64,000 nucleotides of DNA from Spiroplasma phoeniceum (GTDB lineage Bacteria; Bacillota_I; Bacilli_A; Mycoplasmatales; Mycoplasmataceae), in NCBI GenBank assembly GCA_026239495.1, contig CP110830.1:62001-126000 (forward strand), written 5' to 3'. Position numbers and translations under genes: made by a program. Shown here in pieces: positions 1 to 64,000 of the stretch. Each line of letters starts with the position of its first letter. Positions within the stretch are counted from its first letter, which is position 1. The notes beneath the pieces were generated by a model. It was not told the DNA's origin. It ran no database searches and was given only the letters and a program-made list of their open reading frames with translations.

Positions 1-1
1 T

Positions 2-700
2 TATACAGAACATATTTTAAAATTAAAACAGCCAAAATTAAAAGAACCATTAACTGATGGGGAAATTAATGCTATTGTAACAGCTTTTAAGCATTTAGTT
101 TGTAAAATTAAAAAAGATGCTGTTTTTATTAAGCATCAAAAATTTGGATATGAACCCTTTCGTAGTAAAGCATACGACAAATATTGAGCATATGCTCTTA
201 CATTTACTGAACCTCTTAATCTATTAAAACCAATTTATAAACATCATTGAATTGGTAATGTTTTTGTTGGTTATGGGTATGATACATTAGAAGAAACAAT
301 TAATCAAACTTTTAAAATGATGGAACAAGGACCAAATGCACAAAAAAATTTTCGTGATTATTTAACTAGTTGAGATGAAGATAAAGACCGAATTTTCTTA
401 GGTTGAAAAGAAAAAGAATGGTCTTTTGAAAAATATCAAAAATTTCAGCGTTGATATGAAAAAAACAAGGTTAAAATTATGGCAAAACAAATTGGGGTTA
501 AGGATGCCGAAGATTATAATAAAGAAATTAATGATAAAAATAATAGGCCTGGATTATCGGTTTTATTAGGGAAAATGCAAGACCCACCAAAACGCCCCCT
601 AGCAATGTCTGTTGTAATGCGCGAGACAGCAAAGACAAAAGAAAAATGAGATGACCCAAAAACCAAAAAATACCTTGTTGGTTTTATGTATGTCAATTAA
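2..700 (+). CDS. Uncharacterized protein, C-terminal part (5' end outside window)
   Basis: An open frame (code 4) enters from the left edge and stops at TAA 698-700, giving about 232 residues. It contains several in-frame TGA codons read as Trp, which supports real coding. The product is soluble-looking, rich in Lys, Asp and aromatic residues, with no membrane segment or signal. I do not recognise the family. It ends 16 bases before the methyltransferase start, so it may be transcribed with the two genes downstream. Confidence 0.7.
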
Positions 701-716
701 GAAAGAGCACCATATT

Positions 717-1499
717 ATGAATTATCGAGAAATTAATTCAACGCAAAATGAACATATTAAATTATTGGCAAAATTAAAAGAAAAAAAATATCGAAAAGAA
801 TTTAATTTAGCCTTAATTGAAGGATTAAACACTATTGATGAAGCATTACAACAAAATATTGTTGTTGAAATTTTAACAACAAAAAAAAATCAACCAAAAT
901 TAAAGAATTTTAATAATATTTTATTAACAATAGTTCCGGAATTAATTTTAACTAAGTTGAGTCAAAGTAAAAATAGTCAAAATATTGTCGGTGTGATTGA
1001 TTTAACGAAGGTTAAGGAACAAAATAATTTTCAATTTAATCAAAACATTCTTTTATTAGAAAACATTCAAGATCCAGGCAATGTCGGAACATTAATTAGA
1101 ACTGGCCTTGGTTTTTGTTTTACAAATATTATTTTGTATAATCATACTGTTGATCTTTTTAATGACAAAGTCTTACGTGCTAGTCAAGGGGCGGTTTTTA
1201 AAGTTGCAATTAAAGAGATTGGTTTAAATGAAATTAAAAACTTCCAATTAAACCAATATAAAATTATTACAACAGGTTTAAAACAAAAAAGTGTTTATTT
1301 ACAAGATTGTCAGTTTAAACAAAATGACCGGTATATTTTAGCACTAGGTAATGAGGGACATGGCCTTTCCAACACATTGCAAGAAATTAGTGATTATAAT
1401 GTCCAAATTAAAATTAATTCACAATTTGATTCATTAAATGTTGCTCAGGCAGGAACAATTTTAATGTATGAAATTAATCGTCAGATGGAGGAAAAATAA
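717..1499 (+). CDS. SpoU/TrmH-family RNA 2'-O-methyltransferase
   Basis: 260 residues. The N-terminal ~95 residues look like the substrate-binding domain of the RlmB/TrmH type. The SPOUT domain follows, with its three motifs: IQDPGNVGTLIRTG near residue 120 (SAM-binding knot motif 1), LALGNEGHGLS near 215 (motif 2) and SLNVAQAGTILMYE near 245 (motif 3). Members methylate 23S rRNA or tRNA ribose 2'-OH; the exact target cannot be told from sequence. An upstream in-frame ATG at 651 overlaps the previous gene; ATG 717 gives the normal N-terminus. Its stop overlaps the engB start (TAATG), so the two are translationally coupled. Confidence 0.88.
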   Translation: MNYREINSTQNEHIKLLAKLKEKKYRKEFNLALIEGLNTIDEALQQNIVVEILTTKKNQPKLKNFNNILLTIVPELILTKLSQSKNSQNIVGVIDLTKVKEQNNFQFNQNILLLENIQDPGNVGTLIRTGLGFCFTNIILYNHTVDLFNDKVLRASQGAVFKVAIKEIGLNEIKNFQLNQYKIITTGLKQKSVYLQDCQFKQNDRYILALGNEGHGLSNTLQEISDYNVQIKINSQFDSLNVAQAGTILMYEINRQMEEK

Positions 1500-2098
1500 T
1501 GTTTAAGTTTAAAAATGCAATTTATGTTACATCAGTTGTTAATAAAGCAGGTTGAATTAAAGATGATTTATTGGAAATTGTTTTTTTAGGGAAAAGTAAT
1601 GTTGGTAAATCAAGTTTTTTAAATATGTTAACAAATCAGCGCAAATTAGCAAAAGTTTCACAAATTCCCGGGAAAACCCGTATGTTAAATTTTTTTGCAA
1701 TTAATAATAATCAATTTCGAATTGTTGATGCACCCGGATATGGGTTTGCAAAAGTTGGCAACCAATATAAGATGGATTTTGCAAAAATGATGGAAGAATA
1801 TTTAACTCAACGCCAAAATTTAAAATTTGTCTGTTTGTTAGTAGATTTGCGTCATCCACCAACTCAAGACGATTATGAAATGTATCAATATTTAAAACAT
1901 TTTAACATTATGACAGTTTTAATTGGAACAAAACTTGATAAGGTCAAAAAGAATGATATTCAAAAGCATGAAAAGCTTATTAAAGATAAATTAAATTTTG
2001 CTGATAGTGATTATTTTATTAAAACATCAAGTCGATCTAAAATTGCCCGTGATGAATGTTGAGCATTATTTGCAAAATTATTAAATTTTAACGAATAG
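1499..2098 (+). CDS. engB: Ribosome-biogenesis GTPase EngB (YsxC/YihA)
   Basis: 199 residues, normal for the family, once TGA at 2060 is read as Trp. G1 GKSNVGKSS is near residue 31, G3 DAPGYG near 78, G4 TKLDK near 144 and G5 TSSRS near 180. EngB binds the 50S precursor and is needed for late large-subunit assembly. The start ATG 1499 overlaps the preceding stop by one base. The true C-terminus (ALFAKLLNFNE) lies after the TGA, so a standard-code reading would truncate it. Confidence 0.95.
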
Positions 2099-2312
2099 TT
2101 AAAATATTTTAAATTAATAAACTTATTAAAACTATTTTTATTAAATTAGCATATAATTATGACACATAAGGAGTGGTTAACATGAATATTTTTTCATTGA
2201 CAAAAGAAAAAGGCCTCTGACAAAAAATTTTTAAGAAAATCCCATGGTTTTATCATCTATTTTTTCTTATGACTGGAATTATAGTTGGACTGTTATTTCA
2301 ATTTTTATATAT

Positions 2313-2725
2313 TAGACTTCTTGCGATACCTGGTTTTATTATTAAAATATTATTATAAAATATAATTTATGAGGATATTAAATTATGAAATTTGATGAAT
2401 TTAAAAATATTAATGATAAAGAATGATTAAGATTAACAGGAATAAAACAAGATATTTTTAATAAAATGTTAGATATTTTACAAGTAGCTGAAATAGAAAA
2501 ATTTAAAAAAGGTGGCAAAGCTAATAAATTATCACTAGAAAATCGATTATTGATGACTTTATCGTATTGACGAGAATATCGAACTTATTTTCATCTTGGA
2601 AAAAATTTCGGAATTAGTGAAGCTAATTGTTATCGCAATATCAAGTGAATTGAAGATATTTTAATTAAACACCCTGATTTTCAGCAAGTTGCTGGTAAAA
2701 AAGCACTAATAAATGATTATTTTAA
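2313..2725 (+). mobile_element. IS-A (IS5-type), 5' partial copy
   Basis: This is the left 413 bp of IS-A: terminal TAGACTTCTTGC, leader, and transposase codons up to AINDYFN. It stops abruptly where the next, complete IS-A begins at a TA. The sequence is essentially identical to the corresponding part of the full copy at 2726. The missing right part does not reappear after the full copy. Confidence 0.9.
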
Positions 2726-3797
2726 TAGACTTCTTGCGATACCTGGTTTTATTATTAAAATATTATTATAAAATATAATTTATGAGGATATTAAATTATG
2801 AAATTTGATGAATTTAAAAATATTAATGATAAAGAATGATTAAGATTAACAGGAATAAAACAAGATATTTTTAATAAAATGTTAGATATTTTACAAGTAG
2901 CTGAAATAGAAAAATTTAAAAAAGGTGGCAAAGCTAATAAATTATCACTAGAAAATCGATTATTGATGACTTTATCGTATTGACGAGAATATCGAACTTA
3001 TTTTCATCTTGGAAAAAATTTCGGAATTAGTGAAGCTAATTGTTATCGCAATATCAAGTGAATTGAAGATATTTTAATTAAACACCCTGATTTTCAGCAA
3101 GTTGCTGGTAAAAAAGCACTAATAAATGATTATTTTAATGATAAAACTATTATTATTGATGTTACCGAAACCCTAATCCAACGCCCAAAAAAAGACAAAA
3201 ACAATCTTATTCTGGTAAAAAGAAAAAACACACTATTAAAACACAAGTAATTATCGAACAAGAAACCAAAAAAATTATTGCAACAAGTTTTTCGCTTGGT
3301 AAAAAACACGATTATGCTTTATTTAAAGAATCAAAAATCGCAATTTTAAAAAATACCAAATTAATAGTTGATAGTGGTTATCAAGGAATACAAAAAATTC
3401 ACAATAATGTTATAATGCCCACAAAGAAAACTAAGAAAAAACATTTAAATAAAGAACAAAAACAACATAATAGACTAGTTTCAAAAATAAGAATTATTAT
3501 TGAAAATATTTTTGCTATTCTTAAAAAATTTAAAATTATTACAGAAAAATATCGTAATCGAAGGAAACGATTTAGTTTAAGATTTAATTTAATTGCTTCA
3601 ATTTATAATTTACAATTATTATAGTTATCATAAAAGATTTATTTAAAATTAACGAATTTGAATAATAAAATAATTTTTCGTTGTGGCAAAATATTAAATT
3701 TTTAAATAAAAGACATAATTAATTAAAATTATAATTTTATATTAACCCCTTTTTACAAATATTTGAAATTATTTTAATGGGTTATGCAAGAAGTCTA
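2726..3797 (+). mobile_element. IS-A (IS5-type), complete copy
   Basis: 1072 bp between TA dinucleotides. The left end is GACTTCTTGCGATACC and the right end is the inverted complement of GACTTCTTGCATAACC, giving ~10 bp of exact and ~16 bp of imperfect terminal repeat. It contains one transposase read through a -1 frameshift. This and the copy at 46692 look like the two intact IS-A elements of the window. Confidence 0.92.
2798..3624 (+). CDS. IS5-family DDE transposase, made by -1 frameshift
   Basis: Frame 0 runs from ATG 2798 to TAA 3250. A run of seven A followed by G at 3187-3194 allows a -1 slip into the frame that ends at TAG 3624, giving about 275 residues. N-terminal ~80 residues: helix-turn-helix region. 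First catalytic Asp is in IIIDVTE near 119, second in VDSGYQG near 198, and the Glu in RIIIENIF near 237. This is the DDE_Tnp_4 layout seen in IS5-group elements. All catalytic residues are present, so this copy may be active. Confidence 0.88.
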
Positions 3798-3830
3798 TTA
3801 TTTTTATGAAGTTTGTGCGATTAATATAAA

Positions 3831-3851
3831 AAAGGACTTTGCTCGTCCTTT
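3831..3851. terminator. Rho-independent terminator, probably bidirectional
   Basis: Stem AAAGGAC/GTCCTTT with a 7-base loop, followed on the plus strand by a T-run and preceded by A's. It serves the split small membrane gene on the plus strand and the lipoprotein gene that ends at 3851 on the minus strand. Confidence 0.8.
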
Positions 3852-4315
3852 TATTTTTTTCAATCTGTAATTTCGCCAGTGTCTTTATCTATTGTTGGTG
3901 TTGTTGGCTCGCCAACGCCATTTCAACAATACGACGTTTTCATAATAGCATTTCAATAAGTACTATATGCTGTAATATTGTCACGAACAAATTTAAAAAT
4001 ATTAGAAGGATAATCAAAACCATCATTAATTATTTTTATGATTTTATAATTTTTAGGAATATTATTATTATAAATAAAAATATAATTTTTATTATCTGCA
4101 ATATTTAAATAATTAGGATGTGATAATTTATTAGTTGTTGCTTGTGACATTAATTTTCATTTACTATTTTTTGGTGGTTGTTGTGGTTCTGGCGTGGGTT
4201 CTGGTTTATTGCCCCCACCGGTTTTATTGTTGTTTGGTTTTTCACAACTAATTAATGTTGTTGTACTTGTTGCTGTTAATCCGATTGTCCCTAAAATACT
4301 TAATAACTTTTTCAT
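3851..4315 (-). CDS. Lipoprotein related to the phage-region lipoprotein
   Basis: 154 residues. The N-terminus MKKLLSILGTIGL... ends in a lipobox LISC at residue ~24, so this is a secreted, lipid-anchored surface protein. A Pro/Gly-rich linker (residues ~30-50) follows, then a globular part. The start has a good AGGA site 9 bases upstream, and a TATAAT-like promoter lies near 4340-4360. The C-terminus (TIDKDTGEI) resembles those of the lipoproteins at 9130 and 49567, suggesting one family. Function unknown. Confidence 0.85.
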
Positions 4316-4442
4316 ATATTTATTCCTTTCTGTGAAATGTTATAATTAATATAATTATACTATACATTTTTTAAAGTAGGTGTAAATTTATGAAATATAT
4401 TAACTAATAATTTTAATTTAATAAAGAAAGGAAATAATAAAA

Positions 4443-5521
4443 TAGACTTCTTGCATAACCTAATCTAATTATTTTAAAATTCCTATAAAATATTTTTAAA
4501 TTAAAATAGAAATTATAGGAGATTAAAATTATGAAATTTGATAAATTTAATTTTACTAATGATAAAGAATTATTGCGATTAACCCGAGCAAAAAAAGATA
4601 TTTTTAATAAAATGTTAAATATTTTACAAGTAGATAAAATAGAAAAATTTAAAAAAGGTGGCAAAACTCATAAATTATCACTATAAAATCGGCTACTGAT
4701 TACTTTATCGTATTGGCGAGAATATCAGACTTATTTTCATCTTACTAAAAGTTTTGATACTAGTGAATCTAGTTGTTATCGCAATATCAATTTAATTGAA
4801 GATATTTTAATTAAACACTCTAATTTTCAACAACTCGCTGGTAAAAAATCACTAATAAATGATTATTTTAATGATAAAACTATTATTATTGATGTTACCG
4901 AAGCCCCAATCCAACGCCCAAAAAAAATACAAAAACAATCTTATTCTGTTAAAAAGAAAAAACACACTATTAAAACACAAGTAATTATCGAACAAGAAAC
5001 CAAAAAAATTATTGCAACAAGTTTTTCGCTTGGAAAAAAACATGATTATGCTTTATTTAAAGAATCAAAAATCTCAATTTTAAAAAACACCAAATTAATA
5101 GTTGATAGTGGTTATCAAGGAATTCAAAAAATTCACAATAATGTTCTAATACCTACAAAAAAAACAAAGAAAAACCCTTTAAATAAAGTACAAAAACAAC
5201 ATAATAGACTAGTTTCAAAAATGAGAATTATTATTGAAAATATTTTTGCTATTCTTAAAAAATTTAAAATTATTACAGAAAAATATCGTAATCGAAGAAA
5301 ACGATTTAGTTTAAGATTTAATTTGATTGCTTCAGTTTATAATTTGCAGTTAGCATAGAAGATTTATTTAAAATTAAAGAATTTAAATAATAAATTCATT
5401 TTTTGTTGTGGCAAAATATTAAATTTTTAAATAAAAAACATAATTAATTAAAATTATATTTTTCTATTAGTGTCTTTTTAAAAATATTTGCAATTTTTTA
5501 ATAGGTTATGCAAGAAGTCTA
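4443..5521 (+). mobile_element. IS-B (IS5-type), full-length but decayed copy
   Basis: 1079 bp between TA dinucleotides, with ends GACTTCTTGCATAACC and its complement. IS-B is the sister of IS-A: its leader differs (AATCTAATTATTTTAAAATTCC) while the transposase is closely related. Pseudogenization is described in the transposase entry. Confidence 0.88.
4531..5358 (+). pseudogene. IS-B transposase pseudogene
   Basis: ATG 4531 begins the IS-B transposase (MKFDKFNFTNDKELLRL...). An in-frame TAA at 4684-4686 replaces the GAA codon found in other copies, and the slippery A-run near 4920 is altered. The C-terminal part to TAG 5356 is recognisable, but the gene cannot make a full product. Confidence 0.85.
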
Positions 5522-5577
5522 ATAAATAAAAGTTTATAACTCTTTTTTATTAATAATTACTAAACTAGGGCAGTCTA
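5522..5577. repeat. ~56-bp repeat abutting IS-B, copy 1
   Basis: AT-rich segment containing TTTATAACTCTTTTTTATTA and ending in GCAGTCTA. Nearly the same sequence occurs at 13745-13800 and 55122-55178, each time immediately after an IS-B end. It ends with the same GTCTA as the IS termini, so it may be the tip of another, lost element. Confidence 0.7.
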
Positions 5578-5640
5578 TTATGGTTAGCATCAATAAAATG
5601 ATTAAAATCAAAAAAAGATAAAAAGGGAGCAATAATCCCA

Positions 5641-5814
5641 ATGCAAATTAAAAGAATTTTAAAATTTTTTGGTAACTCTTTAATATCTTTACCAATTGTT
5701 TTGATTCCTAAAAAGTTAATTGGTTTTGTAATAATAAATTATTTTTGCTGTTCATTTTTCATTTTTTTGTATAAGTATCTTGTTTCTTTCTTTCATTATT
5801 TATCAAGTATATAA
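5641..5814 (+). CDS. Short hydrophobic ORF, possibly a gene remnant
   Basis: 57 codons from ATG 5641 to TAA 5812, with a weak GGGAG site 14 bases upstream. The product has two hydrophobic stretches. The start (RILKFFGNSLISLPIVLIP) loosely recalls the first helix of PTS EIIC proteins, but that is only a resemblance. The rest of 5578-5900 holds nothing else I recognise. Confidence 0.3.
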   Translation: MQIKRILKFFGNSLISLPIVLIPKKLIGFVIINYFCCSFFIFLYKYLVSFFHYLSSI

Positions 5815-5907
5815 CTATATCTTAACAAAAAATAATATGTTTTATTCTTTTAAATGATATCTTTTTGAAGATATAACTCATAAAAAATAAAAAAATCCTA
5901 AAAATAG

Positions 5908-5937
5908 TTGCTTGTTTTTTCATTTTTAGTATATAAT
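5908..5937 (+). promoter_or_regulatory. Promoter of the tRNA cluster
   Basis: TTGCTT (5908-5913) and TATAAT (5932-5937) are separated by 18 bases and lie 26 bases before the first tRNA. This is the only good sigma-A-type promoter in front of the cluster, so all six tRNAs are probably one transcript. Confidence 0.7.
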
Positions 5938-5962
5938 AAGTAAGGCTAAAAAGATATGCCAT

Positions 5963-6038
5963 GCCTAGTTAGCTCAGTCGGTAGAGCACTCGGCTGTTAA
6001 CCGATCGGTCGCAGGTTCGAGTCCTGCACTAGGCGCCA
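5963..6038 (+). tRNA. tRNA-Asn (GTT)
   Basis: Full cloverleaf: acceptor GCCTAGT/ACTAGGC, D arm TAGCTCAGTCGGTAGAGC, anticodon GTT in loop CTGTTAA, T loop TTCGAGT, encoded CCA. Confidence 0.97.
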
Positions 6039-6072
6039 TTATTTTTTTTGAAAATTTTTATTGATATTTACC

Positions 6073-6148
6073 GGCCTGTTGGTGAAGCGGTTAACACACA
6101 TGCCTTTCACGCATGCATTCACGGGTTCAAACCCCGTACAGGTCACCA
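6073..6148 (+). tRNA. tRNA-Glu (TTC)
   Basis: Acceptor GGCCTGT/ACAGGTC, anticodon TTC in loop CTTTCAC, T arm CGGGTTCAAACCCCG, encoded CCA. Confidence 0.96.
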
Positions 6149-6152
6149 TTTT

Positions 6153-6228
6153 CGGGTGTTAGCTCAGTTGGGAGAGCGCCTGCCTTACAAGCAGGTGGTC
6201 AGCGGTTCAAGTCCGTTACACCCGACCA
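6153..6228 (+). tRNA. tRNA-Val (TAC)
   Basis: Acceptor CGGGTGT/ACACCCG, anticodon TAC in loop CTTACAA, T loop TTCAAGT, encoded CCA. It starts four bases after the tRNA-Glu end. Confidence 0.97.
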
Positions 6229-6245
6229 TTTTTTTATATTAATAA

Positions 6246-6321
6246 GCTGTCTTAGCTCAATGGGCAGAGCAAATGACTTGTAATCAGTAGGTTGGCAGCT
6301 CAACCCCAGCCAGCCCAGCCA
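6246..6321 (+). tRNA. tRNA-Thr (TGT), degenerate
   Basis: The D arm and anticodon loop CTTGTAA are normal for tRNA-Thr, and it sits in the usual position of a mollicute tRNA cluster. However, the acceptor has a mismatch (GCTGTCT against AGCCAGC), the anticodon stem has one mismatch, and the T arm (GGCAGCTCAACCCC) lacks the usual TTCAA loop and does not pair. The 3' end reads CCCAGCCA instead of an acceptor plus NCCA. It may be nonfunctional, or the sequence may contain errors. Confidence 0.7.
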
Positions 6322-6325
6322 TTGT

Positions 6326-6401
<76 letters not shown>

Positions 6402-6418
6402 TTTTTAAAACAGATTAA

Positions 6419-6503
6419 CCGGGTGTGGCGGAATTGGCAGACGCACCAGACTTAGGATCTGGCGGGGTAACTCGTGGGGGTTCAAGTCCCTTCACCCGGA
6501 CCA
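6419..6503 (+). tRNA. tRNA-Leu (TAG)
   Basis: 85-base class II tRNA with a long variable arm (CGGGGTAACTCG). Acceptor CCGGGTG/CACCCGG, anticodon TAG in loop CTTAGGA, encoded CCA. Last tRNA of the cluster; no clear terminator follows before the IS3-type element. Confidence 0.97.
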
Positions 6504-7102
6504 TAATTAAAAAACAAATTAGCACTTCAGTACAATGTTTCTTTTAACTGAGAATATGAAATAAAAAACCTCTCTAGGTTATTATTAAATATATAAAGTT
6601 AGGAGAAACATTTTTTATATAGCAAAGGGTAAAACTAAAGGGTTAAAAGACCATGATATTGAATTTAAAACTAAAATTATTAACGAATATTACGAATATA
6701 ATAAATCAACATCTTTAATATCTAAAGAACATGAAATAAGTACTGCAACTATTTATAGGTGAATTAATGTTTTCAATAAAGATAAAAAATTTGATAAACG
6801 AACATATATTAAAAAAATGCCAATTTTTAATAATCCGCATGATGAAAATATATATTTATTAACAAAAGAAAATTAACAAATAAAAGCAGAAAATAATATT
6901 TTAAAAAAGCTTGAATATCTTCCAAAAACAAAAACAAAGATGAATATTAGAAAACAAATTTATTTTATTAAAAACGAATTAAATAACAACTCAATCTTAC
7001 CATTAAGATTATTTTTAAAAATATTATGCATTTCATATGATACATGAAATAAATATAAAAATATTCATGAAAAATATGAATGAAAAATTGATTACAATAT
7101 AT

Positions 7103-8334
7103 TAGACTTCTTGCGATACCTGGTTTTATTATTAAAATATTATTATAAAATATAATTTATGATGATATTAAATTATGAAATTTGGTAGTAAGAAAAAGGT
7201 TGAGGTTTTGGTATAAAAATTATTTTTTTTACTATTATTGATGAATTTAAAACAATAATAAATCAGGATTTTTAAAAATTTATCCAATTATTTTATTTAT
7301 ATTTTTTATAAAACCTCAAATTTTGTAATGCTATCTGAAATTTGATGAATTTAAAAATATTAATGATAAAGAATGATTAAGATTAACAGGAATAAAACAA
7401 GATATTTTTAATAAAATGTTAGATATTTTACAAGTAGCTGAAATAGAAAAATTTAAAAAAGGTGGCAAAGCTAATAAATTATCACTAGAAAATCGATTAT
7501 TGATGATTTTATCGTATTGACGAGAATATCGAACTTATTTTCATCTTGGAAAAAATTTCGGAATTAGTGAAGCTAATTGTTATCGCAATATCAAGTGAAT
7601 TGAAGATATTTTAATTAAACACCTTGATTTTCAGCAAGTTGCTGGTAAAAAAGCACTAATAAATGATTATTTTAATGATAAAACTATTATTATTGATGCC
7701 ACCGAAACCCCAATCCAACGCCCAAAAAAAGACAAAAACAATCTTATTCTGGTAAAAAGAAAAAACACACTATTAAAACACAAGTAATTATCGAACAAGA
7801 AACCAAAAAAATTATTGCAACAAGTTTTTCACTTGGTAAAAAACACGATTATGCTTTATTTAAAGAATCAAAAATCGCAATTTTAAAAAATACCAAATTA
7901 ATAGTTGATAGTGGTTATCAAGGAATACAAAAAATTCACAATAATGTTATAATGCCCACAAAGAAAACTAAGAAAAGACATTTAAATAAAGAACAAAAAC
8001 AACATAATAGACTAGTTTCAAAAATAAGAATTATTATTGAAAATATTTTTGCTATTCTTAAAAAATTTAAAATTATTACAGAAAAATATAGAAATCGCAG
8101 AAAACGATTTAGTTTAAGATTTAATTTAATTGCTTCAATTTATAATTTATAATTATTATAGTTATCATAAAAGATTTATTTAAAATTAACGAATTTGAAT
8201 AATAAAATAATTTTTTGTTGTGGCAAAATATTAAATTTTTAAATAAAAGACATAATTAATTAAAATTATAATTTTATATTAACCCCTTTTTACAAATATT
8301 TGAAATTATTTTAATGGGTTATGCAAGAAGTCTA
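7103..8334 (+). mobile_element. IS-A inserted in the IS3-type element; itself carries a small repeat insertion
   Basis: IS-A ends at both sides of a TA target. Its transposase start is cut after the first codons by a 152-bp insertion (7185-7336), so this copy is inactive. The rest, from the resumed GAAATTTGATGAATT at 7337 to the C-terminus, is well preserved. The uninterrupted IS3 relative at ~41658 confirms the insertion point. Confidence 0.88.
7185..7336. mobile_element. ~152-bp non-autonomous (MITE-like) element, copy 1
   Basis: Inserted in the IS-A transposase start codon region with a perfect 8-bp target duplication GAAATTTG (7177-7184 and 7337-7344). The reverse complement closely matches 45969-46119. 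Imperfect terminal inverted repeats contain TTGAGGTTTT at both ends. There is no coding capacity. Confidence 0.85.
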
Positions 8335-9129
8335 TTAGAAATAATTAAAATAATTTAAAAAAACAATAAAAATAAAGGTCATCGACAAATAAAACTTGAT
8401 TTGGAAGAACAAAAAATAAAAATATCAGCAGACACTGTATATCGTTATGTGAAGATATTACAAATATGTTCTGAAGTTAGAATTAAACATAAAAAACGAA
8501 TTAAACATTTTAACAATATGTTACATGAACATAAAAAACACCCCTATTTACTTAAATGTAATTTTCATTCTAATCAAATGAATAAAAAACGATCAATTGA
8601 TATTACAATAATTAAAATATATTCAGAATCATTATATTTATTTGCTATTAAAGACTTATTTAGTAATGCAATTGTTGGATACTCACTAACAGTAAGGCCA
8701 ACAGTAAATTGAGTAATTAATTGTTTAAAACAAAGCTTAATTAATGGAAAAATTAAACCTGGTCAATTAATAATTAATTCTGATCAAGGCATTCATTTTA
8801 CTTCATATGCATATTTTGATTTATTAATAGATTATGGAGTAACTATAAGTATGTCTCGACGTGGAAATTGTTTAGATAATTCACCTATTCAAAATTGGTT
8901 TTTAATTTTAAAAACAGAAAATAAAAATATAACAAAATACAAAAATTTTAATGATCTAAAAAATATGATAGATAATTATATTGTTGAGTATAACAATTAT
9001 AGAAGGGTTTTAAAATTAAAAATGCCTCCAATTCAATTTGAATTAAAAAGCATTTTAAATTAAAAAAATAATTCTCAGTTATTTGAAACTGTGCAAGTTA
9101 ATAAATATCAGAAAAGAGGGTTAATTGGA

Positions 9130-9630
9130 ATGAAAAAATTATTAAGTATTATTGGTGCAACATCATTAGTATTAACAAGCATAACAAGTTTAGTTGCTTG
9201 TAATAAACCACAAGAATATACAAAAGAAGAATTAGCAAAAGTAAAAAAAGAAAAAGAAATTAAAACAAAACATGGTATTTTAGAATGAATAGCACCACAA
9301 GAAAAATCATTTAATATTGTTGATAATAAATGATATTTTGTAGTATGTCGTGGTGATAAAAATAATAATTGAGAAATTGCTAAATTTAAAAATAATTTTA
9401 ATGATAATAAATTTAAAGTTATTAAAAAATTAAATATTGGTGAGTTAAAATTACTTTATAATATGGATTATGGTAAACATTTACAAGTAGGATATGATAT
9501 TTCTAAAAAATGAATATCAAATATTAATAATGACTATTTTAAATCAGTTTATCGTTGAAATTTAGATACTAATATGTCTGATTTATTAGATATTGATGAA
9601 AATGGTAATATAAAAGTTAACGGTGAATAA
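9130..9630 (+). CDS. Lipoprotein, paralogue of the phage-region lipoprotein
   Basis: 166 residues (four TGA Trp codons). N-terminus MKKLLSIIGATSLVLTSITS leads to the lipobox LVAC at residue ~23-26. After that it aligns with the lipoprotein at 49567: CN..QEYTKEELAK, GILEWI.PQEK, YFKSVYRWNLDT and a DxxGN(I/V)K tail. GGAA sits close upstream of ATG 9130. It lies between two oppositely oriented IS3-type ends (9094 and 9656), so it may have been moved as a cassette. Function unknown. Confidence 0.85.
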
Positions 9631-9635
9631 AAAAA

Positions 9636-9651
9636 GAGATAATTAAATCTC
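9636..9651 (+). terminator. Terminator hairpin after lipoprotein
   Basis: Stem GAGAT/ATCTC with a 6-base loop, 5 bases after the lipoprotein stop. The T-tract is replaced by the IS3-type end, which begins directly behind the stem. Confidence 0.55.
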
Positions 9652-9655
9652 TGCA

Positions 9656-9889
9656 CAGTTTCAAATAACTGAGAATTATTTTTTTAATTTAAAATGCTTT
9701 TTAATTCAAATTGAATTGGAGGCATTTTTAATTTTAAAACCCTTCTATAATTATTATAATCAACAATATAATTATCTATGATATTTTTTAGCTCATTAAA
9801 ATTTTGTATACAATGCTTCTCCTAACTTTATATATTTAATAATAACCTAGAAAGGTTTTTTATTTCATATTCTCAGTTAAAATAAACAT
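9656..9889 (-). mobile_element. Internally deleted IS3-type element (234 bp)
   Basis: On the minus strand it has the first ~80 bp of the element at 6532 (left end with CTGAGAATATGAAATAAAAA) joined directly to the last ~125 bp (end of orfB and right end). Both terminal repeats remain, so it could be moved in trans. Confidence 0.8.
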
Positions 9890-10952
9890 TAGACTTCTTG
9901 CATAACCCATTAAAATAATTTCAAATATTTGTAAAAAAGGGTTAATATAAAATTATAATTTTAATTAATTATGTTTTTTATTTAAAAATTTAATATTTTG
10001 CCACAACAAAAAATGAATTTATTATTTAAATTCTTTAATTTTAAATAAATCTTCTATGCTAACTGCAAATTATAAACTGAAGCAATCAAATTAAATCTTA
10101 AACTAAATCGTTTTCTTCGATTACGATATTTTTCTGTAATAATTTTAAATTTTTTAAGAATAGCAAAAATATTTTCAATAATAATTCTCATTTTTGAAAC
10201 TAGTCTATTATGTTGTTTTTGTACTTTATTTAAAGGGTTTTTCTTTGTTTTTTTTGTAGGTATTAGAACATTATTGTGAATTTTTTGAATTCCTTGATAA
10301 CCACTATCAACTATTAATTTGGTGTTTTTTAAAATTGAGATTTTTGATTCTTTAAATAAAGCATAATCGTGTTTTTTACCAAGTGAAAAACTTGTTGCAA
10401 TAATTTTTTTGGTTTCTTGTTCGATAATTACTTGTGTTTTAATAGTGTGTTTTTTCTTTTTACCAGAATAAGATTGTTTTTGTCTTTTTTTGGGCGTTGG
10501 ATTGGGGTTTCGGTAGCATCAATAATAATAGTTTTATAATTAAAATAATCATTTATTAGTGCTTTTTTACCAGCAACTTGCTGAAAATCAGGGTGTTTAA
10601 TTAAAATATCTTCAATTCACTTGATATTGCGATAACAACTAGATTCACTAATATAAAAACTTTTAGCAAGATGAAAATAAGTTCGATATTATCGTCAATA
10701 CGATAAAGTCATCAATAATCTATTTTCTAGTGATAATTTATTAGCTTTGCCACCTTTTTTAAATTTTTCTATTTCAGCTACTTGTAAAATATCTAACATT
10801 TTATTAAAAATATCTTGTTTTATTCCTGTTAATCTTAATCATTCTTTATCATTAATATTTTTAAATTCATCAAATTTCATAATTTAATATCCTCATAAAT
10901 TATATTTTATAATAATATTTTAATAATAAAACCAGGTATCGCAAGAAGTCTA
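9890..10952 (-). mobile_element. IS-A/IS-B mosaic, decayed
   Basis: Both ends are present on TA. The left terminus is IS-A-like, while the 3' part of the transposase and the following ~60 bp match IS-B (CTTCTATGCTAACTGC and AAATGAATTTATTATT). The transposase frame (10880 down to 10054) has an in-frame TAA (CGA-TAA-TAT in place of CGA-GAA-TAT). Confidence 0.85.
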
Positions 10953-11000
10953 TTGTACATTTTTTTTCTTTTCTTTTTTATTTTCTACATTACTTTTCAT
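10953..11000 (-). pseudogene. Truncated plectrovirus-type ORF start
   Basis: ATG at 11000 (MKSNVENKKEKKK...) lies just after the stop of the small membrane protein and is cut off by the IS at 10952 after 16 codons. Probably the next gene of the viral cluster. Confidence 0.4.
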
Positions 11001-11011
11001 AAATTTAACCC

Positions 11012-11248
11012 CTAACTATATAATGTTTTTGAAATAATAAAACCAATAATATATAAACTTGATATTGTTAACACTAACGGATGACTAAATAAAATCGCTA
11101 TTTTACCAAAAATAGATAACAATCAAGTATCATAATTATATAAATCCATAATAACGTTTTTTGCTGATGTCAACTGATCAATAATAACTGTAATAAATCC
11201 AGTTCCAAATATAGCGATTGCCACTACCAATAAAACTAACTTAATCAT
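11012..11248 (-). CDS. Small two-helix membrane protein of plectrovirus remnant (coat-like)
   Basis: 78 residues with a strong AAGGAG site. Two hydrophobic segments (residues ~2-24 and ~54-75) flank a short polar part. It lies directly downstream of a ~144-residue membrane protein and a Zot-type ATPase, the arrangement expected in filamentous-virus gene clusters. Size and topology fit an inoviral coat or minor coat protein; this is inference from context. Confidence 0.6.
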
Positions 11249-11266
11249 ATAAAATCAACTCCTTAC

Positions 11267-11701
11267 TTATTTTTTTATTCTTTTAGTGCTATGAATTCTT
11301 TTAAACCCTTGTTCTCTTGTTTTTGCTTGTTTTGCTAAACTTGATAACTGTTGTTTATTGCGACTAACTTTAAATTGTTTTTGTTCTTTAATATGTTTTT
11401 GTAAACCTTGTTTAGTACTAGAAACACCCCGAACAGTAGCGCCGTATAGTTTAGAACTATTAATAACACCGCTTTTAACTATTGAACCTAACTCGTTATA
11501 ATTAGTTGATGTTCTGTGAATTGCATAAATTGATAATTTAATAACCATAAAAAAGATTAAAAAATAAGCAATCGTTATATTTGTCATTGGCAATTTAGTA
11601 TTTCAAGTCACATCAAAAACAAATAAAAAAGTATCAAAAATAAAACTAAAAATATTATTTCAATTATCGTTATTAACGCTTTCACTTAATAAATTACTCA
11701 T
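11267..11701 (-). CDS. Plectrovirus-type membrane protein, basic C-terminus
   Basis: 144 residues. One strong hydrophobic segment near residues 38-60 (TNITIAYFLIFFMVIKLSIYA), then a very basic C-terminal half rich in Lys, Arg and Gln. The start (ATG 11701) lies 4 bases after the stop of the ATPase gene, so it is part of the same operon. A virion or assembly role is inferred; the family is not identified. Confidence 0.65.
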
Positions 11702-11704
11702 TTT

Positions 11705-12666
11705 TTATTTTTCCTTCCCCCTTTTTGCTTTTAAATTTTCTTTCAAAATATCAACATCAAACAATTCTAAGTGTTGTTTATTGTTTAATTTTGATATATC
11801 TTTTCAAAAGTATTCTTTTTTATTAATAACCTCATCGTTTTTTAAATCACGGACAAAACTTAATCAATAACTATCGTATTTATTTGCAAATTCAAGGGGA
11901 ATAATTATCTTAAAAAACCGAATTCCCAAACCAACATCTGACTTATGTTTTGCTCTTTTACCTTCTGCTGGTCGTTCTACTGATTTTGTTTTTAAAATTT
12001 CATAATCTGTAATATCTTTAAAAATACCAATTCGCATAACAAAACTACGATTAAAAATATTACCTAATTTAGATTTAACAGGTTTTTTCAATGAAATCGG
12101 AATAATAATACCACTTGCTAAATGACAAATATTATTTCAAATCATAACCTCACGCTGTACGGTAAAAATCGCTCTATTTTTAAAATGTCCTGCTAAAACA
12201 ATCCACACACTTTTACCACCATGAACTTTTTTAACTTCGTGATGACTAGTTCCATCAATATATAAAAAACTTTCATCAAATAAAATTAAACTATCATCAG
12301 GTGGCACTAATTTAGTTCTATAAGTAAAATCTAAGTTATTAAAAGTTAAAAGTTTTATTACATCATCTTCAATTGGACAATTACTATAAATTTTCTTTGT
12401 TAAAAGTTTCATAACTTGTGATAGAAAAGTTAAAAACAATGTTTTACCAGTTCCTAATTTACCAATAATTACTGATAAAGGATTACCCCAAATAAAGTAA
12501 ACTAAACGAAAAACATTTAACTGATAAAAAACATTTTTTCAAACTCACCAAACAAAATATAAACATTGTAAAACAAATAATAGTCAAAATACTAAACCAC
12601 TATAATTTAATGAAATTATTCAAAGTAATAAATCAATTAAACTAAACAAAACTATTGAACCATTAA
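11705..12666 (-). pseudogene. Zot-like plectrovirus assembly ATPase, 5'-truncated
   Basis: About 320 codons remain open; the 5' end is removed by the IS at 12667. Hydrophobic segments come first, then a P-loop GKLGTGKT near residue ~65 and a Walker-B-like LILFDESF ~60 residues later. This is the pattern of the pI/Zot morphogenesis proteins of filamentous phages, which drive virion export through the membrane. No stop interrupts the remaining frame. Confidence 0.7.
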
Positions 12667-13744
12667 TAGACTTCTTGCGTAACCTATTAAAAAATTGCAA
12701 ATATTTGTAAAAAGACACTAATAGAAAAATATAATTTTAATTAATTATGTTTTTTATTTAAAAAATTAATGTTTTGCCACAACAAAAAATGAATTTATTA
12801 TTTAAATTCTTTAATTTTAAATAAATCTTCTATGCTAACTGCAAATTATAAATTGAAGCAATTAAATTAAATCTTAAACTAAATCGTTTTCTTCGATTAC
12901 GATATTTTTCTGTAATAATTTTAAATTTTTTAAGAATAGCAAAAATATTTTCAATAATAATTCTCATTTTTGAAACTATTCTATTAAGTTGTTTTTGCAC
13001 TTTATTTAAAGGGTTTTTCTTTGTTTTTTTTGTAGGTATTAGAATATTATTGTGAATTTTTTGAATTCCTTGATAACCACTATCAACTATTAATTTGGTA
13101 TTTTTTAAAATTGAGATTTTTGATTCTTTAAATAAAGCACAATCATGTTTTTTTCCAAGCGAAAAACTTGTTGCAATAATTTTTTTGGTTTCTTGTTCGA
13201 TAATTACTTGTGTTTTAATGGTGTGTTTTTTTCTTTTTACCAGAATAAGATTGTTTTTGTCTTTTTTTGGGCGTTGGATTGGGGTTTCGGTAGCATCAAT
13301 AATAATAGTTTTATCATTAAAATAATCATTTATTAGCGCTTTTTTACCAGCAACTTGCTGAAAATCAGGGTGTTTAATTAAAATATCTTCAATTCACTTG
13401 ATATTGCGATAACAATTAGCTTCACTAATTCCGAAATTTTTTCCAAGATGAAAATAAGTTCGATATTCTCGTAAATACGATAAAGTCATCAATAATCGAT
13501 TTTCTAGTGATAATTTATTAATTTTGCCACCTTTTTTAAATTTTTCTATTTCAGCTACTTGTAAAATATTTAACATTTTATTAAAAGTAGCTTTTTTGCT
13601 CCGGTTAATCGCAATAATTCTTTATCATTAATAAAATTAAATTTATCAAATTTCATAATTTTAATCTAATATAATTTCTATTTTAATTTAAAAATATTTT
13701 ATAGGAATTTTAAAATAATTAGATTAGGTTACGCAAGAATTCTA
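12667..13744 (-). mobile_element. IS-B, decayed copy
   Basis: IS-B ends on both sides, the upstream one mutated (GAATTCTA for GAAGTCTA). The transposase frame (13656 to 12830) is shifted early because the A-run of codons ~21-22 (GCAAAAAAGCT) is one base short compared with the copy at 61287. Inactive. Confidence 0.85.
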
Positions 13745-13800
13745 TTAAATAAAAGTTTATAACTCTTTTTTATTAATACTTATTAAAATGGGTGCAGTCT
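13745..13800. repeat. ~56-bp repeat abutting IS-B, copy 2
   Basis: Same sequence as 5522-5577 with few differences, ending GTGCAGTCTA. Confidence 0.7.
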
Positions 13801-13854
13801 AAAGTAACAAATTATTTACAGATAAAAATAAGCAATAATAAAAAATTATAATAA

Positions 13855-14220
13855 TTATGTACCAATAATTTTATTCATTTCATCTTTTATTGCTAAACTG
13901 ATATTGCCAAATGGTAAAATAACAGTTTGGGCAACAATATCAATATTTTTTAATTTAAATTTAGTTTTTAACAAAATCAAATCAACTTTTTCTAAATCTT
14001 TTACTGTTACTCGCAGCCGAGTTAAGGTTGCTTTAACCATTTTAATATTTGTTTTTGTTCCTAAAATACTAATTAAATCATTAATAGAAAAAGAAAGCGC
14101 TTGTTTTGGAACAAGAATTTTTTGAAAATTAAAAATCTTTTTCCGAAAAATCATCATTAAAATAAACAAGAGCATTAAAATCATTGCCACAACAATGATA
14201 ATAATATATTCAGTTCGCAT
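13855..14220 (-). CDS. Membrane-anchored PTS EIIB-like protein without the active cysteine
   Basis: 121 residues. One N-terminal membrane segment (residues ~5-25) is followed by an EIIB-type domain: GTKTNIKMVKATLTRLRVTVKD near 55-75, then the VD...L pattern. Glucose-family EIIB proteins carry a phosphorylated Cys in (D)xCxTRLRV; here the position is Thr (KATLTRLRV). It therefore cannot be an ordinary phosphocarrier and may be regulatory. ATG 14220 starts 2 bases after the nadK stop, so the two are co-transcribed. Confidence 0.8.
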   Translation of the reverse strand: MRTEYIIIIVVAMILMLLFILMMIFRKKIFNFQKILVPKQALSFSINDLISILGTKTNIKMVKATLTRLRVTVKDLEKVDLILLKTKFKLKNIDIVAQTVILPFGNISLAIKDEMNKIIGT

Positions 14221-14222
14221 TA

Positions 14223-15032
14223 TTAATCATCTCCCCTGTTATCATTGCAATGAGCAAATAATAACTTCATCTTCGCAATTAAACTCAAATCATTTTCTTT
14301 ATCATAGCATAATTTCAATGTTTTTTGACTAATCTTTAATTCTACATAGGAATTTAAAATTTCTGATTCATAAGTATCAATCACTAAACTTTTTCCTTTC
14401 AACTCACCATTTAACCTTATTATTTGATCTTGGTCCAAAATAATTGAAGCGTTAATTGTGGAAAAAGTTGAATTTGCCACCGGAGCAATTTCTTTTAATT
14501 GCCATAGAGCGGGAATATTAGATGCAATAATGGAGCCATTAATTGCTCGCATATAACCTGTTGAACCAGTTTTAGTTGCAAAAACAAGGCCGCTTCCCCG
14601 GAAATGCTCCAATAAATCATTATTAACATAAATGTCAGTACAAATTGTTTTAACATGGTCAACAACTTTTGCTTCATTTAATGCATAGCGAATAAGATTA
14701 CCATTATATTTAATTTCTAATAATGGCATTTGGCGAATATGAACTTTATTGTTAATAATTGCTTTAATTATTGCTTTAGGATAAGTATTTTCATCATAGT
14801 TGGCATAAAATCCTAATGAACCAGATTTAATTACAATAAAAAAAACTTTATCAATTATATCTTGAAATTTATTAACTGCTCTTAATAAAGTTCCGTCCCC
14901 ACCAATGATAAAAACATACTGTGGGCTACTAAGATCTTCTTTTAATTGATTTTCTTGTAAAAGTTTACTAATTTTATTAACTAAATGTGTTGATTCTTGA
15001 TAATCATTTGCAATAATTGCATATTTAACCAT
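14223..15032 (-). CDS. nadK: NAD kinase
   Basis: 269 residues. GGDGTLLRAV near residue 45 is the signature of the NAD kinase/diacylglycerol kinase fold, and GSTGYMRAINGSII near 150 with a downstream NE motif (LNEAKVVD) complete the active site. It makes NADP from NAD and ATP. ATG 15032 is preferred to the upstream ATG 15056 because AAGGTGG lies 9-10 bases before it. Confidence 0.93.
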   Translation of the reverse strand: MVKYAIIANDYQESTHLVNKISKLLQENQLKEDLSSPQYVFIIGGDGTLLRAVNKFQDIIDKVFFIVIKSGSLGFYANYDENTYPKAIIKAIINNKVHIRQMPLLEIKYNGNLIRYALNEAKVVDHVKTICTDIYVNNDLLEHFRGSGLVFATKTGSTGYMRAINGSIIASNIPALWQLKEIAPVANSTFSTINASIILDQDQIIRLNGELKGKSLVIDTYESEILNSYVELKISQKTLKLCYDKENDLSLIAKMKLLFAHCNDNRGDD

Positions 15033-15103
15033 TGTTCTTTCCACCTTTTCTTTCACTTAGTTATATTATACCTTTATTTTAAATTGAAAACTTAATTAAA
15101 TAA

Positions 15104-15131
15104 ATAATAGTTAGCTTTGCTAACTATTATT
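15104..15131. terminator. Strong rho-independent terminator
   Basis: Perfect hairpin of 12-13 bp (AATAATAGTTAGC/GCTAACTATTATT) around a TTT loop. It overlaps the stop codon of the YwaF-like gene and is followed on the minus strand by an A/T-rich tract. Confidence 0.85.
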
Positions 15132-16199
15132 CTTATTGCGAATTATTAATAATTCAATATCAGTAAATTTTAATAAATTAGTTTGATTAAGATGATAATG
15201 AATTTTATTATCTGATAAAAAAATATATTTAAAAGTAAAAATAATGTAAGTTAATCCTTCTTTAGTATGAAATTTATTACATACGCCGCGAGGAACAAAT
15301 TCTAATTTTTTTGTTTTTTTATCATATAAAAAACTTTGTGGTAGATAAAAAAATAAAATATGGGTTAATGAAATAATTACAATCCCTAAGAAAAAAATTG
15401 GTAATCAAGCAAATGGCCACATATATTTTGCACCAATAAAGTTTGTATTTCAACCACCAACATTAAAACCACCATTGTTTCATGGTTCACCGCTACTTGG
15501 CCCCACAAATAATTGGTTTGTTTTAAAAATTCAGTCTCAAATTACTGCAATAATAGAAAATAATGTTAATCATAATAGCTGTCATTTAAATAATAAACCA
15601 CTATAAGGTTTCCCCACTAAACCATATTTATAAACATATAAATAAGCAAAGATAATTAATGTATGAAGAATAAAGTAGTTATAGTAAAAGAAATTATTTA
15701 AACTTCAATAACCATTAACCGGCGTTATAATTGCTAAAATTGGTAAAACAATTGCTGAAGGAGCAACAATTTCAAAAAATTTTCGACTAGGAAAAAATAA
15801 AACAAAGCCCGATAATAGCTGGTGTAAACTACATAAGTGTAATGGTATAACTTCACTTAGACCACGAATTTGCGAAGGCCCCACCGGTCCTCAAATTCAC
15901 TGTGTTTTTAAAACAACTGCTAAATAAGTTACTCAAATCGCATATGTTAAGAAATAAGTTATAATTTGATAAATCCCGATTGAAATCCGAAACCATTGTC
16001 AATTAACAGTTTTTGCATAATACTTTCTGCAAACAAATAATGAACCAATAATTAAAACAAAAATACTAATGCCAACTAATTGAAAGGCATAATTATGACC
16101 TTTAAAAAATCACTGGTCAGTTCAATCAGCCCCGGGCAGATATGAACCTGCTGGATCAAAAAAACCTCATGGTCCATTGCTAGAACGAACAAATTGCAT
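15120..16199 (-). CDS. YwaF-like integral membrane protein
   Basis: 359 residues, about seven membrane helices. The N-terminal part has the WFFKGHNYAFQLVG region, and mid-protein LPLHLCSLHQLLSGF-like polar residues sit in a helix (IPLHLCSLHQ), as in the TIGR02206/YwaF family of bacterial membrane proteins. The C-terminal ~70 residues after the last helix are cytoplasmic and basic. AAAGGAG is 7 bases upstream of ATG 16199. The family's activity is not known. Confidence 0.75.
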
Positions 16200-16239
16200 T
16201 ACTTTTCTCCTTTGATTAAATAATTAATATCTTTTCTTT

Positions 16240-18657
16240 TTATTTTATAACAAAATTAACAATTTTATTTTTAATAAAAATTTCTTTAATAATTTCATGC
16301 TTATCTAAAAAGGATTGAACATTACTATTAGCTTTAGCCAAAGCTGATAATTCTTCTTCTGATGTATCAAGTGGTACTTCTAATTTAGCACGTAATTTAC
16401 CATTAACTTGAACTGCAATTATAACCTCATTTTTTTGTAAATATGTTTCATCATATGTTGGCCATGTTGACAATGCAACTGATGATGGTTGATTTAATTT
16501 TGTTCAAATTTCTTCTGCTAAATGTGGGGCAAACAAACTTAAAATTTTAGTAAACCCCTCAAAATAAGGTTGATAAATTGGACCTTTTATTTTATAACAA
16601 GCATTAATAAAAACCATTAGTTGTGAAATTGCTGTATTAAAACTTAATTTTTCTAACATTTCTGTGCTGTTTTTAACCATTCTATGATAAACAAAATCTA
16701 ACTCATGATTATTATCTTGCAAAAAAATATTATTTTTAATAAGACGATAAACGCGATCTAATCATTTTCGTGCTGAATCTAACCCATTTGGATTTCAAGG
16801 CAACGATACTTCAATTGGTCCCATAAACATTTCATATAAACGTAATGTATCCGCACCATGTGATTTAATAATATCATCAGGATTAATCACATTTCCTTTT
16901 GATTTACTCATTTTTGAGCCATCTGTCCCTAAAATCATTCCTTGATTAACTAATTTATAAAATGGTTCAGAAGTCGGAACTAATTTTTGGTCATATAAAA
17001 ATTTATGTCAAAAACGCGAATATAATAAATGCAAAACAGCATGTTCTTGGCCACCAACATATAAATCAACTGGTAATCATTTTTTTAACAAAGCTTGTGC
17101 TTTAGCACTACGTAAGTCTAACAGTTGCTTATCTTCCATTAAAATATAAGCTAAATAATATCAACAACTACCCGCTCATTGTGGCATCGTATTAGTTTCT
17201 CGACGTCCTTTTTTTCCAGTACTATCAATAACAGTTAATCATTCTGTGGCATTAGATAATGGTGATTCTCCCGTTTGTGATGGTTTAATATTTGTCATTT
17301 TTGGTAATTCTAACGGTAATTCTGTTGCATCAACTAAACTAATTGAACCGTCTTCTCAATGAATAATTGGAAAAGGCTCCCCTCAATATCGTTGACGAGA
17401 AAATAACCAATCACGAAGTTTATAAGTAGTTTTAACTTTCGCTTTTCCACCTGCTGTTAAAAAATCAATTGCTTTTTTTGTTGCTTCTTCTGTCATTAAA
17501 CCATTCAAAAAATCAGAATTAATATGTTTACCATCTTTATTATTTAATTTATTATGATGTTCTCCTTCAATGACATAACTAATTGGTAAATGATATTTTA
17601 AAGCAAATAAATAATCCCGTTTATCATGACCCGGCACAGCCATCACAGCACCAGTTGCATAAAATGGTAACACATAATCAGCAATTCAAATTGGAATAAT
17701 TTTTTCATTAATTGGGTTAATAGCATAACTACCAATAAACATTCCATTTTTTTCTTTACTAATATCTTGCCGATCTAAGTCAGTTTTTGCTTTTGTTGCT
17801 GCTAAAAATTTTGTAACATCAGTTTCATATTCGGGTGTTGTTAATTTTGAGACTAATGGATGCTCAGGTGCTAAAACAAGATACTCAACACCAAAAATTG
17901 TATCAGCACGAGTGGTAAAAACATTAATAATTTCTGGATTATTTTGGACCGCAAACTTAATTTCAGCACCAACTGATTTTCCAATTCAATTTCGTTGTAA
18001 CTCTTTAACTGATTCTGGTCAATCAACTTCATCTAACCCTGCTAATAATTTTTCTGCATATGCAGTAATTTTTAAAACCCATTGTCGCATTGGTTTTTTA
18101 AAAACTGAAAAATGCCCACGTTCAGAAACCATTTTTCCATTAATATTTAAGACTTCTTCATTAGCTAAGACTGTCCCTAATTCAGGACATCAATTAACAT
18201 CAAAATCACCCACCTCAGCTAATCCATTTTGATATAATAATTCAAAAATTAATTGTGTTGTTTTAAAAAACTCTGGTGAAGAAGTATTAACTTCTTTTTC
18301 ATAGTCATAACTAAAGCCAAGTGCTTTTAATTGTTTACCAAAATTAGCAATGTTTTTCAAAGTAAATTCTGTTGGATCATTCCCTGTTTTTAAAGCATAT
18401 TGTTCAGCTGGTAAACCAAATGCATCTCAACCAATTGGATGCAAAACATCATAACCTTGCAATTTTCGCATACGACTAATTACATCGGTTGCAACATATC
18501 CTTTTGGATGTCCAACATGTAAACCTGATCCTGATGGGTATGGAAACATATCTAAAATATAAGCTTTCTGCTCTGAATTATTTGTTGTTTTAAAAGTTTG
18601 ATGTTCTTCTCAATATTGTTGTCATTTTTGTTCAATTGCTTTATGCGAAAATTCCAT
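16240..18657 (-). CDS. leuS: Leucyl-tRNA synthetase
   Basis: 805 residues, full length for bacterial Leu[14 protein letters not shown] (HIGH motif) is near residue 40. The CP1 editing domain follows, with a threonine-rich [12 protein letters not shown]. Then come GSCWYYLAY and the KMSKS motif ([11 protein letters not shown]) near 570, the anticodon-binding domain and the C-terminal domain with [11 protein letters not shown]. The class I synthetase catalytic and editing residues appear intact. Numerous TGA Trp codons occur. Confidence 0.97.
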
Positions 18658-18794
18658 CTTTATTACCCTTTCTAAATTTTTATCTTTTTAATTATAACAT
18701 TGTTCCAAAATTTGTTAGTAATTTAAACACTTTTAATTACATTTTTATTAGAGTATAATAAATTTATAAATAAATTACAGAATGGGAGAAAATT

Positions 18795-19434
18795 ATGAGC
18801 GTACAAGAAGCAGCAAAGTTTCGAAAAGCAATTAAAATTTATGATAAAACAAAAGCAGTTAGTGAAAGTGATTTAAAAATAATTTTAACAATTGGAGCCC
18901 TAGCACCTAGTTCTAATGTCTTAGAACCAGTAAAAGTTATTATTATCAAAGATCAGAAATTAAAAGAACAAGCAGCATTAAACTGTTTTGTGCCTGGCAA
19001 TCAGCAAAAACTAAAGGATTGCCCCAGTTTTAACATTACTATTAGGAGCAAATGGTGATTATTTAAGATCTGAAGAATTTTTAAACAATCGCTTAGAACG
19101 AATTTTTAGTGGTGAAACATTAAAAATAAATGTGCGAGGAATGAGTAATTACTTAAAAAGTTATCCAATTCCAGATATTTTTTCGGACGAACAAATACAC
19201 CTTGTCGCTAGTTTTATGGCATTACAAGCTGCTGAATTAAAAATTGGATCAAGTATTATGGGCTGAATTATGCCACTGAAATCAACCTCATTTTTTACAG
19301 AACATAATATTGTGGACCCAACAAAATGACATTTATCGTTAGGAATGCTATTTTGATATTATGACGACAATGTTAAAGGAACAAGTTTCCCTCGCTTAAG
19401 AATTGCTGAGGATGAATTTGTTAGCATTTTTTAA
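18795..19434 (+). pseudogene. Nitroreductase-family flavoprotein, frameshifted
   Basis: The N-terminal half (FRKAIKIYD..., ILTIGALAPSSNVLEPVKVIII) is a typical nitroreductase FMN-binding start. Near 19020 the reading jumps by one base: the first frame soon ends, while the second continues LLLGANGDY... ALQAAELKIGSSIMGWIM ... SLGMLFWYY to TAA 19434. Together about 212 residues, normal length. Either a one-base insertion around 19018-19022 killed the gene or it is a sequencing error. GGGAG precedes ATG 18795, with a TATAAT at 18754. Confidence 0.8.
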
Positions 19435-19474
19435 CTTACTTAATAAAAATTTTCCTAAAAAATTTAATTAACTA

Positions 19475-19891
19475 ATGAAAACATCTCTTAAAAATTTTTG
19501 AATTATTATTTTAATTACTAATATTATTTTTTTATTAATCCAAGTTAGCATCATGACGCCAATAATATTATGTCAAAAACAGTTACAGTTAAGTAATAGC
19601 GACTTATCGCAAATTTTCTTTGGTATTCTAATTATTATTATTTTAGTAATGTTTATCACTAACTGAATTCTAGTTAAAAATCCACTCCGAAAACTAAATA
19701 CAACAAAAGAATTAGCGCCCTGACAGGCAGACCTTGGTTTTTATATTATTACAAAATATTCACATTTAAAAACGGAATATAATGGTTATGTCTGATATTT
19801 AAAGAAAAAAGGTTTTATTCTGCTTGCTACGCTTGGAATTAACTTTAGTTTTGCTTTAATTTCTGCTGTTGTGTTTTCTATTTTAGGATAA
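19475..19891 (+). CDS. Three-helix membrane protein, unknown
   Basis: 138 residues (five TGA Trp). Hydrophobic segments near residues 9-28, 46-66 and 116-137, with a basic cytoplasmic stretch (LVKNPLRKLNTTKE) between the second and third. There is no clear ribosome binding site; it starts 40 bases after the nitroreductase. Not recognised. The interval 19892-20110 is AT-rich and shows no gene. Confidence 0.6.
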
Positions 19892-20114
19892 AATAAAAAC
19901 TACTTTTTTATTTCTTAATTTATTATTTTAAATTATTACTATTTTTTTATAAACTGTTTTTTTATTGTAAAATATTTTTTAATTTTATAAAAATCCTTAG
20001 ATAAATTATGGTTATAATTAATAATTTAATAAATTTTTGATTTAAAAAGTTCATTACTATATCTTCATTAAAATAAACATTATCCATTAAAGATTAAATA
20101 TCCTACTTTGAAAC

Positions 20115-21232
20115 TTTTGAATAATGCACCCCAAAAAGTAACTAAAATTAAAAAAGAACTTTACTAAACTTTTAGAGGAGGTGGATTTTTATATGACAAA
20201 AAAAAGGACAAAAATTTAAAACATATACTGTAGAATTTAGAAAAAATCCAATAAAATAAATTGAATAAACATCGCTTACTTATATTTAAAAAAATATAAA
20301 GTAAATATAAAAACACTTAATTCATAACAAATAAATTTTAAAAAAGGAATTTTAAATACACCAAAAAGCCCCAAAGAACCATTTGGGAAAAAATATTTAA
20401 ACTATCACAAAGTTAGGTATGAATTATTAAAAAAGCTCGATGACTTTTACAATTAAATAAACAAAAAATAGTATCTTTTATAAAAGAAAATCGTGATAAA
20501 TATTCATTAAAATTATTGCTTGATATAACAGGTTTAAAGCGTAGTTATTGAGATAAATACAAAAATTATTTAAGTAATGGTAAGGATAACGAACCATTAA
20601 AGAATATTGTAAAAGTCTATGAAAAAAATTTAAAACAATTTGAATATCGGCGGATAACTAAATATTTAAAAGAAGATTATGGCATTATTTATAATGCTAA
20701 AAAATTATTACGAATTATGAATGAAAATAATATTCAAGCTGAACATTTAAAACGGATGCGTAAAAAAAATATTAATAAAAAAAGCCCAAAATAAAAATAT
20801 AATTAAATATTCTGATTTAGGAAATCGTAAATTTAATAAAATTAAACAAAAATTTAAATTTTTATTTAATGATGTAACTTATTTAATTTGAAATGGCAAA
20901 AAACATTATCAATCAACAATAATTGATGGATATACTAAATAAATTGTTGATGCGCAGTGATCAAAATATAATGACAACAAAATTGTTATTAAAAATTTAT
21001 ATACTGCAATTAATAAAATTAAACAAAAAAAAGATCTCAGTAACATAATAATTCATTAGGATCATGGATTTCGATACACATCAAAAATATATAATAATAA
21101 ATGTATATCTAATGAAATTAGAATTTCTATGGGTAAAAATTATCATCGTGCTAATAACATTGTTATTGAAAGTTTTCATTCTTTATTAAAAAAGCAACAA
21201 TTCATAACAATATTTATTTATCTCATGATGAA
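20115..21232 (+). mobile_element. IS150-like (IS3 family) element, heavily decayed, 3' end missing
   Basis: Starts near TGCACCCCAAAAAGTAAC. An orfA beginning MTKK(R)TK... at ~20193 is destroyed by stops and shifts. OrfB pieces are readable: RRITKYLKEDYGIIYNAKKLLRIM, then DVTYLIWNGKKHYQSTIIDGYTK (first Asp), DHGFRYTS (second Asp) and NIVIESFHSLLKK (Glu). It is cut at 21232 by the small IS derivative. A related downstream fragment lies at 54762-54968. Confidence 0.8.
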
Positions 21233-21562
21233 TAGACTTCTTGCATAACCTAATATAATTATTTTAAAATTCCTATAAAATATTTTTAAATTAAAATAGA
21301 AATTATAGGAGATTAAAATTATGAAATTTGATAAATTTAATTTTATTAATGATAAAGAATTATTGCGATTAACCGGAGCAAAAAAAGCTACTTGTAAAAT
21401 ATCTAACATTTTATTAAAAATATCTTGTTTTATTCCTGTTAATCTTAATCATTCTTTATCATTAATATTTTTAAATTCATCAAATTTCATAATTTAATAT
21501 CCTCATAAATTATATTTTATAATAATATTTTAATAATAAAACCAGGTATCGCAAGAAGTCTA
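21233..21562. mobile_element. 330-bp element made of two inverted left ends (IS-B + IS-A)
   Basis: The left half is the first ~155 bp of IS-B in plus orientation, including the first ~25 transposase codons. The right half is the first ~175 bp of IS-A in minus orientation. The join lies within a shared AGCTACTT. Both outer ends are GACTTCTTGC repeats flanked by TA. Confidence 0.85.
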
Positions 21563-22295
21563 ATGAATTTCTCGGAAAAAAAGACAAACAACAGAGCCCT
21601 TGATATGACTACTCCTTCAACTAATTTGATTACACAGCCAGGCTTAGATGAAAATTTAACAAAAGCTGTTAACAATGACAATAAATAAGTCATTAGGTGA
21701 AGAGTAAAGACCTTCAACAAGTGGAACTTCTTCAATTTTAAATAAAATTGATAATTATTTAAATGAGACAGAAACGCAAGAGGATAAAGACTCAAATGAA
21801 TTAGAAGATTCTATATTTCCTTTAATAATAAGTGAAAATGATAAATATTTTGAAAGTTCTGAGGGTGAGTGGGTATTATTAAAAAATGAAATTAATAAAA
21901 ATTTTGATAGAAGAGAAAGGATTGAGGCAGGCTTAAAAAATGAAATTAATAATTACTTTCGCAATAGAGGGATTGTTTCAACTTCACTACGAGATAAAAT
22001 TAATCAATATTTTAGTGATAAGGAAATCCAAAGTAAAATTATTTGAAAAAAAATGTATAAAAATATGAAAAAACCATTTAAAACTATAAAAGAGTTAATT
22101 TCAATAACAAATCAAGAATATGAATCAATTAGTTGCAGTCAAGAATATTTTCCTCAACATGAAGAGATTTAAATTGAAGATGACATAACGCCATTGTTAC
22201 CAGTAAGAAATAATTTTATTTTAAAATTTATAATATTAGCTATCATTGGTGATATATTAGGTGCCAGAGTATTAAAAGATTTAAATTTGATTTAA
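21563..22295 (+). pseudogene. Unknown acidic protein with C-terminal membrane helix, decayed
   Basis: Begins MNFSEKKTNNRALDM..., with one frameshift near 21690, then a long acidic/basic region with two similar units (LLKNEINKNFDRRERIEAG / LKNEINNYFRNRGIV). An in-frame TAA at ~22170 precedes a terminal hydrophobic helix (NFILKFIILAIIGDILG). I do not recognise it. The upstream part may be lost to the small IS at 21562. From 22296 to 22468 nothing is apparent. Confidence 0.5.
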
Positions 22296-22468
22296 AAAAT
22301 AATTTAAAATAATTATTAAAATATGCATCTAAAAAAGTCAGTATCCTTAAAAAATTTTACGAACTTTTTAAAAGAGATTCATTTTTATATGGGAAAAATT
22401 AATTACAATAATAATTTGATTATATTAATGTTACTTATTAAATTTATATAAAAAAAGTTAAAAAAGTT

Positions 22469-23611
22469 CTTTAATTTTGTCGAAAACTCTTGATATTTAT
22501 AGAATATACCTAATTTTAGGTATATTTTTAATATATAGAGGTAAATAATTGATGGAAAAAATAATTACAGAATTAAAAAACAGTTTTACAGATGATCAAT
22601 TTTTAGAATTTTATGAAAAAATAAAAAAAGAAGTAAAGGTAATCAAAAAACAAAAACGTTTAAATGAAATTGATCAAAAATTTAGAGATAAAGGCATTAC
22701 ATGTCCTAATTGCAAATCTTTTCATTGTGTTAAAAATGGTCATAATCCTGAAGGAAAACAAAAATATTTATGTAAAAAATGTCGTGCTAGTTTTGATGCT
22801 TTTCGTCATCATTTTACTTATTGAAGTCATTTAAATTATGAACAATGAAATTTATTAATTCAAATTGCATTATTAGGACAATCTAGCAAAATAATTTCTC
22901 GTTTTATTAAAACAACCCCAAAAACTGCTTGGTATAATCGACAAAAATTAATGCAATCAAAACAATTAGAAAATACCCAATTAAAATTTAAAAAATTAAA
23001 TGGTCAAATTCAAATGGATGAAACATTTATTAAAGAAATCCATAAAGGTAATTTTAAAGATAAATTTGATAAACGAAAAACTCATCTCGATCCATTTTCA
23101 ACCAATACCAAATGCTGTATTCAAATGGCAGTTGATAGCAATAATAATATTTTTGTTCAATCTACCAATACCAAACGATTACAAAAACAATGAATTATTG
23201 AAAATATGAATAAGCAATTGATTAAAGAAAAATCAACGATTATTTCTGACATGCAACCACTATATTTATTAGTAGCAAAACAAACAAATTCTACTCTATA
23301 TTCCACCAAAACTAGTACAAACCCTGATACTAGTTATCGAAAGTTAAATAAGATTAATAAATTACAATCCAGTCTTAAAGAAGCCTTAATTCATTATCAT
23401 GGTTTGGGTTTCACTAATATTCAAAATTATTTAAAGCTCTGAAAATGAAAATACCAACATAAAGGTTTAACACCAAACCAACAATCAACGGTATTATATT
23501 TTAACGTTTAAAAAATTTAAAACAAAATCATAATCTTACACAAAATTAGTTTTTAAATTGTCATATTGATGATTTTTTTTATTTCATCAAGAGTTTTCGA
23601 CAAAATTAAAG
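22469..23611 (+). mobile_element. IS1595-type element, copy 1, intact
   Basis: 1143 bp with ~26-bp terminal inverted repeats (CTTTAATTTTGTCGAAAACT... and complement) and a perfect 8-bp target duplication AAAAAGTT (22461-22468 and 23612-23619). It has the same length and predicted proteins as the minus-strand copy at 62627. Confidence 0.93.
22552..23511 (+). CDS. IS1595-family transposase
   Basis: 319 residues. A zinc ribbon CPNCKSFHCVKNG...CKKCRASF lies near residues 46-75, then a helical region. The DDE domain starts with IQMDETFI near 160; a second Asp is in AVDSNNNIF or ISDMQP. The zinc ribbon plus QxDET motif and the 8-bp target duplication fit IS1595/ISXO2-like elements. TTG at 22549 directly before ATG 22552 is an alternative start. 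No stops or shifts, so probably active. Confidence 0.88.
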
Positions 23612-23711
23612 AAAAAGTTTAGCTTTTTTTATGTTTAGTGTAAGATATAGTTAATATTTTTTAAATAAAAAAATATTATATTAAAAAAGAATGGATTAGG
23701 GAAGTATAAAT

Positions 23712-24878
23712 ATGGCAGATCAGGTTACCACAGATCAACAGTTATTAGGAAAAGAAAAAAATGTAAAAAATGAATTAGATACTATTCGTACAAAACGTCG
23801 TATTATTTTGGGAATTATGTATGGATTAATTTCTGCAGTTGGGTATTCTATTGTCCCATTAATGCTATATATTATTCCAAAACAAGGAGGACCATATGGT
23901 AATTTAGCAACGCCAATTAATGTCGCTTTTTATGTGACAGCTCAAGAAAAAATGGCAACTTTTGTAATGTTTATTTTTTATAAACCCAAAAATTTTATTA
24001 ATTTTTTAAAATTACTTCGTCACAAAGAAACTTGACTAATTGTATTATATGGTTTTTTAGGTGGTCCGCTTGCAATGGTATTTTTTCAGTTATCAGTTTT
24101 ATTAACAATTAATCATCAAGGCGGTACAGATGGAACTGTTCCAGGATTATTGTTAAATTTAAATGTTATTTTAGCTGCAATTGGAAGCGCTATTTTCTTT
24201 CGTCCTCGTCAAAGTAAATATACTTGAACTGCTTTAGCGATTTCTAAATGTTTAATTTTAGTAATGTCAATTCATTTTGCAATTGAAGAAGGATTAGCTT
24301 TATCATCGATTGGAGGAATGTGTTTAGCTTTAGTGACCGCTGGCTTTTATGCAATGGAAGCAGTAGGAATGTCCCATTTAATGAGTTTTTCAAAAATTAA
24401 ATTTACAAATCATGAAACAGTATCAATTAAAACAAGTTCTTCAGCGATATTAATGTTATTATTAGGAACGCCAATTGCTTCATTTTTTTCCCATCAAAGT
24501 TTCTTAGATGGTTATAAAATTTTTGCTAATTTTCAATATTATGATTATGCATTAATTGTTCTTGCTGGAGGAATTATTATGGGTATTTCTCGAATGCTAT
24601 ATTATTCATGTTTAGCAATGTCTGGTCCAACCTATACAACTTCAACCCAATTATTAATGTTTTTTTGAACCCCAATTTTTCAATATATTTTTATTGCAGT
24701 AAATGTTCCAAATAAAATTTCAGAACCAACATGATATTATTGAGTGTATGTTATTCCAATTGTCTTTTGTACTTTTATTATTTCTAGCAATGAATTTTTA
24801 GTTCATGCTAGTAAAGTTGGGTGAAAGCGGGCCTTTCATGAATTATTTGGTAAGATTCCAAAACAAAATAGAAAATAA
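23712..24878 (+). CDS. DMT/EamA-type transporter
   Basis: 388 residues with about ten hydrophobic segments after a ~35-residue polar N-terminus. Two-fold layout (segments 1-5 and 6-10), with Gly-rich helices such as YGFLGGPLAMVFFQLSVL and GGIIMGISRMLYYSCLAMSGP, as in the drug/metabolite transporter superfamily. The substrate cannot be predicted. A terminator follows, so it is a single-gene unit. Confidence 0.75.
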
Positions 24879-24892
24879 GGTTAATAAAAAAT

Positions 24893-24918
24893 AAAAATGT
24901 AAGGTATTTTACATTTTT
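24893..24918 (+). terminator. Rho-independent terminator after transporter
   Basis: Stem AAAATGTAA/TTACATTTT around a short loop, followed by a T-rich tract. Confidence 0.8.
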
Positions 24919-24968
24919 ATTTTGGAAATTATATGATTAAATATTAATAGCAAGCAAAGGAATGAACA

Positions 24969-25955
24969 ATGGAAACAAATAGTCTTTTATTTTTACGTGC
25001 GGTCCAGTTAGCTGTGATTGCTTCATATGAATTGGTTGGTAAAAATGATAAAAATATGTTAGACCAAAAAGCAGTTTATATTATTAATAAATTATTAACA
25101 AGTAATGATGTTAAAGCAAAAATTGCAATTGGCGAGGGCGAACTTGATACAGCACCAATGTTATATCAAGGGCAAACTTTTTCTCATCAACAAGCAATTA
25201 CGATTGATATTGCAATTGACCCAATTGAAGGGACAATACCAGCTAGTAAAAATGAACCAGGTTCAATTTCATGTATTGCTGTTGCTAAAAATAATACAAT
25301 GTTACAAATCCCAGAAATGTATATGGAAAAATTGTTTTTATCACATAACTTAGCTGTAATAGTTGATTTTAATCAACCAATTGAAACAATTTTATTGACT
25401 TTATTAAAGAATAAGCAAAATTTATCATGTATTATTTTAAATAAACCGCGTCATCAAAAAATAATAAAAACAATGCGTCAATTAGGCATTAAGGTTGAAT
25501 CAATTAATGAAGGAGATGTATTGGGAGCAATTGATGTTGTTTTAAAAAAGGCTGACTTTTTGTATGGAATTGGTGGTGCACCTGAAGGAGTTCTAATGAG
25601 CGCACTAGCAATTACAACTAATTATAAAATGTTTGCACGTTTAATTCGGTATGAGCAAATTTGACCAAATGAAAAAGAAACAGCATTACGAATGAAAATT
25701 GAACAGCAAGGTTTAGAACAGAAAAAAATTAGTTACAACACAATTTTTTCTGAACAAGATTTAGTTGCTGACAAACAAGCAATGTTTTTTGCCGCTAGTT
25801 TAACAGGTGGAACATTTTTAAAACCATTACAAATTATTAAGAAAGAATATGTTGTCCATTCTTTTATTGGTTATAACAATATTTATCATCAAATTATATC
25901 AAAATATCCAATAACAGATAGTGTTGAAGAGTTATTAAAACAATATAGTAAATAA
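24969..25955 (+). CDS. glpX: Fructose-1,6-bisphosphatase, class II
   Basis: 328 residues. GlpX-family motifs in order: IGEGELDTAPMLY near 56 (metal-binding acidic cluster), DIAIDPIEGT near 80, and YGIGGAPEGVLMSA near 195. It converts fructose-1,6-bisphosphate to fructose-6-phosphate plus phosphate, using divalent metal. Three in-frame ATGs lie near the start; ATG 24969 is close to AAAGGAATG. Confidence 0.92.
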
Positions 25956-25971
25956 TTTTAGAGGAGGTTAG

Positions 25972-26769
25972 AACGACGCCATTTCGCTTAGAGAAAATTG
26001 CATTTGGAACTTTATTTTTAAAAAAAAGAAGAGGCTATTATTAATGCTTTACAAAATGGTTATAAAATTATTGATACCGCTAAAGTTTATCAAAATGAAT
26101 AAATTGTTGTGCGAGCAATTAAAAAATATTTAAATTCTAATAACCAAAGGCGAGAATATATTACTATTGAAACAAAAATTTGATGTGATGATATTGAGGC
26201 AGAGAATACTACCAATGCTGTACTAGAATCATTAAAACAATTAAATGTTACTTATTTAGATATTGTTTTAATTTCATCGCCCAAATTTAAATTTTTACAA
26301 AACTATCAAAGCCTATATTGAATTACTACAATGCAAAGCAAAATGGTTAATTAATGTTGTTGGTGTAAGTAATTTTGATAAGGATATGATTGAAATTTTG
26401 TTTGAAGAAACGCGTATTTATTCAAATTTAAACCAAATTGAACTTAACCCTTTTAACCAAAGATTATGTCGTGTGCAATATTGTCAAAATAAAAAAATTT
26501 TGATACAAGCATATTCACCAATTGCTAATACAATAGAAAATCAAATTATAGTTGCCGAAGCTAAAAAATGTAATTGTACTGTTACTAAATTATTTTTAGC
26601 TTGAATACAATATTTTAGTATTCAAACAATTGCTAAAGCAGAACTATTACGTCATATACAAGAAAACAAGCAGAGTGAAAAGATTAGAATAACTAAAAAA
26701 ACAATTCAAATCTTACAGAGTCTTAATATTTATGACAATATTTATCCCGAAACATTTAATAGGCTTTAA
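25972..26769 (+). pseudogene. Aldo/keto reductase, pseudogene
   Basis: A good GGAGG site precedes ACGCCATTT, where the ATG appears lost. Recognisable pieces: IAFGT, NGYKIIDTAKVYQNE (catalytic Asp/Tyr region) followed directly by TAA, LKQLNVTYLDIVLI, GVSNF and NQIELNPF. At least one in-frame TAA (~26101), a frameshift near 26020 and one near 26285 are present. It followed glpX, possibly in one operon. Confidence 0.82.
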
Positions 26770-26869
26770 TGAAAAGTATTATTTTTTTATAAAATAATAG
26801 AAAACAATAATATTGACAATGTCAATTAAAATTGACAGAAAAAATAGACATTTTTATTTTGAAACTCCA

Positions 26870-27487
26870 TTCATTTTTCAAATGGATTTTTTATTTGTTT
26901 AACTCTAGATCTGACAAAATTATAGAAATAAACATAATTTGAAACAATGTTCATAATATTACTAAAATTAAGACTGTTTTGTTTATATAAAAAAAACATT
27001 CATTTTTAAATGAACTGAATCAAGTTTCACAAGCGCCATTATCTGGCGAATTACCGCAACAAGACATCGAAATAATAATTCCCATTTTTTCACACAATTC
27101 TTTTCATTGCGGTGATGTATATGCATAGCCTTGATCTGAATAAATAATTAATTTTTTGGGACGCCCCGCATAATTTCAAGCTGATACTAAATTCTTAAAA
27201 CTCAAATTAGCATTAGCATGATTTGATAATTTTCAATCTATTATTTAACCATTAAATAAGTCGCGGATAATTGATAAATATACCACGCCATTAAATATAC
27301 CACAACATTATTAATAGGCAAATATGTTATATCTGTCACTAATTTTTTGTTTGGTTCAGATGTAACAAAATCTTGTTTTAAGATATTTGGTAATCTTATA
27401 GGACCTGATTTAAAATAATTCGGTTTTATTTTCTTCCGAATAGATTGGTCGCATGTAAAAAAGAAGGGTCTTAACAAATACAAAGAA
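26870..27487 (-). mobile_element. IS3-type integrase fragment (third type), decayed
   Basis: Minus-strand orfB pieces: PNKKLVTDITYLPI (first Asp), then after a stop IIYSDQGYAYTSPQWKELCEKMGIIISMSCCGNSPDN (second Asp) and WFSSFKNECFF (Glu lost). OrfA is absent. The leftover 27488-27601 holds a terminator-like hairpin (AACCATTTACTAAAATGGTT) and no gene. Confidence 0.75.
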
Positions 27488-27601
27488 ATTAAATAAAAAC
27501 AATAAATTAAACCATTTACTAAAATGGTTTTTTATAAAACCATAATTATAGATTAATTTAATTGAAATAGAGAAAGGACGGCATCTTATTAATTTTTATA
27601 A

Positions 27602-28674
27602 TAGACTTCTTGCATAACCCATTAAAATAATTTCAAATATTTGTAAAAAGGGGTTAATATAAAATTATAATTTTAATTAATTATGTCTTTTATTTAAAAA
27701 TTTAATATTTTGCCACAACGAAAAATTATTTTATTATTCAAATTCGTTAATTTTAAATAAATCTTTTATGATAACTATAATAATTGTAAATTATAAATTT
27801 AATCAATTAAATTAAATCTTAAACTAAATCGTTTTCTACGATTTCTATATTTTTCTGTAATAATTTTAAATTTTTTAAGAATAGCAAAAATATTTTCAAC
27901 AATAATTCTTATTTTTGAAACTAGTCTATTATGTTGTTTTTGTTCTTTATTTAAATGTTTTTTCTTAGTTTTCTTTGTGGGCATTATAACATTATTGTGA
28001 ATTTTTTGTATTCCTTGATAACCACTATCAACTATTAATTTGGTATTTTTTAAAATTGCGATTTTTGATTCTTTAAATAAAGCATAATCGTGTTTTTTAC
28101 CAAGTGAAAAACTTGTTGCAATAATTTTTTTTGGTTTCTTGTTCGATAATTACTTGTGTTTTAATAGTGTGTTTTTTCTTTTTACCAGAATAAGATTGTT
28201 TTTGTCTTTTTTTGGGCGTTGGATTGGGGTTTCGGTGGCATCAATAATAATAGTTTTATCATTAAAATAATCATTTATTAGTGATTTTTTACCAGCTAGT
28301 TGTTGAAAATCAGGGTGTTTAATTAAAATATCTTCAATTCACTTGATATTGCGATAACAACTAGATTCACTAATATCAAAACTTTTAGCAAGATGAAAAT
28401 AAGTCCTATATTATCGTCAATACGATAAAGTCATCAATAATCTATTTTCTAGTGATAATTTATTAGCTTTGCCACCTTTTTTAAATTTTTCTATTTCAGC
28501 TACTTGTAAAATATCTAACATTTTATTAAAAATATATTGTTTTATTCCTGTTAATCTTAATCATTCTTTATCATTAATATTTTTAAATTCATCAAATTTA
28601 ATAATTTAATATCCTCATAAATTATATTTTATAATAATATTTTAATAATAAAACCAGGTATCGCAAGAAGTCTA
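27602..28674 (-). mobile_element. IS-A, decayed copy
   Basis: Both ends present. The transposase start codon is changed (ATT for ATG), there is an in-frame TAA in the CGA-TAA-TAT position, and an extra T in the T-run near 28129 shifts the frame. Segments in the middle (CAGCTAGTTGTTG; CTAGATTCACTAATATC) are IS-B-like. Confidence 0.85.
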
Positions 28675-28870
28675 ATGATGTTATAAATCAAAAACTACGG
28701 CCCTGTTTAAATTGAAGAACATCCAGGGAAGTGTTTTTAGATAATTTTAGATAGGTTTATTTACAAAATTTAATAAACTATTTTTCAGTATGCATAAATA
28801 TGCTTAAAATAGACTAAAATTATAAATATTTTTTTTTGAAAAAATAGTTGCATTTATTTTAAAGAGTGTT
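28675..28870 (+). pseudogene. 3' fragment of IS30-type (plectrovirus) transposase and flank
   Basis: Codes for the tail DVINQKLRPCLNWRTS...VFLDN followed by a stop, matching the C-terminus of the IS30-type gene at 42455. The following ~130 bp (GCAACTATTTTTT-type sequence) also match its flank in inverted orientation. A SpV1-type viral scar. Confidence 0.65.
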
Positions 28871-28887
28871 ATTATCAATCTAACAAG

Positions 28888-28912
28888 AGATACAAATTTG
28901 GAACTTGTATCT
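28888..28912. other. Hairpin next to viral scar
   Basis: 8-bp stem AGATACAA/TTGTATCT with a 9-base loop. There is no T-tract, so it is not a clear terminator. It could be a viral structural signal. Confidence 0.4.
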
Positions 28913-28921
28913 ACACGATGC

Positions 28922-29040
28922 CATTAATAAAATTAAATTTATCAAATTTCATAATTTTAATCTCATATAATTTCTATTTTAATTTAAAAATATTTTATAG
29001 GAATTTTAAAATAATTAGATTAGGTTATGCAAGAAGTCTA
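28922..29040 (-). mobile_element. IS-B left-end fragment
   Basis: Only the first ~119 bp of IS-B (terminus, leader, first codons) remain, in minus orientation, next to the inverted IS-A below. Confidence 0.8.
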
Positions 29041-30113
29041 ATTTATAATTTACAATTATTATAGTTATCATAAAAGATTTATTTAAAATTAACGAATTTG
29101 AATAATAAAATAATTTTTCGTTGTGGCAAAATATTAAATTTTTAAATAAAAGACATAATTAATTAAAATTATAATTTTATATTAACCCCTTTTTACAAAT
29201 ATTTGAAATTATTTTAATTGGTTATGCAAGAAGTCTATTGAAGCAATTAAATTAAATCTTAAACTAAATAGTTTTCTACGATTTCTATATTTTTCTGTAA
29301 TAATTTTAAATTTTTTAAGAATAGCAAAAATATTTTCAATAATAATTCTTATTTTTGAAACTAGTCTATTATGTTGTTTTTGTTCTTTATTTAAATGTTT
29401 TTTCTTAGTTTTCTTTGTGGGCATTATAACATTATTGTAAATTTTTTGTATTCCTTGATAACCACTATCAACTATTAATTTGGTATTTTTTAAAATTGCG
29501 ATTTTTGATTCTTTAAATAAAGCATAATCGTGTTTTTTACCAAGTGAAAAACTTGTTGCAATAATTTTTTTGGTTTCTTGTTCGATAATTACTTGTGTTT
29601 TAATAGTGTGTTTTTTCTTTTTACCAGAATAAGATTGTTTTTGTCTTTTTTTGGGCGTTGGATTGGGGTTTCGGTAGCATCAATAATAATAGTTTTATAA
29701 TTAAAATAATCATTTATTAGTGCTTTTTTACCAGCAACTTGCTGAAAATCAGGGTGTTTAATTAAAATATCTTCAATTCACTTGATATTGCGATAACAAT
29801 TAGCTTCACTAATTTCGAAATTTTTTCCAAGATGAAAATAAGTTCGATATTCTCGTCAATACGATAAAGTCATCAATAATCGATTTTCTAGTGATAATTT
29901 ATTAGCTTTGCCACCTTTTTTAAATTTTTCTATTTCAGCTACTTGTAAAATATCTAACATTTTATTAAAAATATCTTGTTTTATTCCTGTTAATCTTAAT
30001 CATTCTTTATCATTAATATTTTTAAATTCATCAAATTTCATAATTTAATATCCTCATAAATTATATTTTATAATAATATTTTAATAATAAAACCAGGTAT
30101 CGCAAGAAGTCTA
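29041..30113 (-). mobile_element. IS-A with its right end inverted
   Basis: The body (29238-30113, minus) is a well-preserved IS-A from left end to the codons for NLIAS. The remaining ~197 bp of the right end (29041-29237) is present but flipped, so its terminal GCAAGAAGTCTA now abuts the middle of the element. The transposase (start 30041) therefore ends with foreign residues. The slippery A7 run is intact. Confidence 0.85.
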
Positions 30114-30404
30114 ATAAATATAAAATTAATGAAGGAAGACGCCAATTATATATTCGGGCAACCATTGATTGGCTAGAGTGGTAAAGACTTTAATAACATA
30201 TTAGTTTTCATAAAAATTATTTTTAATATAATGGCTTTTTAGATTGCAAAAAAAGTTATTTTAAGGTTAAATTAAATCATAAAATTAAAGAAACTTAATT
30301 TTGTAGACGTTTAACTAAATAATATAAAGAGTTTTTCAAAAAACCATAGTTTTTTCGTAATAACCGGTACCTAAAACTTTATTCTAGTTATTTTCTTAAT
30401 TTTT

Positions 30405-30433
30405 TTGCATTTTTATTAATAAGGTATTATAAT
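30405..30433 (+). promoter_or_regulatory. Promoter of the rimP-nusA-infB operon
   Basis: TTGCAT (30405-30410) and TATAAT (30428-30433) with 17-base spacing. It lies ~90 bases before the rimP remnant. The interval 30114-30400 shows no gene. Confidence 0.75.
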
Positions 30434-30455
30434 AATAAAGTAATTAAAACAGGTT

Positions 30456-30485
30456 AAAGAAAGAGCGCGGTTGTGCTCTTTCTTT
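30456..30485 (+). promoter_or_regulatory. Leader hairpin before rimP
   Basis: Perfect 11-bp stem AAAGAAAGAGC/GCTCTTTCTTT with an 8-base loop, between the promoter and first gene. Few T's follow, so it could be an attenuator or processing signal. Confidence 0.6.
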
Positions 30486-30521
30486 AATGCCATAAATTTA
30501 GTTATGTTTTATTAAGAAAGG

Positions 30522-31014
30522 ATGGCGTTGAATGTAACATTTTATACAACAAGAAACAAAATTAAAAGTATCTTTGGAAAATTATTTAGCAAAGCAAATT
30601 TAACTTTATCTGCAATTAATTATTTACAAGAGTTTGACATAAATGTTGTACAAGTGTTAATTGAAGATAAAACAACTGTGCTTAATTTAGAGCATCTAAC
30701 AGTTATTAGTGAAGAAATTAATGAATTGGGTCTATAGTCTTGATTTATTTTCAGAAGAATACTTGTTATAGCTTTTAACACCAGGTGCTGAGCGACCATT
30801 ACGAAATTGAAATAAACTACAACAACATTTTAAGGAGCGTGTTTATTTATAATTTAACGAAAAAGTCAATAATTTAGCTGAAGTTACTGGTGAATTATCA
30901 ATGGTTGATTAGCAACAAAATCTTACTATTGCTTATTTTGTTAAAGGTGCTCGAAAAACCTTACAAACAAATTATCAAAATATTAAATTTGCGCGTTGTG
31001 CGGTTAAATTTTAA
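30522..31014 (+). pseudogene. rimP: Ribosome maturation factor RimP, pseudogene
   Basis: Expected first gene of the nusA operon. The N-terminal ~70 codons (LFSKANLTLSAINYLQEFDI...) are open to TAG 30735. One base shift restores LDLFSEEYLL, then PGAERPLRNWNKLQQH (the conserved RimP motif GxxRPL), but TAG, TAA and TAG follow in that frame before the natural end VKGARKTL... at TAA 31014. At least four lesions, so not a single sequencing error. RimP binds the 30S precursor in maturation; transcription of downstream genes seems kept. Confidence 0.85.
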
Positions 31015-31033
31015 GAAAGGAATGTTATATAGC

Positions 31034-32446
31034 ATGATTGATGGTGCAAAATTATTGGCAACAATTGATGAAATTGTTAGTGAAAAACAAATTAGCCGTG
31101 ATTTAATTTTAGATTCAATTAAAGAAGGAATTAGGAAGGCTTATGAAAAAAATTTTGATCCAGAAGCAACAATTATTGTTGAGATTGATCAAAAAACAGG
31201 ACAAATTAAAGTTGAAAAAGAATTAATTGTTGTTAAAAAAGTAGAAGATGATTTATTAGAAATTGGTTTAAATGAAGCCAAAGAAAAATATGGTGAGCAA
31301 ATTACAATTGATGATAAAGTTTATGAACCAGTTAATTCAGAAGAATTTTCACGATTATCAATTTTCCAGGTTGGGCAAATTATTAAACAACAAATTAAAG
31401 AAGCAGAAAAGGATTCAATTTTTGATGAATATATTATCCAAAAAGGGCACTTAATGACAGGTGTTGTTATTGCTGCTGAAGAAAAATACTTATTAGTTGA
31501 AGTCGAACGAACATTTGCTTATATTCCTCGAAAAAATTTGATCTTTTCTGACCATTTTGAAGTTGGCCAACCAATTACTTTTTTAGCAGAAGATGTTGTT
31601 AAATCAAAAAATGCAGGACAAATTACTGGTTCACGAACAAGCAATGATTTTTTATATCGTTTATTAGAACGTGAGATTCCAGAAATTTTTGAGCAAGTAA
31701 TTGAAGTAAAAGCAATTGCTCGTGATCCTGGGCGTCGTAGTAAGATTGCTGTTTATAGTACAAATAAAAATATTGATCCAATTGGTGCTTGTGTTGGTAG
31801 CAAGGGCAGTCGGATTAATAAAGTAACAGCTGAATTACAAGATGAAAAAATTGATATTTGTATTTATGATAATAGTCAACAATTTGTTATTAACTCATTA
31901 TCACCCGTAAAAGTAATTTCAATTACAACTAATGACGAAGGAAAAGAAGCTGATGTTGTTGTTCCTGATGAGCAATTATCATTAGCAATTGGAAAAGGTG
32001 GAAGTGCCGCAAAATTAGTTGCAAAGCTAACAAAATGAAAACTAAACATTATGAGTTATAGTGAAGCGTTAACCAAACAAATTGAAATTTTATGAAATGG
32101 AAATTTAACCACTGATGAACTTAGTGCATTACAAGTTAAATTAAAAGATAAAATTAAACCAAAAGTCACTGTTGAAAAAAATACTGTTGATATAACAGCC
32201 GGTTTACTAGTTGAAAAATTTGAAATTATTGAAGAACAAAAGGTGGAAGAAACAATTATTTTAGATGAAGAAAATTATCATGTTGATGATTTAACAGAAT
32301 CAACTCCTAAAGTATTAGAAAATGAAATTAAAGAAATTGAAGACAATCTTTCTTATTTTGAGAGTGAACAATTTGAAAATCAAGATGATGATGACGATGA
32401 AATTAATTATGAAGACTATGATGATTATTATGATCAAGATAAGTAA
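31034..32446 (+). CDS. nusA: Transcription termination/antitermination factor NusA
   Basis: 470 residues. N-terminal RNA-polymerase-binding domain (residues 1-~125), S1 domain (TGVVIAAEEKYLLVEVERT, ~138-200), then KH1 and KH2 (GACVGSKGSRINKVTAEL and LSLAIGKGGSAAKLVAKL). After that comes a family-atypical acidic tail, the last ~60 residues very rich in Asp and Glu. AAAGGA precedes; ATG 31022 is an alternative start, but 31034 gives the conserved N-terminus. Reading TGA at 32036 as Trp is needed for the C-terminal third. Confidence 0.95.
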
Positions 32447-32465
32447 TTAACTAGGAGGGATATCG

Positions 32466-32741
32466 ATGACAAATCATAAAAAAATTCCCTTACGAAAATG
32501 TGTTGTTTCACAACAAATGTTACCAAAAAAAGAATTGGTACGAATTGTTAAGACGCCAAACGGGGAAATTATTATTGATCCAACCGGAAAGGCCAATGGG
32601 CGCGGTGCTTATTTACGACCAACATTAGAGATTTATGAAAAAGAAAAAAAGAGTCACTCGCTAGAACGTGCTTTAAAAACAAAGTTAACCGATCAATTTT
32701 ACGAAATGTTATATTGTGAAATTAGCGAAGGCTGAGATTAA
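32466..32741 (+). CDS. ylxR: YlxR-family protein
   Basis: 91 residues. KIPLRKCVVS near the N-terminus and GRGAYLRP near residue 45 are YlxR (DUF448) signatures. It lies between nusA and infB as in most Firmicutes and mollicutes. YlxR is a small RNA-binding protein; a role with RNase P has been proposed. TAGGAGG site 6 bases upstream. Confidence 0.92.
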
Positions 32742-32743
32742 CA

Positions 32744-33049
32744 ATGCTAGATCAAAAAGGATATAGTTATCTTGGTCTAGCCAAACGAGGGGGTAAACTA
32801 ATCACAGGGGTTTGTTTGTTAACTGCCATTCAACAAAAAACTGTTTATTTAGTATTAACAAGCAGTGATGTTGGTGCCACACAAGCAAAAAAATATCAAC
32901 AAAAATGTTTTTATTATAAGATCCCTTATTTTAGTTGCCTTGATTTCAATTTAACCCAACAAGCTTTAGGAACAAATAATGTTAAAATGATTGGTATTAG
33001 TGACCAACATCTTGCCCAACGGTTGCTGACATTATTAAATAATTCTTAA
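32744..33049 (+). CDS. ylxQ: L7Ae-family RNA-binding protein YlxQ
   Basis: 101 residues. LGLAKRGGKLITG near residue 10 and VYLVLTSSDVGA near 35 match the L7Ae/L30e fold. It starts 2 bases after the ylxR stop, in the conserved operon position before infB. Confidence 0.88.
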   Translation: MLDQKGYSYLGLAKRGGKLITGVCLLTAIQQKTVYLVLTSSDVGATQAKKYQQKCFYYKIPYFSCLDFNLTQQALGTNNVKMIGISDQHLAQRLLTLLNNS

Positions 33050-33072
33050 AATTCAAAAAGGAGTAGGGACAT

Positions 33073-34926
33073 ATGATTAGTCAAAATAACAAACAAAATA
33101 AAAAAACATTAGCTAAAAAACAACGAAATCGGATTCAATCACAATTAAAAACGGTTGAAGCACATGTTACCGAAGGAGTTTTTGTTTATGATGAGGCATT
33201 AACTATTGCTGAGTTTGCCCAAAAAATTAATAAACCCGTTAGTGAAATTATTAAATACTTTTTTAGTAAGGGGATAATGTTAAATCAAAATACTTTTTTA
33301 ACTGAAGATCAATTGGGAGAGTTATGTTTAGAATTCGGGTTAGATTTTAAACGTGAAAAATCAGTAACACATGAAAACTTAATTGAAAGTTTTGAAGTTA
33401 ATGATGACCCTGCTTCGTTAGAAAAACGACCACCAATTGTCACAATTATGGGCCATGTTGATCATGGAAAAACAACCCTATTAGATACCATTCGTAATAC
33501 TAATGTGGTAAGTACAGAACAGGGTGGAATTACACAACATATCGGCGCTTATCAAATTAAAACGAAACATGGCGAAAAGATTACCTTTGTTGATACTCCT
33601 GGACATGAAGCTTTTACACAAATGCGCGCACGAGGGAGTGCAGTAACAGATATTGTTGTACTAGTTGTTGCCGCTGATGATGGTGTAATGTTGCAAACTA
33701 AAGAAGCCATTGATCATGCCAAAGCAGCCGGAGTACCAATTATTGTTTTTGTTAATAAAATGGATAAAGTTGGAGTAAACTTAGATAATATTTTAATGCA
33801 ACTATCACAAGAAGAATTAACCCCAGAAGAGTGAGGAGGAACAACTCCTTATGTTAAAGGAAGTGCTAAAGATAAACAAGGAATTGATGAATTATTAGAT
33901 ACAATTTTATTAATGGCTGATTTAATGGAATTAAAAGCAAATCCAAATCGTTTTGCGTTAGGAACAGTGCTTGAATCACACTTAAATCGTGGTTTAGGAC
34001 CAGTTGCAACACTATTGGTGCAATCAGGAACATTGAATATTAAAGATGCCTTAGTTGTTGGCTATACATTTGGTTATGTTCGTGATTTATCTGATGAGAG
34101 TGGTAAAAAAATTAAATCAGCAGGACCGTCAACTTCAGTTATGATTCATGGTTTAAATGAAGTACCAAATGCTGGAGACCGTTTTATGGTTTTTCGAGAT
34201 GAAAAATTAGCGCGTGAAATTGCTTTAAAACGAAAAACAATTGATACAATGAATAAACGTTATAAAAATCAAAATTTCTCGTTAGAAAGTTTATCGGCCC
34301 AAATTAAAGATGGACAATTAAAACAAATTAATATTATTTTAAAAGCTGATACTCAAGGAACAGTTGAAGCGGTAAAAGCAAGTCTATTAAAAATTAATAT
34401 TCCAGGTGTAAGAATTAATGTTTTACGAGCAACTGTTGGGGCAATTTCTGAAAGTGATATAACATTAGGTTTAGCTAGTCAAGCATTTATTGCCGGTTTT
34501 AATGTTCGCCCAACATCTCATGTTCGGAAAAAAGCCGAAGACGAAGGTGTTACAATTCGTTTGCATACAATTATTTATAAATTAACTGAAGAAATAGTTG
34601 CCGCAGCGGAAGGAATGTTAGATCCAGAAATGGTTGAAGAAGTGTTAGGACAAGCGGAAGTACGTCAAATTTTCCGTCATTCTGATATTGGAACTATTGC
34701 TGGTTGTTATGTTACTGATGGTATTATTCCACGAAAATCACGAGTTAGAATTTTACGTGATGGAGTTATTGTCTATAGTGGTGAATTATCATCATTAAAA
34801 CACGTCAAAGATGATATTAAAGAAGCCAAAACAGGGGCCGAATGTGGACTAACAATTAAAAACTATAATGATTTAAAAGAACAAGATGTTATTGAAGTTT
34901 ATACCGAGAAAGCCGCTACAAAGTAA
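33073..34926 (+). CDS. infB: Translation initiation factor IF-2
   Basis: 617 residues, short as usual in mollicutes because the N-terminal extension is reduced. IF2_N domain ([18 protein letters not shown], ~35-85). G domain: GHVDHGKTT near 126, DTPGHEAF near 175, NKMDK near 229. Domains II and III, and the C-terminal fMet-tRNA-binding domain (GQAEVRQIF...[10 protein letters not shown]-like), follow. GGAG site upstream of ATG 33073. GTPase that brings fMet-tRNA to the 30S subunit. Confidence 0.96.
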
Positions 34927-34983
34927 TTGTTTTTTTTGCTTGTTTTTGGTTAAAAATAAGATATAATTAAAATCGGTGATAAA

Positions 34984-35664
34984 ATGTTAAAAAAATTACG
35001 ATGAAAAAAAATTTTAGCTTCTTTAGATGATCAACAATTAGTATTAGTTAAAGATTTAATTAAACAATTGCAGTTATCACCAACAACATTATTTACGCCG
35101 TTATTTAACGAAAATGGAGCAATGAGGGTTATTAAAACGAGTACAAGGTGGCGCTAAATTAAAAAAGAGTTATGGGGTTCGGATAGAAGAAAAATTAAAT
35201 GAAAAAATCCAACAGCATGTGGAAGAAAAATATTTAATTGCTAGCCACGCGGTTAAAAAAATTAAACCAAAAATATGTCTTTATTTGGATGCTGGTTCAC
35301 CAACCTTAGCATTAATTAAGTTATTACAACTAGTAGATTGAATTAGTAATAATTACTAATTCAATCTTCCGTATAGAACTATTAGCTTTAGGAGGATTTA
35401 ATAATGTTTTATTTCTTGGGAAAAAAATATAAACACCAAACAGGAGCATTAATTGATTGAGAAGCTATTACAAATTTACAAAAATATCAAATTGATTGTG
35501 CTTTTTTAGGAGTGAATGAGATTAATGGTCATGATTTATATATGACCGACCCAGATGAAACAATGATTAAAGCAGAATTTATTAAACGAGCAACAAAAAG
35601 CTATATTATTTCTGATTCATCAAAATTTAACATTAAATCATTATTAAAATTCGCTCCCCGTTAG
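34984..35664 (+). pseudogene. DeoR/FruR-type regulator of the fru operon, pseudogene
   Basis: Three remnants in order: an N-terminal helical piece (ASLDDQQLVLVKDLIKQLQLSPTTL, 34984 on); after a frameshift near 35130, RVQGGAKLKKSYGVRIEEKLNEKI and YLDAGSPTLALIKLL; then, after a short loss around 35340-35400, the sensor-domain end DCAFLGVNEINGHDLYMTDPDETMIKAEFIKRA...SSKFN. These are DeoR-family signatures. It sits directly upstream of fruA/fruK, where FruR normally represses and senses fructose-1-phosphate. Not functional as read. Confidence 0.85.
35336..35366 (+). terminator. Hairpin in the fruR remnant
   Basis: 14-bp perfect stem GATTGAATTAGTAA/TTACTAATTCAATC around TAA. It sits exactly where the regulator sequence is deleted and could end transcription, although the T-tract is poor. 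Confidence 0.5.
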
Positions 35665-35714
35665 GAAGTTAAAATTATTACAAGTTCATAGAAAGGATCA
35701 AAATATAAAAAATT

Positions 35715-37778
35715 ATGAAAATAATTGATTATTTTACTGAAGAAACAACCTTTTTAAAAAATTCTGCGACAGATAAAGCCGAAGTCTTTGCAACAATAGC
35801 AACAGCATTAGTTAAAAATGAAAAAGTTACTGATTCAGCAAAGCTAATTAAAGCTTTAGAAAAACGCGAAAAAGAAGGACCAACGGGGGTTGGTGACGGT
35901 TTAGCAATCCCCCACTGTTCAAGCAGTAGTGTTATCAAACCATCAATTGCAATTGTGACATTAGAAAAGGCAGTTGATTGACAAAGTTTAGATAACAAAC
36001 CAGTTGATATCATTTTTATTATTACTACGCCAGAACAAGGAGGAGAGCAACATTTACAAGCATTATCAAAATTAGCTGGTTTTTTAGGAAAAAGTGAAGT
36101 TGTAACCCAAATTCGTGCGGCAAAAACTTTTGCTGATATTCTTAAAGCATTTATTGAACCAGTTACTGACCACGATAAAATTAAAACCGATGGTCACTAT
36201 GATGTTATTGGTATTACAGCTTGTCCAACTGGAATTGCCCATACTTATATGGCAAAAGAAAAAATGGAAGAAGCAGCAAAGGCAATGGGCTTAACAATTA
36301 AAGTTGAAACGCAGGGGCGTAGCGGTAACGAAAACGTCTTAACAGCAGCCGACATTGCTAATGCAAAAGCAATTATTCTTGGGATTGATAAAAAAATTGC
36401 GGGAATGGATCGTTTTAAGGGTGTTTCATATTTAGAAACAAGTACAAAAGATGTTATTTACCATGGTCCTAAGGTTATTCAAGATTCTTTGAATGGTAAG
36501 CGTTTAATAATTGGCAAAGGTAGCAAAGGTGGTAACGATGAAGTTGGTGAATTAAGTTTAAAAAACTTTAAAGATGTAACAAAAAACCTATTAGGAGGAG
36601 TTTCACGAATGTTACCATTTGTGGTTGCTGGAGGAATTATTTTAGGAATTGGTTTCTTATTAGATTCAGGTAAAACAGGAAAAAATTTTGGCGTAACTCG
36701 TGATGTTGCTGCATGATTTTCAGGATTAGGAAAAGTAATCTTTGGTATGATGGTTCCAATTTTAGGTGCTTATGTATGTTACTCTATTGTTGGACCACAA
36801 GGATTATTACCCGGGGTGACAGCAGGATTAATTGCCAATGCTCCTGGAATGTTATATGATGCAGAAAATAAAACGGGATGAGCAAATACATGAGGGCGAT
36901 TATTCCCTGATTCAATTTCAAACTTTAACTCAGGATTTTTTGGAGCCTTAATTGGTGGTTATCTTGTTGCCTTTGCTGTATATGGATGCCAAAAAGGATT
37001 TGCTCGGTTCCACCCATCACTACGAGGAGTTCGTGATATTGTATTAATCCCTGTTCTAACAGCTTTAGCAGCAGGAGTCTTAATGTTTGGATTAAATATC
37101 CCACTAGGATATTTAAACTACGGTTTAAGTTTAGGTTTAAAAGCAATTGCTAATTATAATTTAAATGCTTTAATTGGAATTATTATTGGTTTAATGATGG
37201 CTGCTGATATGGGCGGACCAATTAATAAAGCTGCCTATGTCTTTGGAACCCTAACAATTGATGCCACACAAACAGCTTATGAAGGAATTCGCTCAACGAA
37301 TGGGGGAACAATCTTTATGGCTTGTGCAATGTTAGCAGGAATGGTACCACCATTAGCATTAGCCCTATGTACAAGAATGTTTAAAAAATATTGAGCAAAA
37401 AAAGATGTTGAGCAAGGAAATACTAACTATTTCTTAGCCGCATGTTTTATTACCGAAGGGGCAATTCCATTTGCCGCTGCTGACCCAAAACGAACAATTC
37501 CATCAATTATGGCTGGAAGTGCTATTACTGGCGCAATTGTTAGTGGTTTTGGTATAACCTTAGCCGCACCGCACGGGGGGGTGCTTGTCTTCCCGCTATT
37601 ACAAATTCAAGATAATGGTAAAAATTGATTTAGTATTGCTAATCACGGTGCTTCAATTGGAGTAGCGGTCTTAATTTCGGTTATTGCACTAATTATTGGA
37701 AGCTTTATTAGCGCCTTGATTCTTGGATTTTGAAGAATGCATGATGTTAAAAAAAATAAAATTATTTTAGCAATTTAA
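35715..37778 (+). CDS. fruA: PTS fructose-specific enzyme IIABC
   Basis: 687 residues. EIIA domain (1-~145) with the phospho-His in GVGDGLAIPHCSS near 63-70. EIIB domain (~160-260) with the phospho-Cys in VIGITACPTGIAHTYMA. EIIC domain (~290-680), polytopic, with MMAADMGGPINKAAY and TEGAIPFAAADP motifs. It imports fructose and releases fructose-1-phosphate. Domain order A-B-C is standard for mollicutes. All phosphoryl-transfer residues are visible. Confidence 0.95.
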
Positions 37779-37789
37779 TTTAAAAAGTA

Positions 37790-37811
37790 AAAACCCAACT
37801 CATTGGGTTTT
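37790..37811 (+). terminator. Hairpin between fruA and fruK
   Basis: Stem AAAACCCAA/TTGGGTTTT with a 4-base loop and T-run, 12 bases after fruA. Probably a partial terminator reducing fruK expression relative to fruA, unless fruK has its own promoter. Confidence 0.8.
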
Positions 37812-37848
37812 TATAACACTAAAATAAAAAGGTAAGGAGTACAAAAAA

Positions 37849-38781
37849 ATGATTTATACATTAACATTAAATCCCGCAATTGACAAAGTCATTGAAGTCC
37901 CTAATTTCCAGGTAGGAGAAACTAATAAAGCGATTAGTGAGTATGAGTTAATTGGTGGCAAAGGAATTAATGTTGCTGTAATGTTGCAACATTTAGGATA
38001 TTCAACTACAGCATTAGGCTTTTTGGGGTGTGATAATAAGGAAATGTTTGAACATTATTTGATAGAGCAAAAAGTTGGTGCTTGTTTTCATAAAGTTAAT
38101 GGTAAAAACCGAACTAATATAAAAATTAAAAGTTTAGAAATAAAACAAGAAACAGAATTAAATGGTATTGCTTTTTCTGTTAGTGCTGCTGATGTTATGT
38201 CACTGTTAACAGTTCTTAAAACAGAATTAACCAAAAATGATTGTTTAATTATTTCTGGTTCATTACCACGCAATTGTCCATCTGATTTATATCAAACAAT
38301 TAGTACTTACTGTGATGAAAATGAAATCTTATTTGTTGTTGATGCAACAAAGAATGTTTTATTATCAACTTTATCAGATAAACCATTCTTAATTAAACCA
38401 AATTTAGTGGAATTAAATGAACTATTTGAAACAAATTACCAATTTAATAAAAAAGCAGAAATTGTTGCCTTAGGAAAAACATTGCAAGAACAAGGGGCAC
38501 AGAATGTTTTAATTAGTAGCGGCAAGGATGGGAGCATCTTAATTACTCCAACAAATGTTTATGTTGGTAATGCTGCAACAGGACAATTAATTAATTCAGT
38601 TGGCGCTGGTGATTCAATGGTTGCTGGATTTGTTGGAGCATATTTAGCAACAGATAATTATCAAGAAGCAATGTTAACTGGTATTTGTGCTGGATCAGCA
38701 ACAGCATTTACTCAAGGGATTGCTGACAAATTATTAGTGGAAAGTTTAAAACAACAAATCAAAATTAGTACTTTTAAATAA
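37849..38781 (+). CDS. fruK: 1-phosphofructokinase
   Basis: 310 residues. PfkB family: MIYTLTLNPAIDKVIEV at the N-terminus, GGKGINVAVMLQHLG near 37, and the C-terminal signature NSVGAGDSMVAGFVG near 246 with the catalytic Asp. It phosphorylates fructose-1-phosphate from FruA to fructose-1,6-bisphosphate. AAGGAG site 9 bases upstream. Confidence 0.95.
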   Translation: MIYTLTLNPAIDKVIEVPNFQVGETNKAISEYELIGGKGINVAVMLQHLGYSTTALGFLGCDNKEMFEHYLIEQKVGACFHKVNGKNRTNIKIKSLEIKQETELNGIAFSVSAADVMSLLTVLKTELTKNDCLIISGSLPRNCPSDLYQTISTYCDENEILFVVDATKNVLLSTLSDKPFLIKPNLVELNELFETNYQFNKKAEIVALGKTLQEQGAQNVLISSGKDGSILITPTNVYVGNAATGQLINSVGAGDSMVAGFVGAYLATDNYQEAMLTGICAGSATAFTQGIADKLLVESLKQQIKISTFK

Positions 38782-38786
38782 AAAAA

Positions 38787-38944
38787 TGATATTTAATAAT
38801 ATCTGCACGATTTCAAATAACCGAGAATTATTTTTTTAGTTTAAAATGCTTTTTAATTCAAATTGAATTGGAGGCATTTTTAATTTTAAAAACCTTCTAT
38901 AATTATTATACTCAAAAATATAATTATCTATCATATTTTTTAGC
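38787..38944 (-). mobile_element. IS3-type right-end fragment behind a hairpin
   Basis: A hairpin GATATT/AATATC (38787-38802) follows fruK. From ~38804 the sequence is the right end of the IS3-type element of 6532 in minus orientation (CAAATAACCGAGAATT, then the end of orfB), running to ~38944. The left end is missing. Confidence 0.75.
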
Positions 38945-38967
38945 TAATGTATAATGTACGATGAACC

Positions 38968-39010
38968 AGCAAAAACAACTCTTGCTAAATAAAAAGGGTT
39001 GTTTTTTTTA
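38968..39010 (+). terminator. Terminator-like hairpin
   Basis: AACAACTCTT ... AAGGGTTGTT followed by eight T's. It may terminate a gene lost on its left. The following ~55 bp (to GGGCAGTATCTTA) resemble 27535-27590, so this may be part of a repeated IS-flank. Confidence 0.6.
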
Positions 39011-39189
39011 TTTGTAAACCCATAATTATTAATTGATTCATAGAAAGGGCAGTATCTTAAATTATTAAAATAGAAACTTTTTATTACAACTTTTGTTTTT
39101 CTTCCAATTTAAGGTGTTGTCTTTCCTCTGTTTCGGTTAATTAATTTGGCTAATAAATAAAAAAATAATATCAAAGAAAGGAATGGGTA

Positions 39190-39352
39190 ATGAAAATTAA
39201 TAAGCAACAAAAAAATATGTGATGTTAATGATTTCTATAAAGCAATATCATTCATTACCAAAGAATTTTTATCAAATAAATTTTTATGAACTTGTGAAAA
39301 ACATAAAGATTTATTAAATCATACAAAAGATAAAAAACAAAAGCGTTTATAA
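39190..39352 (+). pseudogene. Short ORF with frameshift, unknown
   Basis: AAAGGAATG-type ribosome binding site, MKINKQQK..., then one base shift in an A-run at ~39210 gives CDVNDFYKAISFITKEFLSN...LLNHTKDKKQKRL to TAA 39352. A terminator stem AGCGTTT/AAACGCT overlaps its end (39342-39359). Not recognised. Confidence 0.4.
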
Positions 39353-39469
39353 AAACGCTCAGAAAATTCAAAAATTATCTTTGATTATGAAACTGTTTCT
39401 TTAAAAATTTGATTTTATAAAACAACTTAATGCATAGTGAGACGGTTATTTTAAATAACTAACTGTTTT

Positions 39470-39860
39470 TATTCCACATGAGGCGGTCTAGCCCGGCGGT
39501 AATCAGTCCGGAAATAATAGACGCTTTAACAAGAGATAGTCGTGATAAGTGCGAGGTCAACATCGAACGACAATAAATATTGAGATGGTCACTTTATAAA
39601 TAAATTAGCGCATAGAATTAGGATCTTCAAGGTGCAAGTGAATTTATTTTAAAAAATGAACGCTTTGACATGAAATGGTGCAGATGAAGAGAGAGAAGAC
39701 CCTCTGGCGTAAAAAACAAAAAACAATTGTGGATTATTGAACATTCAAAAAATTAACATACCGCCACCGCTTACCCCCGGCGAGGCGAGCGGCTTAGTAA
39801 ATAAATACTAATATAACTAATTCTCGCTTTGGCACTTTGACTTGGAAGTTAGTACCAGCG
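39470..39860. other. GC-rich noncoding island with hairpins
   Basis: About 390 bp of clearly higher G+C than anything nearby except tRNAs, without a usable frame. Visible pairings: GTCTA...TAGAC enclosing two CCGG boxes (~39488-39525) and CCGCT...AGCGG (~39767-39792), plus short stems. Such composition in a Spiroplasma suggests structural RNA or a viral ssDNA origin/packaging signal. I recognise no known RNA family. Confidence 0.5.
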
Positions 39861-39907
39861 AATTAAAAAAAATAGGGGAAATTGAAAAATGACATGTAAT
39901 AAAACAT

Positions 39908-40503
39908 TAGACTTCTTGCGATACCTGGTTTTATTATTAAAATATTATTATAAAATATAATTTATGAGGATGTTAAATTATGAAATTTGATGAATTTAAA
40001 AATATTAATGATAAAGAATGATTAAGATTAACAGGAATAAAACAAGATATTTTTAATAAAATGTTAGATATTTTACAAGTAGATGAAATAGAAAAATTTA
40101 AAAAAGGTGGCAAAGCTAATAAATTATCACTAGAAAATCGATTATTGATGACTTTATCGTATTGACGAGAATATCGAACTTATTTTCATCTTGCTAAAAG
40201 TTTTGATATTAGTGAAGCTAATTGTTATCGCAATATCAAGTGAATTGAAGATATTTTAATTAAACACCCTGATTTTCAGCAAGTTGCTGGTAAAAAAGCA
40301 CTAATAAATGATTATTTTAATGATAAAACTATTATTATTGATGCTACCGAAACCCCAATCCAACGCCCAAAAAAAGACAAAAACAATCTCATTCTGGTAA
40401 AAATAAAAAACACACTATTAAAACACAAGTAATTATCGAACAAGAAACCAAAAAAATTATTGCAACAAGTTTTTCACTTGGTAAAAAACACGATTATGCT
40501 TTA
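39908..40503 (+). mobile_element. IS-A 5' part, truncated
   Basis: Left end, leader and transposase codons up to KHDYAL, then cut by the inverted IS-B below. The rest is missing. Confidence 0.88.
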
Positions 40504-41579
40504 TTAGGCTTCTTGCGTAACCTATTAAAAAATTGCAAATATTTGTAAAAAGACACTAATAGAAAAATATAGTTTTAATTAATTATGTTTTTTATTTAAA
40601 AATTTAATATTTTGCCACAACAAAAAATAAATTTATTATTTAAATTCTTTAATTTTAAATAAATCTTCTATGCTAACTGCAAATTATAAATTTAAGCAAT
40701 TAAATTAAATCTTAAACTAAATCGTTTTCTTCGATTACGATATTTTTCTGTAATAATTTTAAATTTTTTAAGAATAGCAAAAATATTTTCAATAATAATT
40801 CTCATTTTTGAAACTATTCTATTACGTTGTTTTTGTGCTTTATTTAAAGGGTTTTTCTTTGTTTTTTTGTAGGTATTAGAACATTATTGTGAATTTTTTG
40901 AATTCCTTGATAACCACTATCAACTATTAATTTGGTATTTTTTAAAATTGAGATTTTTGATTCTTTAAATAAAACATAATCATATTTTTTTCCAAGCGAA
41001 AAACTTGTTGCAATAATTTTTTTGGTTTTTTTCGATAATTACTTGTGTTTTAATGGTGTGTTTTTTCTTTTTACCAGAATAAGATTTTTTTTGTCTTTTT
41101 TTGGCGTTGGATTGGGGTTTCGGTAACATCAATAATAATATTTTTATCATTAAAATAATCATTTATTAGTGATTTTTTACCAGCGAGTTGTTGAAAATCA
41201 GAGTGTTTAATTAAAATATTTTCAATTCACTTGATATTGCGATAACAACTAGATTCACTAATATCAAAACTTTTAGCAAGATGAAAATAAGTCCGATATT
41301 CTCGTCAATACGATAAAGTCATCAGTAGCCGATTTTCTAGTGATAATTTATTAGTTTTGCCACCTTTTTTAAATTTTTCTATTTCAGCTACTTGTAAAAT
41401 ATTTAACATTTTATTAAAAGTATCTTGTTTTATTCCTGTTAATCTTAATCATTCTTTATCATTAATATTTTTAAATTCATCAAATTTCATAATTTTAATC
41501 TCCTATAATTTCTATTTTAATTTAAAAATATTTTATATGAATTTTAAAATAATTAGATTAGGTTACTCAAGAAGTATAA
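40504..41579 (-). mobile_element. IS-B, decayed copy
   Basis: Full-length, with both ends mutated (TAGGCTTCTTGC; GAAGTATA). The transposase (start near 41490) has a shortened T-run in the frameshift area (CTTTTTTTGGCG) and a missing codon near 41030. Inactive. Confidence 0.85.
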
Positions 41580-42290
41580 TATTATGCATTTCATATGATA
41601 CATGAAATAAATATAAAAATATTCATGAAAAATATGAACGAAAAATTAATTACAATATATTAGAAATAATTAAAATAATTTGAAAAAACAATAAAAATAA
41701 GGGGTAATCGAAAAATAAAACTTGATTTGGAAGAACAAAAAATAAAAATATAATCAAGTACTGTATATATTTATATGAATATATTACAAATATTTTATAA
41801 AGTTAGAATTAAACATAAAAAACGAATTAAACATTTTAATAATATGTTATATGAACATAAAAAATACCACTATTTACTTAAACGTAATTTTCATTCTAAT
41901 CAAATGAATCAAAAATGATCAAGTGATATTACAATAATTAAAATATATTCAGAATCAGTATATTTATTTGCTATTAAAGACTTATTTATTAATTCAATTG
42001 TTGGATACTCACTAACAGTAAGGCCAACAGTAAATTGAGTAATTAATTGTTTAAAACAAAGCTTAATTAATCGAAAAATTAAACCTGGTCAATTAATAAT
42101 TAATTCTGATCAAGGCATTCGTTTTACTTCACATGCATATTTTGATTTATTAAGAGATTTATGGAGTAACTATAAGTATGTCTCGACGTGGAAATTGTTT
42201 AGATAATTGACCTATTGAAAATTGGTTTTCAATTTTAAAAACATAAAATAAAAATATAACAAAATAAAAAAATTTTAATGATGTATTATG
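41580..42290 (+). mobile_element. IS3-type orfB fragment, decayed
   Basis: Matches the orfB part of the 6532 element from ILCISYDTWNKYKNI to KNFNDV, without the IS-A insertion. It has several in-frame TAA and a frameshift near 42160. The ends are missing. From 42291 to 42454 only AT-rich viral flank is seen. Confidence 0.82.
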
Positions 42291-42454
42291 TAAATTTAAG
42301 CAGCAAATTCTTTTTTTTGTTAGTATGATAATAACATCATTTAAAATAAATGCAACTATTTTTTTAAAAAAAATAAAATATTTGTAAGTTTAGCCTATTT
42401 TAAACATATTTAAGCACACTGAAAAAAATTTATTAAATTTTACTTCAAATAAAT

Positions 42455-43441
42455 TTATTTAGAATTCTCTAAAAATACTTCTTTAGATGTTCTTCAATTT
42501 AAACAAAGCCTTAATTTTTCATTTATAACATCAACTATTCAATCTATTTTTTGTTGAGTAACAAGGTTAAAATCTGTTACCTTATGATATCTTTTCCTAA
42601 ATTCACGGTTCATTCTTTCAATTGAAGGTTTTTGTTTAGGCGAACCTGGGTCACAATAATAAACATTAGCTCCAGCAATCTTTTCCATTTCTTCAAATTT
42701 ACTAACTTCTTTTCCTCTATCTGTTATTATTCCTTTAATTTTTCCAACTAAAACATTAATTCTAACTATATGTTCAAGTTTTTCTAAAACTTCATTAGCA
42801 GTATGATTTTTCAATTTCATAGCAAAGTATTTTTTGCTTGATTTTTCAACGAATACTAAACAACTAGATTGAGGGTCTTTACCAACTACCGTATCCATTT
42901 CAAATCAACCAACATTATATTGTTTATTTTCAATATCTCAAATTGACTTAAATCTTTCATCTAATTTTCCGCGATTATCAGGTCTTTTCTTTGTTCTATT
43001 TCTTCTGCCAACATTTTTAATAAATTTTTCTTTAACAAACCCAAAAGACCTAAGCAAATTCATTTATACAATGTTTTAACACAAGCAGGAAATTTAACAC
43101 CAAACTTCCAAGAAATAAAGATAAATTAATTGTTCAGGTGTATCGTGGTATTTATTAAATCTTATTTTAATAAAATCTAACTGCTCTTTTGTAAATTTAG
43201 GTATTTTTTTAATGCATTTTTTACGTTTTTGTTTATAATTTTTTTGTGCTTCAACTAACATATAATCTTCTACCTTTTTAAATCGATTTATTTATCTTTT
43301 AACAGTATTAAATGCACGACCCGTTTGTCTTGCTATTTCAGATAAATTAAGTGTGCGATTTTTCTTTTTACAACTATCAGATAAAAATAAATCATTAAAT
43401 AAATTTAGTTCATCATATTTTACATGTGTATATTTTTGCAT
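42455..43441 (-). pseudogene. IS30-family transposase of SpV1-type plectrovirus, pseudogene
   Basis: Frame from ATG 43441 (MQKYTHVKYDELNLFNDLFLSD...) with an HTH (NLSEIARQTGRAFNTVKR), then TAA near 43295. A TPEQLIYLYF region, a frameshifted stretch (~42990-43130) and an intact integrase half follow: VGWFEMDTVVG (first Asp), KGIITDRGKEVSKF (second Asp), SPKQKPSIERMNREFR (Glu). This is the IS30 layout that SpV1-type plectroviruses carry. Downstream ~190 bp match the scar at 28675. Confidence 0.85.
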
Positions 43442-43623
43442 TTTTATGTCTTCAATTATTTTTAAAATATTTATAACATTAAATTAAAAATTATTGACAA
43501 TTATTTTTATAGGTATATAATTTAATTAATAAGTAATAAGTAAATTCTTTCTCTTAAAGCTTTTTATAAAAAAATAAAGTAATTAATTTTACTTTTTTTA
43601 TTTTGGTGTAAAATATATATAAT

Positions 43624-43649
43624 AAAAAGAACTTGTGAGAGTTCTTTTA
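43624..43649. terminator. Hairpin terminator
   Basis: Stem AAAAGAACT/AGTTCTTTT with a TGTGAG loop. It lies between the IS30-type gene's upstream region and the phage module. No gene is visible in 43442-43695. Confidence 0.65.
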
Positions 43650-43695
43650 TATATTTATCAGATATTTATTTACTCTTTTATTTAATCATATTCAT

Positions 43696-43772
43696 TAGAC
43701 TTCTTGCATAACATAATCTAATTATTTTAAAATTCCTATAAAATAATTAGATTATGTTATGCAAGAAGTCTA
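43696..43772. mobile_element. 77-bp palindromic IS-B derivative
   Basis: Two copies of the outer ~33-40 bp of the IS-B left end, facing each other, with TA at both sides. Nearly perfect palindrome. It marks the left border of the surviving phage module, where the portal-like gene begins without its 5' part. Confidence 0.85.
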
Positions 43773-44490
43773 TTAAATCAAAAGAAAGATATGCAAATCG
43801 TACGCACTGATATGGAATACTAAGTGATGATTTAATGACTGCTTATAACAAAGGTAATAAAAAAGTATTAGAAGACGCTTTTGATGATATTTTTATTCAA
43901 TCAGGCCAATCAGCCGTAGATGATCAATTATCCCAATCTTTACAAGTAGTACAAGGAACACCAACCTTAGAAACATATACTGAAGACCAAAAATCAATCA
44001 TTGAGCAAGTATATTTAGCATGTCATTTTTATAGTCCTTTTGGTGATAAATCAGATAATGACCAAAATAAAACACAGTCATTATAACTAAAACAAAAGAC
44101 TTAGAAAAACAAGCATATTTACAAGCATATCGTAAACAGTATTATACTAAAATGTTTGATACTGTTTTAAAATATTATGGTTTATGAGATGGCACTAGTG
44201 AACGCCCTTATGGTTTTGATTTTGTTAGTGCTAGTTTAGTAGATTAAATGCGACAAAATGAATTAATTACTGCTAGATTAGATAATGATACAATGGAACC
44301 AATACGAGCAATTACTGAATATGATAATATTGATGAATTAGAAGCAACAAAATATTTTTAAAAAGTAGAAAAATGACAAGATAAAATGCAAGCCAAAGAA
44401 ATAGAACATAATAACAAATTACTAGAATATGATGAAACTGGTAATAATCAAAATGCTTTACAAGGTAGAACAGAAATTAAGGAGAATTAA
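43773..44490 (+). pseudogene. Phage portal/connector-like protein, C-terminal remnant
   Basis: Open from the palindromic element: ERYANRTHWYGILSDDLMTAYNKGNKKVLEDAFDDIFIQ ... to TAA 44084. One shift continues with TKDLEKQAYLQAYRKQYYTKMFDTVLKYYGLWDG..., MEPIRAITEYDNIDELEATKYF and a C-terminal coil (KMQAKEIEHNNKLLEY) to TAA 44490. TAA codons also interrupt near 44247 and 44360. Position before a tail protein and the amphipathic C-terminus suggest a portal/upper-collar protein; no diagnostic motif is visible. Confidence 0.5.
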
Positions 44491-45968
44491 AAAATGAGTA
44501 TAATTAACCCGGGTGTTATGGAAGAATTAAGAAGACAAGCCCATGATACTTTAATAGATATCAGAGAAAACATACGAAATAATAGACATTGAATGGTTTT
44601 TCCTTTTAATGTTTATAGTTCATATATTCCTGATGCTGAAACAGGTTGAAAACCTAATAATGCTAAACCAAGTGATTATGGTAGTTATTCACGAATATTT
44701 GATAATATGGAAAGTACGATTGCACAATGACAAAGTAGTTTAAAAATAGTACAAAAATATAAAGGTGAAGAAATTAAAATCTTAACGATTGATGATTTTA
44801 AAAATCAACCAATTAACTCAACAATATGAGCAAATAATGAAACGCCTTTCGCGATAAAATTAAAAGATGAAAATAATAATGTTTATTGAAAATTGATTGA
44901 TGGTGAAAATATTTATGATATTAATAGAATGTTGGAATACTTAAACCAATATAAATTAAGTTATTTTATTAATAATGATAATAAAGCTGATAACTTTTAT
45001 ACAAAAGAGGTTAAAGTTGGTAAATATTGAGATGCTTATATGATTGATGATAGAAGTTCAATCCAATTCGGTGAAGCTAAATTCGAACAAGTATTTACTC
45101 AACAATCAACTGAACGACAATATACTTTATTAATTTTAGATGAAGATGCCGATAAATTAAATATAAATGATTATTATAATTTTTATACTGTATTTAATGA
45201 CCGTGGATTAAATATTGGTGGTGGTGATATTAATTCTGCACCCCAAGATAGACAATGATTATATCCTTCAAATGTTATTAATTATTATTCACCTTATGAT
45301 GGTAGTTTTTTATGACAAGAAATTACCTTTTCAAGTATTAATGACAAAATTAGTCACAGTGGTTTATCAGTAAGACAATTTATTCAGACCAGCGCTCCTG
45401 GTGAAGGTTATTGTTTTCCTAAAATAACTTATGATGAAAAACTAAATAAAGGTATTGTTGAATTAGATGAGATTTTATTAAAAGACCCCGGTGTTCGTGC
45501 AATGGCAGTTAAATTTTATGGTAATCCAATCTTTTTTGATATGCCGGTAATTGGGCGACCAATTATTAAAGGTCAATTTAATAAAAAAGTAATGAATTCA
45601 AGAGACTTATTAATGTATAACATGTTTCCTGCGCCACCTGATAAAATAAATACTTATGCATCACCCGAAGTAAGTTGATATAACATTCAAGGGGTACAAC
45701 CAACTATGATAACAGGTTATGAAGATTGAAAAAAAGATATGGAAAGCAGATATGACTTTTGAAAACAGAAAAATAGTGAAGGTATTGTTATAACCGACCC
45801 CACTACTACATCATTATCCAATTCTACTGTTGGTAGATATGTTTATAAAGAAGATAAAGATTCTAAATTTTACTGGTCTAAAGATTGAAAAATAACACCA
45901 CCAAGTAAAATAAAAACAAATGGTGGCACAGTTGATAATATTATTAGTACGCAAGCATCATCATATTT

Positions 45969-46119
45969 GATAGCATTACAAAAGTTGAGGTTTTATAAAA
46001 AATATAAATAAAATAATTGGATAAATTTTTAAAAATCCTGATTTATTAGTGTTTTAAATTCATCAATAACATTAAAAAAATACTTTTTATACCAAAACCT
46101 CAACCCTTTTCTTACTACC
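45969..46119. mobile_element. 151-bp non-autonomous (MITE-like) element, copy 2
   Basis: Flanked by a perfect 8-bp duplication TCATATTT (45961-45968, 46120-46127). Begins GATAGCATTACAAAAG and ends CTTTTCTTACTACC, with TTGAGGTTTT near both ends as inverted repeats. Closely matches the reverse complement of 7185-7336. Confidence 0.88.
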
Positions 46120-46691
46120 TCATATTTTAGAAGAAAAGATGAATTTGGCAATACTGTTGGTAGTGTTCAAATTGAATATAATAAAATGGGTGCATGTAAT
46201 GTTTGAGATATTTTAAATATGAATAATTTTATTAACCGTCAAATAACTGTATTACCTTTAAACTATACTTAAAAATTAATATTTAATCCTTTTACTATTC
46301 CGGGCGGTGTTGGTAAATTCTTAAACTTTATTTCGTTTGGTATTCCATGAGGATGAGTAATTAATCAAGATGAAAGATCATGACCTAATTTTCAATGACT
46401 TAATGGCTTTATTAGTGCTAATGTTTATAGTTTTTATAATAATGCTTTTTGGTCTGACAACTCAAAAGGTAAAGGTTATTTACCATTTGAAATATTTAGA
46501 GAACAAGGAAATGATAAAGTTGGCGCTATTTTTGGATCAAATGCTACTAGTTTAGGTTTTACAACTTTATTAACAGATAAATTAAAAGGTACTGTCTTTA
46601 CTAATAACGGTTTACCAACACACGAGATAGTTTATTCAACTTATAATTTAAAACAATTAAATGAAAAAACTAACCGAGTTTATTTAATTAA

Positions 46692-47763
46692 TAGACTTCT
46701 TGCATAACCCATTAAAATAATTTCAAATATTTGTAAAAAGGGGTTAATATAAAATTATAATTTTAATTAATTATGTCTTTTATTTAAAAATTTAATATTT
46801 TGCCACAACGAAAAATTATTTTATTATTCAAATTCGTTAATTTTAAATAAATCTTTTATGATAACTATAATAATTGTAAATTATAAATTGAAGCAATTAA
46901 ACTAAATCTTAAACTAAATCGTTTTTTACGATTTCTATATTTTTCTGTAATAATTTTAAATTTTTTAAGAATAGCAAAAATATTTTCAATAATAATTCTT
47001 ATTTTTGAAAATAGTCTATTATGTTGTTTTTGTTCTTTATTTAAATGTTTTTTCTTAGTTTTCTTTGTGTGCATTATAACATTATTGTGAATTTTTTGTA
47101 TTCCTTGATAACCACTATCAACTATTAATTTGGTATTTTTTAAAATTGCGATTTTTGATTCTTTAAATAAAGCATAATCGTGTTTTTTACCAAGTGAAAA
47201 ACTTGTTGCAATAATTTTTTTGGTTTCTTGTTCGATAATTACTTGTGTTTTAATAGTGTGTTTTTTCTTTTTACCAGAATAAGATTGTTTTTGTCTTTTT
47301 TTGGGCGTTGGATTGGGGTTTCGGTAACATCAATAATAATAGTTTTATCATTAAAATAATCATTTATTAGTGCTTTTTTACCAGCAACTTGCTGAAAATC
47401 AGGGTGTTTAATTAAAATATCTTCAATTCACTTGATATTGCGATAACAATTAGCTTCACTAATTCCGAAATTTTTTCCAAGATGAAAATAAGTTCGATAT
47501 TCTCGTCAATACGATAAAGTCATCAATAATCGATTTTCTAGTGATAATTTATTAGCTTTGCCACCTTTTTTAAATTTTTCTATTTCAGCTACTTGTAAAA
47601 TATCTAACATTTTATTAAAAATATCTTGTTTTATTCCTGTTAATCTTAATCATTCTTTATCATTAATATTTTTAAATTCATCAAATTTCATAATTTAATA
47701 TCCTCATAAATTATATTTTATAATAATATTTTAATAATAAAACCAGGTATCGCAAGAAGTCTA
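46692..47763 (-). mobile_element. IS-A, complete copy in the phage tail gene
   Basis: 1072 bp, same length as the copy at 2726. Together with the adjoining partial copy it is bordered by TA; the tail gene resumes in frame after removal. Confidence 0.92.
46865..47691 (-). CDS. IS5-family transposase (IS-A), intact with -1 frameshift
   Basis: ATG at 47691, slippery A7 run before G near 47300, stop at 46865. No premature stop in code 4. Differs from the 2798 copy by a few residues (DVTETPIQRP; MHTKKTKKK in place of MPTKKTKKK). Probably active. Confidence 0.85.
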
Positions 47764-48368
47764 TTCTTTAAATAAAGCATAATCGTGTTTTTTACCAAGC
47801 GAAAAACTTGTTGCAATAATTTTTTTGGTTTCTTGTTCGATAATTACTTGTGTTTTAATAGTGTGTTTTTTCTTTTTACCAGAATAAGATTGTTTTTGTC
47901 TTTTTTTGGGCGTTGGATTGGGGTTTCGGTAGCATCAATAATAATAGTTTTATAATTAAAATAATCATTTATTAGTGCTTTTTTACCAGCAACTTGCTGA
48001 AAATCAGGGTGTTTAATTAAAATATCTTCAATTCACTTGATATTGCGATAACAATTAGCTTCACTAATTCCGAAATTTTTTCCAAGATGAAAATAAGTTC
48101 GATATTCTCGTCAATATGATAAAGTCATCAATAATCGATTTTCTAGTGATAATTTATTAGCTTTGCCACCTTTTTTAAATTTTTCTATTTCAGCTACTTG
48201 TAAAATATCTAACATTTTATTAAAAATATCTTGTTTTATTCCTGTTAATCTTAATCATTCTTTATCATTAATATTTTTAAATTCATCAAATTTCATAATT
48301 TAATATCCTCATAAATTATATTTTATAATAATATTTTAATAATAAAACCAGGTATCGCAAGAAGTCTA
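47764..48368 (-). mobile_element. IS-A, 5' partial copy in tandem
   Basis: Left 605 bp of IS-A (terminus at 48368, transposase codons to LFKE) directly joined at TA to the complete copy in the same orientation. The 3' part is absent. Confidence 0.9.
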
Positions 48369-49540
48369 ATGAACAAACCAAGGCAGTATATGCACAAACA
48401 TCAGTTATTTATAGTGAAAAAGATAATGATTGTGAATTATTACAAACACCAGATGGAACAAATTGTAGTTATATAATTGATATGTTTTCAATTCAAGCCT
48501 TATATAAAGGTAATTTTGAAATTATCTTTTATGCTGATAACCCATATACCAATAATGAAGAAGATTATTTAAAATTATCAGTATGAAGTTTCAGAGGTAA
48601 AACAAAAAGTACATTAAATAATTATTTACGCTATATGACAACTAATTATAAAACTAGTTTCTTACTACCACACGATTATTAAATACCAACATTTAATTAC
48701 CCACAGTATGTTCTCCCGCCAGTTCCATATAATTATCAACCTTATACCAAAGATATTATGCCTTCTGATGTAGTACTACCATTATTAACTAAAATTACAG
48801 CACCAGCACAATGTAAAAAAGGTTCTTCTGGAAATTATATTAATTTATTTTCTGATGAATTTAATTATGGTTATTATGAGGTAGAAATTGATTTAAAACA
48901 AATTGACCCAACAATTCAAAGTATCAGTAAATTTCAAGATGCTTATAAAACAATTGAAATAAGTAATTTAGATAATTTACAAGTTGAATGTGGACCACCA
49001 GAAATAGAAAATTTTATTCCTAATATAAATGTTGATTTAACGATTGGAAATACTAGTTGTAATTTTATTTCTGGTTTATTATCGGATTTAACTTTACAGC
49101 AAAGTGGTCTTTCACAAACTGATAAAGTTAATTTTGATAATATAATAACTTTATATACTGATAATATAAAAAATGATATTCAAACATTTGTGACTGCTTA
49201 TACTAATGGTTTATCAAGTGATAATTATCAAAATATATATAAAACTAAAAGTAGTGATAGTGTAAAATTTTTATTACAAATAACAAAATTATCTAATAAT
49301 GATAATGGAAAAATAACAGAAACTTATTTACAAGCATATTATACTAATGATTTAAAATTAAAAATTAGATTTTCAAAAATATTATTTTCTCAATTATTTT
49401 TAGGCAGCAATAATTTACTTATGATTTATTTTGGTAATGATAAAGATATAAAAATAAATATTTATAACTCAAATGTTTTAGGAATTATAAATAAGAGTGA
49501 TAACCCATTTAAAATAACAATAAAGCCAAGATAAAAATAA

Positions 49541-49568
49541 AAAAAGAGATTTAATTATCTCTTTTTTT
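49541..49568. terminator. Bidirectional terminator between tail gene and lipoprotein
   Basis: Stem AAAGAGAT/ATCTCTTT with A- and T-runs on both sides, shared by converging genes. Confidence 0.85.
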
Positions 49569-50073
49569 ATTCTTCATTAAATTTTACATTACCATTATCA
49601 TCAATAGTTGAATTTGGTTCTTGTGTATCTAAATTTCAACGATAAACTGATTTAAAATAATTACCATCATCATTTTTTCAACACAAAACAGAATTTGCAT
49701 TAATAGCCAAATCAATATCAATTGGTATTTGTGAATAATTATTTAAATTTAAATTAATTTCATTTTGTTTATCAAGATTTTTTGGGTGAAATCTTTCTAT
49801 TTTTTCACTATTTTTAAATTTAATAATTCTTCAATCTAATTTTTTATCACCGCGCCATACTACATAATAATATTTATTATCTACATTATTAAATGTTTTT
49901 TCTTGTGGTTCTATTCATTCTAAAATACCATATTTTGTATTTATATTGTTTTTTTCTTTTAATTTTGCTAATTCTTCTTTTGTATATTCTTGTGCTGTAT
50001 TACAAGCAACTAAATTTGTTGTAATTGTTCCGATTAAATTAATTGTTCCTAAAATACTTAATATTTTTTTCAT
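49567..50073 (-). CDS. Lipoprotein inside phage module
   Basis: 168 residues. Signal MKKILSILGTINLIGTITT with lipobox LVAC at ~23-26, then QEYTKEELAK as in the lipoprotein at 9130, YYYVVWRGDKK, YFKSVYRWNLDT and the C-terminal DDNGNVKFNEE. Transcribed against the virion genes, directly behind the secreted protein (2-base gap). This position is typical of cargo genes of temperate phages that alter the host surface. Function unknown. Confidence 0.85.
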
Positions 50074-50075
50074 TT

Positions 50076-51140
50076 TTATTTAATATATATTTCTTTAAAT
50101 CTTTTTTCACTAAAAACTAAAACTAATTCTTGATTTTTTTTTATTTCTTGAGACTTAAAATGTAAACTATGTCAATTATCAAAAATATAATTAATTATAT
50201 CCATAGATCCAATATTAATATCCTGAATATTTTTTATATTTTTATTAAAAAATGGTGAGCAGTTTTCATTACAATTACCTGTTTTTTTCATTTTTAAAAA
50301 AATATTATATAAATAAAATTTAAAATCATTTAAATTTTTAATATCGTAATTAAAATTAATATCTGATAAAGTGCTGTAATCTAAAGCAATTTTAATTTTA
50401 TATGATGGTATAAATGTATCTCATATTTCAATAGCACTTCTTTTTTTTCTTCTATTTTCATCATGTATATAACTATTTGCCGAATAATATGAGCTTGTAT
50501 CTGAAAAAATTTCTATGTCTCCATTTTTATTTAATGTTCCTATATCTTCTTTTGGACTTAATGTATTAAATGCAATTCAAATACCATTATTTACAAAATG
50601 AGGATTTGTTATAAGATTTAAAATATTATTTAATAATGTTAATTTTGGAGAAAAATAACCTGCAATAGCACCTGCTGTTCCGCCAACACCAACTTCTATA
50701 ACTTTTACCGCTGTTGTTGGTCATTCATACCCTAAACGAGAAAGAGCATCTGTTAAATAGGCAGCAAACATACCAAAAGATGCACCAACCAAACCTCTTA
50801 AAATTTTTTGATTTGTATTGGGATTATTTTTTATTCAATTTATAATTAATTGAATATTATTTGCATTTATTTTTAAAATTCAATTTAATCCTCAAATTTT
50901 AACTCAACTAACACTATTAGAGGCTCAGTTAAAAATTAAACTATCATGATTTTCAATTGGTATAGCAACTTCATTATTGTTTCTTTTATCTCTAATTAAA
51001 GTTTTTAAATTATTTGTTTGTTGATAACTAATATCGCTATTAATATTTTCTTCTTTTTGATAATAACTAGCGGCAATTGTTGTTGGTACAGCAGTTACAC
51101 TAATAGTTAATACACTTAATAAACTAAGTAATTTTTTCAT
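50076..51140 (-). CDS. Secreted/membrane protein inside phage module
   Basis: 354 residues. A signal peptide (MKKLLSLLSVLTISVTAVPTT, likely cleavage after IAA) is followed by a polar region, then two Gly/Ala-rich hydrophobic segments (ILRGLVGASFGMFAAYLTDAL; VGVGGTAGAIAGYF) near residues 145-200, and a C-terminal half with RRKKRSAIEIWDTF. AAGGAG 10 bases before ATG 51140. I do not recognise a family. Operon partner of the lipoprotein; a surface, exclusion or lysis role is possible but unproven. Confidence 0.7.
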
Positions 51141-51195
51141 ACTTGTTTTTCTCCTTTTCTTAATCTTGAGAATTTTTATCAATATTTAACCCCAT

Positions 51196-51219
51196 TATAT
51201 ATATATATATATATATATG
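51196..51219. repeat. (TA)n microsatellite
   Basis: About eleven TA repeats upstream of the secreted-protein gene, a site prone to length change, possibly affecting spacing in the intergenic region. Confidence 0.8.
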
Positions 51220-51330
51220 CAAGCAAAACTATGGATTATTTTAAACATTTTATCTTGTTAAATACCTTTTATTACGCGTTTTAAAGCCTAAATTAGCAAT
51301 TAAATATATTAAGTTTAATATAAAAAAAGT

Positions 51331-51412
51331 AAGTCTTAAGTAATTACGGTTTCGGGTATCCGGATGACCTAATCGCATTGTAAATGCGATTAACCTTAAG
51401 CATTTTTTTATT
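51331..51412 (+). ncRNA. Candidate structured RNA before capsid genes
   Basis: Outer helix CTTAAG (51335-51340) with CTTAAG (51395-51400). Inside are hairpin 1 TTCGG/CCGGA (51351-51355/51360-51364) and a perfect 9-bp hairpin AATCGCATT/AATGCGATT (51371-51379/51383-51391). A T-tract follows at 51403. Together this could form a three-way junction. It lies in the gap between divergent phage operons. Known parallel: phi29-type phages encode a packaging RNA with a three-way junction; any equivalence is speculation. Confidence 0.45.
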
Positions 51413-51443
51413 TTATTTGTTTAGTATTTGTATATAAAAAGTA

Positions 51444-51471
51444 TTGTATTGATAAAATAATAGTCTATAAT
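51444..51471 (+). promoter_or_regulatory. Promoter for scaffold/capsid genes
   Basis: TTGTAT (51444-51449), 16-base spacer, TATAAT (51466-51471). The first gene starts at 51558 after an AGAGAGG site. Confidence 0.65.
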
Positions 51472-51557
51472 TAAGTTATAGGTTTAATATTTTTCCGTAA
51501 AAAAGAGTTATGCTGACTTGTTAGTCGGACAAGGATAAAAAAAGAGAGGTTTATAAA

Positions 51558-52019
51558 ATGGCACTTACAAAAGAACAATTAATAGAACAAGGTTTAAGTG
51601 AAGAGATTGCTGAAAATATCTTAAATCAGTTTAATAATGAAGCAAAGCAAATTAGAGAAAGTGTGAAAAAACGCGAAGATGTTATATCAAAAGAAGAATT
51701 TATTAAATTATATAATTAATTAGATGAATTAAAATCATTTAAAGATGTTCCATCGACTAAAATTTAAGATATTAAAACTAATTTAAATAAAGTTAGTGGT
51801 AGTTCTTTATCTGAAAAAATGCAAACTTTAAAAGAATTAAAACCTGATTTGTTTGTTGAAGAGCAACCATCAGTTTCACCAACTAATTTTATTAAAGATA
51901 TGATTGAAAAATCGGTTGAAAATAAAAATGATGAAATTGCAACTATTAAAGAAAAAGGAGCATATACTCCTGAGGAAATTAAAAAATTAACTGATTATAC
52001 ACTTAAAAACCTTAGATAA
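51558..52019 (+). pseudogene. Phage scaffold-like protein, two in-frame stops
   Basis: 154 codons with TAA at 51717 and 51765 in an otherwise coherent frame (MALTKEQLIEQGLSEEIAENIL..., then LSEKMQTLKELKPDLF, KEKGAYTPEEIKKLTDYTLKNL). Entirely helical, charged, coil-like and directly upstream of the putative capsid gene (15-base gap), which is the usual place and nature of a capsid scaffolding protein. No motif proves it. Confidence 0.55.
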
Positions 52020-52034
52020 TAAGGAGTGAAAATT

Positions 52035-53405
52035 ATGGCAACAATTAATTTGCCACAAGTACCTTTTATATTACAAGGTAATACAACAGGGCAAAAAGCG
52101 TATGTTGATATGGTTAATGCTTTATTGCGTGGACCTTTATATAATGAATATGCAAGTATTATTCAGTATGCTACTGCAACCGCAGAACAAGTTGCTTGAT
52201 TACCTAATGCAGGACAAGCACTATATAATTTAACTCATCGTGTAGTATGACAAAATGATTATTCATTACCAAATGGTGGAACAACTCAAACAATGGGATT
52301 AACAAGAATTCCAGTTCCTATTGATAAAAGATTTAATTTAAAATTAATGAATGAGGCTTTTGATTTAGCATTAATAGAACAAAATATTAAAAATGGTGTT
52401 ATTGCCGATGCTATTTCTGGTGTTGTACATAATAAATTTGTTAATTTAGAATGTGAATTAATTCAGGGGATTTATGATTATTGTTTAGCAGATGGTCAGT
52501 ATGAAGTAGTTCCATTTCGTAGTTATACAGCTGAAAATGCTGATGATGCAAATAAAGCATTCTTTATATTGAATGAAACTTTGATTGAATTAACAAATCA
52601 AATTAGTAATTTATATTTTGGTTTGCCAACCGATAAAATGTTTATGGTTTTAGGTCGAAGAGCCTATTTAGGATTAACACCTGCTTATTTAAAAGTAATT
52701 GGTTCACAAACCCAATTAAAAGCAATGGTTAATGGTGAATTATATGAAAATACAGTAATGGGCATTCCAGTATCAAAAAGCTTTCATTTAGAAAAAACAT
52801 ATACAAAAGGACAAGTTAATCGTGATAAAGGTTATAATTTTACTAATGTAAATGGTTTGATTATTAATAAACAGGTTTGAGCATGTCCAATTAATATGGA
52901 TACTATTCAACAAGTTTTAGATAATGATACTGCTAACCCTAAATGAATTGGTAAAGTTCAATATGCAACACCAACTATTTTATATCCAAAAACATGTAAA
53001 ATTATTTTAGAAAAACAACCAACACAAGATGAAATTAATACTGCTAAAAATAATCTTAATAAAACATTTAGAGTACCAGTTGATTATGTAATCACTGCAC
53101 CAACACCAAGTAAAATAGATATTAGTAAAATTAATAAAATAGAGAAACCAATCATTCATGTTACAAACGCAGCAAGTACAACACCAGAAGAATTAAAACC
53201 ACAATTTAAAGATGTTGTTTTAAAAGCAGTAAAAGCAGTAAATAGTTCTTTAACTGAAAGTGATTTTGATTACTTTATTGAAAGTAAAGGTGAAGATTGA
53301 CCAATTAATATTACAAATGATAAAACTGTTGAAGTTCAAATTGAAGGTAAAAATAACGCTACTGGTCAAACAAACCCGATTGATGTTAAAATTAAAAATT
53401 CTTAA
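52035..53405 (+). CDS. Probable phage major capsid protein
   Basis: 456 residues, intact. AAGGAG 8 bases upstream. N-terminal arm, then long alpha/beta body (TQTMGLTRIPVPIDKRFNLKLMNEAFDLALIEQNI; VNLECELIQGIYDYCLADG; MFMVLGRRAYLGLTPAYLKVI), ending near residue 335. The C-terminal ~110 residues look like an added Ig-like or surface domain (IIHVTNAASTTPEELK ... TVEVQIEGKNNATGQ). Size, layout and scaffold neighbour suggest an HK97-fold capsid protein; inference from architecture, not from a recognised signature. Confidence 0.6.
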
Positions 53406-53411
53406 TAAACA

Positions 53412-53666
53412 ATGAATTTATTAATATTAAGAGTTTTAACTTTATTGGTATCTAATTTAGAAAATAAACCTTTAATAAGTAAATTTGTAAATTTAATTAA
53501 TAGAGTTAATAAAATTCAAAATAAAGTATTAAAACCAATTAATTATATTACTGATAAATATAATAAAATTACAAATAAAGTTGAAGATATTTATCAATGG
53601 TTAAATCCTTTTACTTATTTAGATTTAATTAAAAAGGTCATAAAAAAGAAATACAACAAATATTAA
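53412..53666 (+). CDS. Small basic phage protein, unknown
   Basis: 84 residues, starting 6 bases after the capsid stop. Short hydrophobic N-terminus (MNLLILRVLTLLVSNL), then a Lys/Asn-rich helical body with NKI/NKV repeats and a C-terminal KKKYNKY. Not recognised. IS-A follows within 25 bases, cutting off any downstream phage genes. Confidence 0.55.
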   Translation: MNLLILRVLTLLVSNLENKPLISKFVNLINRVNKIQNKVLKPINYITDKYNKITNKVEDIYQWLNPFTYLDLIKKVIKKKYNKY

Positions 53667-53688
53667 GTCAATTAGAAAAAGATAATAA

Positions 53689-54761
53689 TAGACTTCTTGC
53701 GATACCTGGTTTATTATTAAAATATTATTATAAAATATAATTTATGAGGATATTAAATTATGAAATTTGATGAATTTAAAAATATTAATGATAAAGAATG
53801 ATTAAGATTAACAGGAATAAAACAAGATATTTTTAATAAAATGTTAGATATTTTACAAGTAGCTGAAATAGAAAAATTTAAAAAAAGTGGCAAAGATAAT
53901 AAATTATCACTAGAAAATCGATTATTGATGACTTTATCGTATTGACGAGAATATCGAACTTATTTTCATCTTGGAAAAAATTTTGGAATTAGTGAAGCTA
54001 ATTGTTATCGCAATATCAAGTGAATTGAAGATATATTTTAATTAAACACCCTGATTTTCAGCAAGTTGCCTGGTAAAAAAGAACTAATAAATGATTATTT
54101 TAATTATAAAACTATTATTATTGATGCTACCGAAACCCCAATCCAACGCCCAAAAAAAGACAAAAAAATCTTATTCTGGTAAAAAGAAAAAACACACTAT
54201 TAAAACACAAGTAATTATCGAACAAGAAACCAAAAAAATTATTGCAACAAGTTTTTCACTTGGTAAAAAACACGATTATGCTTTATTTAAAGAATCAAAA
54301 ATCGCAATTTTAAAAAATACCAAATTAATAGTTGATAGTGGTTATCAAGGAATACAAAAAATTCACAATAATGTTATAATGCCCACAAAGAAAACTAAGA
54401 AAAAACATTTAAATAAAGAACAAAAACAACATAATAGACTAGTTTCAAAAATAAGAATTATTATTGAAAATATTTTTGCTATTCTTAAAAAATTTAAAAT
54501 TATTACAGAAAAATATAGAAATCGTAGAAAACGATTTAGTTTAAGATTTAATTTAATTGCTTCAATTTATAATTTACAATTATTATAGTTATCATAAAAG
54601 ATTTATTTAAAATTAACGAATTTGAATAATAAAATAATTTTTCGTTGTGGCAAAATATTAAATTTTTAAATAAAAGACATAATTAATTAAAATTATAATT
54701 TTATATTAACCCCTTTTTACAAATATTTGAAATTATTTTAATGGGTTATGCAAGAAGTCTA
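53689..54761 (+). mobile_element. IS-A, frameshifted copy
   Basis: 1073 bp with both ends. The transposase (ATG 53760) carries small indels (GATATATTTTAATT, +2; GTTGCCTGG, +1; AAAAAAATC in place of AAAAACAATC), so the frame is lost near residue 95. The C-terminal 140 codons remain open to 54588. It ends the phage module. Confidence 0.88.
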
Positions 54762-54968
54762 ATATATAATAATAAATGTATATCTAATGAAATTAGAATT
54801 TCTATGGGTAAAAATTATCATTGTGCTGATAATATTGTTATCGAAAGTTTTCATTCTTTATTAAAAAAGCAACAATTCATAACAATATTTATTTATCTCA
54901 TGATGAATATATTAATGATGTTAAAAAATGAAATAAATGATATTCAAGTCGGAAATAAAAATATATAA
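54762..54968 (+). mobile_element. IS150-like fragment between two IS5-type elements
   Basis: Matches the last readable part of the element at 20115 (YNNKCISNEIRISMGKNYH...NIVIESFHSLLKKQQF) and extends it by ~25 codons (MMNILMMLKNEINDIQVGNKN). Flanking termini are IS-A right end and IS-B. Confidence 0.8.
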
Positions 54969-55121
54969 TAGACTTCTTGCGTAACCTATTAAAAAATTGC
55001 AAATATTTGTAAAAAAACACTAATAGAAAAATATAATTTTAATTAATTATGTTTTTTATTTAAAAATTTAATATTTTATAGGAATTTTAAAATAATTAGA
55101 TTATGTTATGCAAGAAGTCTA
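54969..55121 (-). mobile_element. 153-bp internally deleted IS-B
   Basis: IS-B right end (~110 bp) joined to its left-end ~45 bp at AATATTTT, which both parts share. Both termini and TA flanks remain, making it a small trans-mobilizable derivative. Confidence 0.85.
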
Positions 55122-55178
55122 ATTAATAAAATTTTATAACTCTTTTTTATTAATATTTACTAAACTGGGCGCAGTCTA
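55122..55178. repeat. ~56-bp repeat abutting IS-B, copy 3
   Basis: As at 5522 and 13745, ending GGGCGCAGTCTA. Here it precedes tRNA-Leu by ~60 bases. Confidence 0.7.
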
Positions 55179-55240
55179 TAAATTTTAAAATTTATGCTTA
55201 CTTTTTCTATAAAATACGATAAAATTAAAAAGGTACAAAT

Positions 55241-55325
55241 GCCCATGTGGCGGAATTGGCAGACGCAGTAGAATCAAAATCTACCGAAGAAATTCGTATC
55301 GGTTCGACCCCGATCATGGGTACCA
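55241..55325 (+). tRNA. tRNA-Leu (CAA)
   Basis: 85-base class II tRNA. Acceptor GCCCATG/CATGGGT (one G-T), anticodon CAA in loop ATCAAAA, long variable arm, T loop TTCGACC, encoded CCA. A TATAAAAT-like box lies near 55208. Confidence 0.95.
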
Positions 55326-55333
55326 AATTTTAA

Positions 55334-55374
55334 AGCAAATAAAAATCGGTTTTTAAAACCGATTTTTATTTGCT
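55334..55374. terminator. Bidirectional terminator (tRNA-Leu / thiN)
   Basis: Perfect 20-bp inverted repeat centred at 55354 (AGCAAATAAAAATCGGTTTT and complement). It overlaps the thiN stop codon. Confidence 0.9.
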
Positions 55375-55974
55375 ATAAATTGCAACAACTTGTCCTGTTA
55401 AAACATCAATATTCCCAACTGACGTAAGAAATTCATTACTAACTGCATTAGGCGATAATTCTGACAATTTTAATTGGTTAGCATTATATTTTAAATTACT
55501 AATTGTCACAGTTGCTGCTTGCAAACTAAATAATGAAAAATAAATATAGCCTGTCTTTTGATAAACTTCATTCATTCCTGGTTTTAATAAATAAGCGTAA
55601 GAATTATCATTCATAAAAATAATATTATAACAATAAATAAAGTTAAAACAACTCAACTCCATATCAAAGCGATTACCTTGTGCAATAAAAATAATTTCTT
55701 GTGGTTTTAATTTTAACGCTTCTTGTAAGGCTAATTCACCATCAATATAATCTTTAATTTGGGAAACTATTAATAAATCTTTTGCTTTACTAGTAATTAG
55801 TTTTGCTTCTGTTGTTGTTAAACTATCTTGGTCACAACAAAAAAGATCAAAAGTATCAAAATTTTTAATTAAATCTAAGGCGCCTCGTTCCACACCAATT
55901 TTATAATAATCTTGATACTGCTGTAAATCTAAATTTGTTTCTGAACAAACAATTAAAACTTTATTTGCTTTCAT
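55366..55974 (-). CDS. thiN: Thiamine pyrophosphokinase-like protein
   Basis: 202 residues. VERGALDLI near 28, CDQDSLT near 47 (usual GDFDS), KDYIDGELALQEAL near 74 (usual KDxTDxELA) and GNRFDMEL near 100 (usual GGRxDH) follow the TPK pattern, though each motif is altered. It would convert thiamine and ATP to thiamine pyrophosphate. ATG 55974 overlaps the rpe stop by 14 bases, so translation is coupled. In mollicutes this gene commonly ends the prpC-prkC-rsgA-rpe cluster. Confidence 0.8.
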   Translation of the reverse strand: MKANKVLIVCSETNLDLQQYQDYYKIGVERGALDLIKNFDTFDLFCCDQDSLTTTEAKLITSKAKDLLIVSQIKDYIDGELALQEALKLKPQEIIFIAQGNRFDMELSCFNFIYCYNIIFMNDNSYAYLLKPGMNEVYQKTGYIYFSLFSLQAATVTISNLKYNANQLKLSELSPNAVSNEFLTSVGNIDVLTGQVVAIYSK

Positions 55975-56641
55975 CTGCTAATAATCCTTTCAACCTTGCT
56001 GCTAAATCAACATGTCCAAATAAATAACTACCCACCACTAACACATCAACCCCATATTGTTTACAAAGGTTTGCAGTTTCAGCGTTAATTCCCCCATCAA
56101 CTTCAATTAGTGTTTTGCCATTATTTTGATCAAGATAATGTCGTAAAATTTTAATCTTTGCTGCTGCTGCTGGAATAAAAGCTTGACCACCAAAACCAGG
56201 TTCTACTGTCATTACTAAGACTAGGTCAAGACGATTTAAATACAAGTAAATAATTTCAACTGGAGTTGATGGTTTAATTGCTAACCCAATTTTTATGTTT
56301 AATTTTGTTCGTAAACTTAAAAATTCAGTTAATTGTGGATCAGTTAATGCTTCATAATGCAAAGTAATTGCTGATGCACCTGCTTTAATAAAGGGCAGCA
56401 AGTAATTTTCAACACTACTATTTTTAATTTTAACCATTAAGTGACAATCAAGATATAAATCGCTATAACTAGTAATATCAGCTAAAATCTTTGGACCAAA
56501 AGTTAAATTTGGTACAAAATCACCATCCATTACGTCAAAATGAATTCATTGAGCACCTGCTTTCTTAATTGCTGCCAAATCTTCTTGTAGGATTAAATAA
56601 TTTGCACTTAAAACACTTGGTGCAACAAAATATTTTTTCAT
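55961..56641 (-). CDS. rpe: Ribulose-phosphate 3-epimerase
   Basis: 226 residues. Beta/alpha barrel with APSVLSANY at the start, WIHFDVMDGDFVPNLTFGP near 32 (metal and catalytic Asp), DCHLMV near 65, VMTVEPGFGGQ near 138 and EVDGGIN near 172. It interconverts ribulose- and xylulose-5-phosphate. ATG 56644, directly before, is an alternative start. Confidence 0.95.
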
Positions 56642-56653
56642 CATTACCTCTTT

Positions 56654-57523
56654 CTATTGTTCTTGCATAATGCGAAAATAATCATTATAAAAAAATTGTG
56701 GAATAACATCTGCTTGAACTAACGCTTTTATTTTGCAATGTGGCTCATGCAAATGCAAGCAAGTTCGAAACTTACATTCATTAGCATATTGATTAAATAA
56801 ATGATAAGCGCGGGGCAATTCTCCTTTTTCATAATCTCTTAAATCAAATGTTGAAAAACCTGGTGTATCAGCAATCATTCCATCTAATAACTCATATAAT
56901 GCACTAGCTGTCGTTGTATGTTTTCCGCGGCCTAATGCTTTAGAAATTTCTTGCGTTTTAATTATCTCTGCTTGTAATATCGTATTTATAGTTGATGATT
57001 TCCCACTACCAGTTTGTCCAGTTAACACTGTGATTTTATTCTGAAAAAGTTGTTCAAATTGTTGTCATACCTTTTTATCATCTTTTTTATTACTAATAAA
57101 ATAAACTTCATAACCTAACTTTGGATATCAGTTAAAATATTTTTGATAAAGTTCATCTGTTTTAACTAAATCTTTTTTAGTAAAAACAATAACTGGTTTT
57201 AAGCTTTTGTATTCAATAAATGCTAAATATTTATTTAATAAATATGAATTAAAAGCCGGTTCTACCATTGCTGTAATAATAATAACTTGATCAACATTAG
57301 CAATTCGTGGCCGGTATAATTTATTTTTACGCGGCTCAATTTGATAAATAATTCCTTGCTTGTCATTTTGAATTTCAAATTGAACATAATCACCAACAAC
57401 TGGTTTAATTTCTTGATGACGAAATAACCCTTTTGCTTTGCAAGCATAAATTTGATGGTCAATATCATTTTTAACATAACAAAAATCGCTAACAATGCGA
57501 ATAATCATTCCTGTTTGATGCAT
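56654..57523 (-). CDS. rsgA: Ribosome small-subunit GTPase RsgA
   Basis: 289 residues. OB domain (1-~70), circularly permuted G domain with FTKKDL (G4) near 115, P-loop GQTGSGKSS near 168, DTPGFSTF (G3) near 222, and a C-terminal zinc site CKFRTCLHLHEPHC near 250. It assists 30S maturation, acting with late assembly factors. Starts 7 bases after prkC. Confidence 0.94.
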
Positions 57524-57529
57524 ATTATT

Positions 57530-58543
57530 CTACCCTGGCAAAAACAAGCAAAGACAAACTAAGGCAATAATCAAACAAACTAGTAAGAAACTAAATCATC
57601 AAGCAACCTTAATTCTTAAAAATCATGGATAAGAATAATGCCGATCATAAAGCTTACACCGCTTACCTTTTACTTCAAACATATTTGATAACTTTAAAGG
57701 TTTTTCCGGGCGATGTTCTGATGTTTCAATTGCTTGTAAACTAGTATTAAAATTTACTACTGTTTGAAACCGCTCACTAGGATCTTTCGCAATTGCTTTT
57801 AAAATAACATTTTCTAAACTTTGTGGGATTAAAGGGTTTACTAAACGTGGTCGTAGTGGCAATTCTTTAACATGTTTAACTGCAACAAAAGTTGGATTTT
57901 TTCCAACAAAAGGAGCCATCCCAACCGCTAACTCATATAACATAATGCCTAAAGCATAAATATCACTCCGTTTTGTTGCTGGTTTTGATTGAACAATTTC
58001 TGGTGCCATATATTTTGATGTTCCAATGATTTTTCCACATTCTAAATCTTCACTATTTTCTAAAATTGCAACCCCAAAATCAGCAACCTTGATTTTACCA
58101 TCATATGAAATCAAAATATTTTCTGGTTTAATATCACAATGAATAATATCATTATGATGAGCTTCCGTAATAGCTAAATTAATTTCATCAAAAAAATATA
58201 ATAATTCTTTAACAGTGCAAGGACCTAATGTTAGTAAACGATCTTTCAAGGTATAACCTTTAACTAATTCCAAAACTAAACAATGACGATCATACGCCTG
58301 AAATGAACCATAAACTTTAACCACATTATTATGGGAAAAATGCGCAATTGAATTATATTCTTTATTAAAACGTTCTACTGCTTCTTTATTTTTTGATAAT
58401 ATTAGTGTCATAATTTTAATTGCAACATGCCGCTTTAATAACATATCATATCCTTCAAAAACTTCGGCCATACCACCATCTGCAATTTTAGCTAAAACCT
58501 GATAACGATTGTGTAACACTGTTCCAATTGTGATTTGTTCCAT
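57530..58543 (-). CDS. prkC: PrkC-type serine/threonine protein kinase
   Basis: 337 residues. Kinase domain ~10-270: IADGGMAEVFEG (Gly loop), HVAIKIM (Lys), HCDIKPENIL (catalytic loop; HCD for the usual HRD), DFGVA and APE motifs. One C-terminal membrane helix (after TGA-coded Trps) ends the protein; the extracellular PASTA repeats of Firmicutes PrkC are absent, as common in mollicutes. Paired with prpC upstream. Confidence 0.93.
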
Positions 58544-58637
58544 TTTCTGCGCCCTTTTACCTTATTATTTTAACTTGTAAACATCATAACACAAAAAAAC
58601 TAAGAAGAAAAAAATAACAAATAAAAATAACAGTGCT

Positions 58638-59399
58638 TTAGTCTATTATTTCAAAAACAATTCCAGTTAAATTATCAGTTGATAGATTTTCTAATGCCCG
58701 ATCAATTAAAATTTTAACCTTATCGTTTAATTTATTTGCTGATTTTAATGTTTCAATTAAATCAATTTCATCAACATAATCATAAATTCCATCGGTGGTT
58801 AATAAATACTGTCCTTTAATATCTTCAATAACATAAGTATCAATTTTTAAATTCTTTGTTGGCCCTAAAGCACTTGTTAATACTTTTCAAAAAGTATGGA
58901 TATTATATTGTTTTTTATATTGACCTTTAAATTCTAATTCTTGTTTTTCTAGATATTCTGTTGAATTTTCCATATTTTGGTCAGTAGTAATTTGATAAAT
59001 TTTATCATGATGTAATTTATATAACCGTGAATCACCAATATTAATAACATATACTTTTCCATTAGCAATTAAAGCAGCAACAACTGTTGTTCCCATATCA
59101 CTTGTATCAGGATAAATTTGAGCATAAGTAACCATTCCCTGTTGAATTGCTAAAATTGTTTGACGAAATCATTTATTAATTTCTTCATCGGACAAATGAT
59201 TAAAATTTGTCCGTTTAAAATGTTCCACCAAACTATCAACAGCCATTTTACTGGCAACTTCGCCATGCTGATGACCACCCATCCCATCACAAACAATGGC
59301 AATATAATTGTTAAAACTATTATTGGCAAAATCAAAGTAATCTTGATTACTAGTACGATAAGCACCAATATCAGTTTTGTATCCAAACCGTATTTGCAT
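58638..59399 (-). CDS. prpC: PP2C-type protein phosphatase
   Basis: 253 residues. RTSNQD near 15, VCDGMGGH near 37 (metal Asp), INIGDSRLY near 118, TTDGIYDYV near 205 and DNLTGIVF at the end are the PPM motifs. Dephosphorylates PrkC targets. It starts 2 bases after the rlmN stop. A diverged partial copy lies inverted at 60621. Confidence 0.94.
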
Positions 59400-59401
59400 A
59401 A

Positions 59402-60439
59402 TTATTTTATAATAATCCCTTCATTTTTAGCTCGTAATTTACCAAAAGCAACATCAATATCGTGCCCAAATTCACGACGAACAATACAATTAATTTTTTG
59501 CTGTTGTAAAGTTTCAAAAAATTGATTAATTTTTGTACTGCGTTGATACCCATTTTCTGCAACTGTATTATAAGGAATTAAACTAACATAAGCATTTAAT
59601 CCTCGAATTAACTTTGCTAATTCTAATGCTGCTTCACGACTATCATTAACATTCTCAATTAAAATATACTCAAAAGTAACACGCCGATTAGTTAACTCAA
59701 TATAATAACGAACTGCATCTATTAATTTTTCTACTGGATAAGCTTTATTAATTGGCATTAATTGATTACGAATCGTATTATTTGGAGCATGTAATGAAAT
59801 TGCTAAATTAACTTGGGTCTTTAATTCTGCAAATTGTTTAATTTTTGGAACTAACCCACAAGTAGAAATTGTAATATGGCGCGCACCAATGTGATAGCCT
59901 TTTGAGTCATTAATAATGTTGACAAACTTAAGCGTATTATCAAAATTATCAAATGGTTCACCAATTCCCATTACAACAACATGGCTTACACGTTCATTTG
60001 TTGTTGCTAAATAACGATTAACCATCATAACTTGTTGAACAATTTCGGCAGTTGATAAATTCAGGGTTTTTTTTAATAGTCCTGAGGCACAAAAAGTGCG
60101 AGCCATATTACAACCAACTTGTGTTATAACACAAACAGAATTACCATAACTTTGAGGCATTAAAACTGTTTCAATTTTATAACCATCTGTTAACTGAAAC
60201 AAAAACTTTACTGTTCCATCTTTTGACTGTTGTTGAATAACAATTTTTAATGGCTCAATCGTATAGTATTCTTGTAATTTATTACGATCAGTTTTAGAAA
60301 TATTTGTCATTTCATCAAAAGAATATATTTTTTTGACATATATTCAATCAAAGATTTGCTCTGCTAAATACTTTTTAAAACCATGCGCAACTAAATCTAA
60401 TTGTAATTCCTCTTTTGGATATCCAAAAATTGATGTCAT
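59402..60439 (-). CDS. rlmN: RlmN-type radical SAM methyltransferase lacking two essential cysteines
   Basis: 345 residues, normal length. Recognised from [56 protein letters not shown] and the C-terminal [10 protein letters not shown]. RlmN/Cfr enzymes bind the 4Fe-4S cluster with CxxxCxxC; here it reads CNMARTFC, the middle Cys being Arg (CGC). The second methyl-carrying Cys in the usual ACGQL is Phe (VAFGKL). The first catalytic Cys (VCV) remains. By family chemistry this protein should not methylate A2503 or tRNA A37. ATG 60439 has GGAG 8 bases upstream. Confidence 0.88.
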
Positions 60440-60551
60440 TATTTTTCGCTCCATTTTTACATATTATAATTTTATCACAAAATAGCATTTGTTAAAATAG
60501 GCAAAAAAAATATTAATTTTTTAATTAATTTTTTTTGATATTTATTTAATT

Positions 60552-60620
60552 TTAACCCTGTTTTGAATTTAAATTGGCTGTCTCTTTATTATTGCGCCTT
60601 TCAGCTAATAATTCACGCAT
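60552..60620 (-). pseudogene. C-terminal remnant of a gene interrupted by prpC copy
   Basis: A frame ending MRELLAERRNNKETANLNSKQG and TAA at 60552-60554. It probably belongs with the N-terminal piece at 61053-61139; the middle is replaced by the inverted prpC fragment. Not recognised. Confidence 0.45.
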
Positions 60621-61061
60621 ATGCGGTTTGGATTCAAAACTGATATTGGTGCTTATCGTACTAGTAATCAAGATTGCTTTCATTTTGCCAATAATATTTT
60701 TAACAATTATATTGCCATTGTTTGTGATGGGATGGGTGGTCATCAGCATGGCGAAGTTGCCAGTAAAATGGCTGTTGATAGTTTGGTGGAACATTTTAAA
60801 CTGGCAAAGTTTAATCATTTGTCCGATGAAGAAATTAATAAATGATTTCGTCAAACAATTTTAGCAATTAAACATGAAATGCTTACTTATGCTCAAATTT
60901 ATCCTGATACAAGTGATATGGTAACAACAGTTGGTGCTGCTTTAATTGCTAATTGAAAAGTATATTTTATTAATATTGGTGATTCACGGTTATATAAATT
61001 ACATCATGATAAAATTTATCAAATTACTACTGACCAAAATATTGAAAATTCAAATAATTAA
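60621..61061 (+). pseudogene. Partial, inverted copy of prpC
   Basis: 147 codons, highly similar to residues 1-~143 of PrpC (NQD, DGMGGH, GDSRLY present), ending by TAA just after the homology stops near 61052. Lacks the C-terminal TDG and DN metal residues. No ribosome binding site of its own is apparent. Confidence 0.85.
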
Positions 61062-61139
61062 CAATATTGTCCCCATAATAATTCCAAAAATTAAAATTGA
61101 TAAATAGGTAATATGTTGTGGCGATAAACTTAACATCAT
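61053..61139 (-). pseudogene. N-terminal remnant of a membrane protein gene
   Basis: MMLSLSPQHITYLSILIFGIIMGTILLII: a start with one membrane helix after an AGAAAGAG site, cut by the prpC copy. The gene's end is probably 60552-60620. 61140-61250 is AT-rich and likely its promoter region. Confidence 0.45.
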
Positions 61140-61249
61140 TGTCTTTTTTTACTCTTTCTATTAAAATAACTGCTTTACATTTGGATTTTTATATAAATTT
61201 TCATTAATTTATAATTATATTATAGAATAATTTTGCTAAAAATATGCAT

Positions 61250-61285
61250 AATTTGCATTTTTTATTAATTTGCATTTTTTATTAA
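61250..61285. repeat. 17-bp tandem duplication
   Basis: TTTGCATTTTTTATTAA occurs twice in a row next to the IS left end. Confidence 0.75.
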
Positions 61286-61286
61286 A

Positions 61287-62373
61287 TAGACTTCTTGCAT
61301 AACCTAATCTAATTATTTTAAAATTCCTATAAAATATTTTTAAATTAAAATAGAAATTATAGGAGATTAAAATTATGAAATTTGATAAATTTAATTTTAT
61401 TAATGATAAAGAATTATTGCGATTAACCGGAGCAAAAAAAGCTACTTTTAATAAAATGTTAAATATTTTACAAGTAGCTGAAATAGAAAAATTTAAAAAA
61501 GGTGGCAAAAATAATAAATTATCACTAGAAAATCGGCTACTGATGACTTTATCGTATTGACGAGAATATCGGACTTATTTTCATCTTGCTAAAAGTTTTG
61601 ATATTAGTGAATCTAGTTGTTATCGCAATATCAAGTGAATTGAAGATATTTTAATTAAACACTCTGATTTTCAATAACTCGCTGGTAAAAAATCACTAAT
61701 AAATGATTATTTTAATGATAAAACTATTATTATTGATGTTGCCGAAACCCTAATCCAACGCCCAAAAAAGACAAAAACAATCTTATTCTGGTAAAAAGAA
61801 AAAACACGCCATTAAAACACAAGTAATTATCGAACAAGAAACCAAAAAAATTATTGCAACAAGTTTTTCACTTGGTAAAAAACACGATTATGCTTTATTT
61901 AAAGAATCAAAAATCGCAATTTTAAAAAATACCAAATTAATAGTTGATAGTGGTTATCAAGGAATACAAAAAATTCACAATAATGTTATAATGCCCACAA
62001 AGAAAACTAAGAAAAAACATTTAAATAAAGAACAAAAACAACATAATATACTAGTTTCAAAAATAAGAATTATTATTGAAAATATTTTTGCTATTCTTAA
62101 AAAATTTAAAATTATTACAGAAAAATATAGAAATCGTAGAAAACGATTTAGTTTAAGATTTAATTTAATTGCTTCAATTTATAATTTACAATTATTATAG
62201 TTATCATAAAAGATTTATTTAAAATTAACGAATTTGAATAATAAAATAATTTTTCGTTGTGGCAAAATATTAAATTTTTAAATAAAAGACATAATTAATT
62301 AAAATTATAATTTTATATTAACCCCTTTTTACAAATATTTGAAATTATTTTAATGGGTTATGCAAGAAGTCTA
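61287..62373 (+). mobile_element. IS-B (5')/IS-A (3') mosaic, decayed
   Basis: Left end, leader and the first ~100 transposase codons are IS-B; the last ~450 bp are IS-A. An in-frame TAA (CAA-TAA-CTC near 61675) and an A6 in place of A7 slippery run inactivate it. Confidence 0.86.
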
Positions 62374-62544
62374 ATAAATTAATTTTTTGTTTTGGCAAAA
62401 TATTAAATTTTTAAATAAAAAACATAATTAATTAAAATTATATTTTTCTATTAGTGTCTTTTTTACAAATATTTGCAATTTTTTAATAGGTTACGCAAGA
62501 AGTCTAATATTTTAATAATAAAAACAGGTATCGCAAGAAGTCTA
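62374..62544. mobile_element. Two IS end fragments in a row
   Basis: 62374-62506 is an IS-B right end (plus), 62507-62544 an IS-A left end (minus). With the element before, three IS termini follow each other, a scar of repeated insertion and deletion. 62545-62626 shows nothing else. Confidence 0.8.
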
Positions 62545-62626
62545 TTGTACAGTAACGTTATTTACTAATTAAAATAGTCATACACTATTTATATAATAAC
62601 TCATTTTATTAAAAAATAATATTTTT

Positions 62627-63769
62627 CTTTAATTTTGTCGAAAACTCTTGATGAAATAAAAAAAATCATCAATATGACAATTTAAAAACTAATTTTGTGT
62701 AAGATTATGATTTTGTTTTAAATTTTTTAAACGTTAAAATATAATACCGTTGATTGTTGGTTTGGTGTTAAACCTTTATGTTGGTATTTTCATTTTCAGA
62801 GCTTTAAATAATTTTGAATATTAGTGAAACCCAAACCATGATAATGAATTAAGGCTTCTTTAAGACTGGATTGTAATTTATTAATCTTATTTAACTTTCG
62901 ATAACTAGTATCAGGGTTTGTACTAGTTTTGGTGGAATATAGAGTAGAATTTGTTTGTTTTGCTACTAATAAATATAGTGGTTGCATGTCAGAAATAATC
63001 GTTGATTTTTCTTTAATCAATTGCTTATTCATATTTTCAATAATTCATTGTTTTTGTAATCGTTTGGTATTGGTAGATTGAACAAAAATATTATTATTGC
63101 TATCAACTGCCATTTGAATACAGCATTTGGTATTGGTTGAAAATGGATCGAGATGAGTTTTTCGTTTATCAAATTTATCTTTAAAATTACCTTTATGGAT
63201 TTCTTTAATAAATGTTTCATCCATTTGAATTTGACCATTTAATTTTTTAAATTTTAATTGGGTATTTTCTAATTGTTTTGATTGCATTAATTTTTGTCGA
63301 TTATACCAAGCAGTTTTTGGGGTTGTTTTAATAAAACGAGAAATTATTTTGCTAGATTGTCCTAATAATGCAATTTGAATTAATAAATTTCATTGTTCAT
63401 AATTTAAATGACTTCAATAAGTAAAATGATGACGAAAAGCATCAAAACTAGCACGACATTTTTTACATAAATATTTTTGTTTTCCTTCAGGATTATGACC
63501 ATTTTTAACACAATGAAAAGATTTGCAATTAGGACATGTAATGCCTTTATCTCTAAATTTTTGATCAATTTCATTTAAACGTTTTTGTTTTTTGATTACC
63601 TTTACTTCTTTTTTTATTTTTTCATAAAATTCTAAAAATTGATCATCTGTAAAACTGTTTTTTAATTCTGTAATTATTTTTTCCATCAATTATTTACCTC
63701 TATATATTAAAAATATACCTAAAATTAGGTATATTCTATAAATATCAAGAGTTTTCGACAAAATTAAAG
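62627..63769 (-). mobile_element. IS1595-type element, copy 2, intact
   Basis: 1143 bp with the same inverted repeats as 22469. Perfect 8-bp target duplication ATATTTTT (62619-62626 and 63770-63777). Confidence 0.93.
62727..63686 (-). CDS. IS1595-family transposase
   Basis: 319 residues, the same predicted protein as the copy at 22552: zinc ribbon CPNC...CKKC and DDE start IQMDETFI. No lesion visible. Confidence 0.88.
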
Positions 63770-63917
63770 ATATTTTTTATAATATCGTAAGTTATTTTAT
63801 AATTGAAAATTGTTTAGTTACTTAGTATTTAGTAAATAATTTACTTAATGATTGAATTTTAAAATGTGGTAATTAACTTTAATTTATAGTAAGATTACAT
63901 CTAGGAGGAAAAATTTT

Positions 63918-64000
63918 ATGATTGAAATGACAGTACAAAAAACAAGTGAACAAGGGAATAATCATTATTCTCTTACTCAAACTTTATCATTTGATAATAC
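63918..64000 (+). CDS. Start of an unknown gene (runs off the window)
   Basis: TAGGAGG site 7-8 bases before ATG 63918, then 27 open codons (MIEMTVQKTSEQGNNHYSLTQ...). Too short to identify. Confidence 0.5.
   Translation, partial: MIEMTVQKTSEQGNNHYSLTQTLSFDN

Follow-up and report, generated by a model that had tools for sequence, protein, structure and literature searches.

The window analyzed here, a stretch of 64,000 nucleotides from a Spiroplasma phoeniceum genome of 2,179,570 bases (single contig, 99.75% complete), carries an operon running from nusA to infB, a promoter-like site and a leader hairpin upstream of it and, between leader and nusA, the remains of rimP (Table 1). Sequences were read under genetic code 4, with TGA corresponding to tryptophan in intact genes. 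The nusA, ylxR, ylxQ and infB frames are open and full length under this code, as described in the initial annotation, which had also regarded the promoter and the leader hairpin as intact. For the hairpin this description is borne out by its occurrence in each of the 14 genus members, at the same place upstream of rimP-nusA, with a stem (GAGCAC/GTGCTC) that is almost invariant. The hairpin matched no Rfam family at gathering score and is a possible regulator of the operon. For the promoter-like site the description stands in part: the TATAAT box is kept in an alignment of close relatives, but the full site is an incomplete match and the scan of the region did not yield more sites than expected by chance.

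Table 1. Positions of features in the operon region and at other loci of the window
Feature	Position	Strand	Remarks
Promoter-like site TTTGCA-18-TATAAT	30404..30433	+	10/12 matches; site number in region not above chance
Leader hairpin GAAAGAGC...GCTCTTTC	30454..30487	+	Same place in 14/14 genus members; fold z = -5.4
rimP pseudogene	30532..31014	+	Ancestral ATG 30532, ancestral terminator TAA 31012-31014; from alignment to relatives
rimP nonsense codon 2	TAA 30535-30537	+	Alignment
rimP frameshift 1	30596..30599 (about 30598)	+	1-nt loss in A run vs close relatives
rimP frameshift 2	30727..30731 (about 30729)	+	1-nt gain vs all relatives; opposite sense
rimP nonsense codon 80	TAG 30769-30771	+	Alignment; same codon TAA in G011
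rimP nonsense codon 107	TAA 30850-30852	+	Alignment
rimP nonsense codon 127	TAG 30910-30912	+	Alignment
nusA	31034..32446	+	Intact, 470 aa; own ribosome-binding site just upstream
ylxR	32466..32741	+	Intact, 91 aa
ylxQ (L7Ae-like)	32744..33049	+	Intact, 101 aa; name from position and length; no Pfam match
infB (IF2)	33073..34926	+	Intact, 617 aa
tRNA-Thr	6246-6315	+	33.8 bits, not called by ARAGORN
RsgA-like GTPase	56654-57523		Open frame
PP2C-type phosphatase	58638-59399	-	Intact
rlmN	59402-60454	-	Full open frame
PP2C-type phosphatase, second copy	60621-61061	+	Truncated
Two-frame transposase copies	2385-3250, 7416-8152, 29589-30041, 39980-40432, 47239-48296, 53760-54588, others

Alignment with the 13 other genus members revealed that the rimP relic keeps its full ancestral length and can be aligned over all 160 codons. 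The start of RimP in the relatives is equivalent to the ATG at 30532, and the placement of the gene start at 30522 in the initial annotation was therefore corrected, the ATG at that position sitting in another, shifted frame. Four nonsense codons are present in the ancestral frame, at codons 2, 80, 107 and 127, in line with the several in-frame stops previously reported, whereas the single frameshift reported with them proved to be two 1-nt frameshifts of opposite sense, each of which restores the frame of the other. A TAG at 30735 is a mere consequence of the frameshift and the TAA at 31012-31014 is the normal rimP terminator, so that neither counts as a lesion. A conserved RimP motif region is still readable in the relic. 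The ribosome-binding site that formerly served rimP now stands before ATG TAA (30532-30537, + strand), so that a start-stop element of minimal length lies 5' of nusA.

When the source genome was searched with Pfam profiles no RimP_N match was obtained at E <= 0.001, whilst all 13 other genus members gave a match, and no continuous frame for the RimP_N domain is present in the source genome. A tblastn search of the genome with the read-through protein matched this locus alone. The second rimP elsewhere in the genome, for which the initial annotation had proposed a search, was thus found by neither approach. On the branch leading to the source genome alone, rimP has accumulated 3 silent and 17 replacement substitutions, as against 34 silent and 32 replacement substitutions in nusA, ylxR, ylxQ and infB together (Fisher p = 0.004). 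For rimP, the proportion of replacements cannot be told apart from that of neutral sequence (p = 0.78), with 16 replacements expected had the whole branch been neutral. In simulations of 23 neutral substitutions a mean of 1.4 stops arose and 4 or more stops were seen in 5% of runs; the four stops in rimP are thus towards the upper end for a fully neutral sequence and out of keeping with a constrained one, whilst the operon neighbours have no stops in 3.8 kb. The lesions and the neutral substitution rate together indicate that rimP is almost certainly dead and undergoing neutral decay in situ, and that its lesions are not read errors. Since the replacements observed match the neutral expectation for the entire branch, inactivation seems, from these small counts, to have occurred at around the time when this lineage and that of S. 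phoeniceum/G004 parted. The description of rimP as a pseudogene with several lesions, set in a nusA-infB operon that is intact apart from it, is thus upheld by the alignment to 13 relatives, the lack of a second copy and the neutral rate of substitution.

Two alternatives would leave rimP functional. Under the first, the lesions are products of sequencing or assembly and the gene is intact in the real genome. Both 1-nt indels do fall at short runs, which are prone to errors, and in G006, another genus member, 1 nt gained within a poly-A run breaks the frame of the essential gene infB (L022); this frameshift is likely an assembly error, or else recoding, and points to some sequence error in the G006 assembly. 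A read error would, however, strike neighbouring genes too, and damage limited to one gene is accordingly a signature of decay: the four nonsense substitutions and the excess of replacements are restricted to rimP, the 3.8 kb of flanking operon genes are free of lesions, and the source assembly is a nearly complete single contig. Error is thus very improbable, in agreement with the previous argument that several stops exclude a single misread base. Barely credible is the further alternative that rimP is still expressed, whether by recoding (stop readthrough combined with frameshifting) or as split domains such as a 71-aa frame at 30522-30737, notwithstanding that the protein motifs remain readable and that this frame, with its ATG at 30522, spans part of the N-terminal domain sequence. 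Stop-codon readthrough was rejected because, among the tRNA genes detected in the genome, there is no suppressor for TAG or TAA (no CUA or UUA anticodon); moreover, both codons terminate normal genes and the second codon of rimP is itself a stop. A split-domain protein was rejected because the 71-aa frame has no RimP_N or other Pfam match, and the initial ~24 residues of this frame are not in phase. Neutral substitution in rimP argues against expression in either form.

A different possibility supplements neutral decay of the gene as the best explanation and does not replace it, namely that the RimP protein is lost whilst the rimP DNA is selected as a 5' leader or promoter region for nusA, with the retained function residing in the leader hairpin and in the final ~57 nt of rimP. 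The last 19 codons of rimP change less than the remainder in intact and broken lineages alike; between the source genome and G007, 1 of the last 57 nt is changed compared with 27 of 423 elsewhere, and in G012 none of the 57 is changed. Conservation of the leader hairpin extends across the genus and, in E. coli, the distal portion of rimP contains a cold-responsive nusA promoter (PMC6511841). The slow change of this segment hints at a cis function for nusA. Against this, the comparison covers no more than 57 nt and a small number of genomes, constraint on the protein may account for the same bias where the gene is intact, and the promoter scan was not above chance, so that selection on the rimP DNA is considered somewhat unlikely. 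The untranslated stretch of 0.48 kb need not block nusA in any case, since nusA is directly preceded by a ribosome-binding site of its own and a domain search of the genome found no Rho RNA-binding domain.

To place the loss of rimP in context, relatives of the source genome were compared. In a tree of nusA-ylxR-ylxQ-infB the source adjoins G004 and G007 (S. phoeniceum P40), its nearest relatives among the compared genomes, followed by G012 and then by G002 and G005. Stops in rimP were also present in 3 of the 13 other genus members, mostly at different places. The G012 gene has a TAG at codon 34 together with replacements in the conserved STPGAERPLR motif, that of G011 has a TAA at codon 80, and that of G006 combines three stops with a gain of 4 nt and a loss of 1 nt, whilst the gene is intact in G003, the sister of G006. 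For G011 and G012 there is a single stop each, which by itself could be a sequencing error. Lesions are unshared between lineages save at codon 80, which is TAG in the source and TAA in G011. An ancestral lesion common to the source and G012 was rejected, their lesions being different. A profile search of the family gave a RimP_N match in 58 of 60 species, those without a match being the source and G019, an 85%-complete genome, and within the RimP_N match, that is for the N-terminal domain only, no TAA or TAG was found in family members outside the genus. Stops occur in 4/14 genus members (source included) and, in this test of the N-terminal domain, in 0/45 species elsewhere in the family (p = 0.002, although species are not independent samples). 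A class-wide sample of 394 genomes included 57 without a RimP_N match, a figure to be read with the reservation that the profile may miss diverged copies; of the 20 among these 57 that were listed, all but the source belong to two further families within the order. Loss of rimP seems from these comparisons to be recurrent and independent within the genus, and this apparent recurrence looks to be what is new beyond the initial annotation.

That annotation had associated the loss of rimP with decay of other translation-related functions, namely tRNA-Thr and rlmN. The tRNA-Thr gene is degraded in the source genome only, within an otherwise intact Asn-Glu-Val-Thr-Lys-Leu tRNA cluster, and is callable at this position in 13/13 relatives. 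The source genome, however, has an intact tRNA-Thr(UGU) elsewhere (G000:2019527-2019599); the decayed copy is therefore redundant and the claim that tRNA-Thr function is decaying was rejected. The proposed decay of rlmN holds in a different form, in that the frame is open but two conserved cysteines are gone: the radical-SAM motif CxxxCxxC reads CxxxRxxC, with the middle cysteine replaced by Arg, and the C-terminal DIDAACGQ reads DIDVAFGK, with cysteine replaced by Phe. The latter cysteine is presumably the catalytic, methyl-carrying residue (Cys355 of E. coli RlmN). Other genus members keep both cysteines wherever the stretch was read, and loss of both makes loss of RlmN activity plausible in the source. 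In G012 and G008 (S. poulsonii MSRO) rlmN is in pieces. The intact and truncated copies of a PP2C-type phosphatase gene, in opposite orientation, lie on either side of rlmN in the window. Many copies of a two-frame transposase (MKFDEFKNINDKEW... / ...RFSLRFNLIASIYNL) are also present in the window, consistent with IS expansion in this 2.18 Mb genome.

The relic shares with RimP (PF02576 RimP_N and PF17384 C-terminal SH3), the maturation factor of the nusA-infB operon, its place directly upstream of nusA, its 160-codon alignment and the readable motif. It differs from functional RimP in its destroyed frame, and without a RimP_N match at the above threshold the genome has no functional member. 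Previously RimP had been described as broadly conserved, a statement that does not hold for Mollicutes, where RbfA is found in all species, and RimM and RimP, like RlmN, in only a few (Grosjean et al. 2014, PMC4014445); this patchiness makes loss of rimP less surprising. In Mycoplasma bovis PG45 rimP is listed as a non-essential homolog (PMC6753880), and an E. coli rimP deletion strain is viable but shows a build-up of 30S intermediates in which the central pseudoknot has not formed (PMC4371863). Together with the distribution in Mollicutes these observations indicate that loss of rimP is tolerable and precedented. The present case concerns the same class of ribosome-assembly and rRNA-modification genes and the same direction of change as the patchy losses in Mollicutes (PMC4014445), with the differences that here the DNA is still recognizable and that loss appears repeated within one genus. 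The relic also resembles early-stage pseudogenes of host-associated bacteria in its multiple nonsense codons and frameshifts, its neutral substitutions and its setting in an IS-rich expanded genome; unlike such pseudogenes generally, it lies within an operon whose essential genes remain intact. It is a genuine pseudogene of a known kind and not mechanistically novel.

Genes for RimM and RbfA are intact in 14/14 genus members, and the frame in the window taken to be RsgA-like, an identity assigned from its sequence and not by a profile search, is open. RimP may thus have become dispensable in the clade because these other 30S assembly factors remain and because slow growth in insect or plant hosts would tolerate inefficient 30S assembly. 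A first inactivating hit in rimP would then have been followed by the accumulation of further hits, and the DNA may have been retained owing to its location, since with the promoter/leader on one side and nusA on the other its deletion could interfere with essential genes. An extended version of this account, in which the clade repeatedly loses RimP and keeps RimM, RbfA and RsgA since a change in rRNA or a ribosomal protein makes RimP unnecessary, with the dead rimP DNA acting in cis as a nusA leader, is improbable. No new system is revealed by these findings, as loss of RimP is already documented across Mollicutes. What the genus offers is several natural and apparently independent inactivations of rimP in close relatives, beside sister species with an intact gene. 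Such rimP-minus and rimP-plus relatives allow changes in the ribosome and in assembly factors upon loss of RimP to be compared, and also allow measurement of how long a pseudogene persists inside an operon.
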